A DNA stretch of 64,000 nucleotides from a virus, in IMG/VR virus record IMGVR_UViG_3300025913_000021, positions 62,001-126,000 of that record. The stretch is one strand, 5' to 3'. Under the pieces are notes generated by a model. That model searched no databases. It had not been told where the DNA came from and was given only the letters and a program-made list of their open reading frames with translations. A program made the position numbers and the translations under genes. Of the stretch, positions 1 to 64,000 are shown piece by piece. How positions within the stretch are numbered: the first letter of the stretch is position 1; each line of letters starts with the position of its first letter.

Positions 1-1
1 G

Positions 2-154
2 GCCAACGACGCCTTCTTCACCGAGCTGGCGGTCAACTGGGTGGAAGTCGATCAGCACTACCCGACGCAGTGGTCGGGCATCCACGACTTCCTGACGATC
101 TACCGACGCAGCGAGCGCCAGATCGACCTGACGATCATCCGAGAGGAGCCCTGA
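2..154 (+). CDS. hypothetical protein, 5' end outside window
   Basis: The last 50 codons of an open frame that enters from the left edge and ends in TGA overlapping the next ATG (ATGA). I do not recognise it. The visible part is rich in aromatic residues (VNWVEVD, HYPTQW) and ends REEP, where the Glu-Glu codons GAGGAG are also the Shine-Dalgarno sequence of the next gene. The start and full length cannot be seen. Confidence 0.7.
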   Translation, partial: ANDAFFTELAVNWVEVDQHYPTQWSGIHDFLTIYRRSERQIDLTIIREEP

Positions 155-555
155 TGAGCTTCGACAGCACCACGAGGGTGCACGTCACCGACCCGGCCTT
201 CATGAACGCCCTGCTCGGTCGTCGCATCGTGGCCATCGACGACGAGGCGACCACGCTGATCCTGGACAACGGGGTCCGCATGGAGTTCGAGGTCGATATC
301 TCGGACTGCTGCTCGTCGGTCGTGCTCAAGAGCCTGGCCACCGACGAGAACGTCATCACCAACGTCGAGGTCGCCGACAACGAGGACGAGACCGGTGGCG
401 AGGGTGCGTACCGCGCGTGGATCCACGTGATCACCGAGGCGGGCGAGCTGAACATCGCCGAGGCCGAGGGCGACGCCTCGAACGGCTACTACCTGCACGG
501 CTTCGCACTCGCCGTCACCATCACCACTCCGCACCTCATCCAGGAGCACCCATGA
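154..555 (+). CDS. DUF7448-like phage protein
   Basis: 133 residues. The centre, with an acidic strand (DNGVRMEFEVD), the motif DCCSSV and a following acidic stretch, resembles the small DUF7448 family found in many phages and prophages, whose function is unknown. Start ATG overlaps the upstream stop and is preceded by GAGGAG. It ends IQEHP, again with the next ribosome-binding site in its last codons. Family assignment is from memory of the pattern and is moderate; the coding call is firm. Confidence 0.75.
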   Translation: MSFDSTTRVHVTDPAFMNALLGRRIVAIDDEATTLILDNGVRMEFEVDISDCCSSVVLKSLATDENVITNVEVADNEDETGGEGAYRAWIHVITEAGELNIAEAEGDASNGYYLHGFALAVTITTPHLIQEHP

Positions 556-1184
556 CCACACCGATCGAGACGCCCACCAAGACCCACAACGACGTGCGCC
601 TGGAGATCCGCGCTGGCTTCGGCGGGATGCCGCTGAGCATGGCCGGGTTCCTGCTCCAGGCGATCGGCACCGCCTACCCGCACACGCAGATCGAGACCCA
701 GCACGCGACGGGCATCAACCTGCGCATCCCGTACGAGGACTTCCTCGACTTCGAGGGCCTGCCCGAGGGCGCGCTCGACGAGGTGCTGCCCGGCAAGGAC
801 GACCCGGAGACCATCGCGTTCACGAACGGCTTCACGAAGGGCGGCGCGGGGATCAGCCCGCCGCCGTGGCTGGCACAACTGCTGGCCACGACGGCGGGCA
901 TGCTGGAGGAGCAGCTCACCGACGACGTGGCTCCGAACTACATGGAGCTGACGATCATGCCGCAGGACGGCGGCGAGCCCTTCAAGTGGATCATCTGCAA
1001 GCGGGGCAAGCCGTCGCCGCACGATTTCAGACGAGCAGCCGAATCCCAGGTCGAGGCTCTGCTCCAGTGCATCCGCGACGCGATGGCCGAGATCGAGATC
1101 CAGGTGAACGAGGTCGAGGCCGCTGGCCTGAACGCCCTGCACCTCAAGAAGGCGTGGGGAAACCTCAACTCGCTGATCTCGTGA
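552..1184 (+). CDS. conserved hypothetical protein
   Basis: 210 residues, soluble, not recognised. It has a mixed N-terminal half and a C-terminal half (about residues 150-205) predicted by eye as long amphipathic helices (EIQVNEVEAAGLNALHLKKA). ATG at 552 overlaps the previous stop by 4 nt; the next gene starts on GTG inside its own stop. Part of the plus-strand early operon. Confidence 0.75.
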   Translation: MTTPIETPTKTHNDVRLEIRAGFGGMPLSMAGFLLQAIGTAYPHTQIETQHATGINLRIPYEDFLDFEGLPEGALDEVLPGKDDPETIAFTNGFTKGGAGISPPPWLAQLLATTAGMLEEQLTDDVAPNYMELTIMPQDGGEPFKWIICKRGKPSPHDFRRAAESQVEALLQCIRDAMAEIEIQVNEVEAAGLNALHLKKAWGNLNSLIS

Positions 1185-1390
1185 AGGGTCCGCCGTCCGG
1201 CGACCCAGCCGCGCTCCAGAGGTGGTGCGAGGACGTGCGCTCACGCAACGAGCGAGAGCGGCAAGACCGCTGGTGGCACGAGATCGCACTCGAACGAGCC
1301 CGTCGCTACTGGGATGACGGCACCGGCTACGGCGCGGAGGTCTGGGATCAGAACATGCCGATCCTCGTGATCGTCGAACTGCCCAGCTAG
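1181..1390 (+). CDS. small Arg/Trp-rich hypothetical protein
   Basis: 69 residues from GTG at 1181, overlapping the previous stop by 4 nt. The middle is a charged helix with several Trp and Arg residues (NERERQDRWWHEIALERARR); the C-terminus is hydrophobic (MPILVIVELPS). No family recognised. It is the last gene before the 74-nt gap that carries the first start-associated hairpin. Confidence 0.7.
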   Translation: MKGPPSGDPAALQRWCEDVRSRNERERQDRWWHEIALERARRYWDDGTGYGAEVWDQNMPILVIVELPS

Positions 1391-1448
1391 TATCCGAGCG
1401 AATGTTCCGAATGACCTGACACCCGCCCGCCGATTTTTGGTAGGCCCT

Positions 1449-1462
1449 GGCCCGAGGAGGCC
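1449..1462 (+). promoter_or_regulatory. start-associated hairpin holding the Shine-Dalgarno
   Basis: GGCC (1449-1452), loop CGAGGA, GGCC (1459-1462), 2 nt before the ATG at 1465. The loop contains the AGGA core of the ribosome-binding site. The same layout stands before the genes at 4750, 6064 and 14705, with a compensating base pair at 4750. No convincing promoter was found in the rest of the 1391-1464 gap. Confidence 0.6.
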
Positions 1463-1464
1463 AC

Positions 1465-1743
1465 ATGAAGAAGGACCCGCGAAACAAGAGCGGCTACGAG
1501 AAGGCCGTGCTGCTCGAACTGATCATCGCCCGCGTCTGTGCCTGGGTGCTGTACCTGGCAGTGGTCACCGTCATCGCCCTCGCCGCGAGCGGCATCGCCA
1601 AGATCAGCTTCTGGCAGGGGGTGACGACCTGCCTTGTACTCGCATGGGCTGCCGGGATGTCGGCCCGCTGCGAGTACAAGGCCGAGAAGCAGCTCAAGGA
1701 CATCTGGGAGGCCGACGGCCTGGAGCGGCTGGTGAACGGATGA
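1465..1743 (+). CDS. small membrane protein, two helices
   Basis: 92 residues. Two adjacent hydrophobic segments, about residues 24-46 (VCAWVLYLAVVTVIALAASG) and 50-67 (WQGVTTCLVLAWAAGMSA), flanked by charged ends, suggest a hairpin in the host membrane. It is far from the late lysis-like genes, so a holin role is not assumed. First gene after a gap, with its own structured leader. Confidence 0.75.
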   Translation: MKKDPRNKSGYEKAVLLELIIARVCAWVLYLAVVTVIALAASGIAKISFWQGVTTCLVLAWAAGMSARCEYKAEKQLKDIWEADGLERLVNG

Positions 1744-1838
1744 GACGCCGCCGCGACGAGGCCGAGGAGAAGGTGGACCGCCGCGAGCTGTATCGCACCA
1801 TGTCAGCCGACCTGATGGACGAGGAGGTCAAGCCGTGA
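1740..1838 (+). CDS. 32-residue charged miniprotein
   Basis: Very short frame from ATG at 1740 (4-nt overlap with the membrane-protein gene) to TGA at 1838 (4-nt overlap with the next GTG). Highly charged (MRRRRDEAEEKVDRRELYR). The two-sided 4-nt overlap is the main reason to call it real. Function unknown. Confidence 0.55.
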   Translation: MRRRRDEAEEKVDRRELYRTMSADLMDEEVKP

Positions 1839-2155
1839 CCGTTGCCAACGACACGATCAAGGACCTGGACGCAGCGATCAAGCGCTTCGGGACCTACCAG
1901 CTCCACGACAAGGGCGCGTCCGAGGTCATGGACGTGAAGAAGATCGAGCTGCGCCTGTCGCACGCCGGGATCGAGCCCACCATCGAGACGCTCCGTGCGC
2001 TCAGCGCGCACGAGCACGGCCAGCCGCTCGTCCACCACCTGATCATGGTGTTCATCGAGGACGAGGCGTGGCCGGAGCTGACCGACGCACTCGCTGCCGA
2101 CGAGACGCTGCGCGAGGCGTACATCCCGTGGCTCGACGAGGAGGGACAGCCGTGA
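1835..2155 (+). CDS. hypothetical protein
   Basis: 106 residues from GTG at 1835. Acidic, helical, not recognised. Both ends overlap neighbours by 4 nt and the C-terminus (LDEEGQP) again encodes the next ribosome-binding site. Confidence 0.7.
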   Translation: MTVANDTIKDLDAAIKRFGTYQLHDKGASEVMDVKKIELRLSHAGIEPTIETLRALSAHEHGQPLVHHLIMVFIEDEAWPELTDALAADETLREAYIPWLDEEGQP

Positions 2156-2481
2156 GCAAGCTGAGCCCGCGCGTGCGCAAGATGTTCGACGAGCTGGACA
2201 GCAACCCACACATCATCGAGCTGGCCCGGCGCGTGCACCCGACGTGGGTCGCGGCCAACGGTCACATGAACGACCTGGGTGTCGAGAAGCTGACCCGCGA
2301 GATCGCACAGTGCATCGCCGCCATCGAGCACGCCCGCGAGGAGGGCGAGGACATGCGGCTGCGCTACGTCATCGGTCACGGCATCGTCGTGACCGCCGGG
2401 GGCCTGGCCGAGGAGAACTACCGCGTCGCCGTCGTCGCAGGCGAGGCATTCGGACTGCGCATGCAGATGGGGGTGGAGTGA
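2152..2481 (+). CDS. hypothetical protein
   Basis: 109 residues from GTG at 2152. The first half is helical and charged; the second half has alternating hydrophobic strands (YVIGHGIVVTAGG). The stop TGA overlaps the ATG of the DNA ligase by one base, so it is probably translated together with the ligase. Confidence 0.7.
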   Translation: MSKLSPRVRKMFDELDSNPHIIELARRVHPTWVAANGHMNDLGVEKLTREIAQCIAAIEHAREEGEDMRLRYVIGHGIVVTAGGLAEENYRVAVVAGEAFGLRMQMGVE

Positions 2482-3491
2482 TGTTCAACGTCATGCTGGC
2501 CGTCAGCGCCCCGGCGACCGAGGAGACCATCGAGCGTCTCCAGGGCACGCACTTCTTCGACCTCAAGATCGACGGCGTGCGCGGCATCATGGCCGTGAAC
2601 AACGGGACGGTGAAGCTCACCAACCGTAACGGCGTGGACATCACCTACCGCTACCCCGAGCTGGTCGCGGCGGCGCTGGAGAAGTTCGGAACGGACGCTC
2701 GTCTGATTCTCGATGGCGAGATCGCCGCCACCGACGAGCGCAACCTGCCCAGCTTCAAGAACACCGCCAAGCGCGACCGGCAGCAGCGCAACAACGTCAT
2801 CGCCGCCCTGGCCGTGAGCATGCCGGTAAACTTCTACGCCTTCGACCTGCTCTACAAGGACGGCGTGGACTTCCGACGGCAGCCGTGGTCGCAGCGCTCG
2901 GCGTTCCTGGACGAGGTAATCGCGGACAGCCCGCCGCACCCGAGGATCGTGCGCAACATCGGTTCGCCCGACGGTGCTCGCATGATGGAGCTGGTCCGGC
3001 AGCACAGGCTGGAGGGTCTGGTCGCCAAGCTGAGCACCGCTCCGTACGAGGCCGGTCGCCGCAGCCAGTGGATCAAGATCAAGCCCACCGAGAGCAGCTC
3101 GTTCCTGGTGACGGGCACGACGACAGGTACCGGCTCGCGCCAGGAGACCTTCGGCGCGCTCAGCTTGGCGGTCGTTCGCGCCGACGGTACGTTGCTCCCC
3201 GTCGGCGAGGTCGGCTCCGGCTTCAAGCAGCGGGACCTGACCGAGGTGCTCGACATCCTCGCGACCGGGGCTGACCTGATCGTGGAGGTCGAGTACCAGG
3301 AGGTCACCGTGGATGGCGCGCTCCGCTTCCCGGTGTTCAAGGGCATCCGCACTGACCTCACCCGTGCCGACGCCAACGAGAGCCAGCTAGGAGCCTCATG
3401 CGTGAACTCAGCGTCGTCCTCGGCGATGTCATCGACGAGCACGTCCACTGCCGCTTCTACCTCAAGAGTGACCACGGTCGCCGGGCTCTAG
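2481..3491 (+). CDS. ATP-dependent DNA ligase
   Basis: 336 residues. Seals nicks in duplex DNA through a lysine-AMP intermediate. Visible nucleotidyltransferase motifs: KIDG (catalytic Lys29), LDGE (78-81), FYAFDLLY (118-125), EGLVAK (178-183) and WIKIK (197-201), then an OB-fold region (about 205-300) ending in the usual FPVFKGIR. Length and order fit small LigD-like and phage ligases. Odd: the frame does not stop after the OB fold. It runs 94 nt into the next gene, adding about 34 Ser/Thr/Ala-rich residues that look out of frame. A TAG lies one base out of register at 3388-3390, just before the next ribosome-binding site, suggesting loss of the native stop by a single-base change. It presumably serves phage replication and recombination. 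Confidence 0.92.
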   Translation: MFNVMLAVSAPATEETIERLQGTHFFDLKIDGVRGIMAVNNGTVKLTNRNGVDITYRYPELVAAALEKFGTDARLILDGEIAATDERNLPSFKNTAKRDRQQRNNVIAALAVSMPVNFYAFDLLYKDGVDFRRQPWSQRSAFLDEVIADSPPHPRIVRNIGSPDGARMMELVRQHRLEGLVAKLSTAPYEAGRRSQWIKIKPTESSSFLVTGTTTGTGSRQETFGALSLAVVRADGTLLPVGEVGSGFKQRDLTEVLDILATGADLIVEVEYQEVTVDGALRFPVFKGIRTDLTRADANESQLGASCVNSASSSAMSSTSTSTAASTSRVTTVAGL

Positions 3492-3634
3492 GCAGCCTGG
3501 TCGTGCACTGCACCGAACTCTGGATCATCGAGAACATGATCGAGAGCGCTGCTCGCTCAGCGGAGGTCGGCGCAGTGCTCGACTCGCTCCAGCAGGACGT
3601 GACGTACCGGATCTACACCCCAGGAGGTCCCTGA
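3398..3634 (+). CDS. hypothetical protein
   Basis: 78 residues from ATG at 3398, preceded by TAGGAGCC. It overlaps the 3' extension of the ligase frame by 94 nt in another phase. Its own codons look natural (MRELSVVLGDVIDEHVH), supporting it over the ligase tail. Function unknown. The stop overlaps the next ATG by 1 base. Confidence 0.75.
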   Translation: MRELSVVLGDVIDEHVHCRFYLKSDHGRRALGSLVVHCTELWIIENMIESAARSAEVGAVLDSLQQDVTYRIYTPGGP

Positions 3635-3798
3635 TGTGGCTGGTCGGGCTGCCTGACTACAGCGGCACCAAGCACGCCGTGGTCGGCCCGTTCGAGTCGG
3701 TCGAGGCTGCGCGCAAGTGGGTGATCGACAACGTGATGGGACGCGCGCACTTCATCGTGCCGCTGACCTCGCCCGTCGAGTACCGGCCGCTGACGTGA
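3634..3798 (+). CDS. small GPFE-motif protein
   Basis: 54 residues. Starts MWLVGLPDYSG and carries VVGPFESVEAARKWV, a layout shared with the protein at 7126-7359 (VIGPFEDVLAAQQYM). The two look like members of one small family; the function is unknown. ATG overlaps the previous stop by 1 base and the stop overlaps the next GTG. Confidence 0.7.
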   Translation: MWLVGLPDYSGTKHAVVGPFESVEAARKWVIDNVMGRAHFIVPLTSPVEYRPLT

Positions 3799-4193
3799 GC
3801 ACGGTCGCCACTCCGACTGACGTGAGCCTTGCGCACTGCTCGTGCAGCTCGTGCACTAGGAGGTGGAACGAGTTGAAGTTCACGCGCGGCCACACTCGCG
3901 TCAACGGCCAGTACCAGTGCCCGGGTTACCTCGACCAGGACCGGATGTGCCTGGCCCGCTTCAACACCCCGGGCGGTTTGCGTCGCCACATGAAGAAGCA
4001 GGGGCACGGCGAGCCGTACTTCCGCTACGCCCGTCACCTGTCGAAGGAGTCGCTCACCTGCCAGACCTGCGGCTTCGTGCCGTGGGAGCTGGCGGACAAC
4101 CCGCGCAAGGGACTCGTGGATCACCGACGCAAGCGGCACCGCCTGGAGTACATGCGCGAGCGCAGGCCCTACACGATCGAGGAGGAACCCTAG
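3795..4193 (+). CDS. zinc-finger protein with two C2H2-like units
   Basis: 132 residues from GTG at 3795. Two zinc-binding layouts are visible: C-x9-C-x12-H-x5-H (about residues 47-77) and CQTC-x17-H-x4-H (about 92-118). A Cys-rich N-terminus (CSCSSC) precedes them. A good Shine-Dalgarno (CTAGGAGGTGG) lies upstream of an internal TTG at 3873, so a shorter form of about 106 residues is possible. Nucleic-acid binding is an inference. C-terminus TIEEEP overlaps the next ribosome-binding site. Confidence 0.75.
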   Translation: MSTVATPTDVSLAHCSCSSCTRRWNELKFTRGHTRVNGQYQCPGYLDQDRMCLARFNTPGGLRRHMKKQGHGEPYFRYARHLSKESLTCQTCGFVPWELADNPRKGLVDHRRKRHRLEYMRERRPYTIEEEP

Positions 4194-4364
4194 ATGATGT
4201 CGCAGTCGCAGTACGACCACCTCAAGGCCAACGAGGAGAAGTTCTTCGAGCTGATGAACGGCGACCACAGCCGCACGCTCGACGAGTACCTGACCGAGTA
4301 CCGCTACCGGGATCGGATCTACGACGAACTGGTTGCCGACATGGGTCTGGAGCCCGTCGAGTAG
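4194..4364 (+). CDS. small acidic helical protein
   Basis: 56 residues starting MMSQSQYDHLKANEEKFF, directly after the previous TAG. Tyr/Asp/Glu-rich and probably all helical. Not recognised. The preceding GAGGAGG is a strong ribosome-binding site. Confidence 0.65.
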   Translation: MMSQSQYDHLKANEEKFFELMNGDHSRTLDEYLTEYRYRDRIYDELVADMGLEPVE

Positions 4365-4366
4365 CC

Positions 4367-4684
4367 ATGATCGAACACGGTTCCAACCCCGAGGGTCAGC
4401 ACATCGCTCGCGTCGGGCGGCTCATCCTCATCGTGGAACAGACGCCCGTCTATAACTTCGGGATCGGAGACAAGATCGGCTGGGGTGAGGACCGCGAGCA
4501 CTGGCTCGGCACCATCGTCATCAGCGAGCGAGACACGATCAGCATGGACGGGGACCTGTCCTGGCACCTGGCCTGGGTGAAGGATGGAGACCCTGCTACG
4601 AAGTACCACTGGCGGGGACGGACCACGGTTCGGGACACCCGCTGGTTTCCCGACGACGTGTACGAGATCGAAGAAGTGCCATAA
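4367..4684 (+). CDS. hypothetical protein
   Basis: 105 residues, two nt after the upstream stop. A strand-rich, Trp-rich protein (GDKIGWGEDREHWLGT, DLSWHLAWVKDG) that may be a small beta barrel. Ends EIEEVP. It is the last gene before the 65-nt promoter-like gap at 4685-4749. Confidence 0.7.
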   Translation: MIEHGSNPEGQHIARVGRLILIVEQTPVYNFGIGDKIGWGEDREHWLGTIVISERDTISMDGDLSWHLAWVKDGDPATKYHWRGRTTVRDTRWFPDDVYEIEEVP

Positions 4685-4749
4685 CCGAACAAGCACAGCT
4701 ACACTGACTCCACTCGCGGGGAGACCCGCCCAAGCCCAGGAGGCTCAGC
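4685..4749 (+). promoter_or_regulatory. promoter-like leader with two hairpins
   Basis: Contains CCGAACA (4685-4691), a possible -10 TACACT (4700-4705) with no clear -35, a hairpin GCGGG-GAGA-CCCGC (4716-4729) with a GNRA-type loop, and a Shine-Dalgarno hairpin AGCC-CAGGA-GGCT (4733-4745), 4 nt before the ATG at 4750. The AGCC/GGCT stem replaces the GGCC/GGCC stem used elsewhere, so pairing is conserved. The leader at 14650-14704 has the same order of elements. Confidence 0.6.
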
Positions 4750-5775
4750 ATGACCGTGAAGAACTACGCCGACGCCGCAGCCAAGCTGCCGGACGGCTAC
4801 TTCCTCGGCCAGATCGTGTCGTTCACGATCACCGAGGCCGACGTGAACCTGGACGATCTGCGCAAGCAGATCAACGACCTGGGTCTGCGTGACGAGACCC
4901 TCAAGAAGCGGCTCCGTCCGATCGACGCCTTCAAGAAGGCGTGCAACGACGTGGCCACGAAGTTCACCAAGACGGTGGACGCGCAGCACTCCTTCATGGT
5001 CCGGCCGGTCGGCCAGGACGCACAGGAGAGCCACCGGCACATCGTGTTCGAGCGCGCGATCTTCAAGACCGGCCAGAAGCGTCGCGTCGTGCACGACACC
5101 GTGTTGAAGCTGATCTACAACCGGGGCTACCGGGACAAGGACAGCAACGTGGTGGACGACGGCATCTACGTCGAGCCGGTGTACGTGCCGGGCCTGAGCC
5201 TCACCGCCGAGGAGCAGGGCTGGCTCGACACCCAGGTCGGCGAGGAGGGCGTGCACCTCAAGGACCGCTACGAGCACTACTCGACGCATCTGGACAGCCA
5301 CGGCGTCCGGACGTTCGTGCGCGAGTACCTCTACATGCTCGGCGCGATCAACGTGAAGGGCAACGGCGGCGGGCTGTACTTCGTGCAGCAGAAGCACGTC
5401 GAGGAGCTGCGCGACCTGGCCTCGCTCGTCAAGGGGATCGGCTCGCAGATGCACCTCATCCCGTTGCTCGACATCGTGGACCAGCGTGACATGCTGGCCG
5501 AGGCGTTCATCGCCGACACGATGGACGAGATCCGGGCGCAGTCCGTCGAGATCGGCAAGATCCTCAAGGACCCGACCCGCACCATCACCGAGGCAACCTA
5601 TGACGCCTACGCGGCGAAGGCGGCTGCGCTGATCGAGAAGGCGCGCGAGTACCACCAGTTGCTCGACCGCAACCTCGACACGGCGAACTTCGAGCTGGAC
5701 ATCTTCACGAAGAAAACGCTCAAGCTCACCAAGCGCATCCGCCGCCCGAAGTCGCTGGGCGATGGAGGTAAGTAA
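4750..5775 (+). CDS. conserved phage protein, possibly DUF6744
   Basis: 341 residues, one of the largest early proteins. Highly charged, with an N-terminal region (FTITEADVNLDDLRKQ, LRPIDAFKKACNDVA), a beta-rich centre and C-terminal helices with many Lys/Arg. The pattern resembles a conserved actinobacterial and phage family I associate with DUF6744; no function is established. Its own promoter-like leader and double hairpin suggest strong expression. A nucleic-acid role is possible but unsupported. Confidence 0.8.
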   Translation: MTVKNYADAAAKLPDGYFLGQIVSFTITEADVNLDDLRKQINDLGLRDETLKKRLRPIDAFKKACNDVATKFTKTVDAQHSFMVRPVGQDAQESHRHIVFERAIFKTGQKRRVVHDTVLKLIYNRGYRDKDSNVVDDGIYVEPVYVPGLSLTAEEQGWLDTQVGEEGVHLKDRYEHYSTHLDSHGVRTFVREYLYMLGAINVKGNGGGLYFVQQKHVEELRDLASLVKGIGSQMHLIPLLDIVDQRDMLAEAFIADTMDEIRAQSVEIGKILKDPTRTITEATYDAYAAKAAALIEKAREYHQLLDRNLDTANFELDIFTKKTLKLTKRIRRPKSLGDGGK

Positions 5776-5777
5776 CC

Positions 5778-6044
5778 ATGTCGAGCACCGCGTCCCGCGC
5801 GCCCGCCGATTCCGACGGGCGTGTGGGACGCCGACCTGCCCCTATCCGTAGCGACCCGCACTTGTTCCGGCGCGACAAGAACGGGATGGTCAAGCTCAAG
5901 ATCAACCTCTCGCCGGAGGAAGCAGCTCTGATCGAGGAGGCTGCCAACGGCACGCCCCTGATGGTGTACGTCCATCGCGTACTGATCGACCGCGCCCGGT
6001 TCCACGCCCGGCGCTCCATTCAAGACGCTGCTCCCGAGGAGTAG
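5778..6044 (+). CDS. ribbon-helix-helix-like DNA-binding protein
   Basis: 88 residues. After a basic, Pro-rich N-terminus, residues about 36-80 have a strand of alternating polar and hydrophobic residues (MVKLKINLSPEE) followed by two helices, the layout of ribbon-helix-helix regulators. Such proteins bind operators as dimers. It directly follows the gene at 4750 and precedes a start-associated hairpin. A regulatory role for the early operon is inferred. Confidence 0.65.
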   Translation: MSSTASRAPADSDGRVGRRPAPIRSDPHLFRRDKNGMVKLKINLSPEEAALIEEAANGTPLMVYVHRVLIDRARFHARRSIQDAAPEE

Positions 6045-6048
6045 CCCC

Positions 6049-6062
6049 GGCCCAAGGAGGCC
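6049..6062 (+). promoter_or_regulatory. start-associated hairpin holding the Shine-Dalgarno
   Basis: GGCC (6049-6052), loop CAAGGA, GGCC (6059-6062), one nt before the ATG at 6064. Third member of the series at 1449, 4733, 6049 and 14687. Confidence 0.6.
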
Positions 6063-6063
6063 A

Positions 6064-6627
6064 ATGGACGACATCGAGAGACTGTTCGCCGACATCACAC
6101 CGGAGGACTTCCACCGAGACACCAGTGCCATCGGAGACCTGCGACTCGGCCCGCCGCACGACGAGCTGTTCGACCGCTTCGTGGACGACCTCGTGTTCCT
6201 GGCAAAGGAACGGGCGTCCAAAGACGGTGAGTTCAACCCGTTCGCCGTGCTGCGCAGCGAGGACCGACAGCGAGTGTTCCTCGCCGACGGCGACGAGACG
6301 CCCGACGCCTGGGCCGCTCGCCTGCACCGCGAGGCGAGTGCCATGCAGGCCGTGTGGTTCTACGTCGCCCTGCTCTCACCCGGCCGCGTGTACGAGGGCG
6401 ACCGACCCGACACGATCGAGCGCACCGAGCAGGCGATCGACGCCGCTCTGGATGACGGTCGCCTCAGTCTCGGGCTCGCATGGCTGGCCGCTCGCATCGA
6501 CGGCACGACTCGCGCTGGACTGATCGACATCATGGCCGACGGCAAGCCCGGCGACTGCACCGAGGGCGCGCTCGACGCCGACGACAACCCGTTCGTGACC
6601 GTGCTGGGAGGTGACCGTGCTCTCTGA
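6064..6627 (+). CDS. hypothetical protein
   Basis: 187 residues, acidic, mostly helical, not recognised. It has an own hairpin-type ribosome-binding site. Its last 11 nt overlap the next gene, whose GGGAGG ribosome-binding site lies inside its final codons. Confidence 0.78.
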   Translation: MDDIERLFADITPEDFHRDTSAIGDLRLGPPHDELFDRFVDDLVFLAKERASKDGEFNPFAVLRSEDRQRVFLADGDETPDAWAARLHREASAMQAVWFYVALLSPGRVYEGDRPDTIERTEQAIDAALDDGRLSLGLAWLAARIDGTTRAGLIDIMADGKPGDCTEGALDADDNPFVTVLGGDRAL

Positions 6628-7129
6628 GGAGCAGGTCAGAGAGATCTTCTACGAGTACCTGCCCACGTCGATCGGCGTGATGACCATCGACCGCGACACG
6701 TTCGTGGGGCAGGCACGCAACCACCCCTACGTCGGGCTCCAGATTCAGATGGGCGTCTACACCGAGGAGAACCTGGCGCAGGACTTCCTGTCCCCGGCTC
6801 GTGCCCATCCGCAGGTCCCGCTCCAGGTGATCTGCATGGAGGTGTTCGAGGCGATCCTCGAAGGCATCCCCGACGAGATCGCGGCCGACTACGTGCGGCA
6901 CGTAGCCGCGCACGAGGCGCACCACTTCCACACCCACCACGAGCCGGTCAGTGCTGCCGACCATGCACGCAACGAGCTGTCCTGCGTGACCGCGCTCAAG
7001 GAGAAGCACCCGGAGCTGGACAAGGCCGTGCAGTACGTCGAGACCAACTCGCCGGTCTACCGACGGGTGTACGGCCGTCTGGATGAGATCAAGAAGAACC
7101 TCCAGCAAGCAGGAAGGACGAAGCAATGA
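6617..7129 (+). CDS. HExxH-containing protein, possible metalloprotease
   Basis: 170 residues. GTG at 6617 is chosen because the upstream GTG at 6611 lies inside the GGGAGG ribosome-binding site. Residues about 97-106 read HEAHHFHTHH, which contains the zincin motif HExxH plus further His. Downstream Glu residues could act as the third zinc ligand. If active, it would be a small zinc peptidase; the surrounding sequence matches no family I know, so metal binding without proteolysis is equally possible. It sits in the early operon between unknown genes. Confidence 0.72.
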   Translation: MLSEEQVREIFYEYLPTSIGVMTIDRDTFVGQARNHPYVGLQIQMGVYTEENLAQDFLSPARAHPQVPLQVICMEVFEAILEGIPDEIAADYVRHVAAHEAHHFHTHHEPVSAADHARNELSCVTALKEKHPELDKAVQYVETNSPVYRRVYGRLDEIKKNLQQAGRTKQ

Positions 7130-7359
7130 GCGAACCGCATCCGCTCTACCCGGAGCGTCACGTCAAGACGATCACCGTCCGTGGCGTGGACATGCCGGGC
7201 CTGTTCACGGGCCCGGCAGCGATTTGGACGGGCGGCAGTTCTCCTCGGGTCATCGGCCCGTTCGAGGACGTGCTGGCCGCGCAGCAGTACATGGCTCGCA
7301 GCCCGCACGCCAGCACCGGCCAGGTGTTCCCCATCGACCCACCGGAGGTGACCGCGTGA
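7126..7359 (+). CDS. small GPFE-motif protein, paralogue of 3634-3798
   Basis: 77 residues. Contains VIGPFEDVLAAQQYM, matching the layout VVGPFESVEAARKWV of the protein at 3634-3798, after an N-terminal strand region. Probably a duplicated small fold of unknown function. Overlaps both neighbours by 4 nt. Confidence 0.7.
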   Translation: MSEPHPLYPERHVKTITVRGVDMPGLFTGPAAIWTGGSSPRVIGPFEDVLAAQQYMARSPHASTGQVFPIDPPEVTA

Positions 7360-7667
7360 CCACGCACCGTGTCGCGGACGAGATCGAGACCGACGAGGAC
7401 ATGCCCAGCCCGCGCGAGCAGGTCGAGGCCCTGGCCAAGACCGGAGCGAGCGTGTCTGCGGCCTGGGTGCTCCAGAACCTGGAGGCGATCGTCGGGGACC
7501 GCTTCGACCTGCCACGGCTGGCGCTCTCACCGCTCGCTCCCGAGGACGAGTACCTGTCCAGGGAGGCGGACGAGATCGCGCGGAGGAAGGCGCGGGAGCA
7601 GGCGCTCAAGCCCGCGCCCGGGGCCAAGCCCGTTCGCAACGGCTCGAAGGACATCACCGTCACCTGA
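7356..7667 (+). CDS. hypothetical protein
   Basis: 103 residues from GTG at 7356. Acidic N-terminus, a helical middle (VSAAWVLQNLEAIVGD) and a basic, disordered C-terminus. Not recognised. It ends 12 nt before the RuvB-like gene. Confidence 0.7.
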   Translation: MTTHRVADEIETDEDMPSPREQVEALAKTGASVSAAWVLQNLEAIVGDRFDLPRLALSPLAPEDEYLSREADEIARRKAREQALKPAPGAKPVRNGSKDITVT

Positions 7668-7679
7668 CGGGAGGTCACC

Positions 7680-8783
7680 ATGCACACCATGCCGATCCCG
7701 GTCATCCCGCTCTCGATGTTCGAGCCCGAGCGGGATGCACCGGGCGACACCTTCAACTCGACGTTCGTCGAGGTGCCCGATCGGATCACGGTGGAGATCG
7801 CTCCGCCGCCCGTCGAGCACTTCGTCAACTCGTCCGAGGTCGCACCGCGCTACGTCGAGAACTGGGACGCCTTCATCGGCCAGGAGGCGGTCAAGGACGA
7901 GCTGAGCGTCTACATCGACGCACACTTCACCAACTGCGAGCGCCTGCCGCACATCCTGCTCGCGGCGACGACGCCCGGTACCGGCAAGACCACGCTGGCC
8001 CGATGCATCGCCGACGAGATCGAGCAGCGCATCGTCATGCTCGTGCCGCCCTTCAAGCCGGAGGCGCTGTACGAGGCGGCGATGTCGATGAAGGAGTTCG
8101 AGATCCTGTTCGTCGATGAGCTTCACCGGCTCGGCGAGCACGGTCCCGCAGCGGCCGAGAACCTCCTGCACATGCTGGAGGAGCACGTCCTGTACCTCAA
8201 CGGCCAGGTGATCGGGCTGGAGGACTTCACCTTCATCGGTGCCACCACTGACGCTGACAAGCTGCCCGAGGCGGTGCTGGATCGGTTCCCGGTGCAGCCG
8301 TTCTTCGAGCCGTACAGCCACGCCGACATGGTGCGGATCGTGCACAACTTCTGCCGCTACTACCACGTCACGCTGCTGCCCGGCACGATGGTGACCCTGG
8401 CCAAGGCGAGCAGGGGCACGCCTCGTATCGCACGTGGCCTGGTCGAGGGTGCGAAGGCACTCCAGACGGCTCGCGGTCGTGCGGTCACGGGCGAGGAAGT
8501 CCTGGCGTGGAAGCGCTACGACCCGGACGGCATGACCCGCCAGCACAAGAACTACGTGCTGGTGCTCTACCAGCTCTGCGCTCAGCCGGGCAAGAACGGC
8601 ATCGAGTACCGGGCTGGCGAGGAGACGATCGGGACGCTGCTGCGCGAGGGCAAGCGCGGCGTCGCCCGCATCGAGCGCTTCCTCATCGAGAAGGGCTTCA
8701 TCATCAAGAGCGGTCGCGGTCGGGTGCTCACCCAGCGTGGCATCATGGCCGCTCGCCGCTACGAGCAGGAGGGATTCCGATGA
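7680..8783 (+). CDS. RuvB-like AAA+ ATPase
   Basis: 367 residues. After about 60 unassigned residues the order of motifs matches the Holliday-junction motor RuvB: AFIGQEAVKDEL (64-75), Walker A TPGTGKTT (98-105), Walker B LFVDELHR (143-150), sensor 1 FTFIGATTDADKL (183-195) with the arginine-finger region AVLDRF (198-203), RGTPRIARG, and a C-terminal winged helix (FLIEKGFIIKSGRGRVLTQR). It is a little longer than bacterial RuvB (about 340). RuvA and RuvC partners are not seen here. It probably drives branch migration or remodels phage recombination intermediates (inference). The ATG is preceded by GGGAGG in a possible small TGAC/GTCA hairpin. Confidence 0.88.
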   Translation: MHTMPIPVIPLSMFEPERDAPGDTFNSTFVEVPDRITVEIAPPPVEHFVNSSEVAPRYVENWDAFIGQEAVKDELSVYIDAHFTNCERLPHILLAATTPGTGKTTLARCIADEIEQRIVMLVPPFKPEALYEAAMSMKEFEILFVDELHRLGEHGPAAAENLLHMLEEHVLYLNGQVIGLEDFTFIGATTDADKLPEAVLDRFPVQPFFEPYSHADMVRIVHNFCRYYHVTLLPGTMVTLAKASRGTPRIARGLVEGAKALQTARGRAVTGEEVLAWKRYDPDGMTRQHKNYVLVLYQLCAQPGKNGIEYRAGEETIGTLLREGKRGVARIERFLIEKGFIIKSGRGRVLTQRGIMAARRYEQEGFR

Positions 8784-9121
8784 TCGTCCAGCGCAAGGTC
8801 TGCGACCTGTGCTACCACCGCGACGGCGACGAGGGCGTGGACGCGATCGTCACGCGCACCGTGACGGTGGACAAGCGCACGGTCGAACTGGACCTGTGCG
8901 GTCCCGACGACGCCGTGCTGAGTCAGGGCGTGGCCATGTTCTTCGAGGCCGGTCGCCGGGCGCGCAGCAAGCGCCCGGCCCAGCCGAAGGAACCGCCCAC
9001 GCCGTTGCCCGTCGAGGAGCCGACCTGCTCCTGCGGACGCACCTTCGGCACGCAGCGTGGCCTGAACCGGCACATCACTGCGTGCCAGGACGGCGACGAG
9101 ATCCACCGGGTCGCTGCCTGA
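8780..9121 (+). CDS. zinc-finger protein
   Basis: 113 residues. The N-terminal half has CDLC and a later Cys in a strand region (RTVELDLCGPDD) like small actinobacterial zinc proteins. A basic Pro-rich linker leads to a C-terminal C2H2-like finger (CSCGRTFGTQRGLNRHITAC). DNA binding is plausible. It overlaps the RuvB-like gene by 4 nt, so the two may be functionally linked (inference). Confidence 0.75.
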   Translation: MIVQRKVCDLCYHRDGDEGVDAIVTRTVTVDKRTVELDLCGPDDAVLSQGVAMFFEAGRRARSKRPAQPKEPPTPLPVEEPTCSCGRTFGTQRGLNRHITACQDGDEIHRVAA

Positions 9122-9465
9122 TGCCCCGCATCGACGAAATGTGGGCATGGGTGTCCTCGGACGAGGGCGGCGAGGGTGTCCTCGCCGCCCCGATCCCGGG
9201 GCTCGGCAACATGCCGCTGGTCGGTGCCGACCGAGCCCGCATGCTCTCCTACGCGGGCATCGCCCGGCAGATGGCGAACATGTTCGGAGTCGAGGTCAAG
9301 CTGGTCCGCTTCACGACCCGCGTGGACGTGGAACGGATCACCCCGGAGGTCGTGACGGCGGACCTGCCGCCCATGCCGGAGGGGATGCCCGCTCGCATGG
9401 AGGAAGCGATCACCAACGCCGCCCGCGAGGCGACACGGAGGGAGCACGATGAGCGCCCAGAGTGA
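9121..9465 (+). CDS. conserved phage hypothetical protein
   Basis: 114 residues. Pattern MWAWVSSDEGGEGVLA, then a helix with MANMFGVEVKLVRF, reminds me of a small conserved actinophage family of unknown function. One-base overlap with the upstream stop. Confidence 0.72.
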   Translation: MPRIDEMWAWVSSDEGGEGVLAAPIPGLGNMPLVGADRARMLSYAGIARQMANMFGVEVKLVRFTTRVDVERITPEVVTADLPPMPEGMPARMEEAITNAAREATRREHDERPE

Positions 9466-9721
9466 CAAACAGATCCGGGTCGCCGTTGCCGACGCGCAGC
9501 AGCGCCTACGGACCCTGCTCGACCGCTTCGCCCCGCCCGGTGCGAGCTGGGAGGACTACCCGTCGATGAACGCGGACTTTCTCCAGCACCTCAAGTACGA
9601 CCTCGTGAACCTGTCCCTAGCGATCGAGTCCCGCATCCAGGAACTCGCGCCGTGGGAACCGATCGAGTTCGGCACGACGTACTCGCCGATCGAGACCAAC
9701 GTCCAGGCTCCCCCGTCGTGA
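9449..9721 (+). CDS. hypothetical protein
   Basis: 90 residues, helical, not recognised. ATG at 9449 is preceded by GGAGGGAGCACG and overlaps the upstream gene by 17 nt. The stop overlaps the next GTG. Confidence 0.68.
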   Translation: MSAQSDKQIRVAVADAQQRLRTLLDRFAPPGASWEDYPSMNADFLQHLKYDLVNLSLAIESRIQELAPWEPIEFGTTYSPIETNVQAPPS

Positions 9722-9867
9722 GCATCGAGGAGGACTGGATCAAGGAGCCATGCTCGTTCTGTGGTGCCGCTCCGAACCAGCCGTGCATGGGGCCGGGCGG
9801 TCGCCGTGCACGTGAAACCCACTCCGCCCGTGTCCTGCTAGCGAAAGCCAAGAAGGGAAACCGATGA
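9718..9867 (+). CDS. small phage zinc-binding domain protein
   Basis: 49 residues from GTG at 9718. CSFCGAAPNQPCMGPGG followed by R-x-x-H-x-x-R is the signature of a small zinc-binding domain common in actinophages, often appended to other proteins. Here it stands alone, just before the vWA protein. Function unknown. Confidence 0.72.
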   Translation: MSIEEDWIKEPCSFCGAAPNQPCMGPGGRRARETHSARVLLAKAKKGNR

Positions 9868-10631
9868 GCATCAGTTTGGAAAAGCGCGTCGAGGCCGCCG
9901 CCGTCTCGCTCCAGAAGATCGCGGCCGACAGCAAGATCGACCTCGGTGACGTGTGCGCCCAGGTCGATGTCGCGATCGACTACTCCGGCTCGATGGGTGG
10001 GCGGTACCCACACGAAGTGCAGGAGGCGGTCGAGCGGATGCTCGCGCTGACCCTCACCGGCCTGGACGACGACGGCGTGGTGCCGATCTACCCGTTCAGC
10101 AACAAGCTGCACGACGCCGACGACCTGACCGCCGCGAACTACGTCGGCTGGGTCGAGCGGTTCTGCCAGCGCAACCGCATGGGCGGCACCGCCTACGTGC
10201 CATTCCTGGAGAAGATGCTCGGCAAGAAGAAGCGCTTCGGCGGCAGCAACGAGAAGGACCAGCCGCCGTTCTTCCACATCGTGTTCACCGACGGCGAGCC
10301 GACCGACTCCAAGCGGTCGATCGAGAAGCACATCGTCGAGGCGCGCGAGCGGCCGCACTTCATCCAGTTCGTGCTGCTCGGCCGCGACCCGGAGGGCCGG
10401 GCGTACCTGGAGCACCTCAACAACCACCTCACGCAGCCGGACCCGAAGAACTGCCGCACGTGCAAGGAGCTGGGCACGCAGGCGGCAACGGCGGGCATCG
10501 ACAACGTGGGTCTGACGGTCTACGCCGACCGCCCGCCGACCGACGACACCGGCTTCTTCAACGACACCATCCGGGAGTTCTTCCTGGACTGGCTGCCCGC
10601 TGCTCGCCAGAAGGGCTACACCACGCGGTGA
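9864..10631 (+). CDS. von Willebrand factor A domain protein
   Basis: 255 residues. The metal-ion-dependent adhesion site is intact: DYSGS (39-43), the Thr of GGT (about 109-111) and the Asp of FTDGEP (about 134). The arrangement resembles vWA proteins linked to tellurite-resistance and MoxR-type systems. vWA domains bind partner proteins through a metal ion. A RuvB-like AAA+ ATPase lies 1.1 kb upstream, and AAA+/vWA pairing is known in MoxR systems, but that ATPase looks like a true RuvB relative, so the link is weak. Confidence 0.85.
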   Translation: MSISLEKRVEAAAVSLQKIAADSKIDLGDVCAQVDVAIDYSGSMGGRYPHEVQEAVERMLALTLTGLDDDGVVPIYPFSNKLHDADDLTAANYVGWVERFCQRNRMGGTAYVPFLEKMLGKKKRFGGSNEKDQPPFFHIVFTDGEPTDSKRSIEKHIVEARERPHFIQFVLLGRDPEGRAYLEHLNNHLTQPDPKNCRTCKELGTQAATAGIDNVGLTVYADRPPTDDTGFFNDTIREFFLDWLPAARQKGYTTR

Positions 10632-11017
10632 GCTGGACGGACGAGTACCGCGCCAAGGTGCGCGAGTTCATCGAGGGCAAGGGCCGGAAGGTGCAGGTCG
10701 AGGAGAAGCGCTTCGAGTGGGAGCGCGACGACGAGGCCAACGTCTACGGCTGGGTGGACTACGAAGCGCAGGACCACATCCGCGAGGGCTGCCGATGGAT
10801 CGTGCCCGAGGGTGCGGTCATGTACGAGCGCACCTACTCGCAGTTCCAGGACACCTTCACCGAGAACAGCGAGGACCACGGCGTCAACGTGCGAGGCGCT
10901 CGCTGCGCCTGCGGCAAGTACACCGACGTGATCCTGCGCTGGGACGGTTCCGTGACCGACATGCTGCACACGATCCTGGGACTTCCAACGAGCACGAACG
11001 TGGAGGTCGAGCTGTGA
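10628..11017 (+). CDS. hypothetical protein
   Basis: 129 residues from GTG at 10628. A basic N-terminal helix is followed by a Trp/Tyr-rich region and a CACGKYTDVILRWDG segment with a possible zinc knuckle. No family recognised. Overlaps the vWA gene by 4 nt. Confidence 0.72.
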   Translation: MSWTDEYRAKVREFIEGKGRKVQVEEKRFEWERDDEANVYGWVDYEAQDHIREGCRWIVPEGAVMYERTYSQFQDTFTENSEDHGVNVRGARCACGKYTDVILRWDGSVTDMLHTILGLPTSTNVEVEL

Positions 11018-11406
11018 CTGATCCATCCCTGCCCCCGCCCTACGTCCCGGTCGAGCTGACCGACGTGGAGCTGGCCTTCCCGGCACACGGGCTGCGGCTC
11101 ATGCCCGAGCGCGGCACCTTCGAACGCAAGCCCGACTGGGAGGCACTGGCCAAGAACTGGTTCGGCAACGAGGTCAAGGACATCAACCTGCTCGGCAGCC
11201 TGTTCATGGCCGAGCACGACTTCGATCCCGAGAAGGCGTGGCGTCACCTGCGGGCGATCATGGGCAGCTTCGAGCCCAAGCACGAGCACAAGATCGAGGC
11301 CGTCGGCTTCCTGCTGGGCACGTGGTTCCGGTGGTGTCAGTGGACCACCGAGGACGGCGTGCAGCACGAGGTCGGCGACAAGCGACTGCCGAAGCTGCCG
11401 GTGTAG
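11014..11406 (+). CDS. hypothetical protein
   Basis: 130 residues from GTG at 11014. A helical core (DWEALAKNWFGNEVKDINLL, EAVGFLLGTWFRWCQW). Not recognised. Two nt separate it from the next ATG. Confidence 0.72.
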   Translation: MTDPSLPPPYVPVELTDVELAFPAHGLRLMPERGTFERKPDWEALAKNWFGNEVKDINLLGSLFMAEHDFDPEKAWRHLRAIMGSFEPKHEHKIEAVGFLLGTWFRWCQWTTEDGVQHEVGDKRLPKLPV

Positions 11407-11408
11407 CG

Positions 11409-11585
11409 ATGCACATCGCAGGCGAGTGGGGCACGAAGATCAACCTGCACGACACCGAGCATGACGTGGAGCTGGGGTTCGTCGAACCGCAGTGCCCCAC
11501 TCGCCTGTACCGGATCTCCTACCGCGACGCGGAGCAACTGCGCGACGCGCTCGACACGATCCTCACCAACCGAAGGAAGCCATGA
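11409..11585 (+). CDS. small hypothetical protein
   Basis: 58 residues. Strand-rich (VELGFVEPQCPTRLYRIS) then a helix (DAEQLRDALDTIL). Not recognised. The last codons contain GAAGGAAG, the ribosome-binding site of the next gene. Confidence 0.68.
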   Translation: MHIAGEWGTKINLHDTEHDVELGFVEPQCPTRLYRISYRDAEQLRDALDTILTNRRKP

Positions 11586-11995
11586 GCAAACTGCCGCGCA
11601 AGCGGCCCTGCGCCTCGTGTCCGTACCGCCGCGACGTGCCGTCCGGCGTGTGGTCCGAGGGAGAGTACGTGAAGCTGCCGAGCTACGACGGCGAGATCAC
11701 AGACCAGATCGAGAACGGCGGGATGGCCACCTTCGGGTGCCACCAGGCCGACGGCCACCTGTGTGCAGGGTGGGTCGGTCACCGCGACCCATACGAGCTG
11801 ATCGCCCTGCGCCTCGCGGTCGGCAGCGGCCACGTGGACGAGGCGGTGTTCGACTACAAAACGGACGTGCCTCTGTTTTCCTCCGGCCAGGAGGCGTGCG
11901 ATCACGGCATGGCGGAGATCGACGCGCCCGGCGAGAAGGCCGACCGGATCATCCGCAAGCTGCTAGAGCACGTGCCGGGGACCTCCCTTGGCTAG
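11582..11995 (+). CDS. DUF6283-like Cys-cluster protein
   Basis: 137 residues. CASCPYRRDVPSGVW at the N-terminus, a conserved FGCHQADG and CAGW further on: the pattern of an actinobacterial family I associate with DUF6283. The Cys/His set suggests a bound metal or iron-sulfur centre, but no activity is known. A paralogue lies at 12137-12568, separated only by a 50-residue Cys-rich gene. Confidence 0.78.
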   Translation: MSKLPRKRPCASCPYRRDVPSGVWSEGEYVKLPSYDGEITDQIENGGMATFGCHQADGHLCAGWVGHRDPYELIALRLAVGSGHVDEAVFDYKTDVPLFSSGQEACDHGMAEIDAPGEKADRIIRKLLEHVPGTSLG

Positions 11996-12140
11996 GGAGC
12001 TGCTCAAGCCGACCCGGTGGATGCGGCTGCGTCACGCCGTCCATCTGTGGTGGAACAAGTCGCGCTTCAACAGCGGCTACGACCCGTTCATCAGCGACTG
12101 TCTCTGCTGCTGCTCACGATGTGAGGAGATCTACGAATGA
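11988..12140 (+). CDS. 50-residue Cys-cluster miniprotein (TTG start)
   Basis: TTG at 11988 overlaps the upstream stop by 8 nt and TGA overlaps the next ATG by 4 nt. Sequence begins MARELLKPTRWMRLR with a basic, Trp-rich helix and ends with a dense Cys cluster (DCLCCCSRCEE). The overlaps on both sides and clear coding bias support it. Function unknown; it lies between two DUF6283-like genes that are also Cys-rich. Confidence 0.65.
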   Translation: MARELLKPTRWMRLRHAVHLWWNKSRFNSGYDPFISDCLCCCSRCEEIYE

Positions 12141-12568
12141 CCGACCAGTGCAGCAGCGGCGCAGTGCGCTCACGCAAGCGCGGCTCACCGCTGCCCCACG
12201 CAGGCAAGCCCTGCGCGAACTGCCCCTTCCGCAAGGACTCCCCGGCCGGTGAGTTCGCCACCGAGCGCTTCGACACGCTGCGGGCCACCTCGCGTGACCC
12301 GCGCACCGGCCAGGACGCTCTGCCGGGCTCGCCGATCTTCGCCTGCCACAAGAGCCTTGACGGCCGCGAGATCGCCTGTGCCGGGTGGCTGGCGGTCGAG
12401 GGCTACGGGAACCTCGACGTACGGCTGGCGCTCGCGTACGGCGAGCTGGAGCCCGAGGCGCTGGCACCGCAGCCGGACTGGCCGGACCTGCATGAGAGCT
12501 ACAACGAGGTGGCCGTGAAGAACGGCTGCGAGGACTGGGGTGACAAGCATGCCCGCCGCAAGTCCTGA
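12137..12568 (+). CDS. DUF6283-like protein, second copy
   Basis: 143 residues. CANCPFRKDSPAGEF, then FACHKSLDGREIACAGW, matching in order the motifs of the protein at 11582 (CPYR, CH, CAGW). The two copies have diverged strongly outside the motifs. Likely an old duplication; role unknown. Confidence 0.78.
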   Translation: MTDQCSSGAVRSRKRGSPLPHAGKPCANCPFRKDSPAGEFATERFDTLRATSRDPRTGQDALPGSPIFACHKSLDGREIACAGWLAVEGYGNLDVRLALAYGELEPEALAPQPDWPDLHESYNEVAVKNGCEDWGDKHARRKS

Positions 12569-12734
12569 CCGGCTGCGGCTCTCCGACGCGGAGTGGAAGG
12601 CCCTGGTCGGAGCCGTGGCCGAGCGCGAGACCTCCCTGGAGGACCGAGACGACTACTACGTCGGCGGCAGGACCCGTGAACTCCAGGCGCTCAACCGGGC
12701 CTTCGCCAAGATCCGAACGGCCGCGAGACGGTGA
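12549..12734 (+). CDS. small hypothetical protein
   Basis: 61 residues. ATG at 12549, preceded by GGGGTG, is preferred to GTG at 12540. Overlaps the previous gene by 20 nt. Helical and charged (SDAEWKALVGAVAERETSLE). Not recognised. Confidence 0.65.
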   Translation: MPAASPDRLRLSDAEWKALVGAVAERETSLEDRDDYYVGGRTRELQALNRAFAKIRTAARR

Positions 12735-12919
12735 CGATCCACATCACCTGGGCAGCACTCGGGCATCTGTTCGTCAGCCTGCTGTGCCTGTTCGGTGCAT
12801 TCCTCGGTGTGCTGCTCTGGGTCTGGGAGTTCGACGAGCGGTTCCCGCTGCCCGTCCGCATCTTCGGCCTGGGCATCACGGTGGCTGCGGTGGTCGGAGC
12901 CGTGGCGATATGGCTATGA
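12731..12919 (+). CDS. small membrane protein, two helices
   Basis: 62 residues from GTG at 12731. Two hydrophobic segments, about residues 10-30 (GHLFVSLLCLFGAFLGVLLW) and 42-61 (VRIFGLGITVAAVVGAVAIW), joined by a charged turn. Second two-helix membrane protein of the plus-strand operon. Function unknown. Confidence 0.72.
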   Translation: MTIHITWAALGHLFVSLLCLFGAFLGVLLWVWEFDERFPLPVRIFGLGITVAAVVGAVAIWL

Positions 12920-13143
12920 GGATTCAGATGGTCGTCGATATGCGACCTCGACACGTCGTCACCACCGGCCACCTGCACACCGTGATCTACGACGGTCACA
13001 ACCGGGAGCGCGCGATCGAGATCGCGAACTTCTGGGACGAGCGTCAGGACACGTGGCTGGAGACCATCGCCCCGCCGACGAACCCGCTGGCCCGCGCCAT
13101 GTGGCGCTTCGACCGCTTGCAGGAGTTGATCGCCAATGCCTGA
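12916..13143 (+). CDS. small hypothetical protein
   Basis: 75 residues. Starts MRIQMVVDMRPRHVVTTG, a strand-rich region, then helices with WDERQDTW and MWRFDRLQELI. Not recognised. Overlaps 4 nt with the membrane protein gene and 8 nt with the next. Confidence 0.68.
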   Translation: MRIQMVVDMRPRHVVTTGHLHTVIYDGHNRERAIEIANFWDERQDTWLETIAPPTNPLARAMWRFDRLQELIANA

Positions 13144-13471
13144 CGAGAAGAAGATCGAGACCCCGGTGGACAAGAAGCCACCCCCGCCACCCGGCAAGCT
13201 GCGCGTGTCGATCATCGCGCAGTTGGAACCGATCGGGCGCTACCAGAATCCCGACGGCGACGCGCTGGCCGGGAGCAACCTGGAGCGGTACGCCGCCCAG
13301 CTCACCGAGTACCTCGGCAAGAACCTCAGCAGGTTCAGCGACCCGCGTGGTGGCGACGTGTTCTTGCAGGTGTTCGTCCAGCACGGCGACCAGAGCGAGG
13401 GCAACGAGTTCCGCAGCGGTCACTACGTCAAGGAGGAGAAGGCCGATGAGCCAGCCAAGCCAGCCGAGTGA
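13136..13471 (+). CDS. hypothetical protein
   Basis: 111 residues. A Lys/Pro-rich N-terminus (EKKIETPVDKKPPPPPGK), a folded centre and a Lys/Glu/Pro tail. Not recognised. GGAGGAGAAGG in its 3' end is the ribosome-binding site for the next gene. Confidence 0.7.
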   Translation: MPDEKKIETPVDKKPPPPPGKLRVSIIAQLEPIGRYQNPDGDALAGSNLERYAAQLTEYLGKNLSRFSDPRGGDVFLQVFVQHGDQSEGNEFRSGHYVKEEKADEPAKPAE

Positions 13472-13817
13472 GGGTCCGGTGACCATGCCGGACGGCAGCA
13501 CCCGGGACGTGGCCTACCGCAACTGCCCGAACTGCGGGAAGCGCGCCGAGGGCGAGCCCTACGACATCGGCTCCGGCCCGGAGCTGTCCTGCTCGTCCTG
13601 CGAGACGTGCTGGGGTGCGGAGGGTCAGAACCTCAACCCGATGGACCCGATGCTCGCGCTCGCCAAGGACCCCGAGGCGCGCAAGGCGATGGGCCTGGAC
13701 GACGACGCGATCCTCGCCTTCACGGCCTGCCGCGAGTGCGGCAAGCAGATCGCCTCGAAGTGGGATCCCGAGACGATGACGACCCAGCCGGTCCTCAACT
13801 GTGCGAGCCACCAGTGA
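13446..13817 (+). CDS. zinc-ribbon protein
   Basis: 123 residues. Cys pairs CPNC, CSSCETC and CREC plus a late Cys suggest one or two zinc ribbons at about residues 29-60 and 95-120. Overlaps the previous gene by 26 nt. A nucleic-acid or protein-binding role is inferred only from the ribbons. Confidence 0.72.
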   Translation: MSQPSQPSEGPVTMPDGSTRDVAYRNCPNCGKRAEGEPYDIGSGPELSCSSCETCWGAEGQNLNPMDPMLALAKDPEARKAMGLDDDAILAFTACRECGKQIASKWDPETMTTQPVLNCASHQ

Positions 13818-14326
13818 GGCCGCGTCGTCACGAAGCGAGCGACGTGATCTGCCTGGCCGTGCCCGACGGCGTGGACCCGCAGGACGAGAACTTCGTCAAG
13901 ACGCTCGACGCACTGGCCTGGGAGAACGTACGCAAGCAGTTCTCCCAGCACGCACGGCTCACGCTCACCGAGCGGCACACCGAGTGGCTGATCACCAACG
14001 ACCCGGAGAAGGTCGAACAGTTCCAGCCCGCCCACGACTGCGAGGAGTGCCACGCGGGCAACGTCAAGGCCAAGGCGTTCCTGATCGCCAACCCCACCGC
14101 GACGGTGGCGATGGGCAACGTCCACTACGTCGAGGTGTGGCCCGAGTACGACCTGCCCGCCGACCTGGACGACAAGGAGCGGAACTGGGTCACCGAACTG
14201 CTCGACGCCGACGACCGGATCACCGTGCCCCAGGCGATCGAGCTGATCAACTTCGCCAAGCAGAAGGGCGACGAGCTGCGGCGACTCAACGAGGAGAAGG
14301 CGAAGGCGGGATGGAAGCAGATCTAG
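13814..14326 (+). CDS. hypothetical protein
   Basis: 170 residues from GTG at 13814. Central CEECHAGN and a strand-rich part (AFLIANPTATVAMGNVHYVE), then a helical C-terminus with many Lys/Glu. Not recognised. Confidence 0.72.
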   Translation: MRPRRHEASDVICLAVPDGVDPQDENFVKTLDALAWENVRKQFSQHARLTLTERHTEWLITNDPEKVEQFQPAHDCEECHAGNVKAKAFLIANPTATVAMGNVHYVEVWPEYDLPADLDDKERNWVTELLDADDRITVPQAIELINFAKQKGDELRRLNEEKAKAGWKQI

Positions 14327-14649
14327 ACGACGTGATCGGCACCGTCCGCTGGTTCGGCAAGAGCTGGGGCGCGCCGGTCTGCGATCCTCGTGCGCACATT
14401 CCGACGCCCATCGGTTCCCGCTGCGAGGGGTGCGGTCATCCGGTCACCGAGGACGACAACGGCGTGACCATGCCGTACTGGGACGGAACCTCTCGACCGG
14501 GCTTCGTCGCGTTCCACCGCGAGTGCAATCTGCGGCACGTGATGGGATGCTCGGCCAGCCTGCGCGGCGAGGGTCACGACCACGAGCGGGACTACCGCGA
14601 GGACGCCCTAGCGGTCGAGCAATGGATCATGCAGAATCCGCTACGCTAA
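14311..14649 (+). CDS. hypothetical protein with CxxC
   Basis: 112 residues. ATG at 14311 lies 16 nt inside the previous gene. A CEGCGHPVTEDDN unit with later His and Cys (FHRECNLRHVMGC) looks like a zinc-binding site. Last gene before the integrase leader. Confidence 0.7.
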   Translation: MEADLDDVIGTVRWFGKSWGAPVCDPRAHIPTPIGSRCEGCGHPVTEDDNGVTMPYWDGTSRPGFVAFHRECNLRHVMGCSASLRGEGHDHERDYREDALAVEQWIMQNPLR

Positions 14650-14704
14650 CCGAACGTTCACCATCGTCCCTCGCGTGAGGGATCCTGGCCCCAGGAGGCC
14701 GAAC
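14650..14704 (+). promoter_or_regulatory. integrase leader with two hairpins
   Basis: Starts with a CGAACGTTC sequence (14651-14659), then hairpin TCCCTC-GCGT-GAGGGA (14667-14682), then Shine-Dalgarno hairpin GGCC-CCAGGA-GGCC (14687-14700) and 4 nt to the ATG at 14705. TACGCT (14642-14647) could be a -10. The order of elements is the same as at 4685-4749. Confidence 0.55.
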
Positions 14705-15688
14705 ATGACTCAAGTCGCACGTGGTGCATTCGGCACCGCCAAGGCGAAAGCCTTGAACTTCCAGCCGATGCCCACCATGAAGGAGTACCTCGACCAGCTC
14801 GCCGCCGAGGGTCGCAGCCCCAGCCACATTCGTCTGTGCCGGGCGGCGCTGCACCACCTCAACGAGCACCTGCGCAGCCAGGGCGTGCTCGTCCCGCAGG
14901 ACATCCGCCGCGAGCACCTGATCCTGTTCCAGGGCTGGGTGAACAACCAGGCGTGGCAGCCGAGCTACCGGGTCGAGCTGCTCAAGAAGGTCAAGCACTG
15001 GCTCAAGTGGCTGGTGCAGGTCCGCTACATCCCGGACACCCCGTGGATCGCCATTCGGACGGGCGTCACTATCAAGCAGCCGAAGCCGCTCAGCAACGAC
15101 GAGCTGGAGGAGCTGTTCGCTCGCCACCGGCAGGACGCCTTCTCCGTCACGCCGTTCACTTACCACCGCCGCGAGGTCATCCTCGTCATGCTCTACGGCT
15201 GGGGCCTGCGCATCCATGAACTGTGCGCCCTGGACGTGGCCGACCTGGCGGTCGAGAAGCAGTTCGTCCGGGCGATCAACAAGGGCGGCAGCTTCAAGAC
15301 GCTGCCCTACCTCGACGAGATCAAGAACTCGTGGCGGCGCTACGAGGGCTGGCGGGTGCGCTACGCACCGAAGGACCAGGAGGCCGCGTTCATCAATCGG
15401 GGCGGCAGTCGGATGACGACCGGGGACGTGTGGGAGATCGTGCACGACCTCGGCGAGCGCTCCGGCGTGCGCGTCAACCCGCACCGCTTCCGGGACACCT
15501 GCGCGACCACGCTGCTCGACTCGGACGTGGCTGTGGAGCGCGTGGCGGTCATCCTCGGCCACAAGAACATCAAGACCACGCTCGGCTACGGCAAGGTCAA
15601 CGACCACAAGGTCGCCGAGGCGCTGGACGGTGCGATGAGCACCCAGATCAACGGACTGATCTTCGGACGAACGAAGGACATCGCATGA
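14705..15688 (+). CDS. tyrosine recombinase (phage integrase family)
   Basis: 327 residues. SAM-like N-terminal DNA-binding domain (about 25-115) and a catalytic domain with a complete set of residues: Arg169 (GLRIHEL), Lys193 or Lys198, His260 and Arg263 (HRFRDT), His286 (LGHKNIK) and nucleophile Tyr295, nine residues after the His as expected. Catalysed strand exchange may serve integration or resolution of genome multimers. No excisionase, immunity repressor or recognisable attachment site lies next to it, and in other large actinophages such proteins occur without lysogeny, so the role is open. It has its own structured leader. Confidence 0.9.
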   Translation: MTQVARGAFGTAKAKALNFQPMPTMKEYLDQLAAEGRSPSHIRLCRAALHHLNEHLRSQGVLVPQDIRREHLILFQGWVNNQAWQPSYRVELLKKVKHWLKWLVQVRYIPDTPWIAIRTGVTIKQPKPLSNDELEELFARHRQDAFSVTPFTYHRREVILVMLYGWGLRIHELCALDVADLAVEKQFVRAINKGGSFKTLPYLDEIKNSWRRYEGWRVRYAPKDQEAAFINRGGSRMTTGDVWEIVHDLGERSGVRVNPHRFRDTCATTLLDSDVAVERVAVILGHKNIKTTLGYGKVNDHKVAEALDGAMSTQINGLIFGRTKDIA

Positions 15689-16023
15689 GCTACTGCCGCT
15701 TCGGCTGGGGACCGAACAACGAGTTCCCCGGCACACCCGAGGCCGAGGCCGCTGGTGCCTCGGACCTCTACCTGATCGGGACTTCGCGCATCTACGACCC
15801 GGAGACCGGCAAGGAGACCCACGGCATCGAGTGCTGCGGCTGCATCCTCACCCCCGTGGGCTTCCCGTTCTTCACCGAACTGCCCAAGATCCTCGCCCAT
15901 TTGGACGAGCATCGGAAAGCTGGCCACACCGTGCACCCGTGGGTGCAGCCCGACATCGAGGCCGACTTCCAGGACGGGATCTACAGTCCGCCCTGGATCG
16001 CAGGGAAGCTGGGGCGCACGTGA
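15685..16023 (+). CDS. hypothetical protein
   Basis: 112 residues. ATG overlaps the integrase stop by 4 nt. Contains CCGCILTP and a His-rich segment (LDEHRKAGHTVHPW). Resembles small proteins of actinophages that I cannot name. Function unknown. Confidence 0.72.
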   Translation: MSYCRFGWGPNNEFPGTPEAEAAGASDLYLIGTSRIYDPETGKETHGIECCGCILTPVGFPFFTELPKILAHLDEHRKAGHTVHPWVQPDIEADFQDGIYSPPWIAGKLGRT

Positions 16024-16304
16024 GCCACGTCGTCTACAAGTACCCGTTCGACGAGTTCCTGTTCAGCGTCAGCGACGGTGCGATGGTGGTTCCGGAGGGT
16101 CACGTCGTGCACGTCGGAGTGCAGCACCTCAGCGACAGCCTGCCGACGGTGTGGGTGCAGCACGACAAGGACAACCACGCGCAGATGACACTGGTGGTCA
16201 TCGGCACGGGTCGCGAGTTCGAGCCCCTGGGTATCGAGCACGTCGGCTCCGTCGTCTGCGCCAACGGCCAGCTCGTGTGGCACGTCTACCGGAGGCTCAC
16301 GTGA
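16020..16304 (+). CDS. DUF7352-like protein
   Basis: 94 residues from GTG at 16020. The order VYKYPF, VPEGHVVHVGVQ, TVWVQ, VIGTGREF and LVWHVY matches a small all-beta phage family I associate with DUF7352. No function is known. GTGA overlaps on both sides. Confidence 0.72.
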   Translation: MSHVVYKYPFDEFLFSVSDGAMVVPEGHVVHVGVQHLSDSLPTVWVQHDKDNHAQMTLVVIGTGREFEPLGIEHVGSVVCANGQLVWHVYRRLT

Positions 16305-16636
16305 CCGAGACCGACCGGCCCGGTTCGCAGTACCGCCACAAGCTGCCCAAGGACCAGAGGAACCTCAGCACGACGGAGCTGGCGCGCCGTGCTGGGGTCG
16401 GGGTCGGCGTGTCGATCATGCGCTGCGGGCCGTACTGGGACGTGGTGGCCCGGCTCGACGCCAAGGGCAAGTTGGAGTACATCGTCACCGACTGCTCCGT
16501 ACAGGGCCGCAAGCCGCTACTCGTGCATGGTCCGGTCTCACGCGACGCTGCGATCAAGTGGGCGAAGGAGACCGCGCTGCTGTTCATGTCGGTGCGTGGC
16601 GGTCACATCGACGACGACCTGATGGGGCACCGATGA
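16301..16636 (+). CDS. hypothetical protein
   Basis: 111 residues from GTG at 16301. A basic N-terminus, a strand pair (WDVVARLDAKGKLEYIVTD) and a helix (RDAAIKWAKETALLF), an alpha-beta layout. Not recognised. Confidence 0.7.
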   Translation: MTETDRPGSQYRHKLPKDQRNLSTTELARRAGVGVGVSIMRCGPYWDVVARLDAKGKLEYIVTDCSVQGRKPLLVHGPVSRDAAIKWAKETALLFMSVRGGHIDDDLMGHR

Positions 16637-16980
16637 TCGTCGAGATCGTCGAGGCCGGGATGATCGTCGCGGCCGGTGCCTTGGGCAACGTCATGGGCTG
16701 GACGCGCGGCCGGGCCGAGCGCAACATCATCAACCTGTTCACGACCGGCCAGGCCGAGAACCTCTGGTGCCTGTGCGGCCACGCGATGTCCATGCACGCG
16801 AAAGGCACTGACTCGTGCAACGATCACGCCCTCAATGATCAAGGGAAGATGATCGTCACCTACAAGACCGGCGTGACCACGCAGTACATGCGCTGCCCGT
16901 GCATGAAGTTCGTCGGCGATCCCAGCAGGAATCCGACGCCCGTTCAAACCCGGAAGGACGTGCTCGACCTTGGCCAGTAG
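16633..16980 (+). CDS. Cys-cluster protein with hydrophobic N-terminus
   Basis: 115 residues. Residues 1-22 are hydrophobic (EIVEAGMIVAAGALGNVMGW) and may anchor it in the membrane. The rest has CLCGHAMSMH and CPCMKF, a possible metal site. Function unknown. Confidence 0.7.
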   Translation: MIVEIVEAGMIVAAGALGNVMGWTRGRAERNIINLFTTGQAENLWCLCGHAMSMHAKGTDSCNDHALNDQGKMIVTYKTGVTTQYMRCPCMKFVGDPSRNPTPVQTRKDVLDLGQ

Positions 16981-17305
16981 CGACATCACCGGAGACCCGA
17001 AGTTCCAGGAGTTCGCCGAGAGGGCGATCACCAAACTGGTGCCGATGGTGGACGAGTCGGCGTACTGCGTGGCGCTCGTGCCGCGCAAGCCCGAGGACTT
17101 CAACGACATCAAGTTCTGCGTCGAACTCGGCATGATGATCATGATGAACAAGCCCATCGTGTTCGTCATCGCGCCGGGCACCAAGGTCCCCGAGAAGCTG
17201 ATCAAGGTGGCCGACCGGATCATCGAGCTGGACACCAACGACGCGAAGTTCATGGCGACCCTGGAGGAGACGCTCCAGGAGCTGACCGTCGAGCTGGGGC
17301 TGTGA
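16970..17305 (+). CDS. Rossmann-like protein, possible nucleoside deoxyribosyltransferase or TIR relative
   Basis: 111 residues from TTG at 16970. The order of a strand (YCVALVPRK), a helix with a conserved-looking Glu (FCVELGMMIMMNK), strand (PIVFVIAPGT), VPEKL and strand (ADRIIELD) follows the short flavodoxin-like fold of nucleoside 2-deoxyribosyltransferase and TIR-like proteins, where the helix Glu is catalytic. Substrate is unknown: it could be a nucleotide-salvage enzyme or act on NAD-type molecules. The fold match is by eye. Confidence 0.68.
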   Translation: MASSDITGDPKFQEFAERAITKLVPMVDESAYCVALVPRKPEDFNDIKFCVELGMMIMMNKPIVFVIAPGTKVPEKLIKVADRIIELDTNDAKFMATLEETLQELTVELGL

Positions 17306-17514
17306 TGGCCCGCCCGTCGGTGGACGTGCAGGCCAAGAACCTGGCCGAGTTCATGGCCGGGATCTTCGCGGGCTGGGTCGAGAGCAACTTCGTGCCGCAG
17401 TACCTGGAGGGCGAGACGAAGGTTGAACGAACGGGCATCAGTTCCTTCACCATGACCACCCGCTCCGGCACCGTGCTGCGCTTCGATGTGACGGCGGTCG
17501 AGGCTGGTGAGTGA
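17305..17514 (+). CDS. small hypothetical protein
   Basis: 69 residues. ATG at 17305, one-base overlap with the previous stop. A helix (NLAEFMAGIFAGWVES) and a C-terminal strand pair. Not recognised; it may be related in layout to the next gene, which also has a helix followed by two strands. Confidence 0.66.
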   Translation: MARPSVDVQAKNLAEFMAGIFAGWVESNFVPQYLEGETKVERTGISSFTMTTRSGTVLRFDVTAVEAGE

Positions 17515-17728
17515 CGGCGGCGAGGAGCTGCTGACCGGCGTGATCGCCGGGTCGCTCTCGCAGCTCACAGGCGTCAGCTTCCCTATCAAGATCAAGGCCG
17601 TGAACGTCCTCACCGACGCGAACGGCGACTACCGACGGGTGGTCGAGGTCGAAATGGCCAGCGGGACGTACTACGTCTCAGTCACGCCATACGATCCCGA
17701 GACCCCCGTCATCGAGGAGGAACCGTGA
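17507..17728 (+). CDS. small hypothetical protein
   Basis: 73 residues from GTG at 17507. A helix (LLTGVIAGSLSQLTG) followed by strands (YRRVVEVEMASGTYYVSV), ending VIEEEP with the next ribosome-binding site in the Glu codons. Not recognised. Confidence 0.67.
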   Translation: MSDGGEELLTGVIAGSLSQLTGVSFPIKIKAVNVLTDANGDYRRVVEVEMASGTYYVSVTPYDPETPVIEEEP

Positions 17729-17964
17729 GCAACAAGAACGATCTCTACAACGCCCGACACCGGCTGCCCACCGACGGCAGCGTGCGCGGCAACGACGGCC
17801 GCGTCTGGCACCCCAAGGGCGAGGGCAAGTGGTGGTACACCGACGAGCGCTACGTCGCCGCGATCCCGACCAGCGTGCTGAGCCAGATGCACGGCCCGCT
17901 CATCAAGGTCGAGGAGCCGAAGCCCACCCGCGAGCTGCCGGTGAAGGCGATGCCACGTGGTTGA
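17725..17964 (+). CDS. small hypothetical protein
   Basis: 79 residues from GTG at 17725. Central RVWHPKGEGKWWYTDERY is rich in Trp, Tyr and Lys. Basic overall, not recognised. Confidence 0.66.
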   Translation: MSNKNDLYNARHRLPTDGSVRGNDGRVWHPKGEGKWWYTDERYVAAIPTSVLSQMHGPLIKVEEPKPTRELPVKAMPRG

Positions 17965-18601
17965 TCTCCCGGATGGGATGCCCGTCGGAATCGCCAAGCT
18001 GCCGCTGAACAAGGTCGGCTACCCGGTGCCGTGGTTCGTGTGGACGAACCCGGACACCAACGAGCCCGACTTCCGCGTCGTGAAGCCCGGCGCGATCCGA
18101 GCCGCGCTCACGCAGAACCTGTGCTGGATCTGCGGCGAGTCCATGATCGGCACCCAGGCGTTCGTCATCGGCCCGATGTGCGCGGTCAACCGCACCAGCG
18201 CCGAGCCGCCCTCGCACCTGCTCTGCGCGCGGTGGGCGGCTATCGCCTGCCCGTTCCTCGCCCGGCCGGAAATGGTCCGGCGTGACCACTTCGACTTCGA
18301 GCACGTGGGCATGGCGGGTGAGGCGATCCTGCGCAACCCCGGCGTGGGCCTGGTGTGGCCGACACGGCGCGGTGAGTGGTCGGTGTTCCAGGTACCCAAC
18401 GGCATCCTGTTCCAGATCGGTGAGCCCGTCAGGGCCCCGGAGTGGTACGCCCACGGTCGGGTCGCCACCCGCGAGGAGGCCGAGCACTCCATCGACACCG
18501 GCCTGCCGTCGCTGCACAAGATCGCAGACGAGGAAGGGCCGGACGCCCTGGAGGAGCTGGACCGGCTCGTCGGCGTGGCTCGGACGTTCCTGCCGGTCTG
18601 A
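17957..18601 (+). CDS. conserved hypothetical protein with CxxC
   Basis: 214 residues from GTG at 17957. Pattern PVPWFVWTNPDTNEPDFRV, CWICGESM, CAVNRTSAEPPSH and CPFLARPEM is shared, in my recollection, with hypothetical proteins of actinobacterial plasmids and phages. The Cys set suggests zinc. Function unknown. Confidence 0.76.
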   Translation: MVDLPDGMPVGIAKLPLNKVGYPVPWFVWTNPDTNEPDFRVVKPGAIRAALTQNLCWICGESMIGTQAFVIGPMCAVNRTSAEPPSHLLCARWAAIACPFLARPEMVRRDHFDFEHVGMAGEAILRNPGVGLVWPTRRGEWSVFQVPNGILFQIGEPVRAPEWYAHGRVATREEAEHSIDTGLPSLHKIADEEGPDALEELDRLVGVARTFLPV

Positions 18602-18882
18602 TGACCGAGCGGAAGCGGCGGCGACTCACCGACTGGGACGCGATCCTGCGCAACCTCCGCCTCGGTGACCTGCGCTACCGCTACTACACGAACACCGATC
18701 GGATCGCGCTCTATACGACCGTCCGTCTGTATGAGGGCGGGGACTACCTGGCTGCCCTGGTCGAGCGAGACGGGACGGTCCTCATGCGAGCCGAACGGCC
18801 ACTGGCCCGCGAGGTGCGCGACCTGTGCCGCATGTGGTCGAAGGGCTTCGCTGTGGCGTACGAGATCAAGGAGGAGCCGTGA
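18601..18882 (+). CDS. hypothetical protein
   Basis: 93 residues. Basic N-terminus, Tyr-rich strands (LRYRYYTNTDRIALYTTV) and a helix, ending EIKEEP. One-base overlap with the upstream stop. Not recognised. Confidence 0.68.
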   Translation: MTERKRRRLTDWDAILRNLRLGDLRYRYYTNTDRIALYTTVRLYEGGDYLAALVERDGTVLMRAERPLAREVRDLCRMWSKGFAVAYEIKEEP

Positions 18883-19145
18883 GCCTCAACAGGGCACGCA
18901 ACGGCCTGGTCACCACCTTCCTCTCCCTGGAGGAGGTGGACACGCTCGCGCGGGGACTGGCTCGTCTGGTCGTCCCCGACTCGGACGCCGAGGATGCGCA
19001 CGACGCCTCTCGGCTGATCTACATGAACGGCGCGCAGTTCACCGGCCCGAAGGAAGAACTGATGCGCATCTATTCGATGGCAACCCACCTGGCCGAATTG
19101 AGGAACGACCTTGCCCGCGAAGAACCGGATGCAACTGATCCGTGA
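18879..19145 (+). CDS. hypothetical protein
   Basis: 88 residues from GTG at 18879. Mostly helical (FLSLEEVDTLARGLARLV). Not recognised. Its 3' end overlaps the next gene by 35 nt. Confidence 0.66.
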   Translation: MSLNRARNGLVTTFLSLEEVDTLARGLARLVVPDSDAEDAHDASRLIYMNGAQFTGPKEELMRIYSMATHLAELRNDLAREEPDATDP

Positions 19146-19593
19146 GGCCCAGACGCTCGACGAGCTGTACGCGATCGTGCCACAGCCGATCGACTGCACC
19201 GGGGAGTGCTGGGACTCCTGCGGCCCGATCGGCTACAGCGTCGAGGAGGGCGAGCGCATGGATGCGATCGGCCGACGACCACCGAACGCGCATGAGCGTC
19301 GGCACCGCCTCATGTGCTCGGCACTGACCAAGGACCACAAGTGCTCCGTCTACGAGGCACGGCCGATGATCTGTCGGCTGTGGGGCGTGAGCGAGACGAT
19401 GCCGTGCCCGCACGGCACACCGGACAAGCCGTGCTGGACGGCGTTCCCACTGACCCCCGAGGAGAGCGCTGCTCTCTTAGGTCGGGCGCAGGAGATCGGC
19501 GGCACTCCCGAGGGAGTGCGTCAGCGCTACATGATCAAGCACGACGACCTGACCGAAATCATCCGACGCAAGCCCAGCTCTTGGGATCTCTAG
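19111..19593 (+). CDS. YkgJ-like Cys-cluster protein
   Basis: 160 residues from TTG at 19111 (an internal ATG at 19129 is also possible). Cys spacing (DCTGECWDSCG, CSALTKDHKCSVYEARPMIC, RLWG, CPHG) is the signature of the YkgJ family, thought to bind a zinc or iron-sulfur centre and of uncertain function. A second member lies at 22871-23407. Two copies in one phage is unusual. Confidence 0.82.
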   Translation: MPAKNRMQLIREAQTLDELYAIVPQPIDCTGECWDSCGPIGYSVEEGERMDAIGRRPPNAHERRHRLMCSALTKDHKCSVYEARPMICRLWGVSETMPCPHGTPDKPCWTAFPLTPEESAALLGRAQEIGGTPEGVRQRYMIKHDDLTEIIRRKPSSWDL

Positions 19594-19601
19594 GGGGAAC
19601 C

Positions 19602-20516
19602 ATGACCACCACACCGACTGACACCGACGCCACCACCGAAACGAACGAGTGGCAGTTTCCGATCGAGGCCGTGCTGGAGTACCACAAGGCCCGCATCGCA
19701 GGCAACGAGGACCACGTGCCCGCGATGGTCGAGGCGTGGGTCGAGGGCGAGGGCCCGGTCTGGAGCGCGATGGTCGCCGACGTGGGCGAGTCCAGCCCGC
19801 GTGACTGCGCCCTGTTCGCCGCGTCGATCATGTCCAGGATCACCGGGGCCGACTACATCCTGTTCTGCGTGGACACCCACATGAGCCACTCTCAGGTGAA
19901 TCCGACGACGGGCAAGCCGTGGGCACCGGGCGAAATGCAGCGCATGTGCGACGAGGAGGGGTACTGCGACACCGGCAACATCCGCGACAACCTCATGGTC
20001 GCGATCGTGCGGCGCTCCGACGCGAAGATCTACATGACCGGCATCCCGTACCACTTCCACAAGGGCGAGGTCATGTACTTCGACCCGCAGCCGCCGATGG
20101 ACGAGTGGAACGACGAGGGCGGCGTGAAGCAGATGGGCGGCACCATCCCCGACACCCTGCGCCAGGTCATACAGCAGCCGCCGCTCAGCGAGCAGCTCAC
20201 GCAGATGGGTGCGTACGAGGCGATCGGCTTCGACGGTCCGTCGAACATCACCCGCCTGCACCAGATTCTGGCGGGCATCCGTGTCATGGGGAAGGTCGCC
20301 GTGGACACCGGGTGCGAGGGTCCGATGTTCCTGCACATGATCCCGACGAGCACCGACGAGGAGCGTCAGATCATGGACGACTTCTCCAAGCGCGACGACA
20401 TCACCAACCTGGCCGAGTACGGCGCGGAGGAGCCTGAGCCCTCGCTCGCGGAACAGATGGGCGCTGCTCCCACCACGATCGAGGAGGAGCCCGGTGACGA
20501 ACCAGCCCAGCCATGA
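19602..20516 (+). CDS. conserved hypothetical protein with read-through tail
   Basis: 304 residues. ATG at 19602 after GGGGGAA. Core about 30-270 with SSPRDCALFAASIMSRITG and IYMTGIPYHFHKGEV; not recognised. Odd: near the end it reads TIEEEPGDEPAQP. In its neighbours IEEEP is followed at once by a stop that overlaps the next start. Here one extra G (GAGCCCGGTGA instead of GAGCCGTGA) removes that stop and adds seven or eight residues. Confidence 0.75.
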   Translation: MTTTPTDTDATTETNEWQFPIEAVLEYHKARIAGNEDHVPAMVEAWVEGEGPVWSAMVADVGESSPRDCALFAASIMSRITGADYILFCVDTHMSHSQVNPTTGKPWAPGEMQRMCDEEGYCDTGNIRDNLMVAIVRRSDAKIYMTGIPYHFHKGEVMYFDPQPPMDEWNDEGGVKQMGGTIPDTLRQVIQQPPLSEQLTQMGAYEAIGFDGPSNITRLHQILAGIRVMGKVAVDTGCEGPMFLHMIPTSTDEERQIMDDFSKRDDITNLAEYGAEEPEPSLAEQMGAAPTTIEEEPGDEPAQP

Positions 20517-20910
20517 CGAGTTCAAGCTCACCTACGCTCCGATCCTGACCTGGGAGAGCCAGGTCTCGCAGTACCCGGAGCGGGGTGAGCCGAACACGAT
20601 CGAGCTGTTCCTGGGTGACGAGAGCGAGAACTTCCCCGGCAAACCGCCGATCAACTGCCTGCTCTGGCGGGACGGCGACGGCCTGATCCGAGGCATCCTC
20701 AACCACTACCCGGACGACTACCCGCCGTACGAGCAGCGCGGCAACATCAACGTGTTCGTGCAGCCCGGGTGGAAGCGGCGCGGGATCGGCACCGCCTTGT
20801 GGGACAAGGCGATCGAGCTGTTCGGCGAGCCGAACTACCACCAGCAGACCTACAGCCCCGAGGGCATCCAGGCCGTGCTGCGCTACCGGAGGAAGCATGG
20901 ACTCGACTAG
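20494..20910 (+). CDS. GNAT-like acetyltransferase
   Basis: 138 residues from GTG at 20494. NINVFVQPGWKRRGIGTALW (about 87-106) carries the acetyl-CoA-binding motif R-R-x-G-x-G, then a helix and a short C-terminus. Length suits a minimal GNAT fold. Substrate unknown. Confidence 0.75.
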   Translation: MTNQPSHDEFKLTYAPILTWESQVSQYPERGEPNTIELFLGDESENFPGKPPINCLLWRDGDGLIRGILNHYPDDYPPYEQRGNINVFVQPGWKRRGIGTALWDKAIELFGEPNYHQQTYSPEGIQAVLRYRRKHGLD

Positions 20911-21382
20911 CCTGTCCGGGCTCAACGGCCAGTGCGCGATTTGCCACCGGGTGCTCGACTGGGAGACCGACCTGGACGGCAGCAACGGTCACTGGGTGCA
21001 CACGTTCCAGGACCGACTGGTCGAGGACCACGAGCCGGTGTGGGCACCGGAGGGCACGGACACCGAGTTCCGCTGCGACTTCTGCAACCTCAATGGCCCG
21101 ACGTTCTTTCTGCCGTGCAGCGATTTCCAGTACCCATCCCAGATGGGCGTGAGCGTCGGCGAGTGGCTGGCCTGCGGCGAGTGCGCTCCGCTGATCTCCC
21201 AGGACCAGTGGCTCGCAGTGGGCGAGCGGGCGATCACCGTCAGCCCGACCATCGCCTACCAGATCCGCGAGAACCTGATGAGCCGACACCAGGCACGCGA
21301 ACTGATCAACAAGATCTACCGACTCGTGCGAGAGCACGCCACCGGGCCGTTGCAGCCCTGGACACCAGGGCGGGAGGGATAG
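20897..21382 (+). CDS. zinc-binding hypothetical protein
   Basis: 161 residues. CAICHR at the start, CDFCN in the middle and CGEC further on, spaced like two zinc ribbons, followed by a helical C-terminus (YQIRENLMSRHQARELINKI). Overlaps the GNAT-like gene by 14 nt. Confidence 0.73.
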   Translation: MDSTSLSGLNGQCAICHRVLDWETDLDGSNGHWVHTFQDRLVEDHEPVWAPEGTDTEFRCDFCNLNGPTFFLPCSDFQYPSQMGVSVGEWLACGECAPLISQDQWLAVGERAITVSPTIAYQIRENLMSRHQARELINKIYRLVREHATGPLQPWTPGREG

Positions 21383-21384
21383 CC

Positions 21385-22443
21385 ATGCCCGCTACCGACG
21401 CACTTCACGTCCGCACGCAGGTTGCGGAGCAGCTACAGGGTCAGACCTTCCGCACGATCATCGACGCCTTCGTGGGTGATGACTTCAATCGGATGCGCGG
21501 CCAGAAGCAGAACGTCCACGACACCAGAAGCACGGCCGGGGCGATCAATGCGAACCAGGCCCCGGCGTTCCGCGCGGAGGCGTTCGCCAACGCGATGTCC
21601 ATCGCCGAGACCTTCTACCTCAGCCCGGAAATGCACGCGATCTGCCAGGACGCCAGCCAGGCCGAGGACTTCCCCGAGGACGAGACGATCCTGCGCGAGG
21701 ACCCGCCGAGCGAGGCCGGGTTCCTGTTCCTGCCCGCGCGCTTCCGCATGATGGAACTGCGCGGCCGACTGATGATCGCGCACGCCGTGGTGTGGATCAA
21801 CAACAAGGTCTGGTGGCTCTGCGACCGGCGTGACCCGGACGACGAAATGAACGTTGAGCTGAATGCGGCGTACGGCGGACACGGTCAGGTTGGCCTGCCA
21901 CGCTACGACCTCATGGCGGTGAGCAGCTTCAAGTGGGGTGAGCCCATGCCGAAGATGATCACCTTCGAGAAGGGCGTGCTGCCGACCGATGCCAAGGTCG
22001 AGTTCAAGGACGTGCCGTTCGAGGGTGGCACCCGGCGCATCCTGTTCACCGACGCGCTCGTCCATCCCGGCCTGAGCAAGCCGCAGGCCACGGTGTCGCC
22101 CGAGCTGCGGTTCCTGCTCACCGTCTGGCGCATGATGCAGCAGACGATCACCGACGTGGTGGACGAGTACCCGGACAACAAGGCCGTCCGTCGCTACGCC
22201 GACCGCGCCGGGATCAAGGACCAGCGCATCCGCGTGATTCAGCTCCGTCGCCGCGAGAGCCACCAGACCGGCCAGGGCTCGCCGCTGACCGTGCGCTTCG
22301 TCGTGCGTGGCCACTGGCGACGCATCTGGTGCGGCCCGGCCGAGAACCGCTACCAGCGCGCGATCTGGATCCACCCGCACCTCAAGGGTCCGGAGGGTGC
22401 CCCGCTGATCCACCGCGAGAAGATCAACGCCCTGGTGCGATGA
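21385..22443 (+). CDS. conserved actinobacterial plasmid/phage protein
   Basis: 352 residues. The C-terminal part (about 295-345), with RFVVRGHWRRIWCGP, RAIWIHPHLKGPEGAPL and EKINAL, strongly resembles a region found in hypothetical proteins of Streptomyces-type plasmids and phages. No biochemical role is known to me. It is the largest unassigned plus-strand protein after the one at 4750. Confidence 0.78.
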   Translation: MPATDALHVRTQVAEQLQGQTFRTIIDAFVGDDFNRMRGQKQNVHDTRSTAGAINANQAPAFRAEAFANAMSIAETFYLSPEMHAICQDASQAEDFPEDETILREDPPSEAGFLFLPARFRMMELRGRLMIAHAVVWINNKVWWLCDRRDPDDEMNVELNAAYGGHGQVGLPRYDLMAVSSFKWGEPMPKMITFEKGVLPTDAKVEFKDVPFEGGTRRILFTDALVHPGLSKPQATVSPELRFLLTVWRMMQQTITDVVDEYPDNKAVRRYADRAGIKDQRIRVIQLRRRESHQTGQGSPLTVRFVVRGHWRRIWCGPAENRYQRAIWIHPHLKGPEGAPLIHREKINALVR

Positions 22444-22655
22444 ACGGACACGTGGTCGTTTTGATCGTGGCCGTCGTGGGACTCGTGACGGTCTGTGTGT
22501 TCATGTTCCTCATGGTGCGCGCGAGCAGGAACCTACGGATCTCGGCCGAGAACCTCCAGCATGCGGCCGAGGACTATCGCGACTCGATGGACGACCTGAA
22601 CACCTTCCTGTTCCGGTCGGTCAACGGCGAGCACACCGTGGAGGAGGAGCCCTAG
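22440..22655 (+). CDS. single-pass membrane protein
   Basis: 71 residues. One N-terminal hydrophobic helix (about 3-25, HVVVLIVAVVGLVTVCVFMF), then a charged cytoplasmic-type helix (RISAENLQHAAEDYRDSMDD). Ends TVEEEP. Function unknown. Confidence 0.7.
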   Translation: MNGHVVVLIVAVVGLVTVCVFMFLMVRASRNLRISAENLQHAAEDYRDSMDDLNTFLFRSVNGEHTVEEEP

Positions 22656-22871
22656 GTGGACTACTCGGTGGCGCTGTTCGAGGCTGCTCACGACCCGCAC
22701 GTATGCCTAAGGCGATTCGCCAACGGTGACATCGTGACGCAGCACTGGCCGAAGAAACGAACCGACGAGCGGCCGACCTGCCGGTACTGCCTGATGCTGA
22801 TCAAGAAGGTCGAAACGCATGCGGCGTCTCGGTGGGCCGCTGTCGAGTACATCGTGGAGGAGGAGCCCTGA
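22656..22871 (+). CDS. small CxxC protein
   Basis: 71 residues from GTG at 22656. HVCLRRFANGD and CRYCLMLI give a possible zinc site. Ends YIVEEEP, almost the same ending as the gene before it. Not recognised. Confidence 0.68.
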   Translation: MDYSVALFEAAHDPHVCLRRFANGDIVTQHWPKKRTDERPTCRYCLMLIKKVETHAASRWAAVEYIVEEEP

Positions 22872-23407
22872 TGGGCATGCTCGCGCGCCTGGAGGCGCTG
22901 TACGCCGAACTGCCCGAGGTGGCCTGCCAGGGCAAGTGCCAGACCTGCTGCGGACCCATCGACATGAGCCCGGGAGAACGACTGCGCATCCGTTCCCAAG
23001 GCGTCGAGATCCAGCCGATGACCAGCGCGCGAGTGCGAGCCTGGGAACGCCAGCAGAAGTACGACGACGACGGCGAGCCGCTGTGGTGCAACGCGCTGAA
23101 CCTGGACACCGGGCTGTGCGAGGTCTACGAGATCCGTCCGATGATCTGCCGCCTCTGGGGTACGGGCAGCGGGGAAATGGCCTGTCCGCACGGCTGTAAG
23201 CCCACCAGACGGCTCTCGGACATCGAGACGATGCAGTTCCTGCTCCGGGCTATGGCGGCGGGTGGTGGCTTCACTGAGGCCGAGTACGCCCGCATGCAGG
23301 CACTGTTCGACGACCCGGAAATGGCCCGGCGCACGACCGAGTACATGGAAGCTGACCCCGAGACCCGACAGCGGATGCGCGACGAAATGGATGGGCGGCT
23401 GAACTGA
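22871..23407 (+). CDS. YkgJ-like Cys-cluster protein, second copy
   Basis: 178 residues. CQGKCQTCCGPIDMSPGER, WCNALNLDTGLCEVYEIRP, MICRLWGTG and CPHGC follow the same order as the protein at 19111-19593. Family members are thought to hold a metal centre. The C-terminal 80 residues are helical. Duplication and divergence inside the phage, or two separate acquisitions. Confidence 0.82.
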   Translation: MGMLARLEALYAELPEVACQGKCQTCCGPIDMSPGERLRIRSQGVEIQPMTSARVRAWERQQKYDDDGEPLWCNALNLDTGLCEVYEIRPMICRLWGTGSGEMACPHGCKPTRRLSDIETMQFLLRAMAAGGGFTEAEYARMQALFDDPEMARRTTEYMEADPETRQRMRDEMDGRLN

Positions 23408-23602
23408 ATGTTCTACTGCAAGGACTGCGCCGACATCACCGGCTGGCCCGAGCTCGGCTTCTCGGTCGGCCGGTGCGAAATGTGCGAGCGGGGCAGCATG
23501 CTGTGCTCCGACGTGCCGAGCAAGTACCTCTCCATCCCGACCCAGGAAATGCACACGCGCATCCAAGGTCTCAACCCACATCGGATCCAGGAGGAGCCGT
23601 GA
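23408..23602 (+). CDS. small zinc-ribbon protein
   Basis: 64 residues. CKDC near the start and CEMC about 20 residues later form a typical zinc ribbon. Ends RIQEEP. Immediately follows the YkgJ-like gene with no gap. Confidence 0.7.
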   Translation: MFYCKDCADITGWPELGFSVGRCEMCERGSMLCSDVPSKYLSIPTQEMHTRIQGLNPHRIQEEP

Positions 23603-23931
23603 CCGACGAACTGCTGCCAGTCAGGTCGAGAGGTAGCTATCCGAGCCACAACGGTCACGTCATGGGCAGCACCCGGCACAACGCGATCTTCTGCATCACG
23701 TGCATGAACGACCTCGGTCTGGAGCAAGGCCCCGCCGAGATCCTGGACCGATGGATTCACCTGGAGATCGAGGAGGACGAGGTTCCTCGCGCTGACGTGG
23801 AGTACGTCGTCTATCGCGCGCGGGACTTCATCGAGCGAGGTCAGGAAATGGACGCGTGGCGATTGCTGGATGAAATGACCCGCCGCATCGGTCGCAGCAA
23901 GGCCGGTCCCAACATGAAGCCGGGCGAGTAG
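23599..23931 (+). CDS. hypothetical protein
   Basis: 110 residues from GTG at 23599. HNAIFCITCMNDLG gives one CxxC; the rest is helical. Not recognised. Confidence 0.7.
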   Translation: MTDELLPVRSRGSYPSHNGHVMGSTRHNAIFCITCMNDLGLEQGPAEILDRWIHLEIEEDEVPRADVEYVVYRARDFIERGQEMDAWRLLDEMTRRIGRSKAGPNMKPGE

Positions 23932-24236
23932 TGGACGCCTACGAGCGCGGCCTACGTGCGGAGATCGCCAACGTCCAACTGGAGCGCGAGCGCGACGAGG
24001 CCCTGGCCGAGAACGAGTACATGCTGCGCATGCTGTGCGAGGCACTGGGTGAGCAGTACGAGTTCCCGTCGGACAACCCGAGTGAGCCGCCCTACCGGAT
24101 GGACTGGCCTCGGATTCTCGGTACGGTGCGTGGTCGAACACGGGTCTGGTCGGACCTGATGAAGCGAGCAGAGGAGGTGGATGCAGAGTGGCTACGCGAG
24201 TACCGGGGCCGGTCCTCACGGACCCGACGGGACTGA
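23931..24236 (+). CDS. coiled-coil hypothetical protein
   Basis: 101 residues from GTG at 23931. The first 35 residues form a charged helix with heptad-like spacing (AEIANVQLERERDEALAENE). The 3' end overlaps the phosphoesterase gene by 49 nt. Not recognised. Confidence 0.68.
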   Translation: MDAYERGLRAEIANVQLERERDEALAENEYMLRMLCEALGEQYEFPSDNPSEPPYRMDWPRILGTVRGRTRVWSDLMKRAEEVDAEWLREYRGRSSRTRRD

Positions 24237-24991
24237 TCATCGCTGGGGATATTCACTCCGACCCACGGCACCTGGCGTACCTGTACGAGGTCGCCGTGCA
24301 GACGCGCTGCGAGGCGATCGTGGTGGTCGGGGACTTCGGTTACGTCGAGCACTACGACCAAGGCGCTTTCCTGGCAGTCGCCGAGGAAGGATTCCGACTG
24401 ACCACGGAGCACGGGTGGCCGGTCGAATTGCTGTGGCTGGACGGGAACCACGAGAACCATCCGCTGCTGCACGAGAAGTACGGCCCCAACTCACCCATCC
24501 ACGAAGCCAGCGAAGAAGGCTTCTGGAAGATGCGAGAAGGCGTTCACTACATCCCACGGGCCACCCGCTGGAATTGGGCGGGCATCAGTTTCCTCGCCCT
24601 CGGTGGGGCGTACTCGATCGACAAGATGCACCTGTTGAAGTTGCAGCGTCAGGACGGTGGTGAACGGTGGTGGCCCACCGAGGAGATCACCGACGATGAC
24701 GTGGCGAAGTGCCTGTCGGATCGGTCCCCCGTGGACGTGATGCTCACGCACGATAAACCACGCGACGTACAAGTACCGTGGTCCCGCCGCGACATTCCGT
24801 TAGCACTGCCCAACCAGGACAAGATCCAACGGGTGGTGAATGCTCTGCACCCGAAGTTGCTGGTGCACGGGCACCTGCACATCCGCTACCAAAGCAAGGT
24901 AGACCGCACCATCGTGGAGGGATTGGGATGCAACCCGCACAAGGACTCCGACGACCCGGCGGATTCCTGGATAAGGCTGTCGCTCGTCTGA
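24188..24991 (+). CDS. calcineurin-like metallophosphoesterase
   Basis: 267 residues from GTG at 24188. Two-metal phosphoesterase motifs in order: GDIHSD (20-25), GDFGYVEH (48-55), DGNHEN (about 85-90), MLTHDKP (about 185) and HGHLHIRY (about 223). It hydrolyses phosphate esters; candidates are cyclic nucleotides, RNA or protein phosphate. Codon use is somewhat less GC-biased (several TTG codons, A- or T-ending codons) than in the neighbours, a hint of separate origin. It could cleave a defence second messenger, but nothing in the sequence proves that. Confidence 0.88.
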   Translation: MATRVPGPVLTDPTGLIIAGDIHSDPRHLAYLYEVAVQTRCEAIVVVGDFGYVEHYDQGAFLAVAEEGFRLTTEHGWPVELLWLDGNHENHPLLHEKYGPNSPIHEASEEGFWKMREGVHYIPRATRWNWAGISFLALGGAYSIDKMHLLKLQRQDGGERWWPTEEITDDDVAKCLSDRSPVDVMLTHDKPRDVQVPWSRRDIPLALPNQDKIQRVVNALHPKLLVHGHLHIRYQSKVDRTIVEGLGCNPHKDSDDPADSWIRLSLV

Positions 24992-25098
24992 CCCGCTGCC
25001 AGTGCGGCTGCGAGAAGGCCGAGCACGAGAACCGAGGCTCGTGCGCCACGTGCGGCCCGAAGCGCTGCCCTGAGTTCCGAGGAAGGTGGTTGCCATGA
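24928..25098 (+). CDS. small zinc-ribbon protein
   Basis: 56 residues. ATG at 24928 follows GGAGGGATTGGG, a fair ribosome-binding site, 64 nt inside the phosphoesterase gene. CQCGCEKAEHENRGSCATCG forms a compact Cys/His cluster. Overlaps the next gene by 4 nt. Confidence 0.62.
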   Translation: MQPAQGLRRPGGFLDKAVARLTRCQCGCEKAEHENRGSCATCGPKRCPEFRGRWLP

Positions 25099-25475
25099 CA
25101 CTGCCTGACAAGCTGCTCGGCCCCGAGGGCTACGACCCGATGTGGGACGACGTGCGCAAGGTCGGCGACACCGCGCTGTACTTCGACCGCCAGGGCCAGC
25201 CGATGACCCTGCGCCAGTGGGTGACCGGCATCGAAACGGACGAGTATCGCTTTCTCAAGCGCACCCGCGTGGGCGAGAGCATGATCGTCACCGCCTGGAA
25301 CGGCGTCAACGACGGCTGGCCCGACCCCGAGGCGCAGATCTTCGGCACGATCGAAATCCGTGGCCAGGGCGAGAACGTGACCTATCACGACGAGGAGACC
25401 GACAGCACCGAGGCTGCGGCCCTCGCCACCCATGATCGCCGGGTGGAGGAACTGAGGAAGGAACTGAACCCGTGA
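25095..25475 (+). CDS. hypothetical protein
   Basis: 126 residues. ATG at 25095 after GAGGAAGGTGG. An alpha-beta protein with a strand-rich middle (SMIVTAWNGVNDGWPDPEAQ) and an acidic C-terminus. Not recognised. Confidence 0.7.
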   Translation: MTLPDKLLGPEGYDPMWDDVRKVGDTALYFDRQGQPMTLRQWVTGIETDEYRFLKRTRVGESMIVTAWNGVNDGWPDPEAQIFGTIEIRGQGENVTYHDEETDSTEAAALATHDRRVEELRKELNP

Positions 25476-25795
25476 ACGACGCGACCGAACATCCGAACTG
25501 GACCCCGCAGGACGACACCACCGCCTGCCCGTACTGCGGCAAGCCCAACAACGCCTGGTCGTCCACCGACGGCGCGGCCGTGGAGCGTCCGCAGGCTGGT
25601 TCGCTGAGCCTGTGCTTCATGTGCGGCGGGCTGTGCGTCTACGAGGAGACCGACGGCAAGCTCTCGCTGCGCAAGACCACCGCCGAGGAGGCGAAGGCAT
25701 GGGAGAGCGACCCGTTGGTCGTGCGCACCCGCAAGATCATCAGCTACACGGAGAGCCCGAACCTGGCTAGCAGCTTCCTGCTGATGGACCAGTGA
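25472..25795 (+). CDS. zinc-ribbon protein
   Basis: 107 residues. CPYCGKPNN and CFMCGGLCVYEE form a clear zinc ribbon at about residues 17-50, a layout common in phage proteins of unknown role. Confidence 0.72.
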   Translation: MNDATEHPNWTPQDDTTACPYCGKPNNAWSSTDGAAVERPQAGSLSLCFMCGGLCVYEETDGKLSLRKTTAEEAKAWESDPLVVRTRKIISYTESPNLASSFLLMDQ

Positions 25796-26070
25796 TCGAC
25801 CCGAACATCACGACGGCCGACGGCAAGCCGGTCGCCTTCCACGACTTCAAGCCCGAGCAGTTCCCGTTCCGCGTCCAGTTCATCGACAACGACACCGAGG
25901 AACTGCTGCACGAGGTCATCGTGCGCGGGATCAGCCACATGGAGGTCCCCGGCTTCGCACCGCGTCGGGTGCGGGTCGAGATCACCTACCCGAACGGGTT
26001 GCAGTACGTCGAGGGACCACCAGGATCGGGACTGAGCGAAATGCGCCAGGTCCCACCGCCGCGCCTGTGA
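25792..26070 (+). CDS. hypothetical protein
   Basis: 92 residues from GTG at 25792. All-beta in appearance (FRVQFIDNDTEELLHEVIVR, RRVRVEITYPNGLQYV). Not recognised. Confidence 0.68.
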   Translation: MIDPNITTADGKPVAFHDFKPEQFPFRVQFIDNDTEELLHEVIVRGISHMEVPGFAPRRVRVEITYPNGLQYVEGPPGSGLSEMRQVPPPRL

Positions 26071-26294
26071 GCTATCGCGACACCGAGTGCGATGCGTGCG
26101 GCAAGCCGTGGGACATCCACCTGATCATGGGCTGTGTGCACGAGCACTCCGGTCACGTGCGGTTCTGTCGAGAGCACCGCTCTCGGTTGGTCGCCACTGC
26201 CGATCAGTACCTGTGCTGCACCCCCTGCATCAACGATCACCCGTGCCGCACGCACGTCGTGCGCGTCATTGAAGATCGGTCCCAGGCCGCGTGA
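26067..26294 (+). CDS. Cys/His-rich zinc protein
   Basis: 75 residues from GTG at 26067. CDACGKPWDIH, VHEHSGHVRFC, CCTPC and CRTH give at least eight potential metal ligands, probably two sites. Last gene of the main plus-strand run before the sigma-factor promoter. Confidence 0.72.
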   Translation: MSYRDTECDACGKPWDIHLIMGCVHEHSGHVRFCREHRSRLVATADQYLCCTPCINDHPCRTHVVRVIEDRSQAA

Positions 26295-26297
26295 CCC

Positions 26298-26325
26298 TTG
26301 CGCTGTTCGGCTGCGCGTCTATATT
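26298..26325 (+). promoter_or_regulatory. leaderless-type promoter of the sigma-factor gene
   Basis: TTGCGC (26298-26303), 16-nt spacer, TATATT (26320-26325). Seven nt separate the -10 box from the ATG at 26333, so transcription would begin at or next to the start codon. No Shine-Dalgarno is seen before that ATG. TGTTCGG (26304-26310) lies in the spacer, where a repressor could act. Confidence 0.65.
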
Positions 26326-26332
26326 CCGTGTT

Positions 26333-27112
26333 ATGGCGGTGGGAAAGCATCAGCTAACGGACGGTGAACTCGACGAGCAGTGGGCCCTCCTCAAGGCCGG
26401 AGGACCACGCGCTTCGACCGCCAGGGACCGTCTCGTGCTGCACTGGCGTCCGTTCGTCTGCTCGATCGCCAACCACATCGGCACCCGACTCCCGGCCCAC
26501 GTGGACAACGAGGACCTGATCAGCTACGGGATGATCGGGCTCCTGGACGCCATCGAGAAGTTCGACCCCGGCCGTGGCCTCCGCTTCAAGACCTACGCCG
26601 GGAAACGGATCAGCGGCCAAATCTACGACGAGCTGCGCAAGCTCGACTGGGTTCCGCGCTCGGTGCACAGCCAGGTCAAGGAGGTCACCGAGACGGTGAT
26701 CGACCTGGAGCGCAGGCTCCAGCGTCCCGTCTCCGATGCCGAGGTGGCCAAGGCTGCCGGACTGAGCCGCGAACAGGTCGCTGACGCCCGCAGCGAGCAG
26801 TCCTACATCAGCGTCATGGCGCTGGACGCCCTGCTGGACAACAACGTCGGGGACGAGACCCTCTCGCTGGCCAGCCAGCTCTACGACCGCACGCAGTCAC
26901 CCGACCAGGACTTCGAGGTCGAGGGCATCAAGGCTCTGATCGCCGGGGCTATGGCCAACCTGGGTGAGCGCGAGGCGCTGGTGCTGGCGCTGTACTACAT
27001 CGAGGGGCTGACGCTCTCCGACATCGGTGGGCTGCTCGGCGTCACTGAGTCTCGCGTGTGCCAGATGCATACCCGCGCGATGGTCGCAGTCCGCGAACGT
27101 CTCGCCGCCTGA
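26333..27112 (+). CDS. WhiG/FliA-like RNA polymerase sigma factor
   Basis: 259 residues from ATG at 26333; an in-frame GTG at 26291 would lie upstream of the promoter and is rejected. Region 2: DLISYGMIGLLDAIEKFDP, FKTYAGKRISGQIYDELR and WVPRSV, the last typical of the FliA/WhiG group. Region 3: LERRLQRPVSDAEVAKAAGL. Region 4: LGEREALVLALYYIEGLTLS with a helix-turn-helix ending in RVCQMHTRAM. All three folded regions are present, so it should bind core polymerase and recognise FliA/WhiG-type promoters. It could direct phage late genes or redirect host genes (WhiG controls sporulation in Streptomyces). It has its own promoter and converges with a minus-strand gene whose end overlaps it by 71 nt. 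Confidence 0.92.
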   Translation: MAVGKHQLTDGELDEQWALLKAGGPRASTARDRLVLHWRPFVCSIANHIGTRLPAHVDNEDLISYGMIGLLDAIEKFDPGRGLRFKTYAGKRISGQIYDELRKLDWVPRSVHSQVKEVTETVIDLERRLQRPVSDAEVAKAAGLSREQVADARSEQSYISVMALDALLDNNVGDETLSLASQLYDRTQSPDQDFEVEGIKALIAGAMANLGEREALVLALYYIEGLTLSDIGGLLGVTESRVCQMHTRAMVAVRERLAA

Positions 27113-27236
27113 ACCGGATTTGGCTGCTCGTCCGTCCGCACTTCACGCACGCGGGCGGCATCGCGTGGTAGGCGTCCCAGGCGTGATCGCAAGGCACGAC
27201 GGTCTGCCAGAGCCGTCGCAGGGCGTGCTTGATCAC
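27042..27236 (-). CDS. small Zn-binding hypothetical protein
   Basis: 64 residues. GTG at 27236 overlaps the upstream stop by 4 nt (GTGA), the usual spacing in this genome. VPCDHAWDAYHAMPPACVKCG looks like a metal site. The last 71 nt are antisense to the 3' end of the sigma-factor gene, a tail-to-tail overlap that could affect both messages. Confidence 0.55.
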   Translation of the reverse strand: MIKHALRRLWQTVVPCDHAWDAYHAMPPACVKCGRTSSQIRFRRRDVRGLRPSRGYASGTRETQ

Positions 27237-27658
27237 TTCGCTTCGGGGCTGAGGTACTTCGCCAGGCGCGGATCCGGTGGCGGTAGCAGGCCGTGCTTCT
27301 TCTCGCAGTCGTAGGCGAAGTAGGAGTTGCGGAAATCGGCGATCAGATGCAAACCGACGGCCGTCGTATTCGGCGCGAGCGGGATCGTCCCCACGTCGTG
27401 ATAGAGGTTGCAGTTCGCCTGGTCCCCGTGCTGCACGGTGCTCTTGACCCGGGAAGCCTCGGTGGCGTTGCGGAACACGAGGATCGCCACGATCACCACC
27501 AGCACGAGGATCGCCCCGTCGCGGACCTGGCTGCGGATGCGCTCGCGGCGCACCCTGATCTGAGCCTCCTCGCGGGCCACCTTCGAGGAGACCAGCGCGG
27601 TCGCCTCCAGGCGTGCCTTCTCGGTGACCTGGGGCACTCCGATGTCGTCCGGGCTCAT
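27233..27658 (-). CDS. membrane-anchored hypothetical protein
   Basis: 141 residues. ATG at 27658 is preceded by AGAGGAGGTCGCC. A charged N-terminal helix (residues 10-48) precedes one transmembrane segment (about 49-65, DGAILVLVVIVAILVF); the C-terminal 70 residues, with two Cys, would be outside. Single-pass type with a large basic cytoplasmic part. Function unknown. It diverges from the plus-strand island. Confidence 0.72.
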   Translation of the reverse strand: MSPDDIGVPQVTEKARLEATALVSSKVAREEAQIRVRRERIRSQVRDGAILVLVVIVAILVFRNATEASRVKSTVQHGDQANCNLYHDVGTIPLAPNTTAVGLHLIADFRNSYFAYDCEKKHGLLPPPDPRLAKYLSPEAK

Positions 27659-27688
27659 GGCGACCTCCTCTGGTAGTCCCATCGGCCG

Positions 27689-27717
27689 TTGCCCCTTCGC
27701 GTCTGACGAGCTAATGT
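27689..27717 (+). promoter_or_regulatory. leaderless-type promoter
   Basis: TTGCCC (27689-27694), 17-nt spacer, TAATGT (27712-27717), then 7 nt to GTG at 27725. Same -10-to-start distance as at 26320 and 28375. TGTTCGG (27715-27721) overlaps the -10 box and start region. Confidence 0.65.
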
Positions 27718-27724
27718 TCGGCTT

Positions 27725-27935
27725 GTGATAAGTCGCTAACCTGAACCCCAGGTGGTGCCGCGCTGAATGCCGCCGCACCCACACGCATCAGTACCCGCAG
27801 GATCGCAACCGTATCGGTGAGCGCGCCTGGTGCTACGTGATCAGCGAGGAACCCGAGACCCCCGATGAGTGGTCGGCGTTCCGAGATCAGGTCTACCGAG
27901 TCGGCTGTCGAGGCCCGCGCGAGCGTGCAGCATGA
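27725..27935 (+). pseudogene. frame-interrupted small Cys protein gene (+1 shift at codon 5)
   Basis: The leaderless GTG at 27725 reads M-I-S-R then TAA (27737-27739). One base later, a frame open from 27741 to TGA at 27935 has strong coding character: NLNPRWCRAECRRTHTHQYP, then GERAWCYVISEEPETPDEW and QVYRVGC. It has no start of its own and its stop overlaps the next ATG by 4 nt, as real genes here do. Either a one-base insertion has broken the gene, or ribosomes shift +1 at CGC UAA C, or the base is a sequencing error. The intact product would be about 68 residues with a C/H cluster. Confidence 0.6.
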
Positions 27936-28231
27936 GCGAGCCGACCGAGGTCGAGAAGCTCCAGCGCGAGATCGACTCACTGCGCGACCAGCTCGCCGAC
28001 GCCAACGCCAGAGTGCAAACGCTGAGGTGGCAGAACCAAGCACTGGAATCGGTTCACCTCTCGCCCGAGCAGAAGGCACGCTCGCACCAGAACGCCGAGG
28101 TCTACTACTGGATCGCCAAGTGCCAGCGGCAGCGACGGGCGATCAACCACATCCAGCGCAAGGGTTGGTACCCACCGGAGTACGTGATCCGCGAGGAGGA
28201 GACTCCGTGGGAGCTGGATCAGACCGCGTAG
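27932..28231 (+). CDS. coiled-coil hypothetical protein
   Basis: 99 residues. A leucine-spaced helix covers residues 4-45 (EVEKLQREIDSLRDQLADAN), followed by SPEQKARSHQNAEVYYWIAK. It lacks a good ribosome-binding site, so it probably depends on translation of the interrupted gene before it, with which it shares ATGA. Role unknown. Confidence 0.72.
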   Translation: MSEPTEVEKLQREIDSLRDQLADANARVQTLRWQNQALESVHLSPEQKARSHQNAEVYYWIAKCQRQRRAINHIQRKGWYPPEYVIREEETPWELDQTA

Positions 28232-28305
28232 ATCGCCACGACCAGCAGGGACATGCCGAGCACGACTAGGACGACCCCGAGCTTCTGATCATGTCCGAGC
28301 GCCAT
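28219..28305 (-). CDS. candidate 28-residue membrane miniprotein
   Basis: MALGHDQKLGVVLVVLGMSL followed by LVVAIYAV: a short polar start and one hydrophobic helix. It is encoded opposite the gap 28232-28387 and overlaps the end of the plus gene by 13 nt. There is no clear Shine-Dalgarno or promoter, so this is only a candidate; apart from it and the promoter at 28352, nothing else is seen in this gap. Confidence 0.3.
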   Translation of the reverse strand: MALGHDQKLGVVLVVLGMSLLVVAIYAV

Positions 28306-28351
28306 CGGGCGAGCCGATCACGGATTCGGCCGCTCGTCCAATCGGAACGTC

Positions 28352-28380
28352 TTTCGGCTCAGCTCAAGGTCGCCTAGGTT
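28352..28380 (+). promoter_or_regulatory. leaderless-type promoter
   Basis: TTTCGG (28352-28357), 17-nt spacer, TAGGTT (28375-28380), then 7 nt (GTTCGGC) to ATG at 28388. TGTTCGG at 28380-28386 covers the predicted start of transcription. Confidence 0.6.
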
Positions 28381-28387
28381 GTTCGGC

Positions 28388-28774
28388 ATGCCCGCGCCCG
28401 AGGAGCCCGATCCGCTCGACGACATCAGCACTGCTGCGCTCAGGGCGGCGCTGGAGCGTCGGGGGTATGTCACCCTCACGGCGAAGTCCTACAAGGCCGC
28501 ACAGCGCCGCCAGGGGATCGCGCAGAGCCGCATGGCGTGGGCCGAACGAGAGGCCGAGAGCGCTCGGAGCTGGGCCTACGACTGCCTGGCCGAGGAGCGT
28601 CGTCTGCACGCCCGACTGAACGAGATCATCGCCCTGGCGACGCAGCACGGGATGACCACGGAGGATCTCGTCCGCTTCAACGAGCAGCTCGGACTTCGGG
28701 GCGCTCTGCCACCGACCACCGTCGTGCCCGAACTCCCAGGGGCCGTCACTCATCGCATCCCGGAGCAGCCGTGA
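28388..28774 (+). CDS. helical hypothetical protein
   Basis: 128 residues from ATG at 28388, chosen over TTG at 28379 because it fits the leaderless promoter. An acidic N-terminus, then a long Ala/Glu/Arg helix (about 30-85, RMAWAEREAESARSWAYDCL). Not recognised. It overlaps the next gene by 4 nt. Confidence 0.72.
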   Translation: MPAPEEPDPLDDISTAALRAALERRGYVTLTAKSYKAAQRRQGIAQSRMAWAEREAESARSWAYDCLAEERRLHARLNEIIALATQHGMTTEDLVRFNEQLGLRGALPPTTVVPELPGAVTHRIPEQP

Positions 28775-29028
28775 CCCTGCCACAGGACGACGCCGACCTG
28801 TCCCCGCAAGTGCTGCGGGAGTACGCGATCCAATGCCTGCGCCAGGCTGGGACCTTCTCGTACCTGCCGTACACCCCCGCAGCGCCGGTCGCGCAGCCGG
28901 GCTTCACTGCACCGCAGCCGCTCCCGACACCGGATGCGCGCCCGAGCGGCATCCTGTACGCGCTCCAGGGCCTGCTGGCCATGCAGATCGCGAACTCGAT
29001 CACGCACGTCATCGAGGAGCACCCATAG
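28771..29028 (+). CDS. hypothetical protein
   Basis: 85 residues from GTG at 28771. A helix (LSPQVLREYAIQCLRQAG), a Pro/Ala-rich linker and a C-terminal hydrophobic helix (GILYALQGLLAMQIANSI), ending VIEEHP. Last gene before the terminator; the Glu-Glu codons no longer serve a downstream gene. Confidence 0.7.
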   Translation: MTLPQDDADLSPQVLREYAIQCLRQAGTFSYLPYTPAAPVAQPGFTAPQPLPTPDARPSGILYALQGLLAMQIANSITHVIEEHP

Positions 29029-29030
29029 AT

Positions 29031-29063
29031 GAGCCCCTCCGCACGGGGGAAACGGAGGGGCTC
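29031..29063 (+). terminator. strong hairpin terminator
   Basis: GAGCCCCTCCG (29031-29041) pairs perfectly with CGGAGGGGCTC (29053-29063) across an 11-nt loop. No U-run follows. It sits directly after the last plus-strand gene and faces the minus-strand tRNA region, so it may stop transcription from both sides. Confidence 0.8.
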
Positions 29064-29090
29064 AACGATCAGTCTGCGCCCACCGAGAAA

Positions 29091-29215
29091 CGGACGCAAG
29101 TCCGAATATTGGGGCGACAGGTGCCGGTGTAACGAGCATGTGCTAGCAAGCTCGGCCTCCATGACTCGGCCAGGAGGAGTGCTTCCGGTTTAGAGCCGAC
29201 GTTTCACCTGTCGCC
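29091..29215. ncRNA. candidate cloverleaf-like structured RNA
   Basis: A hairpin CGGAC-GCAA-GTCCG (29091-29104) is followed by an 11-bp closing stem, GGCGACAGGTG (29113-29123) with CACCTGTCGCC (29205-29215). Inside it, in plus orientation, are GAGC/GCTC (29134-29137, 29150-29153), CCTCC/GGAGG (29156-29160, 29173-29177) and CGG/CCG around a 7-nt TTTAGAG loop (29086 shifted: 29186-29198). The three arms in a closing stem resemble a tRNA plan, but it fits no tRNA rules in either orientation. Strand and function are unknown. It fills the gap between the terminator and tRNA-Pro. Confidence 0.35.
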
Positions 29216-29238
29216 GCCCGAGAGCATACCGAACATCG

Positions 29239-29311
29239 TCCGGGTGGAGGGACTCGAACCCCCGATCCCTTGGTCCCAAACCAAGTGGCCTAGCCGCTGG
29301 CCTACACCCGG
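29239..29311 (-). tRNA. tRNA-Pro (anticodon UGG)
   Basis: 73 nt. A perfect 7-bp acceptor stem (CCGGGTG/CACCCGG), D stem GGCC/GGCC, anticodon arm CTTGG-TTTGGGA-CCAAG and a T arm with loop TTCGAGT. The 3' CCA is not encoded. It would decode CCA and other Pro codons, rare in GC-rich actinobacteria but possibly used by the phage. Confidence 0.93.
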
Positions 29312-29327
29312 GTGCGGGTTGCGATTG

Positions 29328-29400
29328 CAGGGGCGGTAGGACTCGAACCTACGGATGCCGGGTTTGGAAGCCGGTGCTCTTGCCGCTGAGCTACACCCCC
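29328..29400 (-). tRNA. tRNA-Trp (anticodon CCA)
   Basis: 73 nt. Anticodon loop TTCCAAA gives CCA at positions 34-36. D stem GCTC/GAGC, T arm GTAGG-TTCGAGT-CCTAC, and 3' end CGCCCCT-G as in bacterial tRNA-Trp. Imperfections: a G-U pair at the acceptor end and a C-C mismatch at 31-39, so its efficiency may be low. The 3' CCA is not encoded. Confidence 0.85.
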
Positions 29401-29404
29401 TTGG

Positions 29405-29431
29405 GAGCGCAGCCTCGCAGCGACTGCGCTC
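29405..29431 (-). terminator. hairpin between the HNH gene and tRNAs
   Basis: GAGCGCAG (29405-29412) and CTGCGCTC (29424-29431) form a perfect 8-bp stem with an 11-nt loop. It follows the HNH gene on the minus strand, so it could be a partial terminator or a processing site for the tRNA transcript. No U-run is present. Confidence 0.5.
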
Positions 29432-29464
29432 AGTAGAGCGGTCGCGGTCGCCAGCAGCGGAAGG

Positions 29465-29941
29465 TCATGACGGAGAGGCTAGCTGGTCGTCATCGAGGAC
29501 ATCAAGCGATTTCCGAACACCGCACTCGCATCCTGGAGCGAGGCACTGGCCTCGGTGATGGCGGGCCCGAGCATGTGGGCAGCCGCAGGGTTCCGGCATG
29601 GAAAGCAACGTCCGTCCGATTCCCTGCATCGGCTCGGCCTCGACGTGCCCATGTCGCTCGATGGCCAGGCCGGTGGTGCCTGCACCCTCTGGACTCAGCA
29701 GGAAGTAGAGGATCTCCTGGGCGCGCTGCTTCGGAATCTGGTAGCTGTCGTGCACGTAGTCGTGATGCCGACGGCACAGCGTGATCAGGTTCTCGGGCAC
29801 GTCGTGCGCATAGCCGCGCCGGTAGGTGATGTGGTGCACGTCGTAGGGCGGCTGGTTGGTCGCCCCGCACCACCGGCAGCGGTAGTTGTCCCGCTCGAAG
29901 ATCGCGAGCTTGAGCTTCTTCGGCAGGCCCGTGTAGGTCAC
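29465..29941 (-). CDS. HNH endonuclease
   Basis: 158 residues from GTG at 29941. A complete HNH core: CRWC (22-25), VHHITYRR (35-42, catalytic His), ENLITLC (50-56) and RRHH (57-60), so two CxxC-type structural pairs hold a zinc. A second Cys/His cluster follows (CGCPHARARHH, CLAPGCECG), which is unusual and may bind DNA. It could be a free-standing homing-type nuclease or a packaging helper; it is far from the likely terminase, and next to tRNA genes, which favours a mobile nuclease. Confidence 0.88.
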   Translation of the reverse strand: MTYTGLPKKLKLAIFERDNYRCRWCGATNQPPYDVHHITYRRGYAHDVPENLITLCRRHHDYVHDSYQIPKQRAQEILYFLLSPEGAGTTGLAIERHGHVEAEPMQGIGRTLLSMPEPCGCPHARARHHRGQCLAPGCECGVRKSLDVLDDDQLASPS

Positions 29942-30168
29942 GCCTCGGCCGCGTCCTCGTTCTCGTCCTCGACCTCGTGCTGCCCGACGAGCCACTTCTT
30001 GTTCGTGGCCAGGTGCAGCGAGATCGTGTGCTCGCCGGGCTGCTGAGCCGCACGGAAGAACTCGATCAACATGTCCTTGTTGACCTCGGCCCAGAACACC
30101 TCCTCGCCCTTCTCGTCGAACACGCGCAACGTCGGTAGGTCACCACTGCCTCGCGGGGTGTCACTCAT
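29938..30168 (-). CDS. small hypothetical protein
   Basis: 76 residues. ATG at 30168 is preceded by GGAGAAG. A small strand-rich domain (LRVFDEKGEEVFWAEVNK) with an acidic C-terminus. Overlaps the HNH gene by 4 nt. Function unknown. Confidence 0.7.
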   Translation of the reverse strand: MSDTPRGSGDLPTLRVFDEKGEEVFWAEVNKDMLIEFFRAAQQPGEHTISLHLATNKKWLVGQHEVEDENEDAAEA

Positions 30169-30565
30169 GCTTCTCCGACCAATCCGGTGCATCGACGCCA
30201 CCATGCCGAGGCACGCCGAGTGGGTTGCGCGAGTTCGGCTCCTCGGCCGTATTCGGGATGCTGTTGGCATAGCTCATCGGCTGGATCTGGAAGTCGATGG
30301 GCTTGCTCAGTCCGCTCGACTGCTGGATCTGCAATGAGAGAGCAGTGTTCACAAGACGCAGCCGACGCATGTCGTCGCCACGACCGCCGAACATCTTCAT
30401 GAAGTCGTCGTCGTCCAGGATCAGACGCACGTCGATATCCCGGTAGTCGCTCGTCCTCAGCGCCGACCCGACGAGGTACGGCGTCGAGCCGAACGCCTCG
30501 CGGATCGGCTGGCAGGCCCAGTTCAGCCGCATCAGGTCCGACGGGCTCAGGCCACTGCCTCTCAT
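30161..30565 (-). CDS. minimal nucleotidyltransferase-fold protein
   Basis: 134 residues. LVGSALRTSDYRDIDVRLIL carries the polymerase-beta-type motif GS-x(8)-D-x-D (Gly33, Ser34, Asp43, Asp45), and KPIDFQIQ supplies the third acidic residue (Asp91). The fold transfers nucleotides to RNA, protein or small molecules. It is 0.8 kb upstream of two tRNA genes in the same direction; tRNA modification is one idea. An antitoxin- or toxin-like MNT role is another. Confidence 0.78.
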   Translation of the reverse strand: MRGSGLSPSDLMRLNWACQPIREAFGSTPYLVGSALRTSDYRDIDVRLILDDDDFMKMFGGRGDDMRRLRLVNTALSLQIQQSSGLSKPIDFQIQPMSYANSIPNTAEEPNSRNPLGVPRHGGVDAPDWSEKHE

Positions 30566-30927
30566 GACGCGATGAAGAACGGGCGTCGGTAGAAGTGACC
30601 CGGGTAGCCGATGTTCATCGAGTTGAAGTTGATCATGTCGATGAACTCCTGCATCTGCTCGCGCGACAGGTGCTGGTAGTAGAACTTCCCCTCGTGCTGG
30701 CCGTCCGGGCTCTTGAGGTACGCCTTGTAGTTCTTGTCGGTCGGCGAGACCTCGTGTCCGTCACGCAGGCCCTGCATGAAGTCGTCCGGGTGCATCGAGC
30801 CGCAGTAGGAACAGCCGCGCGTCTGATTCACCAGGCCGCGACCCTCGCGCCAGTCGTCCGGCGTGCCCTGCTCGTCGCCGCCGTACGCGAACAGCTCATT
30901 GCGACGAGGGCATCGGAACTCACCCAA
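30562..30927 (-). CDS. conserved phage hypothetical protein
   Basis: 121 residues from TTG at 30927, 8 nt inside the lysin gene. CSYCGSMHPDDFMQGLRDGH and KFYYQHLSREQMQEFIDM are motifs I associate with a widespread small phage protein. One zinc pair is visible. Function unknown. Confidence 0.74.
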   Translation of the reverse strand: MGEFRCPRRNELFAYGGDEQGTPDDWREGRGLVNQTRGCSYCGSMHPDDFMQGLRDGHEVSPTDKNYKAYLKSPDGQHEGKFYYQHLSREQMQEFIDMINFNSMNIGYPGHFYRRPFFIAS

Positions 30928-31621
30928 TCTTGAGCACCTGCCCGGCCTCGATGTGGTTGATGTCGTGGATGCCGTTGAGCCGCGCGATCGACTGCGCGGT
31001 GATCCACTTCTGCGGGTACTTGTGAGCGATCGTCGTGAGCGTGTCGCCCGGCCGGACCTTGTAGTGGTCCACGATCCCGTGACCGCTCGGGGCAGGCGGC
31101 TTCGGCGTGGGCGGGTGCGGCGTCGGCACGTTGGGGTTCACCTGCGCCCAGAGCGCCTTGCGGATCTGGATCGCCCGGGCATCGTTGCGCCGGTAGTTGC
31201 CCCCGGTTGGGTCGAACGAGCCCTGGACGGACTGCGCGGCGTCCCAGTTGGTCATGTGCAGCCAGTTGCGCTTGAACAGCTCGGTGAGGAACTTGCGCGT
31301 CGAGTAGCCCACGTCCATGCACTGCGAGGTCGTGCCCCAGTTGGCCGTCGAGTTGACCGCCCCGCCGACCTGCTGCTGGTACAGCCCGACGGAGCCGTGG
31401 TCCCAGCCCACCGCGTCGTGCGGCAGGCGCATGCTGAGCGGGTTGTTGCCGTTGGCGTACATCCGCAGGCCCGACTCGGTGAGCACGGTCCCCAGAGCAA
31501 TGTCAGCGGCGCGCTGCGCCACGGCGGGCGACAGCTTCATCCCCTTGATGATGGCGATGATCTTGTAGGCCCAGTTGAACTGCGACTTCGTGAGCCCGAG
31601 CGAGGCAGGAGTGGCGGTCAT
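30920..31621 (-). CDS. endolysin-type wall hydrolase with LysM domain
   Basis: 233 residues. ATG at 31621 is preceded directly by AAGGAGGT. The N-terminal domain (about 15-130), with ALGTVLTESGLRMYANG, WDHGSVGLYQQQ and WGTTSQCMDVGYSTRKFL, resembles actinobacterial lysozyme- or transglycosylase-like proteins; Glu of TESGL is the likely catalytic residue. A Pro-rich linker (about 165-180) leads to a LysM peptidoglycan-binding domain (about 186-232). No signal peptide, so release through a holin would be needed. The holin candidate is 13 kb away. Confidence 0.85.
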   Translation of the reverse strand: MTATPASLGLTKSQFNWAYKIIAIIKGMKLSPAVAQRAADIALGTVLTESGLRMYANGNNPLSMRLPHDAVGWDHGSVGLYQQQVGGAVNSTANWGTTSQCMDVGYSTRKFLTELFKRNWLHMTNWDAAQSVQGSFDPTGGNYRRNDARAIQIRKALWAQVNPNVPTPHPPTPKPPAPSGHGIVDHYKVRPGDTLTTIAHKYPQKWITAQSIARLNGIHDINHIEAGQVLKIG

Positions 31622-31665
31622 ACCTCCTTGTTCGGACTCCGACCACAGCAGTATGAACTCGGAAC

Positions 31666-32256
31666 TCACTCCCCGATCAGAAGCTGAACGATCTGCTCGT
31701 CCGTCGGCTGCTGGCCGTACCTGGATGCTGTCGCTCCGCGCTGACCCTGGTACTTCGAGTTCAGCCCCGGGTGGCCATACGGCCTCTCCGCAGGCCGGTC
31801 CAGATACGTGAAGCTCACCTGGCAGATCCGCATACCGACAGGCAGCCGAATCGGGAACGGCGAGACGTTGGATAGTTCCAACGTGATCTGACCCTCGAAG
31901 CCCGGGTCGATGAAGCCCGCCGTCGCGTGCACCAACAGACCCAGCCTGCCCAGGCTCGACTTCCCGTCCACCTGGCCAACGAGATCCCGGGGGAGTTGCA
32001 CCGACTCGATCGTCGATGCCAGGACGAAGCGTCCCGGGTACAGCACGCACCCCCCGGAGATCACTTCGGTCATATCGGTCGGTTCCATTGGGTCGATGAT
32101 CGGTGCGATCTGATCGAGCGACGGCTGCGTGAACTCGCGAAACGAATCGGCCAAACGGAGATCGACGCTGCACGGTTGGATCGCATCCTCGTCCAGGGGG
32201 TCGATGCCCAGTCGGCCGTGGTGGATCAGCTTGCGGATGGTGCCGTCACTGAGCAC
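31666..32256 (-). CDS. dcd: dCTP deaminase family protein
   Basis: 196 residues from GTG at 32256. Contains GKSSLGRLGLLVHATAG, FIDPGFEGQITLELSNV and LPVGMRICQVSF, the core of dCTP deaminase, with the catalytic Glu in ITLEL. It converts dCTP to dUTP (bifunctional forms go to dUMP), feeding dTTP synthesis. It belongs with the phage ribonucleotide reductase. It overlaps the GT25 gene by 11 nt. The 31622-31665 gap holds TGTTCGG at 31629-31635 upstream of the lysin. Confidence 0.92.
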   Translation of the reverse strand: MLSDGTIRKLIHHGRLGIDPLDEDAIQPCSVDLRLADSFREFTQPSLDQIAPIIDPMEPTDMTEVISGGCVLYPGRFVLASTIESVQLPRDLVGQVDGKSSLGRLGLLVHATAGFIDPGFEGQITLELSNVSPFPIRLPVGMRICQVSFTYLDRPAERPYGHPGLNSKYQGQRGATASRYGQQPTDEQIVQLLIGE

Positions 32257-32842
32257 GGTAGGGCTCGCTATCGGGGATGTCGCCGGGCGCATCGCTCGGC
32301 GTGACGAGGAACGGGTCGGCCGCGAAGCAGGTGTTGAGGTGCACCAGCTCGTGCCCGAGCTGCACGTCCCAGTGGTTGCGCGCCGTTTTCGAGACTTCCA
32401 CGGCGGTCTCGATCGCGCGGCCTCGGACGATATAGGCGAGCGTCCGAAGTGGCTGCACGCAGCGAGCGGTGTTCGCACCCATCGGGATCGGCCGACGGAC
32501 GTGCTCACCGCCGAGGTAGATCGACTCCCAGAACGGAGGGAGTTCGCTGATAACCCGGCTTATCACCTGCCGGAAGTTCGGCTGCACCACGGCGTCGTCC
32601 TCCAGTACGAGGACCGTCGCGCCCTTCGGGGAGCCCTCCAGCACCGCACGGTGGCTCATCATGCAGCCGTACGCCTCGGGCGACCCGATCCAGTTCGACG
32701 GCGGGGTGAGCGTGCCACCCTCGATCGCGTCGATGATGCGGATCGGGAAGCCGAGGCGCTGGTCGAGACCGACCAGGGCAGCCCGACGATCAGTACGGCG
32801 AGCCAGCGATATGCACGCCGCGAAGTCGGGCTGCCAGGTCAT
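32246..32842 (-). CDS. glycosyltransferase family 25 protein
   Basis: 198 residues. ISLARRTDRR (11-20), GCMMSHRAVLE (59-69) and LVLEDDAVV (78-86, metal-binding EDD) are the family-25 motifs. The family adds galactose or related sugars. In a phage it might modify the host surface, a tail protein or DNA; nothing nearby decides between these. Overlaps the downstream deaminase gene. Confidence 0.88.
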   Translation of the reverse strand: MTWQPDFAACISLARRTDRRAALVGLDQRLGFPIRIIDAIEGGTLTPPSNWIGSPEAYGCMMSHRAVLEGSPKGATVLVLEDDAVVQPNFRQVISRVISELPPFWESIYLGGEHVRRPIPMGANTARCVQPLRTLAYIVRGRAIETAVEVSKTARNHWDVQLGHELVHLNTCFAADPFLVTPSDAPGDIPDSEPYRAQ

Positions 32843-33363
32843 CAGAAGCCGACCCCCTCCGGGATCTCGTCGAACCGATGCTCGTCGGATTCTTCCACCG
32901 GCTCGGCCGATTCGACCTGGAGGGCGCGCTTCTCGGCGTCCTTGGCCTCCACGTCGGACCAGTCCTCGTCGGGCGCAGGGGCCAGCTCGTTGACCAGCTC
33001 GGCGGGGTCCTCACCCGGCTCCTCTGCCTGGTCCTCGCGGCCCGGCTCCTCCTCGATGACCTTGTTCTGCTTGGCCTTCTCGGCAGCCTCTGCGGCCTCG
33101 AACATGGCCTTGCGCTGCGCCGGGGTGAGCACGGACAGGATCTGCGCCTCCTCGACCACCAGCATGTGGTGCAGCGTCGAGTTGCCCTTGCGATCCTCGC
33201 CATCCGTGCGTGCCCTCACGCGCAGCGAGAGGTTGATGTTGAGGATCGTGCCCTTGGGCCAGTCCCCCTCGACCTCCAGCTTCGTGCTCGGGATCTGGGC
33301 CGTGTAGGTGACGGCCTCCTCCTGCTCCTCCGGTGGCTGTTCCACCGAATCGGGCTCGGTCAT
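32842..33363 (-). CDS. acidic hypothetical protein
   Basis: 173 residues. A folded N-terminal part with strands (KGTILNINLSLRVRAR) and a helix, then a very acidic tail (about 105-170) rich in Glu, Asp and Pro. DNA mimicry or a flexible protein-binding tail are possible; not recognised. Confidence 0.74.
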   Translation of the reverse strand: MTEPDSVEQPPEEQEEAVTYTAQIPSTKLEVEGDWPKGTILNINLSLRVRARTDGEDRKGNSTLHHMLVVEEAQILSVLTPAQRKAMFEAAEAAEKAKQNKVIEEEPGREDQAEEPGEDPAELVNELAPAPDEDWSDVEAKDAEKRALQVESAEPVEESDEHRFDEIPEGVGF

Positions 33364-33366
33364 GCG

Positions 33367-33858
33367 TCAGTCTCCGCTCTCGATGGCCGGTGGGCCGGAT
33401 GCGCCACCGGGAAGTCCGGGCAGCAGGTCGATCGCCTGCCCCAGCTTGTACGCGACCTCGATCCGCTCGCGCACCACGTCACCCACGGTGCGTCCATCAG
33501 GCAGCACGATGTGGGCCATGAACTCGTCCTCGAACGTGGTCACCCCCGTCGAGACGGCTTCGAGCTTCGCCTTGATCACCAGCACCATCGAGCGCCAGCG
33601 TCGGCGAACCTCCTGGTCGTACGCGCCCTCGGGGTTGGTGCGAGTGCGCCCGCTCGGGCCGATGTGAAACCGACGCTCGTCTGGATCGGGCAACGGCACC
33701 GTGAAGCGGACGACCCGTTCGTGTGCTCGGAACGCCACCTGGGCGAACCCGCCGTCCCAGCCGTAGGTGAAGCCGTTCGCCCCGTACTTGAGCAGGAGCT
33801 TGGCTATCTCCGCCTGCGACTTCTCCGGCGAGACCGAGGTGGACTCGGCGTACGCCAC
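33367..33858 (-). CDS. conserved prophage/phage hypothetical protein
   Basis: 163 residues. The order SRAEI-like N-terminus (KSQAEIAKLLLKYGANGF), VVRFTVPLPD, WRSMVLVIKAKLEAV and FEDEFMAHIVLPDGRTVG is widely conserved in phages and prophages of many bacteria. It often lies near replication or recombination genes; no function is known to me. Confidence 0.78.
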   Translation of the reverse strand: MAYAESTSVSPEKSQAEIAKLLLKYGANGFTYGWDGGFAQVAFRAHERVVRFTVPLPDPDERRFHIGPSGRTRTNPEGAYDQEVRRRWRSMVLVIKAKLEAVSTGVTTFEDEFMAHIVLPDGRTVGDVVRERIEVAYKLGQAIDLLPGLPGGASGPPAIESGD

Positions 33859-33862
33859 GGCA

Positions 33863-34102
33863 CTACGGCTGTCGCGCGATGGCGGCGTTGGCCCACATGA
33901 GGGCCTCCTCCAACTTCGTGATCACCAGTGCGTGCTCGCGGCCGGGCGGCAGGGCCGCGTCCAGCAGCGAGACGAACTCGATGAACAGCGCCCGCGTCTT
34001 TTCGTGCGCATCGGCACGGCCAGGTTGCGTTGGCGGGTGGTAGCTGAACCGGTTCTTGATGTCCTCGGACGGCTCCGGTGCGTCCGCGATGATCTGACCC
34101 AT
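33863..34102 (-). CDS. acb2: Acb2-type anti-CBASS protein
   Basis: 79 residues from ATG at 34102, preceded by GGAGAGAGAG (an upstream ATG at 34117 is less well placed). IKNRFSYHPP followed by a helix and then ALVITKLEEALMWANAAIAR is the signature of the Acb2 (Acb2/Tad1-hairpin) family. Acb2 forms hexamers that bind the cyclic di- and trinucleotide signals of CBASS and so stop effector activation. Length and motif spacing fit the family. It lies in the minus-strand early block, where anti-defence proteins are expected. Activity of this copy is inferred. Confidence 0.85.
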   Translation of the reverse strand: MGQIIADAPEPSEDIKNRFSYHPPTQPGRADAHEKTRALFIEFVSLLDAALPPGREHALVITKLEEALMWANAAIARQP

Positions 34103-34138
34103 CGTCTCTCTCTCCATTCTCCGCAGGTCGAGTGCGGA

Positions 34139-34711
34139 TCAGCTCGCGATGAGCTGCTGTTCCGTGGGCAATCCAAGCATGGCGAGCAGCTCCGGTACAG
34201 CATCTGCGCGCCCGTGTCGGCGGACCACCCGCGCAGCTCGGATGAGCTGATCGGCGGTGTTCTGGTATGGATGCGTGTCGGTTTTCATCGGTGGCGGCTT
34301 GATGGCCACGGGCTCGTTCTCCTGGCGAGGCTGCTTGTACGGGATCGGGATCGCGTGGCGGTAGAAGAACCGCTCCATCGACTCCGGGCCGGTGAACCCT
34401 AGCCGGTGCGCTAGCTCCTCCGCGTCACGAAGGCCCGCCTCGACGAGGTACGCCGCCTCGTCCCGGACGATCTGCCACCGGTCCTGGTTCTCCAGCTCGC
34501 TGCTCCGTCCGAGCACGCCAGCGGGCGACATCTGGGTCACGTTCCCACTCGTCCTGTTTCCGGTCCGTCTCGGGGCCGGGCGGGAGTCGCAAGAGCCACT
34601 CCCGCTCGGCCTCGAAGTTCCGTCCAATTCCACTGCGGGGCATTGCCTCAGTCCGATCTCGATCTCGATGCCGATGATGAGGTCGAGTACCCCCCACTCC
34701 CACTCATCCAC
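34139..34711 (-). CDS. hypothetical protein with frame-conflict region
   Basis: 190 residues if read from GTG at 34711 (overlapping the upstream stop). Residues 1-23 (MDEWEWGVLDLIIGIEIEIG) and about 67-190 (ELENQDRWQIVRDEAAYLVE, LAHRLGFTGPESMERFF) have strong coding character. The middle (about 34515-34643) does not, but another frame does (see the next entry). Either two compensating indels or overlapping genes. The C-terminal part could also start at ATG 34531 or GTG 34516. Function unknown; the C-terminal half looks like a helical DNA-binding domain. Confidence 0.5.
   Translation of the reverse strand: MDEWEWGVLDLIIGIEIEIGLRQCPAVELDGTSRPSGSGSCDSRPAPRRTGNRTSGNVTQMSPAGVLGRSSELENQDRWQIVRDEAAYLVEAGLRDAEELAHRLGFTGPESMERFFYRHAIPIPYKQPRQENEPVAIKPPPMKTDTHPYQNTADQLIRAARVVRRHGRADAVPELLAMLGLPTEQQLIAS
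34425..34643 (-). CDS. alternative-frame coding segment
   Basis: From ATG at 34643 (preceded by GAGG) this frame reads MPRSGIGRNFEAEREWLLRL then PPGPETDRKQDEWERDPDVA with G/C-rich third positions until about 34515. After that its codons lose bias and the signal moves to the frame of the gene at 34139. It may be a separate small gene that lost its stop, or the true middle of one gene disturbed by indels. Confidence 0.35.
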   Translation of the reverse strand: MPRSGIGRNFEAEREWLLRLPPGPETDRKQDEWERDPDVARWRARTEQRAGEPGPVADRPGRGGVPRRGGPS

Positions 34712-34871
34712 GCCGAGCTTGCTCCTGGTGGATCAGGCCATTCAAGGTCCGCAGGCTCTCGTTGAAGCAGTCCATGCAGACCCACTTCGCCTCGGCCGCG
34801 TACGGACTGCCGATGCCCACGACGGCGGGCGGGTGCGTCGGGTCGTTGACGCACGGATCGCCGTAGCTCAT
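34704..34871 (-). CDS. small CxxC protein
   Basis: 55 residues. MSYGDPCVNDPTHPPAVVGI, then VCMDCFNESLRTL: a zinc ribbon-like Cys set (C7, CMDC). It overlaps the ribonucleotide reductase stop by 4 nt, so it is co-translated with it. Confidence 0.72.
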   Translation of the reverse strand: MSYGDPCVNDPTHPPAVVGIGSPYAAEAKWVCMDCFNESLRTLNGLIHQEQARRG

Positions 34872-36922
34872 TGGGCGTTCAGAGCTACCGTCTTGACCTC
34901 GCAGGCATCGGTGGTGCAGTACGCCTCGCCGACGGCCTCGCTGGCGTTGAGCCCCGCGTAGATCGGCTCCAGGTCGATCTTGAACAGCCGCATACTGGCG
35001 TCCGTCCATTCGTCCTGGTCGATCTGGGTGTAGGGCTGCTGCGGGTAGACCGCGTTGCCCATCGGGAGGAAGCTCACCGTCTTGAGCTGGCCCTCGTGCA
35101 TGTGCAGCACAGTGCCGACGTGCGCCGCCTCCTTCTCCGCGTCGAAGCTCAGCGTCACCGACACGGAATTGTCACTCCAATAGCGCTGCGCGATGACCGC
35201 GAGGTTCGCCTTCTCGAAGATCGTCACGTCCTTCTCCGCGCGCTTGGCCGGGGCGTGGATCGGGAAGTAGCAGACCACCGTGTTGTCCGGGTCGGACACG
35301 TCGGTCTCGATCGTGTAGCCCGCCTGCCGGAGCAGCGGCACGAGCGCGTTGTCCTTGGCCAGGCGCATCGCCCGGTTGAAGAACTCGCCACCCGGAGCCC
35401 AATGGACGCCCGGCGATTCTCCGGCCAGGATGCTGACGGTGCCCGAGGGCTTCACCGTGGTGGTCTTGATGCTGGGCCGGATGCACAGCCACTCGGAGTA
35501 GATCTCGTCGTACTTCTGGACCGTGGCGTAGCCCTCGTTGAGCCACGTCCGCAGCTCGGTCATGCCACGGTTGTCGGCGAAGTTCGCGATGCCCGAGGCC
35601 GAGCAACCGATGCGCCGGTTGCGCTGCATGATCGCGTTGGTGCGCTCCCAGTGGGTCGGCAGCAGGGTCACCGTCTTGGCGTACATGTAGGCGTACTTGA
35701 GCGTGCGCTGGAAGTCCTCCAGCGACTCGTGCCGGTTGAGGTAGGTCTCGACCAGCGTGCACATCTCGTAGGACTCCAGCGACTGCTCCGCGCATGGGTT
35801 GTAGCCCGCCACGCGCCAGTCCTTGCCGTTCGGCGGGTCGATCAGCCGCCCGTAGTCCCGCGTCACGTCCATCCAGATCAGGCCGGGCTCGCCGTTGTGG
35901 GCAATCGCATCGACCAGGTGGTCGTAGGACTCACCGACCTTGGCCTCGACGGAGTTGTTGCTCATCCAGCCCCAGCCGCGCTCGGTGGGGTCGTCCTCGT
36001 CGTTGGTCCAGAAGTTCCGCTCGGGGAACGCCTCGCGGTTCTTGAGCTGGATGAAGTCCTTGTCGTCGATGCGCCCGATCAGCAGCTCGGCCGAGCGGCG
36101 CACGTTGCCCGCCACCACGCACACGCCGATGAGGTTGCCGATGTCGGCGATGTCCACCCTGGACAGGTAGGAGCCAGCACGGCCATCGAACTTCGCCTTG
36201 ATCATCCGGTGCAGGCGCTTGAGCGGTTCGGGTCCAGCGGCAGTTCCGCCGAACGTCCGAATCGGCGCACCGGCCGGACGGATGAGCGAGTAGTCGAACT
36301 CCAGCCGGTGCTTGTCCGGCATGAGGTAACTCTCCAGCAGCATCGACATCGAGTCCACCCAGCCCTCGCGGGTGTCCGGGATGACGAACTGGCGCACGGT
36401 CTCCTTGGGCTCGTAGATCACGAACTCCTTGTCCGCGCCCTTGTCGTCGAAGCCGACGCCGACGCCGAGCATCGACGCCTCCATAAGGAAGGCGAAGGGA
36501 CCGGCCGGGTCCATCTTCGTCATGTCGGCGGTGGAGACGAACGCGCAGTTCTGGAGCGCCGCGCTGTTGCGCTGGTCGTAGACGAGCGGCGTCCCGGCGA
36601 CCCACAGGCCACGACCGGGCGGGGTCCACTTGAAGGTGAACATGCGCTCGAACGCGTCCTGGGCCGAGCGCTGCGCCTTGTGATCGTTCCAGGGCAGCCG
36701 GTTGCTCTTGCAGTGGTTCTTCTGCTCGGAGAACATCCACTCGATCACGCGGCGGCAGACCTCGTACCAGCGCTCCTTGGTGCCGTCCTCCTTGATCCTG
36801 GAGTACGTGCGCAGGAACGTGATCTCACCGAGGCTGTTCCCGGCGGCGTCCTGATACCCCCAGTCCACTCGGCGTGTCGCGAAGGACTGCACGAAGTTGT
36901 CGGCGAGCTTGAAGCTCAGCAT
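34868..36922 (-). CDS. class II (adenosylcobalamin-dependent) ribonucleotide reductase
   Basis: 684 residues, near the size of the monomeric Lactobacillus-type enzyme. Active-site residues: Cys126 (QNCAFVS), NPCAEQ (Cys377 radical site, Glu379), Cys388 (YEMCTLVE), and a C-terminal thiol pair CTTDAC (Cys669, Cys674). Other family motifs: FGGTAAGPEPLKR, AGNVRRSAEL, KPSGTVSILAGESPGVHWAP. It makes deoxynucleotides from ribonucleotides with vitamin B12 coenzyme, independent of oxygen, so the host must supply cobalamin. It works with the dCTP deaminase and the replisome genes. A GAGAGAGAAG leader and a hairpin precede it. Confidence 0.94.
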   Translation of the reverse strand: MLSFKLADNFVQSFATRRVDWGYQDAAGNSLGEITFLRTYSRIKEDGTKERWYEVCRRVIEWMFSEQKNHCKSNRLPWNDHKAQRSAQDAFERMFTFKWTPPGRGLWVAGTPLVYDQRNSAALQNCAFVSTADMTKMDPAGPFAFLMEASMLGVGVGFDDKGADKEFVIYEPKETVRQFVIPDTREGWVDSMSMLLESYLMPDKHRLEFDYSLIRPAGAPIRTFGGTAAGPEPLKRLHRMIKAKFDGRAGSYLSRVDIADIGNLIGVCVVAGNVRRSAELLIGRIDDKDFIQLKNREAFPERNFWTNDEDDPTERGWGWMSNNSVEAKVGESYDHLVDAIAHNGEPGLIWMDVTRDYGRLIDPPNGKDWRVAGYNPCAEQSLESYEMCTLVETYLNRHESLEDFQRTLKYAYMYAKTVTLLPTHWERTNAIMQRNRRIGCSASGIANFADNRGMTELRTWLNEGYATVQKYDEIYSEWLCIRPSIKTTTVKPSGTVSILAGESPGVHWAPGGEFFNRAMRLAKDNALVPLLRQAGYTIETDVSDPDNTVVCYFPIHAPAKRAEKDVTIFEKANLAVIAQRYWSDNSVSVTLSFDAEKEAAHVGTVLHMHEGQLKTVSFLPMGNAVYPQQPYTQIDQDEWTDASMRLFKIDLEPIYAGLNASEAVGEAYCTTDACEVKTVALNAQ

Positions 36923-36945
36923 CTATCGGCCTTCTCTCTCTAGCT

Positions 36946-36975
36946 CGCACGCCGTGGGTCGAGCACGGACGTGCG
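36946..36975 (-). terminator. inverted repeat before the reductase gene
   Basis: CGCAC and CCGTG (36946-36956) pair with CACGG and GTGCG (36964-36975) around a 7-nt loop, with a small internal loop. On the minus strand it lies between the stop at 36996 and the GA-rich leader (36931-36940) of the reductase. It may be a partial terminator or an RNA stability element. Inverted repeats stand in the same place before the primase and Sak4-like genes. Confidence 0.5.
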
Positions 36976-36995
36976 TCTGTTTCGGGGGACGTTCT

Positions 36996-37154
36996 CTACT
37001 TCGGCAGAACGCCCCGGCAGATACCGAGGTGGACGCCGGTGCAGAACGGGCACGGCGGTGGGTCCATCAGGACCGGGTGCTGTCCGCGCACGGGTCTCGG
37101 GTTGGGCCAGCGCACGAAGGGACTCTGCTTGGTGGTGGTGATGATCGACGACAT
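36996..37154 (-). CDS. small zinc-binding protein
   Basis: 52 residues. ATG at 37154 follows GAGGAGCCGC. The C-terminal CPFCTGVHLGIC is a compact zinc motif; the N-terminus is basic and Pro-rich. Not recognised. Confidence 0.68.
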   Translation of the reverse strand: MSSIITTTKQSPFVRWPNPRPVRGQHPVLMDPPPCPFCTGVHLGICRGVLPK

Positions 37155-37162
37155 GCGGCTCC

Positions 37163-37381
37163 TCAGGCGGGTGGGGTCTCCTCGACCCTGACCTGATCCA
37201 TGAGTCCGGCGTCCACGACGACCCGTGCCCCGTAGTAGTAGCCGGGGTACGGATTGTCGAAGTCGGCGAAGCTCGCGATCGGGTAGCCAGGGCCGACGTG
37301 CACGACCGGGCCGGGCCACTGACACGCACGCAGGCGCGTCAGCAGCTCGGCCTCGGTCAGCCGGGCAGGTTCGTCGGTCAC
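37163..37381 (-). CDS. small hypothetical protein
   Basis: 72 residues from GTG at 37381, overlapping the upstream stop by 4 nt. A helix (LTEAELLTRLRACQWPG) and a Gly/Tyr/Pro-rich segment (NPYPGYYYGARVVVD). Not recognised. Confidence 0.68.
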   Translation of the reverse strand: MTDEPARLTEAELLTRLRACQWPGPVVHVGPGYPIASFADFDNPYPGYYYGARVVVDAGLMDQVRVEETPPA

Positions 37382-37830
37382 GAGCGGTGCTTCGTCACCA
37401 GCTCGACGGCCTTGGCCTCGGTGATCTTCTTGAACGCCTTGACGCCCTCGTGCTTGCCCCGTCGCTTGTAGACGAGCCAGTTCTGCGTGCACTCGCCGCA
37501 GCGCCACACGGAACCGACGAACGTCCGATCGTCGATGTGCGGCAGGATGCAGGTGTGCTCGGGCGTGATCTTGAGGATCCACCCGGCCTCGCTCGTCTCG
37601 CCGACGAACGGCTTCGGCTCGACGCTGCCCTGTGCCTCCTTGGGCGTCTCCAGCACGGCCGGGGTGCCTCGGGCCGGGTCCTCGGGCTCGGTCTCGCCCG
37701 TGGAGACGATCGTGTCGGTGTCCGCGTGCTCGCACAGCGGGTCGTGCGGCTGGCTGGGCCTCTCGGCACCACACGACGGGCACGTCGCGGCGATGGTCGG
37801 GCTCTGATCCAGTTCCTGCGTCTGCGTCAT
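37378..37830 (-). CDS. zinc-ribbon hypothetical protein
   Basis: 150 residues. An N-terminal ribbon CPSCGAERPSQPHDPLCEH, an acidic Pro-rich linker (40-75), and a C-terminal domain with CGECTQNWLVYKRRGKHEGV. Two metal sites joined by a flexible linker. It follows the primase-helicase gene in the same transcript. Confidence 0.73.
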   Translation of the reverse strand: MTQTQELDQSPTIAATCPSCGAERPSQPHDPLCEHADTDTIVSTGETEPEDPARGTPAVLETPKEAQGSVEPKPFVGETSEAGWILKITPEHTCILPHIDDRTFVGSVWRCGECTQNWLVYKRRGKHEGVKAFKKITEAKAVELVTKHRS

Positions 37831-37840
37831 TCCAGCTCCT

Positions 37841-40114
37841 CTAGCTGATCGCGGAAAGCTCCGGTTGGTCGTAGCTCTCCTCCTGCTTGTCGAACGCGTA
37901 CTTCCAGGTGTACGGGTCGCCCCGCTTGCCCGAGCCGACGCGCTCGAAGTCCTTGCGGGTGTCCATGATGTCGATCAAGTGCATCTTGATCCGTCCAGGC
38001 TGGCACCCGAACCTGGCCGACGCCATGTGCAGGAACTCGTCCTCGATGACCGGGACGACCTCCAGCAGCACGTTGGCGACGTTCTCCGTGGACAGCGGCA
38101 AGCGCTTGGCGTGCACGCGCCGGTACGCCGCCGTGGTGCCCTCATCCTCGTCGTCCTCGGAGGAGAACTTGAACGGGGCGATCTCCGTGTAGTTGATCGA
38201 CTCCTTGCCGCGCTTGAGCAGCAGCGGGTCCGGTGCAGCCGCGTCACGGAACGCGGTGAAGGAGCAGATCACGTCGTAGGGGTTGGCGACCGAGCGCTCC
38301 TTGAAGTTCAGCAGCACCGTGCCGTTGACCCAGCCGGTCCAGAGGAACGAACCGGCGACCGAATCGACATCCGGCATTTCGTTGCGGGCGTTGCTGCCCT
38401 TCTTCTGGTGGTGCGTGAGGATGATCGAGACGCCGGTCTCGGCGATCACCTCGTCCAGCACCGCGAACACCTTGGTCAGTGAGCGCGAGGACTCGAAGTC
38501 GCCGCCGCCGAAGAACTTGTAGGCCGTGTCCAGGATGACGACCTCGGCGCTGTTGGCCGTCACCAGGTTGATCAACTGGTTGGCCGCGTTGTCGGCGTCG
38601 AGCCGCAGCGCGAAGTCGTGGTCGATGAGCAGCTTCTCCTCGGCGAGCTGATAGCCCGGCCGTCCGTCCATGAGCGTGTTGAGCCGGTCGTAGAGACTGC
38701 GCTTGCTCAGCTCACGGTCGAGCAGCAGCACTCTATGGCCGGGCGTCGGATTGCTGTTGGCGATCCCGAACCCCGGGAAGCCACCGCCCTTGCTCGTGGC
38801 CAGGAACGGGATGCCCGCCGCGATCGAGCACGCGAGGTTCTGCGCGAAGATGCTCTTGCCGACCTTCGGGGCTCCCGTGATCAGCAGCCGTCCACCCTTC
38901 GGCAGCAGACCGTTATCGACGAGGAACACCGCCTCCTCGGGAGGTGCCTGACGGATTTGGGCGAACGTCTGAACGACGAACGGTGACACCTTCGGCTTGC
39001 CGTCCACCAGCATGTCGAAGTCCATGAAGGTCTGGCCGTCGCGCATGATGAACTCGTTGATGTCCGTCTTGGGCGCGCCCTCGGGCAGCGGCAGCACGAC
39101 GTTGCGAGCCCGGTGCCCGAAGAAGTCCAGCAGCTTCGTCGCCGCGTCCTGGCCCGGGTTGTGCCCGGCGCAGTCCGCCTTCTCGACCGTGCCGCACTTC
39201 CGGCAGTTCTCGCGCTGATGCACGGCCGGGTTGTCGTTGTCCAGGACGATCACGATGTCCTTGGCGTGCATGAAGTATTGCGCCCACTCGGGCTTGAAGT
39301 TGGCCGCGCCCGGCAGCGACACCGCCATCTTCCCGTTGCGGGCGAGCAGCATCGCCTTGAACTCGCCCTCGCAGATGTAGACCCGGCCGCGCTCGTCACC
39401 GTTGGCGTGCCCTGGGTTGAACAGCCGCAGCGGGTCCTCGCGCACGGTGTCGTTCTGGCGCTCCCACCAATACTTCGACCCGTTGGGCCCGCCGTACATC
39501 GGCTTGCCCTTCTCGTTCACGCCGCGCTGCACCGGGTCGTAGTAGCGGAACGCGACCGGCCGACGACCCTCCAGGTAGGGGATGACGTAGTAGCCGCCGG
39601 AGTTCTTGCACTCCTCGATCTGCTCCTCCGTCATGCCCTCGGTGGGCTCCTTGACGTAGCGGTAGCCGATGCGGAAGCGGTCGATGATCTCGTCGTTGAG
39701 CCCCTTCTCGTACAGCACCTGGCGCAGGTCCGTTGTCAGACGCGCCTGGTACTTCTGGAGTTCGACGTTCTTGCTCTTGAAGCTCATCAAGAGCTGCGGG
39801 TCGTCGTTCACGCCGAAGAACTTCGAAAGGGTCTGGAGGTTGCCGCTCTCACCGCAGCTCGCCGCCTGGCAGTAATACTGCGAGGTCTTGGCGTCCAGGT
39901 AGAAGTGCGTCTTTTCGTTGCGGCCGAGCGAGCCTTCCTCCTCATGGAAGGGGCACTTGAACTCGTACTGGCCGTTCTGCGGTGCGACGCGGCGGGAGAG
40001 GAACCCGTACTTCTCCAATAGCTGCTTGGCGGCTTCGCCCTCGTTCCTCGGCCCACTTGCCCTTTGTTCGGATTGGGCGCTACGCTGATCGGGCACCAGC
40101 ATGAGACGAGCCAC
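37841..40114 (-). CDS. DNA primase-helicase
   Basis: 757 residues from GTG at 40114. Domains in order: CHC2-type zinc domain (CPFH 54-57, then YYCQAASC 80-87), TOPRIM primase core (about 245-300, VYICEGEFKAML, IVIVLDNDNP), and a RecA-fold helicase/ATPase of the RepA-like type with Walker A GAPKVGKS (about 409-416) and Walker B VVILDTAYKFFGGGDF (about 523-538). It lays RNA primers and unwinds the fork in phage DNA replication. An AGAGAGAT leader precedes it, downstream of a strong terminator, so it probably has its own transcription start. Confidence 0.92.
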   Translation of the reverse strand: MARLMLVPDQRSAQSEQRASGPRNEGEAAKQLLEKYGFLSRRVAPQNGQYEFKCPFHEEEGSLGRNEKTHFYLDAKTSQYYCQAASCGESGNLQTLSKFFGVNDDPQLLMSFKSKNVELQKYQARLTTDLRQVLYEKGLNDEIIDRFRIGYRYVKEPTEGMTEEQIEECKNSGGYYVIPYLEGRRPVAFRYYDPVQRGVNEKGKPMYGGPNGSKYWWERQNDTVREDPLRLFNPGHANGDERGRVYICEGEFKAMLLARNGKMAVSLPGAANFKPEWAQYFMHAKDIVIVLDNDNPAVHQRENCRKCGTVEKADCAGHNPGQDAATKLLDFFGHRARNVVLPLPEGAPKTDINEFIMRDGQTFMDFDMLVDGKPKVSPFVVQTFAQIRQAPPEEAVFLVDNGLLPKGGRLLITGAPKVGKSIFAQNLACSIAAGIPFLATSKGGGFPGFGIANSNPTPGHRVLLLDRELSKRSLYDRLNTLMDGRPGYQLAEEKLLIDHDFALRLDADNAANQLINLVTANSAEVVILDTAYKFFGGGDFESSRSLTKVFAVLDEVIAETGVSIILTHHQKKGSNARNEMPDVDSVAGSFLWTGWVNGTVLLNFKERSVANPYDVICSFTAFRDAAAPDPLLLKRGKESINYTEIAPFKFSSEDDEDEGTTAAYRRVHAKRLPLSTENVANVLLEVVPVIEDEFLHMASARFGCQPGRIKMHLIDIMDTRKDFERVGSGKRGDPYTWKYAFDKQEESYDQPELSAIS

Positions 40115-40157
40115 GGTTCAGTTCCTATCTCTCTCGGGACGGGCGAAGTGCTTATCG

Positions 40158-40204
40158 TGCTGGGAGAGGGGTCCGAGCGGTCGAGGTTCGGACCCCTCTC
40201 AGCA
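40158..40204 (-). terminator. strong terminator between SSB-like and primase genes
   Basis: GAGAGGGGTCCGA (40164-40176) pairs perfectly with TCGGACCCCTCTC (40188-40200), and TGCT/AGCA extends the stem after a small bulge. It ends transcription from the SSB-like gene side on the minus strand. No U-run follows. Confidence 0.8.
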
Positions 40205-40212
40205 TCTTCCGC

Positions 40213-40803
40213 CTAGAACGGCGGGTCGTCGTCCGCCACCGCCCAGGCCGGGACCTGAGTAGACGGTGCCGGGACCTGCGGCTGGGATTGGACGGCCGTC
40301 TGAACGCTCGTCGGCTGCTGGCTCGGGGCGTCGTCCTTGAACAGCCCGGCCGGGATGTTGGCCGTGCCGCCGAGCGGACCTGCCGGGAGCATGTCGTCGA
40401 TCTGGTGCCGACGGCTGCCGTCGTTGCGGACGTAGGAGCCGGTGACCGCCTTGGCCTGGCGACCGATGAGCAGGTCGGTGTCCAGCTCGAAGCCCGCGTC
40501 CAGCTCGCCCATGTTGAGCAGGGCCTCGCTCCAGCGACGGAGCTTGTTGTCCGGGTGCGTGGTGAAGCGGTTGCTGGTCGAGCCCCAGATGTTCGAGCCG
40601 ATCAGCTCCATGTACTCCTCGTCGCCCTTGAAGCGGTCGGGGATGTCACGGATGACGCACTTGAACTCCAGCTTGGTCCAGCCCTCGCCGCCGCCCTTCG
40701 GGGTGACGTTGCGCTCGCGGATGTCCTGGACCTCGATGAGGATCAGCGTCTCGTCCGGCAGGACGCCGAACTCCTTCGCTTCCTCCAACATCATCTTCGG
40801 CAT
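40213..40803 (-). CDS. SSB-like single-stranded DNA-binding protein
   Basis: 196 residues. An N-terminal OB-like region (ETLILIEVQDIRERNV, WTKLEFKCVIRD), a middle part, a Pro/Gln-rich linker (about 155-185) and the tip AVADDDPPF. The acidic, Phe-ended tip is the protein-docking tail of single-stranded DNA-binding proteins. The core does not look like classical SSB and may be a phage family such as DUF669-type proteins. It lies between primase and the Sak4-like ATPase, consistent with replication. Confidence 0.78.
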   Translation of the reverse strand: MPKMMLEEAKEFGVLPDETLILIEVQDIRERNVTPKGGGEGWTKLEFKCVIRDIPDRFKGDEEYMELIGSNIWGSTSNRFTTHPDNKLRRWSEALLNMGELDAGFELDTDLLIGRQAKAVTGSYVRNDGSRRHQIDDMLPAGPLGGTANIPAGLFKDDAPSQQPTSVQTAVQSQPQVPAPSTQVPAWAVADDDPPF

Positions 40804-40854
40804 TGCTGTACTCGCTCTCTGGTATCGGCGTTATCGCTGGGATCTGCTGGCGTC

Positions 40855-42396
40855 TCAGACCGACGCCTTGGTCTTGCTCTCGGCCTTGTAGTCCTTCACG
40901 CACAAGGGCTTCTGGAAGCGGGTCATGGCGAGGTTGGCGATGTCCACGTCGTCCACCACCTCCCCACACGTCGCGCACTTGGTGCCTGGCACGACCTCGC
41001 GTCCAATCTCCACGCCGCCTAGCTGGTCCTTCACGAGCGCCACGGCCTCGTCCATCTGGGCCTGCTCGGAAGTCCCCGTTTCGGGAGGCGTAGGAGTTGC
41101 ATCGGCCGAGGGAGCCGGGGTTGTCACCTCCTCTGCGGGCTCCACGGGAGGCTTCGGCGGGGTCTCGACGTTTCCGACGCCCGTCTGAACGCCGGGCAGG
41201 TCCCCGGCGTAGGCGTCGTACGCCTTGAGGTAGTCGATGATCGTCCCCCGGTCGGTGACCTGACCGGCCAGAGCGTCGGCCTTCACCGCGACGAACCACT
41301 TCGCGATCATGCGGGCCTTGCCCAGAGTCCAGGTCTGGATGTCGGCCGGAAGCGCCAGAGAATGGGCCATGTAGTGCTTCGTGAGGACCTGGAGACCGCC
41401 CGCGTTGATCGGCTTGTCGTCGTCCGACAGGGGCACGCCGGGGGTCGTCGCCTCGGTCGGCTGCGGCGCGGGAGCCGGTGCTGCGGCGGGAGCAGGTTCG
41501 GGCGCGCTGGGCGCTTGTGCCGTGCTCACGTTTTGAGCGCCAGTTGGAGCCTGCTCGGGCTCCGGGAGGTTGGCGATCTTGATGCCCTCGGTCGCCTGCG
41601 GCTGAGCCACCGGCTTCGGCGCATCCACCGTGATCTCGGTCGGGTTCTGGCTCGGCACGTCGCGCTTGATGCCCTTGAACACCGCATCGAACAGCGTCGA
41701 GAACTTCGGCTCGCTGATCTCCGGCACCCGGCCCGCCGCCCGGTTGCCCAGACTCGGGTTCTTGAGGTCGCCCTCGTTCTTGAGGAAGTACGCGATCTTC
41801 GGGTTGCCCTGCGCGTCCACCTGCCGGTCGCGGAACGCGAGCAGCGAGAAGTCCACGAAGCCCGCCACCTCGTCCTTGATCCCGCCCTGGAGCGCGGGAG
41901 CGTAAATGAGCCTCGACTCGTCGTCCTGCGTGGTGCTCGTGTGCACCGTGAAGATCACGTTCATCGGCAGCGCGACGAACGCCTTGAGGATCGTCGCCAT
42001 GCGCTCCTTGAGCGTGCCCCAGTCGGCCTGCTGCATGGACGTGCGTCGGTTTTCCTTGAGGATCTCCTTCTTGAGCATCTCCTGCCAGGCGTCGAGCGTG
42101 TCGATCGCCACCGTGTCGATCTGCGGCAGGCCGAGCTGCTTCGCCGCCTTCGAGCGCATCGTGTCGTCCTGGAGGACGGTGTGCAGCGTCTGGAGCTTGT
42201 CCGTGCCGTCGATCTCGACGTACGGGATGTCCATGTGCGCGATGGACATCAGGCCCGCCTCCACGGCCGCGACGACGATGTTCGGCGCGGTCGCCAGGAA
42301 GGTGGTCTTGCCGGACTTCGGTGGACCCTGCAACAGGATCTTGAGGTAGCGCGGGTAGTCGGCATCACCCGTGCGCTTGAACGCGAACTGAGCCAT
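40855..42396 (-). CDS. Sak4-like RecA-fold ATPase with C-terminal zinc motif
   Basis: 513 residues. The N-terminal 240 residues form a phage Sak4/AAA_24-type RecA fold: Walker A GPPKSGKT (24-31), Walker B TVAIDTLDAW (about 94-103) and VIFTVHTST. Such proteins promote single-strand annealing or load recombinases. An unusually long Pro/Ala/Thr-rich linker (about 240-320) and a second domain (about 325-400) follow, then a zinc unit CATCGEVV...PLC near the end. The extra 270 residues are not typical of the family. GA-repeat leader AGAGAGAGAGA at 42402-42412. Confidence 0.82.
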   Translation of the reverse strand: MAQFAFKRTGDADYPRYLKILLQGPPKSGKTTFLATAPNIVVAAVEAGLMSIAHMDIPYVEIDGTDKLQTLHTVLQDDTMRSKAAKQLGLPQIDTVAIDTLDAWQEMLKKEILKENRRTSMQQADWGTLKERMATILKAFVALPMNVIFTVHTSTTQDDESRLIYAPALQGGIKDEVAGFVDFSLLAFRDRQVDAQGNPKIAYFLKNEGDLKNPSLGNRAAGRVPEISEPKFSTLFDAVFKGIKRDVPSQNPTEITVDAPKPVAQPQATEGIKIANLPEPEQAPTGAQNVSTAQAPSAPEPAPAAAPAPAPQPTEATTPGVPLSDDDKPINAGGLQVLTKHYMAHSLALPADIQTWTLGKARMIAKWFVAVKADALAGQVTDRGTIIDYLKAYDAYAGDLPGVQTGVGNVETPPKPPVEPAEEVTTPAPSADATPTPPETGTSEQAQMDEAVALVKDQLGGVEIGREVVPGTKCATCGEVVDDVDIANLAMTRFQKPLCVKDYKAESKTKASV

Positions 42397-42422
42397 TCCA
42401 ATCTCTCTCTCTGTTGGGGACC

Positions 42423-42451
42423 GCGCGGGGTCGGCCGAGGTAACCCCGCGC
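42423..42451 (-). terminator. strong terminator before the Sak4-like gene
   Basis: GCGCGGGGT (42423-42431) pairs with ACCCCGCGC (42443-42451) over an 11-nt loop; GGACC and GGTCC outside can extend it after a bulge. On the minus strand it follows the wHTH gene and precedes the GA-rich leader of the Sak4-like gene. Confidence 0.75.
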
Positions 42452-42465
42452 GGCCGGTCCTGTTC

Positions 42466-42855
42466 CTACGTCGCCCGCCACACGGTCTGTGGCGACTGAT
42501 GAGAACTCATCCGCGTCTGGCCGGTGTCCACGACGAAGCCGTCGCGCACCAGCTCCCGCACTCGCGGGCCGACGTGGCTGTACTCCATGCCGAGCCTGGT
42601 GCCCAGCTCCTCGTAGGTCAGTCCGTTCGTACCGGCAGCGGTGATCGCGTCCAGGCACAAGCGGCGGTTGGTTCCGGCCTTCGGTGCTCCTGCTCGGGCA
42701 CCGGCCTTCTGCACGGCGTTGTCGGTCGAGGCGCTCAACGTCGGCGGGTTGCGTGGGATCGACTTGCCCGCGTTCGAGGGGCACGTCGGGTCGGTGCACT
42801 GCATGGTCGCCGTGTCCTTGCTGACCTGCATGCACTGGAGGCAACGGACCTTCAT
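42466..42855 (-). CDS. zinc-ribbon and winged-helix protein
   Basis: 129 residues. CLQCMQVSKD and CTDPTCPSN form an N-terminal zinc ribbon; after a basic linker, LCLDAITAAGTNGLTYEELG, RLGMEYSHVGPRVRELVRDG is a winged helix-turn-helix. A DNA-binding regulator or replication accessory protein. Its stop lies just before the terminator at 42423. Confidence 0.74.
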   Translation of the reverse strand: MKVRCLQCMQVSKDTATMQCTDPTCPSNAGKSIPRNPPTLSASTDNAVQKAGARAGAPKAGTNRRLCLDAITAAGTNGLTYEELGTRLGMEYSHVGPRVRELVRDGFVVDTGQTRMSSHQSPQTVWRAT

Positions 42856-43346
42856 CAGTGCCCCACGTACCCGATCCCCACGTGATCGGTGTAAGCGTCC
42901 ATGCTGATCAACTCGACGCCTCGGTTGACCGAACCGACGATGCCGGTCGCGTTGACGACGGCGCGGGAGAGCTTGCCCTGCTTGCCGACGAACACCGCGA
43001 CGTGGCTGACGCTGTTCGGGTGCGTGATCGAGCCGTAGTAGAACACCAGATCGCCGGGCTTGATCCAGAACATCGGCCAGTGCAGAGCACCGTGACCGGC
43101 GTCGTGCAGCGTCTTGCCGTGCTCGTCGATGCGGATGCCTCGGGCCACCGTGCGCACGCCGGGCGCGGTGATGAGCGCACCGGAGTTGTGCGGCAGCTCG
43201 ATGAACGGCTTCCAGGCAGCGAGCACCGAGCCGGAGCAGTCGTAGCTGTTCGGGCCCGCCGCGCCCCACTGGTAGGGCTTGCCGAGCTGACTCAGCGCAC
43301 GCTGTACGACCTCGGTGCGCTGCAAGTCGGTGAATCGGACGCTCAT
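42855..43346 (-). CDS. NlpC/P60 family peptidoglycan hydrolase
   Basis: 163 residues. YQWGAAGPNSYDCSG (nucleophile Cys37), HPNSVSHVAVFVG (His115) and a later His give the Cys-His catalytic layout. These enzymes cut peptide bonds in the wall. It has no binding domain or signal peptide. It lies among replication genes 11 kb from the LysM lysin, so it may be a second lysis enzyme that cuts a different bond. Confidence 0.85.
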   Translation of the reverse strand: MSVRFTDLQRTEVVQRALSQLGKPYQWGAAGPNSYDCSGSVLAAWKPFIELPHNSGALITAPGVRTVARGIRIDEHGKTLHDAGHGALHWPMFWIKPGDLVFYYGSITHPNSVSHVAVFVGKQGKLSRAVVNATGIVGSVNRGVELISMDAYTDHVGIGYVGH

Positions 43347-43630
43347 CCGATCTGCACCTCCACCCATCCATCCTCGGGATCGGTCATCTTGACCATCGTG
43401 AGCTTGTAGTGCATGGCGATGAGATCGACCTGGGCCAGCGAGTCCTCGCGGACCATGCCCTTCCACCAGGGCCGGTACCTCAGCGTCGCCATGATCTCGC
43501 CGCAGGCCCATCCGGCGACGAACGCCTCGTCGTCGTACGGCCCGCCTCGCGAAGTGACGACGGTGAACGGCATGACCAGGCTGAACTCCTGGCCACCCTC
43601 GTCGGTGAAGTGCTGATCGTCGTCGGTCAC
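43343..43630 (-). CDS. hypothetical protein
   Basis: 95 residues from GTG at 43630. An alpha-beta protein (FSLVMPFTVVTSRGGPYDDE, YRPWWKGMVREDSLAQVD). The residue pattern is not one I recognise. Overlaps both neighbours by 4 nt. Confidence 0.7.
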   Translation of the reverse strand: MTDDDQHFTDEGGQEFSLVMPFTVVTSRGGPYDDEAFVAGWACGEIMATLRYRPWWKGMVREDSLAQVDLIAMHYKLTMVKMTDPEDGWVEVQIG

Positions 43631-43758
43631 AACGCCCACTCCGTTCCGCAGGAGCACTTCACGAGCAGTCCCTTCGCACTGATGTCCCAGAGCGGCGCGG
43701 AGACGCGGCGCTCCTCCTGCTTGTGCTTGAGCACCTTGCGGTGCCACCAGCGGTTCAC
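43627..43758 (-). CDS. 43-residue basic miniprotein with CxC
   Basis: MNRWWHRKVLKHKQEERRVS at the start, basic and Trp-rich, then LLVKCSCGTEWAL. GTG at 43758 and TGA at 43627 each overlap the neighbouring gene by 4 nt, which with coding bias makes it convincing despite its size. It follows the LexA-type gene and may bind nucleic acid. Confidence 0.65.
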   Translation of the reverse strand: MNRWWHRKVLKHKQEERRVSAPLWDISAKGLLVKCSCGTEWAL

Positions 43759-43985
43759 GGGATCAACTGGATCGCTCGGGCGGTGTTCTCGCCGCGCTTG
43801 ATCCATCCCTGCATTTCCAGTCGGCGCAGTCGGCTCTGCACGGTGGACGTGCTCGACAACCCGACGGCCTTGCCGATCTCACGCACCGTCGGAGCCCAGC
43901 CGGTCTCCTCGATGTGCTTTTGGATGAACGTCAGAATCTTCTTGTCGTGGGCGGTGGGCTTGGGTCGCTCGATGACGGCCTTCAC
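43755..43985 (-). CDS. LexA-type winged-helix protein without protease domain
   Basis: 76 residues from GTG at 43985. KILTFIQKHIEETGWAPTVR, EIGKAVGLSSTSTVQSRLRR, LEMQGWIKRG is the LexA N-terminal DNA-binding domain. The self-cleaving protease domain of LexA is absent, so it cannot be removed by RecA-driven cleavage. It lies directly downstream of the Cas4-like gene in the operon controlled by the 44789-44993 region, where LexA-like half-sites occur. A phage repressor or competitor of host LexA is likely (inference). Confidence 0.83.
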   Translation of the reverse strand: MKAVIERPKPTAHDKKILTFIQKHIEETGWAPTVREIGKAVGLSSTSTVQSRLRRLEMQGWIKRGENTARAIQLIP

Positions 43986-44788
43986 TCCAGTCCCTCCTCG
44001 GCTCGTGATGGCAACCCGCAGACCTTCCGGAACTCGCAGAACTCGCACTTCTCGCCGGACAGGTCCGGCACGAAGATCCCGAGAGCGATGCTCTGCTCGA
44101 TCTGGTCGCACGCGTAGCGCAGACGGTTGTAGTGCATCTGGGTGCGTTGCCCGGCGGTGATCCGCTTCGGTGCACGAAGCTGCACCCACTCGCCCTCGCG
44201 GGGCGCGTTGGCCAGCTCGGTGAACAGTCGCGGGCCGTCGGGGATGTTGGCCCAGAACTCCTGCTGGGTGGTCGCGTAGCAGTAGGCGGAGAACTGCACG
44301 TCGTGTGCGAGGTAGTCCCTCGTCGGCTGCTTGCTGCCGGTCTTGTAGTCGCTGATCAGGACGCTGTACGAGCCGTCCTTCTGGGTTCGCAGGCACACCT
44401 TGTCGGCCGTGCCCGCGAGGGTGCTGCCGTCACCGATGGGGACCTCGAACTGGTACTCACGGGCGAGCACGATGTCGGTGTCCCACTGGATCAAGGACCA
44501 CCAGTCGCGCAGGATGCGGTAGCCCAGGTCGGTGTAGGTCGAGTGGTCGTATCGGGGGATCAGGTAGTCGTAGTCGAGATCGAAGTCCGCGAGGTGTTGC
44601 CAGATCGCGGTGAAACGATCTATGCCGACCTGCGGGTCGTAGGCCAGCTCCATCTGCATCACGGCATCGTGGATCGCCGTGCCGAAGCTCATCGCGCTGG
44701 ACTGTTCGCGCGGTGCTCCCTGATCTTGGAAGCGATACCGCAGCGAGCACTCCGTGAACAACTTGATGGTGGACTGGCGGAACTGCAT
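43982..44788 (-). CDS. Cas4/RecB-like exonuclease (PD-(D/E)XK, iron-sulfur)
   Basis: 268 residues from ATG at 44788, preceded by GGGAGGGTGACTGGC; an upstream ATG at 44842 has no ribosome-binding site. QSTIKLFTECSLRYRF at the N-terminus, GTADKVCLRTQKDG and LISDYKTGSKQ (nuclease motifs II/III) and the C-terminal CEFCEFRKVC, which with Cys14 gives the four cysteines of a 4Fe-4S cluster, as in Cas4 and AddB. Phage members process DNA ends for recombination. No CRISPR array is present here. Confidence 0.87.
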   Translation of the reverse strand: MQFRQSTIKLFTECSLRYRFQDQGAPREQSSAMSFGTAIHDAVMQMELAYDPQVGIDRFTAIWQHLADFDLDYDYLIPRYDHSTYTDLGYRILRDWWSLIQWDTDIVLAREYQFEVPIGDGSTLAGTADKVCLRTQKDGSYSVLISDYKTGSKQPTRDYLAHDVQFSAYCYATTQQEFWANIPDGPRLFTELANAPREGEWVQLRAPKRITAGQRTQMHYNRLRYACDQIEQSIALGIFVPDLSGEKCEFCEFRKVCGLPSRAEEGLE

Positions 44789-44993
44789 GCCAGTCACCCT
44801 CCCACCCACCACTGACAAGAACGGCCCGTCGAATCCGAACATCGGACCCGTTTGTTCGAGTCGTTCGAGGCGGTGTCGAGGAAGTTAGCACCCTCTACAG
44901 AGGGTCACCAAGACCCAGTTTTTGCCCGTCTTTGTTCGGATTGGCAGGCTGTTCGGACGAACGTCCGTTCCTGCTCGTTCACAGAGAGTACGC
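44789..44993 (-). promoter_or_regulatory. regulatory hub: promoter with internal palindrome and LexA-like site
   Basis: Minus-strand promoter TTGGTG (44906-44911), 18-nt spacer, TAACTT (44882-44887). The spacer contains the perfect palindrome ACCCTCT-AC-AGAGGGT (44890-44905), a classic operator position. Upstream are two TGTTCGG copies (44933-44939, 44950-44956) and CGAAC-GTCC-GTTC (44958-44970), close to a LexA box. A CCGAACA copy lies downstream at 44835-44841. It should control the Cas4-like and LexA-type operon. Confidence 0.65.
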
Positions 44994-45464
44994 CTAGTTT
45001 CCTGGCGTCGCCGGGCCTGCTGGGGACTCGCCTGTGGACTGCACCGACCCGATCTTCCCGACGCTCATCGAGTGCCGACTCACGTAGCTCATCGGCTGGT
45101 CGGACACGTCGGTCCTGGGTGGGAGGCCGAGCTTCTCGTCGGTGACGCCCTTGCGCTGGAGCTTGTCGCTGATGCCGCTGGGCTTCCATACCCGCAGGTA
45201 CGAACCCTCGGCCAGCAGCCACGTCGTGACCGCGCTGATCACGCTGGCCTGCCACACGAAGTGCTGGTTCGCCTTGATCGCGTCGAGCCACTGAGTGAGC
45301 ACGGCCGAGACGCCGGATAGACCCGCGAGGATCGCAGCCTTGAGCCCCTTGTTCATGGACTCGTTGGTGAAGTAGCCAACCGCGTTCGGCAGGACGATGC
45401 CGATGATCAGCGAGATCACGCCCGCCGTGTTGAAGGCGACCGCGACTGGGGCGTTGGAGGACAT
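44994..45464 (-). CDS. holin-like membrane protein
   Basis: 156 residues. Hydrophobic segments at about 8-31 (VAFNTAGVISLIIGIVLPNA), 42-58 (LKAAILAGLSGVSAVLTQW) and 68-85 (FVWQASVISAVTTWLLAEG), then a polar tail of 65 residues. Size and layout fit actinophage holins, which time lysis by opening the membrane. A short upstream reading frame and a hairpin in its leader may delay expression. Confidence 0.65.
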   Translation of the reverse strand: MSSNAPVAVAFNTAGVISLIIGIVLPNAVGYFTNESMNKGLKAAILAGLSGVSAVLTQWLDAIKANQHFVWQASVISAVTTWLLAEGSYLRVWKPSGISDKLQRKGVTDEKLGLPPRTDVSDQPMSYVSRHSMSVGKIGSVQSTGESPAGPATPGN

Positions 45465-45474
45465 GGATTCCCTT

Positions 45475-45505
45475 CCGATGAGCGTCAGTACCTCATCGGG
45501 ATCAT
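45475..45505 (-). promoter_or_regulatory. upstream minigene and hairpin before the holin-like gene
   Basis: On the minus strand AGGAGGC is followed by a six-codon frame ATG ATC CCG ATG AGG TAC TGA (45505-45485). CCGATGAG/CTCATCGG (45492-45499 with 45475-45482) forms an 8-bp stem over the end of that frame. The holin-like ribosome-binding site AAGGGA follows at once. Translation of the minigene would melt or block the hairpin, an attenuation-like layout. Confidence 0.5.
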
Positions 45506-45521
45506 GCCTCCTGGGACGGAG

Positions 45522-45767
45522 CTACGCGCGGTGGCGGGCTCGCTGGTTCGCCGCCATCATGGCCTCGGCCAGGCTCTCGCGGTCGTGCTCGTTGACGGCG
45601 TGGATTGCGTCCAGCGTGACGTTGCTGATCTCCAGGGTCACGGTCGTCTTGCGGTGCTTCGGGGAGAAGTGCCACGTCACGGCCGTGACATCACGAACTT
45701 CCTCGCCGTCGAGGGTCACCTGCGTTCCTTCGACCGTCCCGTCGCTGACGATGCGCAACCCGTCCAT
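45522..45767 (-). CDS. small beta-rich hypothetical protein
   Basis: 81 residues. GTQVTLDGEEVRDVTAVTWH and TTVTLEISNVTLDAI are strand-rich and resemble a small phage family of unknown role; the C-terminus is helical and basic. It lies between membrane-protein genes. Confidence 0.72.
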   Translation of the reverse strand: MDGLRIVSDGTVEGTQVTLDGEEVRDVTAVTWHFSPKHRKTTVTLEISNVTLDAIHAVNEHDRESLAEAMMAANQRARHRA

Positions 45768-45769
45768 GA

Positions 45770-46585
45770 CTATCCCGTCCCCGAATCCGCTGCCGACGCC
45801 ACGGGTCGCGGCTTGTCGATCAGCGGGACTAGCACTGCCAGGAAGAACACCGCTGCCAGCAACGATGCGATGTCAGTCCACAGGAACAGCTTCCCGCTTC
45901 CGGGCCCAATGTGATAGGCCCCACCGGCTATTTCGATGGCCTGGGCAAGGCGGCGGAACGCCATCGTGACGAACACGAGCCCGAGACTGACGCCAAGTAC
46001 CGACCACTCCCGGGTGCGCCGATGCACCCGAAGTTGATAACTCAGCCATATAGCGCTCAACATCAAGTAGAGCCCGGTCAAGATCAGGTTATAGCTGGAG
46101 TCGAAGTGCCACCAGCGAAAGTGCGTATGTCTGAACCGAGCTACGTCCACGGTTCGCATTATGAATGCCCCGATGTAAGCCCCGAGTGCAAGAACGACTC
46201 CAAGGAGCCACGCGGGGGTGGTTCTCACGATCCTCTGAGGCAAACTCCGGGCAAGTCGGACACGCTCCCACCCGAAGATCAGTAGTGGCGGGAAGCACAC
46301 GATCAACGAACCGATGTCCAGCGCGCGAATTCCGCGCGGGCCGGTCAGGTGCATGTTGAGCGTGTAGACACCGTGAACGATCGCGTACAACCCCGAGGTG
46401 AGCGATACCGTCACCATGCCTAGGCCAAAAACCGCCGCCCGTCCTTTTCGCTGTCGCAAATACGGCAGCGCTTCGTAGGCGAAAAAGATGCCGAGGATGA
46501 CGAAGTTCAATAAGCCGAGAATGATCTGCGTCCACCCCCAGAAGTGACTCGCGCTCGTCGGCGTATTCAGCACCGGCCAGCTCAT
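45770..46585 (-). CDS. seven-helix membrane protein
   Basis: 271 residues with seven hydrophobic segments, at about 15-38, 52-76, 88-108, 122-143, 163-185, 193-210 and 235-256, and basic loops (RQRKGR, RVRLARSLPQR, RVHRRTRE) that fit an N-out/C-in type of topology. No family recognised. Codons and base composition are visibly less GC-rich than the flanks. Polytopic proteins this large are rare in phage lysis regions; superinfection exclusion, a host-derived transporter or sensor fragment are possible. Confidence 0.75.
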   Translation of the reverse strand: MSWPVLNTPTSASHFWGWTQIILGLLNFVILGIFFAYEALPYLRQRKGRAAVFGLGMVTVSLTSGLYAIVHGVYTLNMHLTGPRGIRALDIGSLIVCFPPLLIFGWERVRLARSLPQRIVRTTPAWLLGVVLALGAYIGAFIMRTVDVARFRHTHFRWWHFDSSYNLILTGLYLMLSAIWLSYQLRVHRRTREWSVLGVSLGLVFVTMAFRRLAQAIEIAGGAYHIGPGSGKLFLWTDIASLLAAVFFLAVLVPLIDKPRPVASAADSGTG

Positions 46586-46893
46586 TCGTCGTCCTTCCCT
46601 GCCGACGCACCCATTTGCCGCATGGCCTCGGCGATGATGCTCTTGGTCGCAGCTCGGCCCAGGATCGCGAAGTCGTCGTCGCTGTCCGAGTTCTTCGTCA
46701 GGTCTCGTCCGGTGATCTTCGTAGCCAGCGCACCGACCGCCGCCGAAGCGATGGCGACCAACGGCTGCGCGTCGATTTTCACGACCGCCAGGACCACGAT
46801 GCCGACGATGCAGACCATCGCCGTAGCACCGAGGAACGTCAGGATCAGGCGGTCGTTACTCCCTTCCTCCTGGTGCTGCTGCTTCCGCGCCAT
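46582..46893 (-). CDS. membrane protein, possible second holin
   Basis: 103 residues from ATG at 46893 (GAGGAGTCGAGGGC before it), preferred to the start at 46926. A charged N-terminus, hydrophobic segments at about 17-38 (LTFLGATAMVCIVGIVVLAV) and 44-60 (PLVAIASAAVGALATKI), and a charged tail. Two-helix layout like class II holins. Apart from weak imperfect pairing, nothing is seen in the 46894-46984 gap. Confidence 0.65.
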   Translation of the reverse strand: MARKQQHQEEGSNDRLILTFLGATAMVCIVGIVVLAVVKIDAQPLVAIASAAVGALATKITGRDLTKNSDSDDDFAILGRAATKSIIAEAMRQMGASAGKDDE

Positions 46894-46984
46894 TGCCCTC
46901 GACTCCTCTGTTGCCCGTTCCCGCACGGAAAAGGCGTCACTAGGCCATCGGTCCTTCGCGGCTACGGCTTCACCATGAAAGGGG

Positions 46985-48706
46985 TCAGAACCACAACGAC
47001 ACGTTTACGTCGGCTGCCGCCGTCGGCCCGCCGTCCACCAATGCGGTGGCCGTGAGCAGACCAGCACTGAGCGTCGGCACCGAGGTCTCGAAGCGCACGT
47101 CCTGCACCTCGTAGGTCTGCGCCACGCCGGTCACCTTCGACACCCGGATGACGATGGGCACGCCGCCCGGCGCGGTGAAGCTCAGCGGCCCGATCTCGGC
47201 GAAACCGATCGTGGTCGTGACCGTGTAGTTGGCCCCCGCGATCTGGGTGTTCGTGTCCAGGCGGATGACCTGGAGACCGATGTCGTTGGTCGCGGTGGTC
47301 AGCTCGTTCGTGCGCAGCGAGGCGTACGCGCGGTAGGTCCCCGGATCGAGCGAGCCCATGTTCCCCTGTGCCCACTCGCCGTTGAGCTGCAACAGCATCG
47401 ACTGGCCGGTGTCGCTGATGTCATCGGTGATCAACCCGACCAGCGCCGGGTCGGACACGTCCACCGCCGACGGGTCGCTCATGTAGATCTCCAGCGCCTC
47501 CACCAGCGGCCACTCCACGTGGTAGTAACCCAGCGGATCGACCGGCGTTGCTCCTGGCGGATCGCAGACCAGATCCACGTAGCTCGGCGTCGCCGCGTTG
47601 TCGCTGATCCGGATCGTCACCTCAGAGGTGCCGTCCGGGGGCGTCTTGAAGAACGCCGTCAGTCGAGCGGGCTTCACCGGGGCCGGACTCTCGGTGATGT
47701 CGAGAACCTGCGTGTCGGTGACCACGCCCGGCGTGAAGAAGTTCAAGATCCGCACACCGCGCGGGATCGACGCCAGCTCCAGCGAACCGGCCAGCTCGTT
47801 GAGCGTGACCAGCACGCCGCTGCCGATGGTCGTCCCGGTCTCCTGCGGGAAACCCGGCAGCAGCGAGTCGCCCGTGTCCACCCACATGGTGCGCGGCACA
47901 ATGCTGGTGTCGGTGACGCCCTCGGTGACCTCGTGCACCAGGGAGTTGCCGTCGTACTCGCCGGAGGCGGTGGCCCGGTAGATGCGCCACGCCTGGCAGC
48001 CGTCCGGGATGAACGCCCCCGGGATGGTGACCTCGATCGAGTTCGCGGCGTTGGTGGTGTTCACGGTGTTGACCGTGATCGTCTGGTCCTCGGCGATGCC
48101 GTCGTCGTAGAAGCTGCCGCTGGTCAGCGAGCCGATGAAGTAGAACTGGCTCTGCCCCGGCCGCGAGCGGTAGATGCGGATGCCCGCCGCGCCGGTCCCC
48201 AGCGTGCCGAAGTCGAGCTTGATGCGGTTGGTCGTGCCCGAGACCACCTGGACGTTGTTGATGCTGCTCGGCGTCGTCTCACCGCCGTACGGGTCGTAGT
48301 AGGTGATCAGGTACGAGTACGTGCCGGGCAGCAGTCCACCGGACGAGGGCTCCACGGTGGCGCTCGGTGCAGCCGGTGGTCCGATCGGGTTCGGCGTGGT
48401 CACCGATGCCTCGGGGCTCGCGGCGGTCTCCAGCCCGAAGCGGTCGATGAAGGAAGCCCGGTAGTAGAACGTTGTCGCGGCAGGCAAATGGCCGCCCGTC
48501 GAAACGGCGACGAACGTGCACGGGTCGGTCGGGTCGCCCAGCGGCGGCTCGCCCGTGTGCTGGTGGTTGGCCAGCGCGTACAGCAGGTCGTCCAGCCGCA
48601 CCCGGTCGGCGTCCGAGAAGGCCCAGCCGTCCTTGCTGAACGCCTCGCCCGCGTTGATGCGCGTCAAGCCGAAGTGCGAAGTCGGCGTGGTGACGGATTC
48701 GGTCAT
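46985..48706 (-). CDS. tail/receptor-binding protein with Fn3-like repeats
   Basis: 573 residues. After an N-terminal region with LTRINAGEAFSKDGWAFSDA, ALANHQHTG, a common start of actinophage tail proteins, come three beta-sandwich segments (about 60-120, 120-200, 205-290) with PGTYSYLITYYDPYGGETTP and IRIYRSRPGQSQFYFIGSL, like fibronectin-type repeats. The C-terminal 270 residues are a jelly-roll-like carbohydrate-binding type. Likely a fibre or receptor-binding protein at the tail tip. Confidence 0.8.
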   Translation of the reverse strand: MTESVTTPTSHFGLTRINAGEAFSKDGWAFSDADRVRLDDLLYALANHQHTGEPPLGDPTDPCTFVAVSTGGHLPAATTFYYRASFIDRFGLETAASPEASVTTPNPIGPPAAPSATVEPSSGGLLPGTYSYLITYYDPYGGETTPSSINNVQVVSGTTNRIKLDFGTLGTGAAGIRIYRSRPGQSQFYFIGSLTSGSFYDDGIAEDQTITVNTVNTTNAANSIEVTIPGAFIPDGCQAWRIYRATASGEYDGNSLVHEVTEGVTDTSIVPRTMWVDTGDSLLPGFPQETGTTIGSGVLVTLNELAGSLELASIPRGVRILNFFTPGVVTDTQVLDITESPAPVKPARLTAFFKTPPDGTSEVTIRISDNAATPSYVDLVCDPPGATPVDPLGYYHVEWPLVEALEIYMSDPSAVDVSDPALVGLITDDISDTGQSMLLQLNGEWAQGNMGSLDPGTYRAYASLRTNELTTATNDIGLQVIRLDTNTQIAGANYTVTTTIGFAEIGPLSFTAPGGVPIVIRVSKVTGVAQTYEVQDVRFETSVPTLSAGLLTATALVDGGPTAAADVNVSLWF

Positions 48707-48713
48707 CGAGTCC

Positions 48714-49172
48714 TCACACGTAGTAGGGGACGGGCTGTGGCTCGTCCTGGAACGGGACAGGCTTCACGACACCGGTACCACTGAGCACCTGGCCGTGGAG
48801 GAGCAGGGAGCGCGAGACTGCTGCGCCGACCGAGCCCTGGAAGTCGAACTGAGCCTCGTGACTCAGACGGGCATCCAATTGCGTGTGACCGATGATCGTA
48901 GCGGTGAACTGGGGGCGTTCGACCACGACGAGCGTGCCGGACAGGATGGTGCTGCCGACGATCGTCCCGGCTAGCGGCGCGCGCTGACCGAGCGTGGCGG
49001 TGAACCGGGTGCGCCCGACGATGGTGCCGCTCAGGTGTGCCGGGAGCGAGAGCCTCGGGCTGACGAAGCGGGTCTTGCCGACGATATGCGCGTGCAGCCC
49101 GCTCGTGACCTCATCGGGGTCACCCCCGAGCATGGTCGAGCCAGTGAAGAAGTCGCCGAGGAGGTTGCTCAC
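48714..49172 (-). CDS. small tail protein with tandem IVGxT repeats
   Basis: 152 residues. GTG at 49172 is chosen because it overlaps the upstream stop (GTGA) and follows GAGGTGG; GTG at 49178 lies in that site. About five repeats of 20-22 residues share the pattern x-IVG-x-T-x-[FL] (AHIVGKTRF, GTIVGRTRF, GTIVGSTIL, ATIIGHTQL). The regular beta pattern suggests a short solenoid or trimeric fibre. Confidence 0.75.
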   Translation of the reverse strand: MSNLLGDFFTGSTMLGGDPDEVTSGLHAHIVGKTRFVSPRLSLPAHLSGTIVGRTRFTATLGQRAPLAGTIVGSTILSGTLVVVERPQFTATIIGHTQLDARLSHEAQFDFQGSVGAAVSRSLLLHGQVLSGTGVVKPVPFQDEPQPVPYYV

Positions 49173-52100
49173 TGCCACCTCGGGATGCTTGCGCCGTCCA
49201 GGTGGATCGTGTCGGTGGTCAGCGAGTCCACGATGTCGATCGTGTTGTAGTACGAGTGCAGCGTCCGTGTGACGTACGCGCCAGCCACGCCGTCGTAGGC
49301 GGTGATGGGCATGTAGCAGTGCTGCGTGTCGGGACGCATGTCGCTGTCGAGTTCGCAGATCACGGCCCCGGCCGTCCCTCCGGTGATCGACCCGTGCAAC
49401 CGGATCCGGTCACCCTCGATAGACCATGAGGGAGCGTCGAGGGCCGTCCAGCCGTTCAGGAGCATGAGCGGCACGCGGGTCTCGCGCAGGTAGTTGGTTC
49501 GGATGCGCGTCCATTGCTGCGCCTCGTAGATCGCGAGGTTGCTGATCTGCACCGGACCAGTGGTGCCACTGTCCCCCGTGGAGCCGCCCAGGAAGAAGTA
49601 GCCGCCCTCGTACGAGGTGCTGTCCAGGTAGGCGTAGCTGGTGAACAGCTTCGTGCCGTCCATGTAGATCGACAACTGGAAGCTGCCCGGCTGCTGGAGG
49701 CTGTCCAGTGAGAGGCGGATGTCCCAGTGGTGACTGCCGGTCGTGTACGCCGAGCCGGGCTGCGGACTGGCCCCGAAGAAGCCACTGCTGCCGACGTGCG
49801 ACATCCCGACCGTCGGCTCGAAGGCGAAGAAGTTGCCGGTCTCGTTGCCCGCGCCATACGCACCGCTCGCTCCGCGCGCCAGCGGCAGCGACCCGGCCCA
49901 TGCCTTGTACGGCGGCGTACCGATGTCACTCAGGAGCGAGGCCGAACTGAACCAGCCGAACGAGAAGCCGCTGGCTGCATCGGGAACGTCCGCATCGAAG
50001 CTGATGTGCAGCCCATCCATCGCGAGCCGATTGATGTGCACCATGAGGCCCGCGCTCGCATCCGAGCTGGTGGTCAGTGAGGCCACACCGGAGCTGTCGA
50101 GAGTGGCGTCCTGGACGTGGAGCCAGAAGCTGTCGTCGGAGCCGTCGGTGGGCCAGTGCTGCATCGCTGCGGTCCCCGGCTGCCACTGTCCGCCGCCGTC
50201 GTCCCATACCGCTCGCAGCAGACCGCCCTGGTGATGCACGAAGTCGCTCTTGAAGATCGAGCCGGTGATGGTGCCGTAGAAGCCCATGTCCACAAGACCG
50301 CGAGCGGTACCGCCGCCACCGCCGCCGCTGTCCGTGCCGTCGGTGATCATGTTCCACACGCCGCCGACGCTCACGTAGAGCGCGTAGTTCGCCAGGTCGA
50401 TGGCCAGTACCCGGTCGGGCACGGTGACCGAGGGGGCACCGTAGGAGACGATCGGCGTCAGCGGCTGCCACTGACCGTCCCCGAACGAGCCGTAGAGCAG
50501 GCTCGCGTTGAGGTCGAGCCAGACGCTGCCGACCGGCGCAATGCCAATCGGAGGGCCACTGCTGACGTGCGTGGTCGGCTTCTGTTGCCAGCCGCTCGGC
50601 GCGATCGAGTCGGCCAAGATCACATGAGAGAGACCGAGCGAGGCGTCGGCACAGGCAGAGCCATTGCCCATGTGCCACCCGATGCACCCGCCACCGAAGT
50701 CCTGGGTCATCGGCGGGAGGTGGAACACGCCCAGCGGGATCGGGTTGCCGGGATCGCCCGCGTCGTAGAGGCACATCGTGTTGCCGGAGCAGATCACTCG
50801 CAGGTTCCGGAGACCGCCAGTCGTGCCCGGCATCGAGGTGGTGCCGTAACCGATGACCGAGTGCACGCCGCCCACGAGCAAACGGATGGTCATCTGTTCC
50901 GTGTTCGGATTCATCTCCAGGTAGATGCCGTTGAGCCCATCGTCGCTGGTGCGCAGCAACGGCCCGTGCATGGAGCCGAGGTCGGTGACGTTCTGCCAGG
51001 CGAACGTCACGTCGATGTCGTGAGCACGAATGTCGCTGATGATCGACGCCAGCCCCCCGGTGTCCCCGGACTCGAAGCGCAGTAGCGGAGGTCCGAGGGT
51101 GAGCGTCGTACCCCACACCGACGAACCGACCGGCGTCCACGGCTCGGCACCGCGCCAGGCACTGAGATCCACGACGCTCGGCGATTCAGCCGGTACGCCA
51201 CCGCTGATCGCAGCAAAGACGAGCTGCGTCGTCACGCCACGCATGACACCCATGCCGACCGGAGCCGAGGAGCCGATCGAGGTCCAGTACAGGTTGGTGT
51301 CGCTGGCACAGCTCGCGCTGTTGGCCATGAAGCCCGAGTTGTTGCCCCGTGCAATCCCTGGAGTGAGCGAGAAGCTCTCGTAGGCGACCGTGTAGGGCGC
51401 ACCGCCCGGATCGGGGCGCACCCAGACGCGCAGCACGTCCTCGTACAGGCTGACCCATGCGTCCGGCGTCGTGTTGGCGACGAGAGGGTCACCGAACGTG
51501 CCAAGCGAAGTGAGAGCACCGCTCTCGATTCGGTACATCGTCGGCGAGGCACCGGGTGTGAGTGACAGGTACCAACCGTTCTTGCCGTCGGCGGTCGCGC
51601 CGATCACCGCACCCGCGTCCACCCCGTCAGCTCCGAGGTGCATCGCGAACACGAGCTGATGCTCGATGCCACCGAAGGGCCGCAGCACCTGGGCCTGATT
51701 GGTGAGCGGGTCGGTCGAGGTGACCATCGCGGCCGACACGGGTCGCCCGTCGTAGTGGCTCGGGGTGCCGAAGCCACCTTGGACGGTCGTCCACTGCGTG
51801 ACCCCGAGCGCCAGGGCCTGCGCATCGCTGGTGGTCTCGGTCGAGGGTCCGATAATCGACGCTCCACTGGCACCTGCGGAATCGTCGCCCGTGAAGTCGG
51901 TCTGCTGGAAGTAGCTGCTACCGGTGAAGGTGAACTCACCGCGCGTGCGCACGTACACCTGATCGCCGGGCACGAACACGTCGCCGTCGGGCGGGGGCAG
52001 GCGGTCCATCGACGCCAGTGCGGCCCGGAAGCGCCGCACGATGTCGGCCGTGAGTGCACCCTTGATCATCGTTCCCGAGAGGTGCGCCTGTGCCGTGGTC

Positions 52101-52456
52101 CCCAGCTCGCCACGAACCACCGCGAGGGTCAGTGTCGTGAAATCGACGCTCGTCAGTTTCACTATCTCGAACGTCGCCGGGTGCACGAGATCCGACTCGA
52201 TGGTCAGGTACAGCGGAGCCTTCGCCAGCTCCGCATCGGTCGGGAACGTGCTCACGTCGTCCACGACGATCGAGGTCACCGCGTCGTCGATGTCACCGTC
52301 CAAGGTGGCGAACACGAAGTCGCGCACCAGCGGCACGGTCGGCGTCGGCACCACCTGTGCTGGGGTCGTGTCCAGCGGTGGGCCCGGCGCAGTCGAGAAC
52401 GTGATCGTGCCACCCGTGACGGTGGCACTAGCCGGGACGAGGGTGAGCGTGGCCAT
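49169..52456 (-). CDS. large minor tail protein with lectin-like domains
   Basis: 1095 residues. The first 200 residues include a region common in tail fibres (VQGGFGTP follows). Three concanavalin-like segments can be seen: about 210-395, 440-620 and 785-1000 (FFAFEPTVGMSHVGS, SYEGGYFFLGGSTGD). Between them is SVWLDLNASLLYGSFGDGQW. The C-terminus (LLNGWTALDAPSWSIEGDRI, HGSITGG) is typical of fibre heads. Probably the main receptor-binding protein, recognising wall sugars. Confidence 0.85.
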   Translation of the reverse strand: MATLTLVPASATVTGGTITFSTAPGPPLDTTPAQVVPTPTVPLVRDFVFATLDGDIDDAVTSIVVDDVSTFPTDAELAKAPLYLTIESDLVHPATFEIVKLTSVDFTTLTLAVVRGELGTTAQAHLSGTMIKGALTADIVRRFRAALASMDRLPPPDGDVFVPGDQVYVRTRGEFTFTGSSYFQQTDFTGDDSAGASGASIIGPSTETTSDAQALALGVTQWTTVQGGFGTPSHYDGRPVSAAMVTSTDPLTNQAQVLRPFGGIEHQLVFAMHLGADGVDAGAVIGATADGKNGWYLSLTPGASPTMYRIESGALTSLGTFGDPLVANTTPDAWVSLYEDVLRVWVRPDPGGAPYTVAYESFSLTPGIARGNNSGFMANSASCASDTNLYWTSIGSSAPVGMGVMRGVTTQLVFAAISGGVPAESPSVVDLSAWRGAEPWTPVGSSVWGTTLTLGPPLLRFESGDTGGLASIISDIRAHDIDVTFAWQNVTDLGSMHGPLLRTSDDGLNGIYLEMNPNTEQMTIRLLVGGVHSVIGYGTTSMPGTTGGLRNLRVICSGNTMCLYDAGDPGNPIPLGVFHLPPMTQDFGGGCIGWHMGNGSACADASLGLSHVILADSIAPSGWQQKPTTHVSSGPPIGIAPVGSVWLDLNASLLYGSFGDGQWQPLTPIVSYGAPSVTVPDRVLAIDLANYALYVSVGGVWNMITDGTDSGGGGGGTARGLVDMGFYGTITGSIFKSDFVHHQGGLLRAVWDDGGGQWQPGTAAMQHWPTDGSDDSFWLHVQDATLDSSGVASLTTSSDASAGLMVHINRLAMDGLHISFDADVPDAASGFSFGWFSSASLLSDIGTPPYKAWAGSLPLARGASGAYGAGNETGNFFAFEPTVGMSHVGSSGFFGASPQPGSAYTTGSHHWDIRLSLDSLQQPGSFQLSIYMDGTKLFTSYAYLDSTSYEGGYFFLGGSTGDSGTTGPVQISNLAIYEAQQWTRIRTNYLRETRVPLMLLNGWTALDAPSWSIEGDRIRLHGSITGGTAGAVICELDSDMRPDTQHCYMPITAYDGVAGAYVTRTLHSYYNTIDIVDSLTTDTIHLDGASIPRWQ

Positions 52457-52848
52457 CAGACCCCCGTGATCGTGAACGCCTGGCCGTTAGCGGTGAGCAC
52501 CTCGGCGCTCAGCGTTTGGGTGGACCCGGCATCGACGCAGAACAGCGGTCGGCCGCTGTTGTCCAGTGCGATGGCGAAGCGCCAGTTCGCCACGCTCATC
52601 GCCGGGAAGGACAGCCCCTTGCTGCCCAGACCGTAGTTGCCGGTGTTGCCGGTGCCCGAGCTGTCGTTGGCGATCTCGCCAGTGCCGCGCGAGTACGAGG
52701 CGTCGGTGCACTCGGACGGCGTGATGTCGCTCAGCGCATGCGTCGCGCTGAACACGTAGGTGTCCACGGCCAGCAGCATCGAGATCGAGCCCCAGTCGCT
52801 CGCCGGGTTCGACTGGAAGAAGCTGTCATACAGGGAGACGTTGGTCAT
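52456..52848 (-). CDS. minor tail protein
   Basis: 130 residues. ATG at 52848 after GGAGACCTG. MTNVSLYDSFFQSNPASDWG, MLLAVDTYVFSATHALSD and GLSFPAMSVANWRFAIALDN: a beta-rich tail-fibre-like domain. Its ending (TLSAEVLTANGQAFTITGV) is typical of fibre attachment domains. It is similar in layout to the next gene. Confidence 0.75.
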   Translation of the reverse strand: MTNVSLYDSFFQSNPASDWGSISMLLAVDTYVFSATHALSDITPSECTDASYSRGTGEIANDSSGTGNTGNYGLGSKGLSFPAMSVANWRFAIALDNSGRPLFCVDAGSTQTLSAEVLTANGQAFTITGV

Positions 52849-53285
52849 CAGGTCTCCTTCGCCACGAGCGATCCGGCCGAGAAGGATGGTCCTGGACCGG
52901 CGACGACGACCGTCGGGGTCAGGTCCGAGCCGTAGAGCACGTTGTCGGCGCTGGTCTTGGCGTTGCCGTCGCACAGGTAGAAGCTGCGCACCGTGCCGTA
53001 GCCCGAGCCGGTGACCGTCGGCCAGTTCGCGTCGAGCAGGTTGGCCTTCTGTCCCGTGCTGTCGGCCAGCGGCCAGAAGGTGCCGTCGTTGGGGACCTCG
53101 ATGCGGTCGTAGGCGGTGCCGGTCCCGCTGACCTCGTTGGTGAGGATCGACGTGCCATCCGTACTGGCCGCGAACACCGCCGTGGACAGCGCGATCCACA
53201 GGTTGGTCGGCGGTGTCCAGATCGTCTGCCCGAGCGCGTGGTCGAGCAACGCCTTCTGGAGGTAGATGCACTTGCCGCTGGCCAT
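52848..53285 (-). CDS. minor tail protein
   Basis: 145 residues. MASGKCIYLQKALLDHALGQ, WTPPTNLWIALSTAVF and YDRIEVPNDGTFWPLADS match a conserved small tail protein in phages of Gram-positive bacteria. Overlaps the next gene by one base. Structural role in the tail tip is inferred. Confidence 0.8.
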   Translation of the reverse strand: MASGKCIYLQKALLDHALGQTIWTPPTNLWIALSTAVFAASTDGTSILTNEVSGTGTAYDRIEVPNDGTFWPLADSTGQKANLLDANWPTVTGSGYGTVRSFYLCDGNAKTSADNVLYGSDLTPTVVVAGPGPSFSAGSLVAKET

Positions 53286-53292
53286 GTACGCC

Positions 53293-53814
53293 TCAGCTCT
53301 CGTTCCAGCCGAAGTGATAGTGGATCATCGTTGGGACGATCACTTCGGTACCTGTCTGCCCCAGTAGTGGCCCTTGCTCAACGAGACCGAAGTCGGTGAC
53401 GTGAGCCTGGATCACGACCCACGGTGCGCGGTTCGTTCCCGGTTCCAGTAGCGCGGCGGACACGTTCGCCCCGCTAGGTGAACTCGTCGGCACCGGGAGC
53501 GTGGCGATGGAGCTGGCGACGTTCACCGGCCGGTGGTAGGTATCGCTGATCCCGAAGCGCACGTCCCACCCTGGCGGCAGCGCGAGGTTGTCCGCCCAGA
53601 ACCGGATCGACTGGACCTCGCGGTCGCTCACGAACACGGCACGGATCCACCGCTCGAAGGAGTAGGGATGCCGCGCGGTCAGGATTCCGGCCTTGTATCC
53701 CTCGGCTGCCTGAATTGAATGCACGTCCAAACTCAGAAGGTGCACGAAATAGTCGGCCGGGGCGATCTTCATCTCCGACCCGATGGCCTCCTCGATGCTC
53801 ACGTACGTGCTCAC
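53293..53814 (-). CDS. tail protein, tandem copy A
   Basis: 173 residues. SFERWIRAVFVSDREVQSIR, FWADNLALPPGWDVRFGISD and a final HFGWNES correspond step by step to the protein at 53811-54329. A beta-rich structural protein, probably at the baseplate. Confidence 0.78.
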   Translation of the reverse strand: MSTYVSIEEAIGSEMKIAPADYFVHLLSLDVHSIQAAEGYKAGILTARHPYSFERWIRAVFVSDREVQSIRFWADNLALPPGWDVRFGISDTYHRPVNVASSIATLPVPTSSPSGANVSAALLEPGTNRAPWVVIQAHVTDFGLVEQGPLLGQTGTEVIVPTMIHYHFGWNES

Positions 53815-54329
53815 GACTCCTCCCAGGCGAACCGGAAGTCGAGATCACCGAACTGGAACACCGTGTCGTCGTCGGCCGTCCACACCGCCTGGAGGACGAG
53901 CCAGGGCGTGTACTGCGTCGAGCTTCCGTCCAGGAGGTCGTCGAGCGGAGTGGTGCCGCTCAGCAGTGGGTAGAGGTTCGGCGCGTCCACCCCGGGGTCC
54001 TCGGTCGGCACCAAGGCGACCGCGATCTCACTTCGGCTGGTCGTCGGTTTCCGCCAGGTGAGGCTCGTACCCATCAGGAGCTGCCATCCCGGGTTGGGCG
54101 CGAGGTTGTCGATCCAGAAGCGCACGAGATGCGCCGAGCCTCCGGTCAGCCGCAGCCGCAGCCAGCGCTCGCAGGAGTAGGCGGGCAGCCCATTGAGGTT
54201 GCGTCGCAGCGGCGAGAGCGTCCCGGAGTGCTGGTCGGTGGCCATGATCTGAATGCTGGACGTGACGACCTCGGAGTCGGGCCCTAGGCCGACCGCCTCC
54301 AGCACGTCCACCTGGGCGTCGTCGCTCAC
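53811..54329 (-). CDS. tail protein, tandem copy B
   Basis: 172 residues. SCERWLRLRLTGGSAHLVRF, WIDNLAPNPGWQLLMGTSLT and FRFAWEES mirror copy A, so the pair arose by tandem duplication. It overlaps copy A by 4 nt. Confidence 0.78.
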   Translation of the reverse strand: MSDDAQVDVLEAVGLGPDSEVVTSSIQIMATDQHSGTLSPLRRNLNGLPAYSCERWLRLRLTGGSAHLVRFWIDNLAPNPGWQLLMGTSLTWRKPTTSRSEIAVALVPTEDPGVDAPNLYPLLSGTTPLDDLLDGSSTQYTPWLVLQAVWTADDDTVFQFGDLDFRFAWEES

Positions 54330-54994
54330 CAGAACCTCACCATCGGATCGCTGACGGCCCCGCCGATCTGACCGGTCGGCACGGCGTACACGTCGCGGTT
54401 GCTGAACTGCCCCTGCCCGGCGAGAGCCAGCCCAGACCGCACCGTGGCGAGCTTGAGCGCCGCACCGAAGCGCTGGAAGGTCGTGGCGAGGTGTAGGTAC
54501 CCCATCGGCTCCGTGAGCGTCGGCAGACCCGCCAAGGCCCCGTCGTGGACGTAGTAGGACTCGGCGCTGTAGATCGGGTTCGGGTCGGTGTAGGCCACCG
54601 TCGAGAACAGCTCCGGGACACGGGCGATGAAACGCACCAGTGGGCCCATGTCGGGGCCCCCGGCCTTCGCGTCCTCCGTGCTCACGTCGATGGCGTTGCC
54701 CGCCTGGTGCTCCGCGTGGTCCTTGAAGATCTCCCGCTCCACGTCGTAGACGTAGCCGCTCTCGTAGAGGAACTCCTTGAGCAGGCCACTGGCTCCCGGG
54801 GAGCTGCTCTTGAGCAGGCTCGGCCGGGCGCAGACCTGGGCGAGGTACTCGATGTCGATCTGCGGAACGATCGGGGTGTCACGGCCGCTGAGGTCGGTGA
54901 CCGGCGTGGCGACGAACCCGGTCGTGTGTCCGAGCGTGAGCAGCGGCGGACTCGGCGGGGCATCGCCGATCGGGGTCACGAAGTTGTCGGTCAC
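54326..54994 (-). CDS. tail protein with M15-like peptidase motif
   Basis: 222 residues. ESGYVYDVEREIFKDHAEHQ then AGNAIDVS contains H-x6-D in the setting HxxGxAxD, as in M15 D,D-peptidases, where His and Asp bind zinc; GYLHLATTF could supply the third ligand. It may digest the wall at DNA entry, or be an inactive structural relative. It lies in the baseplate block. Confidence 0.72.
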   Translation of the reverse strand: MTDNFVTPIGDAPPSPPLLTLGHTTGFVATPVTDLSGRDTPIVPQIDIEYLAQVCARPSLLKSSSPGASGLLKEFLYESGYVYDVEREIFKDHAEHQAGNAIDVSTEDAKAGGPDMGPLVRFIARVPELFSTVAYTDPNPIYSAESYYVHDGALAGLPTLTEPMGYLHLATTFQRFGAALKLATVRSGLALAGQGQFSNRDVYAVPTGQIGGAVSDPMVRFW

Positions 54995-55326
54995 AGCAGG
55001 TCCGCCTTGTGACGCCGGAAGATGACCGAGCCCTCGTCGGGCTGCGCGGTGCTGGTGACGTGGTAGTTCATGACCACGAGGCTCGCACGAGCACCCGCGT
55101 CCGGCGTGGTCCAGAAGTGGCTTGCGGCTGCGATCTTGTGCTCGATTCCGACGATCGTCAGATTGTCCGGCGTGCGAATGACCGGCACCCCGGCGGAGTA
55201 CGGGGCCACGGGCGTGATCTCCAGCGGCAGGTTCGGCACCTCGGAGGCGTAGCGCCAGGTCTTGCCGTCGTCGCCACTGCTGGCCATCCAGATCGACCGC
55301 AGGCTCAGATCCTCGAAGTAGCTCAT
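54991..55326 (-). CDS. minor tail protein
   Basis: 111 residues. Beta-rich (DNLTIVGIEHKIAAASHFWT, SLVVMNYHVTSTAQPDEGSV). Overlaps the genes on both sides by 4 nt. Structural role inferred from position. Confidence 0.74.
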   Translation of the reverse strand: MSYFEDLSLRSIWMASSGDDGKTWRYASEVPNLPLEITPVAPYSAGVPVIRTPDNLTIVGIEHKIAAASHFWTTPDAGARASLVVMNYHVTSTAQPDEGSVIFRRHKADLL

Positions 55327-56831
55327 GTCAACCGAGGCCCGTTGTTGGTCACGACGAAGTGCATCTGGCCGACCCGGTTGCAGTCGCGCAGCACCCGGAA
55401 CCCTGCGTAACGCACCAGGCCCGACTGAGCTGGCTCCTCGCGCTGGTTCCAGATGTCGGTAGTGAACGGCCCGATCGAGCTGATCTTGTTGGCCGGTCGG
55501 TACCAGTCGTGATCGAAGGCGTAGCCCTCGGGGTTGAGCGACGGGAAGCGCCGCTGGCCCGACTCGAAGAACGGATCGTCGTCGAAGATCAGGTTCGGCA
55601 CCGGCTGGTACTGGTGACGACCCCACTTCGCGGCGTAGATGTCGAACCGTGTTTTCGCCCCGAAGCCGTGCATGACGAAGTACCACAGCTCGGGCGCGCC
55701 GTAGTTCCCGCATCGCCACGGGTGCACGAGCACCGGCCCGAAGGCGTAGATGCCGTCAGGCAACGAGGTGGTCTGGTAGTAGGCGGCGAGCTGGCCGGTG
55801 ACCTTGCGGTCTCCCGTGACCTGGTTCTGGAACATCGAGCCGAAGGTGCCGCTGCCGTCGTCGGCGAAGCCGAAGTAGCCACAGTCCGCGCCGTTGTCGG
55901 ACACGTCGCCGAAGGTGGTCCAGATGAACGGCGTCGCATCGTCGGAAACGAAGAACTGGTGCTGCGATCCATTGTGGAAGCCCAGGTGCGGGATCATCAC
56001 GCGCCAGTCGTCGGTCTCGTCGGTCGTGTCGAAGCTCTCCGAGATCCTGGTGACGGGAACGCCGTCAGGACCGATGCGACGCACGGTGAGGCTCCCCGCC
56101 GAGTCGAGCCGGATCGGGAGGGTGCCTGACGAGTCGTACGTCGTGACGACGGTCTTGCGATGCGAGCTGAACACGTAGACGTAATCGCCGAGCCGCTGTG
56201 ATGCGAGGTCGGCCACGAGGTCCGCACTCCAGGCCCACGCGTCGGGAGGGATCGTCTCGATCGGATCGAGCTGGACCTCCCACTGGGTCACGTAGTCGCG
56301 GATCGAACGCGACTGTGGGTGGAAGGCGAGCCGAATCGCCGGGAAGCCACCAGCGCTCTGGTCGCTCGTGAACACCGTCGCCCACATGCCGTTGTGCGGC
56401 CCCTTGCCATGACCAGCGGGTGTGAGGGCCAGTGCACTGATGCCGCCCGCGTCCGGGGCGTAGCGGTGGTTCAGGTTGATCGTGGGCGGAAAGGTTCCCG
56501 GGTCCGTCCTGTAGTGACGGAGCGGGTTGCTCAGGTTCGTGAACACGTCGGTCGTGCCGAACGCTCCTGGCTGGGTGAAGATGCCATCGGTGATGTCGTC
56601 GGTCGGGTTGAGAGTGCTCAGTGACGGGTTCAACGCCCGCAGCTCGGTGACGGTGCTGCTGTAGCGCGTCGCCACCTCGGTCCAGGTCACCGGCTGCACG
56701 CCGAGGTAGGTGTCGGTGGTCAGGTAGGTGTGCGCGGGCAGGCCGTACACCCGGCGCGTGTAGAAGTTCTCGTTCGTCGGGACGATGGTGTCGATCAGTG
56801 GCGGCTTCGCCAGCCGGTAGTCCGAGCCCAT
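55323..56831 (-). CDS. minor tail protein
   Basis: 502 residues from ATG at 56831. A LysM-like stretch near the start (TEVATRYSSTVTELRALNPS, about 50-70) suggests wall binding. The rest is beta-rich and aromatic (DYVYVFSSHRKTVVTTYDSS, YFGFADDGSGTFGSMFQNQV), like a large fibre or baseplate protein. Confidence 0.8.
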   Translation of the reverse strand: MGSDYRLAKPPLIDTIVPTNENFYTRRVYGLPAHTYLTTDTYLGVQPVTWTEVATRYSSTVTELRALNPSLSTLNPTDDITDGIFTQPGAFGTTDVFTNLSNPLRHYRTDPGTFPPTINLNHRYAPDAGGISALALTPAGHGKGPHNGMWATVFTSDQSAGGFPAIRLAFHPQSRSIRDYVTQWEVQLDPIETIPPDAWAWSADLVADLASQRLGDYVYVFSSHRKTVVTTYDSSGTLPIRLDSAGSLTVRRIGPDGVPVTRISESFDTTDETDDWRVMIPHLGFHNGSQHQFFVSDDATPFIWTTFGDVSDNGADCGYFGFADDGSGTFGSMFQNQVTGDRKVTGQLAAYYQTTSLPDGIYAFGPVLVHPWRCGNYGAPELWYFVMHGFGAKTRFDIYAAKWGRHQYQPVPNLIFDDDPFFESGQRRFPSLNPEGYAFDHDWYRPANKISSIGPFTTDIWNQREEPAQSGLVRYAGFRVLRDCNRVGQMHFVVTNNGPRLT

Positions 56832-57292
56832 CAGAGATCGTCCGATGTGTAGGTGGTCACGCCTCGGTAGGTGTTCGTCGTCGCCTGCACCTTGGTGTCC
56901 GTGCCCTGCCCGGCCGTGGTGCGCATCGTGGAACCCTCGAAGGTGAGCGTGAACTTGAGCCGGATCGTGTAGAGCATCGACTCGACCTTGAAGCCGACCT
57001 CCGCACCCGACCAGAGCCCAGCGGCAGTGCGCTGCCAGTTCAGCACGGTCGCCGTGGCCAGTGGCAGCTCGCCGACCTTGAGCGGGGTGATCGTCACGAC
57101 GCCGAAGGAGAACGTCGGCTCGTCGATCATGTACGCCCCGAAGGCGATGGCCTGCTTGCCGGTGAGACGGCTCTCGCCGATGCCTGAGGTCTTGACGGTG
57201 AAACGGACGCGCGCCGGTCTCGGCACGGCCTGGTTCGTCTCCCGGGCTCGCGCCGCCTGGCGATTGAGGTGGTGGTGGATCGCGGAGGTCAT
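56831..57292 (-). CDS. minor tail protein
   Basis: 153 residues. A basic N-terminus (MTSAIHHHLNRQAARARETN), then strands (ARVRFTVKTSGIGESRLTGK, LKFTLTFEGSTMRTTAGQGT). Baseplate-type structural protein by position. Confidence 0.75.
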   Translation of the reverse strand: MTSAIHHHLNRQAARARETNQAVPRPARVRFTVKTSGIGESRLTGKQAIAFGAYMIDEPTFSFGVVTITPLKVGELPLATATVLNWQRTAAGLWSGAEVGFKVESMLYTIRLKFTLTFEGSTMRTTAGQGTDTKVQATTNTYRGVTTYTSDDL

Positions 57293-59958
57293 GTGCCATA
57301 CACCGGCTGCTCGAAGGGACCGCCAGCCGCTTCCTTGCCGACCCGCTTGAGGATCGCGGGCAGCGTGGTCACCGCTGGGGTGAGGGTCTGCTTGTTGACG
57401 AACCACTCCGTGTTCGGGTCGCCGCCGAGCCAGTGGCACGTCACGTCCATCGTGTACTCGCCGCTCTCCAGGTTGTGCGTGGAGGTGACGCCCGAGACGT
57501 AGTGGATGTTGGTCTCGTAGCTGGTCCGCTCGAAGATGCGCACCTGATCGTCGATCTGGAGTCCTGGATGAGCGACGATCTTCGCGCTGCCCGTGCGGTA
57601 GGTGAACAGGATGAACAGCGCGGTCAGCTCGGCCATCCGCTGACACTCGCGCTCGGTGTAGAACAGGTTGGTCGATTCGCCGGGGACGATCATCAGCCGG
57701 TACTGCCCGGCCAGCACGTCCGTGAAGTCGATCGCGCTGGTCTGGCCGGTCTCGCTGTTGTAGCCGAGCACGTAACCACCGGCCACCGGAGCCGGGGCGC
57801 TGGTGGACTTCGGGTAGCCACCGACGACCAGCACCTCCGAGCGCACGTCCGCGTCGCTGATCGTCATCTGGTAGCTGATCAGGTTCACGTCCTCGTGGAA
57901 CTCGATCGGGTGTCCAGCGACCCGCGCCTTGAGAGCAGTGCTCGCGCCGATGTCGTCGATGAAATTACCGGCCGTCCAAATGTTGGGCAGCCGGAACTGC
58001 GCACCGCCGGTCTCGTCGATGAAGAAGATCCCGCCGATGAAGTCGCGGATCAGGCCGATGCCGTCCATGAACGACTTGCTCATGAAGTAGTCGCCCGGCG
58101 TGCACACGATCGGGCCCGCACCGAGGATCTCGAAGTCGCCCCACACGCGCAGGTTGACCACCGGCCTCGCCCGGAGCGTGGTGATCCTGGCATTGAGATC
58201 GTTGATCTGGTTGATGATCGCCGCCTTCTGACCGGCGTTCCACCACGTCTGGCTATGCAACTGCTTGCGCAGCACCATGATCTTCTTCTGGTACGCGGCG
58301 ATCGTGGCGGCGGGCGAGGTCGAACCGATCACCGGGTCGGCCGTCGGTGCGTCCTCCCAGGTCAGCCCAGCCCAGGCGCACATCTCCTTGATGGGCTCGG
58401 TCCAGTCGTTGATCGAACCGCCCTTGCCCTCGGTCGAGGCGAGGAAGGTGTTCGGGATGTGGTTGCGCACGACCATCTCGCGTACGCCTGCACGGTACGG
58501 CGAGCCCTCGCCCAGGCTGGGGTTGAGGTTGGTGAACACCACCCGCACGAAGTTGGCCTTGTACGTCTTGGGCAGCGTGATCGTCGCCTTGCCGTTGCTC
58601 GGCACCGTCGCGGTGATCACGTACGGGATGTCCACGTGCGTGCCACCGGTCGCAGTGCCACCGGTCGGCGGCGGCGTCAAGGTGCCCTTGACGTACGGGA
58701 TCTTGATCCGCTGGCCGGGGTAGATCCAGTGCGGATCCTTGATGATGTTGTTGTTGGCCCGCGCGATGATCGGCCACTTGAAGTTGTCGCCGTAGTAGTG
58801 CCCGGCCAGGTCCCACAACGTGTCGCCCGAGGTGATGACGTACATGAAGCCAGCGCCGTCACCGGGGGAGTCGTAGTAGTCCAGGTTCTCCGAGTTGCCC
58901 GCGACCGTGCTGGTGCCCTGCCACTTCCCTCCCGAGTGCACGCAGACGTACACGAGGTAGTTACCGCCGTAGCAGTTGAGCACGATCTCGTTGATCTCGC
59001 CGTGCACCTTCGCCTGGAGCCACTCCAGGTTGCTGCCGACGGTGTTCGCGCCCGAGAGCCAGAACGTGTGCTTCCTGCCGTCGAAGGCATCGCGCGCCCG
59101 GTGGCCGAGCACCTTGCCGTTCTTGCCGTAGCGCCGATCGGTGCTGGCCGAGTGGTAGGTGGCGACGTTCTTGCCGATCACCTCCTTGTGGCCCATGTCC
59201 TTGTGCGCCGGGCAGTAGATCAATGGGAAGCGGTCGATGGGCAGCAGTGGCGGGTAGATGAACTGCTCGATCAGCAGCTTGGCCAGGTCGCGGCACTCCA
59301 ACTGCATCGTGCCGTCGTTGTGGATCGTCACCTGGTCGATGAGCCACGTGCCGGTCTGGTAGAGCTTCGTGTCCGCCTCGGGCGGGACGTAGCCCTCGCT
59401 GCTCGGGTCGTGCATGTAGATCTCGTTGCCGAGCGAGTCGAAATTGTCGCTGCCGTAGCCCTGGTAGGTGCGGATCACCGTGTTGGGGATGAACACGTCG
59501 CGGTACGGATTCTCGGGATAACCCCAGCTCGTCGGCAGCACGAGCTGCGCGTCGCTGTCGGTCATGCCGAGATCGGTGTCCGTGCCGGTATAGACGCTCG
59601 TCAGATTCTGGATCGCCGCACCGCGCCCCGGCGTGAGGTAGCCCTTGCGTCCCTCGGTGTCGATGCCCTCCGGCTGGCTCGTCTTGTTGTGCGTGTTCCA
59701 CAGCGTGATCGTGCACGTCGCTGCGTCCTGGCCGATCGAGCGCTGGATCTCGACGCTGGCGATGCCGGTGAACTCGAACTGGGTCGGGTTCTTGTCCAGG
59801 TAGCGAACAGCGCCCATGCCGTCCTTGGTGCTGTGGATCTGGCGGATGCTCTGCTTGCACCACGTCGCACGCGTGACCGGCCGGTCACGGCCGACCATCA
59901 TCCCGGAACGCTGGATTTCCTGGATGTGCTGGAACTTCGCCGTCGTGTAGTCGCGCAC
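57289..59958 (-). CDS. tail-tip hub protein with LysM domain
   Basis: 889 residues from GTG at 59958, overlapping the upstream stop. A LysM domain is clear at about 373-422 (SGDTLWDLAGHYYGDNFKWP, IYPGQRIKIPYV). The N-terminal 170 residues (IASVEIQRSIGQDAATCTIT) resemble tail hub proteins; the C-terminal part (DQVRIFERTSYETNIHYVSG, TMDVTCHWLGGD) resembles baseplate hub domains. Likely the tail-associated wall-binding hub, next to the distal tail protein. Confidence 0.82.
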   Translation of the reverse strand: MRDYTTAKFQHIQEIQRSGMMVGRDRPVTRATWCKQSIRQIHSTKDGMGAVRYLDKNPTQFEFTGIASVEIQRSIGQDAATCTITLWNTHNKTSQPEGIDTEGRKGYLTPGRGAAIQNLTSVYTGTDTDLGMTDSDAQLVLPTSWGYPENPYRDVFIPNTVIRTYQGYGSDNFDSLGNEIYMHDPSSEGYVPPEADTKLYQTGTWLIDQVTIHNDGTMQLECRDLAKLLIEQFIYPPLLPIDRFPLIYCPAHKDMGHKEVIGKNVATYHSASTDRRYGKNGKVLGHRARDAFDGRKHTFWLSGANTVGSNLEWLQAKVHGEINEIVLNCYGGNYLVYVCVHSGGKWQGTSTVAGNSENLDYYDSPGDGAGFMYVITSGDTLWDLAGHYYGDNFKWPIIARANNNIIKDPHWIYPGQRIKIPYVKGTLTPPPTGGTATGGTHVDIPYVITATVPSNGKATITLPKTYKANFVRVVFTNLNPSLGEGSPYRAGVREMVVRNHIPNTFLASTEGKGGSINDWTEPIKEMCAWAGLTWEDAPTADPVIGSTSPAATIAAYQKKIMVLRKQLHSQTWWNAGQKAAIINQINDLNARITTLRARPVVNLRVWGDFEILGAGPIVCTPGDYFMSKSFMDGIGLIRDFIGGIFFIDETGGAQFRLPNIWTAGNFIDDIGASTALKARVAGHPIEFHEDVNLISYQMTISDADVRSEVLVVGGYPKSTSAPAPVAGGYVLGYNSETGQTSAIDFTDVLAGQYRLMIVPGESTNLFYTERECQRMAELTALFILFTYRTGSAKIVAHPGLQIDDQVRIFERTSYETNIHYVSGVTSTHNLESGEYTMDVTCHWLGGDPNTEWFVNKQTLTPAVTTLPAILKRVGKEAAGGPFEQPVYGT

Positions 59959-60380
59959 TAGAGGATCCGTCCGTAGACGCGCTGGCCCGAGGCGTTGACG
60001 TAGGCGGTGACGGTGAACTCGGCGTCGTACGTGTGGTACCAGGGGTTGTTCGGTCGCCGGATGCGCTTGGGCGCGAACTTGCTGAACACCCCGTAGAAGG
60101 TCCGGTTGAGGTCGTCCACGAGCTTGATCAGCACGCGCTTGTCGAACCAATACTCCAGGTTCTCGTAGTGCCCCTGCTCCAAGATCACGCCCGAGAAGTT
60201 GATCGTGGGCGTCGTCGAATTGCCTTCCTGCACGAGGTTCATGCGGTTGGGGCCGCTGCTCTGCAAGATGGCCATCTGCTTGGTGATCTCGGGCGAGCCA
60301 CCGTCGTTCGGGTTGATCTCCATCTGGTAGGTGACTGGGGTTGCGGCCCAGTAGTCCTGCATGGACCAACGGACGACCAT
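59958..60380 (-). CDS. distal-tail or minor tail protein
   Basis: 140 residues; ATG at 60380 after GGGAGGCGATAACAG. MQDYWAATPVTYQMEINPND, then FSGVILEQGHYENLEYWFDK and TYDAEFTVTAYV. This small protein directly downstream of the tape measure is in the usual place of a distal tail protein or hub adaptor. Confidence 0.78.
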   Translation of the reverse strand: MVVRWSMQDYWAATPVTYQMEINPNDGGSPEITKQMAILQSSGPNRMNLVQEGNSTTPTINFSGVILEQGHYENLEYWFDKRVLIKLVDDLNRTFYGVFSKFAPKRIRRPNNPWYHTYDAEFTVTAYVNASGQRVYGRIL

Positions 60381-60383
60381 CTG

Positions 60384-63300
60384 TTATCGCCTCCCCACCG
60401 GGACGTTGCGCGGGCTCGCCGAGTTGGCTCGCACCTGCTGCCCGGTCTGCTGGTTGATCAGCGAGATCACCTGCGCCGCGACCGCCTTGGCCATCGCACT
60501 CGTCGGCAGCGTCTGGTTCACCGTGATCGACGCCTGCTGGTTGTTGTTCACGATGTTGGCCTGCGTGCCGGTGCCACCGAAGCCCGCACCGAGCGAGCGC
60601 CGCACGTCGTACGCGGTCGGCAGCTTGATGTCGCTCGGGATGTTCAGACCGCCCTGCGTGAGCTGCTCGCGGATGCCACTCTGCAAGCTCTTGATCTTGA
60701 GGGTGATCGAGCGCTGCTCGGCCAGGGTGAGCTGCTTGTTCTTCAAGATCTGCTGGAGCGCGGCGATCTCCTGCGCACCCGTGATCTGGTACGTCTCCTT
60801 TTGGAAGTCCAGCGTGTCGAGCTGCGCCTGCAACGCCACGTCGAACTGGTTGCGCTGCGCCGCGATCACCGCACCGTAGAGCTTGTCGTACTCGCTGGTG
60901 CCCTTCTTGCCACCCTTCTTGAGGTAGCGGTTGAGATCGACCTGCGCCTTCTGGAGCGAGACGCCCGCCGCAGCCTGACCGAGGTCCGAGCCCTGGCCGA
61001 CACCGCGAGCGTTGAGCTGCTGGATCTGGAGGTCCAACCCCGCCTCGATCTGCTGCGTCACCGCGTCGTACTGCGCCGACTTCGACGTGATCACGCTGGT
61101 GTACGCGTCACGTGCCTCCTTGCTGTTCTTGCCGTACTGCTCCACGGCGTAGCGGTAGGCGTCCTCGGCCTTGCTCAGGTCCAGCGTTGCAGCCCGCACG
61201 TCGTCACCGTGGAATCGTGCAACCGCCGCCCTCGCGGCGAGCGCCGACTCCTTCTGGGCCTCGATCGCGTCGGCGATCTGCTGCCGGATCGCGATCTCCT
61301 GCTGCTGCGCCTGGAGCAACGTGGCCTGGTCGGCGAGGGTGCCACCACGAGCCGACGCCTCAGCCTGGAGCACTTGGTTGAGCTGCGCCTGACCCTTCGC
61401 GATGGCGTTGCGGTTCTGTGCGACGGCGATGCCGTACCGCGCTTGCGTCACCTGCTGGTTCGCCTGCGCGACGCCGAGATTGCCCGCCCCGACAGCGGCC
61501 TTGTCCTGTCCGATCTGATCGGCCGACGCGCCACTGGCCAGATCCTGCTTGAGCTTCAACTGGGCATTGGCCAGCGTGGCGTTCGCCTTGGTCAGGGCGT
61601 CGTTCGAACTGGCGATGATCAGGTTGTTCGCGTTGTAGGCAGCCTGGTTCTGCAACTGGGCGATCTGCTGCTTGTTCTGCTCGATCTGCGCGATGTTGGC
61701 CCAGTATTGCGGGTCGTCGTGGGTCAGCGTCTTGTTGTACTTCTCGATCGCCGTGTTGGCTCGCCGCAGGTCGGCAACCGCACCGCCCGTCCCGGCACCG
61801 AAGTGGACGCCGCCGACATCGCCACCGGTCCCCGACAGGCTCGCGCGCAGGCCCGCGCGGTTGGTGAACTCCTGGATCGGGTTCTGGTAGATCTGCTGGT
61901 TGACACCCTGGAGACCTTCGAGCCCCGCCTTGAGCTGCGCCTGCGCCTTGTCGAACGCCGCCTGCGACTTCTGATCGGGCTTGCCGATCGACTCCAGGAT
62001 CGTGTTGGCCTGCTTGATCGACTCGTTGTAGCCGTCCCGCAACGCCTTGAGCAGACGCTGCTGGCTCAGCGCGCCCGGCGAGCGCTCGCCCTTCGGGTTG
62101 TAGATCGTCGGCGCACCGGCCGGTGCCTGGCCAGGGAGGGTGGACTGGATGCCGGAGGACTGCGTGTTGTTGTCGCGCGTCGAACCAGCAACGGCCGGGC
62201 CGGTCTGCGTCGCCTGACGCAGCATCGAGTGGAAGTTGCCACCCGCGTCGTAGTAGCCGTACTTCCCGTCGGTGGTGCGACCGACCTGACCTGCCTGGCC
62301 CTGGTCGATGCCAGCCGCCGCGAGCACGTCCTTGTACGCCTTGCTGCCCGGCGAGAGCGTGCCCGCCTTGAGCAGGTTCTGGATCGCTTCGCGCTGGGTG
62401 GTCAACGTCTCCGGGTTGAGCTGGCCGACCGTACCGAGCGCCGACTGGAGATCGTCGATCTGCTGACTGTTCAGCACGTCGATCTTGTTGAAGCCCTTGA
62501 TCGCCGCGATGCGGTGCTGCGCGGCCGTCTGGAGCGTCGTCTCCAGCCGGTCGATGTCGGCCGAGATCTTGGCCTGAGCCTCCTTGCTGTTTCCACCGGC
62601 CGTCTGAATCTTGTCGCGCTCGGACTCGATCTGCTTGCGGACCTTGGTCTGGAACGCCTCCACGGCCTCGGCACTGCCGAGCTTCGGGAGCTGGTCCTTG
62701 AAGCCCTGACCGCGCGACGCCTTGTCACCGGCCGAGCCCTTGGCGAAGCCGCCGACCACCTGATCGAACAGCTTGTAGTAGGCGTTGTTCGACGCGACCG
62801 AGGTCTGCGCGTTGTTGAACTTCCGTGCATCGAGGACCGCACTGACCCCGCCGAACGCGGTGCCGCCGATCGCACCGAGAGCCGCACCGAGCGGACCACC
62901 GACCAAGCCGCCGATGCCCGCACCCATCGTGATGCTCTCGGCCAGGCTGCCCGCAAATCCACGAGCACCAGAACCAGCCGACTGACCACCGGAGATCGCC
63001 TGGCCGAGAACGGGTGCACCGAAGATGGCCAGGAGCGGAGCTGCCGCACCGAGCTTGCCGAACTTGCCGAGCCGTGCACCGAAGCCAGCACCGGCACCCG
63101 TGGCCAGCGCCTCCTCCTCGGCCGCACCCGCCGGGAACGGCAGCAAGCCGCCGGAGCGACCAGCGTTCATCGCTTGCAGCTCCGCCCGGGTCATCCCCGG
63201 CAGAGCGCCCTCAGCGGATGCGATGCGCTGAGCGTCGGCCGAGGCCACCTGACCTGGCGTGGCGAAACGGCCGGTCGTCGGATTCCGGAACGCGAGCGGG

Positions 63301-64000
63301 AGGAGCATCTGCCCCTCGGTCTGCGCCGCGACCTGAGCCGCCTCGCGCTCGGCAGCCTGCGTCCCAGCTCCGACCGCGCCGCCACCGAACAAGGTCGGCT
63401 GGTAGGCACCGGCACGCGAGATCGGGAACAGCGCACCCTGCTCGGCGGCACCGATCGCACCGCCCGTAGTCGCCACCCGATTGGCGACGACCACCTCCTC
63501 CTCGCTGGCTGCGGCCGTGCGTGCCGCACCGGACAGGACGTTCAGCGTCTCGGCAGCCGTGCGGGCTGCCGTGTCCATCACACCGAGCGTCTCGGTGGTG
63601 GAGACGATCTGGCGCTCCTCGGCGCTGCGCACCGTGTTGGTGGCCGCTGCCTGGTCCTCCACGACCCCGACCGGGCGACGGAGGCCGAAGCGCGAGGTCC
63701 CCGCGCCGCGAGCGATGTCACGGAAGCGGTAGCGAGCAGCGGGCACGTTCTCGGATCCGGCTGCCTGCGCGGCGGCGATCTCGTCGGCGTTGCGCGGCGT
63801 GATGTTGCCGAACAGCCGACGACCGACGCCACTGCCGAGCACGAGGCGCGACCCGGCACCGGCACCGACGAACTTCCAGACGGCCGCGACCTCACCGAGC
63901 GCGATGGCCAGGTGCAGCGCCTCGCGCGTCGGGATGCCGAAGTAGTCGTGGTCGGCGAAGTTGCTCAGTGCACCGCTGACCTTGTTGATGATCTTGAGGA
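60384..64000 (-). CDS. tape-measure protein, 5' end outside window
   Basis: At least 1205 codons, open to the right edge. An internal GTG at 63842 is not the start: coding continues upstream (LKIINKVSGALSNFADHDYF). Features: hydrophobic segments (LGKFGKLGAAAPLLAIFGAP, MGAGIGGLVGGPLGAALGAI), then long Gln/Ala/Lys coiled-coil stretches (ALQQILKNKQLTLAEQRSIT). It sets tail length and helps DNA cross the membrane. Assembly chaperones, usually expressed with a frameshift, should lie just beyond the edge. Confidence 0.93.
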   Translation of the reverse strand, partial: LKIINKVSGALSNFADHDYFGIPTREALHLAIALGEVAAVWKFVGAGAGSRLVLGSGVGRRLFGNITPRNADEIAAAQAAGSENVPAARYRFRDIARGAGTSRFGLRRPVGVVEDQAAATNTVRSAEERQIVSTTETLGVMDTAARTAAETLNVLSGAARTAAASEEEVVVANRVATTGGAIGAAEQGALFPISRAGAYQPTLFGGGAVGAGTQAAEREAAQVAAQTEGQMLLPLAFRNPTTGRFATPGQVASADAQRIASAEGALPGMTRAELQAMNAGRSGGLLPFPAGAAEEEALATGAGAGFGARLGKFGKLGAAAPLLAIFGAPVLGQAISGGQSAGSGARGFAGSLAESITMGAGIGGLVGGPLGAALGAIGGTAFGGVSAVLDARKFNNAQTSVASNNAYYKLFDQVVGGFAKGSAGDKASRGQGFKDQLPKLGSAEAVEAFQTKVRKQIESERDKIQTAGGNSKEAQAKISADIDRLETTLQTAAQHRIAAIKGFNKIDVLNSQQIDDLQSALGTVGQLNPETLTTQREAIQNLLKAGTLSPGSKAYKDVLAAAGIDQGQAGQVGRTTDGKYGYYDAGGNFHSMLRQATQTGPAVAGSTRDNNTQSSGIQSTLPGQAPAGAPTIYNPKGERSPGALSQQRLLKALRDGYNESIKQANTILESIGKPDQKSQAAFDKAQAQLKAGLEGLQGVNQQIYQNPIQEFTNRAGLRASLSGTGGDVGGVHFGAGTGGAVADLRRANTAIEKYNKTLTHDDPQYWANIAQIEQNKQQIAQLQNQAAYNANNLIIASSNDALTKANATLANAQLKLKQDLASGASADQIGQDKAAVGAGNLGVAQANQQVTQARYGIAVAQNRNAIAKGQAQLNQVLQAEASARGGTLADQATLLQAQQQEIAIRQQIADAIEAQKESALAARAAVARFHGDDVRAATLDLSKAEDAYRYAVEQYGKNSKEARDAYTSVITSKSAQYDAVTQQIEAGLDLQIQQLNARGVGQGSDLGQAAAGVSLQKAQVDLNRYLKKGGKKGTSEYDKLYGAVIAAQRNQFDVALQAQLDTLDFQKETYQITGAQEIAALQQILKNKQLTLAEQRSITLKIKSLQSGIREQLTQGGLNIPSDIKLPTAYDVRRSLGAGFGGTGTQANIVNNNQQASITVNQTLPTSAMAKAVAAQVISLINQQTGQQVRANSASPRNVPVGRR

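What the first reader, a model, noticed from the sequence alone, without database searches (positions are those of the whole stretch)
16970..17305. Small deoxyribosyltransferase/TIR-like protein
The order of strands and the Glu in FCVELGMM resemble enzymes that cleave nucleoside or NAD glycosidic bonds. In a phage this could be nucleotide salvage or an anti-defence activity on NAD-derived signals.
Basis: inference. Interest (0 to 1): 0.5.

Follow-up and report, generated by a model that had tools for sequence, protein, structure and literature searches.

The report
Phage half-sized deoxyribosyltransferase-like protein
This small phage gene encodes a stand-alone half of a nucleotide-cutting enzyme fold that has kept the key catalytic acid but lost the strand that normally completes the active site, so it probably handles a nucleotide in a way not yet described.

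Summary
Window 16970-17305 (+) is a real gene: 111 aa, TTG start, GC by codon position 0.57/0.32/0.96. It belongs to a family found almost only in viruses (phrog_18163, unknown function): 13 GenBank actinophage records, 58 distinct proteins aligned, 1 relative in 84,980 species genomes. GenBank of the 13 "deoxycytidylate deaminase", which my searches do not support.

A confident AlphaFold2 model (pLDDT 94) matches the deoxyribosyltransferase/N-glycosidase superfamily best (DNPH1, BcmB, MilB), with moderate scores. But the match covers only the C-terminal half of the enzyme: the strand and loop with the catalytic Tyr and most of the sugar/phosphate pocket are absent, and the catalytic Asp position is Lys here (acidic in 32 of 58). 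A family-specific D-x-K-x3-E motif takes over.

Most likely it is an oligomeric nucleotide binder; cleavage is possible but unshown, and an anti-defence role is untested.

The parts
16970..17305 (+). Gene of the half-NDT protein (111 aa, TTG start)
   Evidence: ORF; codon-position GC 0.57/0.32/0.96; phrog_18163 E 3.4e-29; profile A2 E 6.8e-38, the one match in the record
17105..17131 (+). Family motif D46-x-K48-x3-E52-x-G54 (DIKFCVELG); E52 codon at 17123-17125
   Evidence: D46 57/58, K48 55/58, E52 56/58, G54 58/58; D, K and E together in 55/58; E52 aligns with E88 of CtNDT (counted)
17033..17035 (+). Codon of Lys22, at the place of the catalytic Asp of DNPH1 (Asp80)
   Evidence: VIA-align range ends, e.g. 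8os9_B 68 with model 10 (offset inferred, one-residue error possible); column 22 is E21 D11 N8 H4 K3 T3 G3 and 5 others
16952..16958 (+). Shine-Dalgarno-like GGAAGGA before the TTG start
   Evidence: sequence; function inferred
16633..16980 (+). Upstream neighbour, 115 aa, overlaps by 11 nt; no Pfam match at 0.01 and no PHROGs match at 0.001
17302..17514 (+). Downstream neighbour, 70 aa, overlaps by 4 nt; no Pfam match at 0.01 and no PHROGs match at 0.001

Best explanation
The gene encodes a stand-alone C-terminal half of the nucleoside deoxyribosyltransferase / nucleotide N-glycosidase fold: helix - strand 3 - Glu helix - strand 4 - helix - strand 5 - helix, without strand 1 and its pocket loop. 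Shown by computation: the fold relationship, the kept Glu, the missing half, and the near restriction to viruses. Inferred: the protein works as a homo-oligomer, so that a pocket forms across subunits around D46, K48 and E52. There K48 (by spacing at the place of the glycine that contacts phosphate in DNPH1) holds a phosphate and E52 holds the ribose of a nucleotide-type ligand. Because the other two catalytic residues of the superfamily are missing or not conserved, binding (sequestering or sensing a nucleotide) seems somewhat likelier than cleaving it. Its place among variable small genes fits an accessory role in infection such as counter-defence or nucleotide control.
For: Fold: AF2 mean pLDDT 94.1, pTM 0.81; Foldseek PDB rank 1 is Rcl/DNPH1 (E 5.8e-3, prob 1.00), BcmB third; VIA-align Z 8.1 to DNPH1 and MilB; the compact DNPH1 alignments (rmsd under 3) start between residues 57 and 73 of the chains (e.g. 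4kxn_B, rmsd 2.2 over 86 residues, from 61). Independent predicted model of the Megan relative: TM 0.84/0.88. Sequence: PF05014 in 34 of 40 members at E up to 1, best 1.4e-4; family profile to CtNDT 52-104, Glu on E88 (E88 named catalytic in PMC12645435, passages). Half domain: of 12 records searched with PF05014, 11 match in the family gene, from profile position 22-59 onward, while a separate gene in one record (G002, 289160-289504) matches 2-102, so the search does see full-length forms. Conserved D-K-E: 55 of 58, and the two rows without Glu also lack the Lys. In DNPH1 the phosphate is held by Ile29, Arg30, Gly31 and Gly100 main chain, Ser98, and Ser128 of the neighbour subunit, and Glu104 touches the sugar 3'-OH (PMC10483697, passages); D46 and K48 lie at the places of Ser98 and Gly100 by spacing from the Glu.
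Against: No oligomer model could be run, so the shared pocket is inference. K48 and E52 are four residues apart in a helix and may only form a salt bridge. Near-invariance of Glu could equally mean catalysis: TIR NADases rely chiefly on one Glu (recalled). Structural scores are middling (Foldseek best E 5.8e-3, none at 0.001; VIA Z about 8, a level that the tool warns may mean only a common arrangement, with GTPase-type chains at Z 7.4-7.5 in the same table). The MilB rows align from residue 28 but at rmsd above 6. The window protein alone matches PF05014 only at E 0.097. No conserved gene partner was found, so there is no context evidence for a ligand.
Confidence: 0.4

Rival explanations
1. 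It is an active minimal N-glycosidase: E52 attacks the anomeric carbon of a nucleotide, NAD+ or an ADP-ribose signal, with the missing pocket supplied by another subunit, for nucleotide clean-up or counter-defence.
For: E52 in 56 of 58 and D-K-E in 55 of 58 at median pairwise identity 38%; E52 aligns with the catalytic Glu of an NDT; DNPH1 sites already use residues of the neighbour subunit (PMC10483697, passages); a mycobacteriophage glycosidase of another fold degrades Thoeris signals (PMC13232231, passages).
Against: No strand 1, hence no Tyr that pairs with the Glu and no Gly27/Ile29-Gly31 loop; catalytic Asp position acidic in only 32 of 58 and Lys here; Tyr-to-Phe alone cost rat DNPH1 280-fold in kcat/KM (PMC10483697, passage).
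Confidence: 0.3
2. It is a protein decoy: a half NDT/TIR-like domain that co-assembles with a host defence effector of the same superfamily and blocks its active dimer or filament.
For: Nearly virus-restricted half domain; fold shared with NDT and TIR proteins, including the filament of the SpbK TIR protein; an exposed edge strand is expected once strands 1-2 are missing (inference).
Against: A strictly kept polar D-K-E cluster suggests a small ligand rather than a surface; relatives occur in phages of Mycobacterium, Microbacterium and Arthrobacter, which would need a widely shared target; no direct evidence.
Confidence: 0.15
3. It is a deoxycytidylate deaminase, as most GenBank relatives are annotated.
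For: Product name in 9 of the 13 records (SchoolBus, JangDynasty, Familton, both Megan records, Nicole72, BeatusComedenti, and one record each of Kitkat and KellEzio); 3 say hypothetical protein, 1 nucleoside deoxyribosyltransferase.
Against: No deaminase family among the 17 Pfam families matched by 40 members at E up to 1; no PF00383 match in the window's record at 0.001; no conserved Cys (at most 5 of 58 in a column) or His (at most 24 of 58), so no zinc site; fold matches are NDT-type.
Confidence: 0.02
4. It is a decayed fragment of a full-length NDT gene without function.
For: Only the C-terminal half of PF05014 matches.
Against: Same half in 58 distinct proteins of median length about 111 aa with motif columns near invariant; strong codon bias; confident fold on its own.
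Confidence: 0.03

Closest known systems
phrog_18163 (PHROGs v4, unknown function)
   Same: 40 of 40 scanned members match, window E 3.4e-29. This is the same family.
   Different: PHROGs gives it no function; here it gets a structural placement.
Nucleoside 2-deoxyribosyltransferase, PF05014 (CtNDT, LlNDT)
   Same: C-terminal half of the fold; catalytic Glu and an Asp six residues before it (alignment).
   Different: No N-terminal half (strand 1, Tyr, pocket loop); Lys where CtNDT has Gly four residues before the Glu; below the Pfam cut-off (13.3 against 28.8 bits).
DNPH1/Rcl 2'-deoxynucleoside 5'-phosphate N-hydrolase; BcmB and MilB CMP N-glycosidases
   Same: Best structural matches; Glu place by profile alignment to NDTs.
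   Different: In the compact alignments chain residues before 57-73, with Tyr24 and the phosphate loop, have no counterpart; the Asp80 place is Lys22.
TIR domains (SpbK, SARM1, ThsB)
   Same: Similar strand order around the Glu helix; SpbK is Foldseek rank 7, SARM1 rank 48.
   Different: Profiles: TIR_2 1 of 40 at 0.025, ThsB 1 of 40 at 0.012, neither for the window protein; lacks TIR strands 1-2 with their loop (TIR anatomy recalled).
RyDEP, Tad and Acb phage counter-defence proteins
   Same: Phage proteins that bind or cleave nucleotide signals; RyDEP is also from a mycobacteriophage (PMC13232231, passages; Tad and Acb from listings).
   Different: RyDEP has a RyR-domain fold with catalytic H75 and D117 (passage); no similarity to any of these was tested or shown here.

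Membership tests
phrog_18163 | Profile match | tested here: met
   E 3.4e-29 for the window; 40 of 40 members of A2
PF05014 Nuc_deoxyrib_tr | Score over the curated cut-off | tested here: not met
   13.3 against 28.8 bits; 0 of 1 and 0 of 12 records over it
PF05014 Nuc_deoxyrib_tr | Catalytic Glu after the third strand | tested here: met
   E52 on E88 of CtNDT; 56 of 58
PF05014 Nuc_deoxyrib_tr | Strand 1 with Tyr and pocket loop | tested here: not met
   Model begins with the helix before its first strand; alignment to CtNDT starts at 52; median 29 residues before S30 in 58 members (starts of viral rows chosen by me)
PF05014 Nuc_deoxyrib_tr | Catalytic Asp before strand 3 | tested here: not met
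   Lys22 here; acidic in 32 of 58; placed by range offsets, so a one-residue error is possible
PF05014 Nuc_deoxyrib_tr | Base exchange or N-glycosidase activity | not testable with these tools
   Needs purified protein
TIR domain | TIR profile or fold match | tested here: inconclusive
   TIR_2 in 1 of 40 at 0.025; ThsB in 1 of 40 at 0.012; SpbK TIR chain at Foldseek rank 7
Deoxycytidylate deaminase (PF00383) | Profile match and zinc-binding Cys/His | tested here: not met
   Not among matches of 40 members at E up to 1; no conserved Cys or His column
Phage counter-defence sponge or signal hydrolase | Binds or cleaves an immune nucleotide and relieves defence | not testable with these tools

The most novel reading that the evidence does not exclude
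Actinophages carry a widespread minimal domain, half of the NDT/TIR-like fold, that completes its site by self-assembly and disarms NAD- or ADP-ribose-based host immunity, by holding or cutting the signal or by poisoning NDT/TIR effector assembly: a counter-defence family built from the same fold as the effectors it opposes.
Probability: 0.2. Interest if true: 0.75.

Novelty: new variant of a known kind. Interest (0 to 1): 0.45.

Why it matters
The family occurs in many viral contigs and in phages of three actinobacterial genera, carries an unsupported enzyme name in 9 of 13 GenBank records, and has no function in PHROGs. If half of a glycosidase fold works alone, it shows a minimal route to a nucleotide site and gives a concrete candidate for counter-defence or nucleotide control in phages of laboratory hosts such as Mycobacterium smegmatis mc2 155, so the question is directly testable.

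Tried and rejected
Weak starts: the single-sequence scan of viral contigs found no relative; the single-sequence PDB search gave designed proteins and TM_1570, and the six-row profile put TM_1570 first (E 0.067) ahead of NDTs (0.2-0.75); only the 40-row profile brought NDTs to E 0.0013.

Deaminase annotation: rejected. NAD-rebuilding partner in the same record: no NAPRTase-family match at 0.001. A second family member or a separate N-terminal half in the record: one place matches PF05014 and A2.

Conserved partner gene: all-against-all of ORFs in the loci gave, besides the family and its shadow frames, one single-linkage cluster in 14 loci that mixes at least two small families at varying distance, and clusters of 5 loci or fewer, among them HNH-type proteins. 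The window neighbour 17957-18601 has relatives in 3 loci (L027, L033, L035) within their held stretches, at other distances and without Pfam or PHROGs name. I judged none of these a partner.

Fusion clue: L063 carries an extra C-terminal region without Pfam match; it recurs apart from the family in L017 and L022 and in Streptomyces phage ZL12; uninformative. Glu-less relatives (L047, L048) were followed by two scans and two phage searches: no larger Glu-less subfamily was found. Near relatives of the region: no megablast match for 24.9 kb in phages.

Papers: ten searches; no listed title or abstract start dealt with this family, but the listing (PMC13402561, a cluster K1 mycobacteriophage with one mention of a nucleoside deoxyribosyltransferase) was not opened. 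The library holds open PMC papers only, so absence from print is not shown. Passages of three papers were read. The second structure job and the third Foldseek job were not used.

Rows left out before counting: L010 (repeat of L009), L019 and L020 (L018), L061 (L007), L062 (L048), L064 (L042), L066 (L047), L005 (L044). Of 13 phage records, five were fetched. Start codons of viral rows were picked by me. L054 is cut by its contig end but was kept. In one search the lowest profile starts (22 in G404, 28 in G400) run upstream of the gene start, in G400 across a stop.

Full report
What is there. It is 111 aa with a TTG start, the most upstream ATG/GTG/TTG of its open frame. It overlaps its neighbours by 11 and 4 nt and has the codon bias of a gene (GC 0.57/0.32/0.96 by position). 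The window is bases 62001-126000 of a 149,260-base virus record. Nearby genes on the same strand include an integrase-family recombinase (PF00589, E 1.3e-24), DUF7352 and several without a Pfam match. Elsewhere in the window lie B12-type ribonucleotide reductase domains, an AAA protein with a Toprim-like part, a RuvB-like ATPase, a sigma-70-like factor and a TerF-like vWA protein. A 24.9-kb stretch around the gene has no megablast match among 50,697 phage records.

The family. One PHROGs family matches strongly, phrog_18163, of unknown function (E 3.4e-29). tblastn finds 13 phage records (10 phages, three of them held twice) of Mycobacterium (5), Arthrobacter (5) and Microbacterium (3). GenBank names the gene deoxycytidylate deaminase in 9, hypothetical in 3, nucleoside deoxyribosyltransferase in 1. 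A profile of six rows found 42 viral loci; one of 40 rows found 51, mostly the same. Among 84,980 species genomes there is one relative, on a 54-kb contig of Mycobacterium aquaticum that equals viral locus L007 in contig length and protein. In 396 genomes of that organism's phylum searched with the profile only that genome matched. No plasmid record matched the single sequence. The family is thus nearly confined to viruses; the genome-contig scan was pattern-based and can miss distant forms.

The fold. AlphaFold2 on the 40-row alignment gives mean pLDDT 94.1 and pTM 0.81, with H10-29, E33-36, H47-58, E63-67, H75-80, E83-86, H94-109. Foldseek against the PDB lists Rcl/DNPH1 first (E 5.8e-3, probability 1.00), BcmB third and the TIR protein SpbK seventh; no match reaches 1e-3. 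VIA-align gives Z 8.1 to 7.6 for many DNPH1 chains, MilB and BcmB; the compact DNPH1 and BcmB alignments (rmsd under 3) start between chain residues 57 and 73, while the MilB rows run from residue 27-28 at rmsd above 6. The same table holds GTPase-type chains at Z 7.4-7.5, so the structure alone would not be decisive. Sequence profiles agree: PF05014 is the Pfam family that most members match (34 of 40 at E up to 1, best 1.4e-4), and 18 of the 24 PDB sequences that the 40-row profile lists at E up to 10 are named NDT, deoxyribosyltransferase, Rcl or DNPH1-type, the first at E 0.0013 (my count from its names). The window protein alone reaches only E 0.097.

The Glu and the lost half. In the profile alignment the family Glu (E52) falls on residue 88 of CtNDT (counted), which PMC12645435 names as the catalytic Glu, positioned by Y7 (passages). 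The alignment starts at CtNDT 52, so Y7 and its strand have no counterpart. In 58 distinct proteins there is a median of 29 residues before S30. PF05014 searched through 12 records in six frames matches the family gene in 11, from profile position 22-59 onward, and a separate gene in one record from position 2, a useful control. The record of the window has one PF05014 match, profile 49-98. In human DNPH1, Tyr24 shares a short hydrogen bond with Glu104; Gly27, Ile29, Arg30 and Gly31 contact sugar and phosphate; Ser98, Gly100 and Ser128 of the neighbour subunit complete the phosphate site; Asp80 is the proposed general acid (PMC10483697, passages). The phage family lacks the part with Tyr24 and residues 27-31. 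The Asp80 place falls on column 22 (offset from range ends), which is E21, D11, N8, H4, K3 and others, and Lys in the window.

What is kept instead. The near-invariant columns include D46 (57 of 58), K48 (55), E52 (56), G54 (58), K61 (58), P62 (57), S30 (54), P38 (54), M58 (54), L77 (55), A81 (54), P74 (52) and G70 (49). D, K and E occur together in 55 of 58. The exceptions are L029 (D,Q,E), L047 (N,T,Q) and L048 (D,L,Q); both Glu-less rows also lack the Lys, and they are the two least like the window in A2 (22 and 25%). By spacing from the Glu, D46 lies where DNPH1 has Ser98 and K48 where it has Gly100, both phosphate contacts. This supports a rebuilt anion/sugar site, but an intrahelical K48-E52 salt bridge would explain the pattern too.

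Mechanism. Shown by computation: superfamily kinship, the kept Glu, the missing half, near restriction to viruses. Inferred: the site is completed by self-association and holds a nucleotide-type ligand, K48 to phosphate and E52 to ribose. I rate binding without efficient cleavage slightly above true N-glycosidase activity because Tyr is gone and Asp is not kept. A protein decoy against NDT or TIR effectors is a third possibility. Context gives no vote: no partner gene recurs at a steady place, no NAPRTase-family gene is in the record, and no PADLOC family matches the window protein.

Verdict. The GenBank deaminase name is not supported. The family is a new variant of a known kind: a phage-borne half of the NDT/N-glycosidase fold with its own D-x-K-x3-E motif.

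Noticed in passing
MH020246.1 gp112, NC_073368.1 gp71, KU647627.1 gp76 and others (L002, L004, L005): Relatives are annotated deoxycytidylate deaminase in 9 of 13 GenBank records although the family matches no deaminase profile and has no conserved zinc ligands; likely a spread annotation error.
   Followed up: yes
window 16603-17613, - strand: A 336-aa ORF runs antisense over the gene; similar antisense frames lie opposite the relatives (50 loci in one cluster), best explained by high GC at third codon positions.
   Followed up: partly
L063 2959-3627: A relative fused to an extra C-terminal region that recurs on its own in L017, L022 and Streptomyces phage ZL12; no Pfam match.
   Followed up: partly
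window 25086-25475; L014, L018, L023, L025, L045, L050, L055, L058: A small actinophage protein family (FDRxGxPI ... STVWLGIDH ... IFETMIF) recurs in several loci at varying distance; the window copy is a looser match.
   Followed up: no
window 17957-18601 +: A 214-aa neighbour without Pfam or PHROGs name has relatives in L027, L033 and L035 (best E 3e-51), loci that also carry the half domain.
   Followed up: partly
window 9864-10631 +: A TerF-like vWA protein (PF10138, E 3.6e-23) in a phage record that also encodes a RuvB-like ATPase and a sigma-70-like factor.
   Followed up: no
L008 record (G002) 289160-289504 -: A 533-kb virus record carries both the half domain and a separate PF05014 match over profile positions 2-102, below the cut-off.
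   Followed up: no
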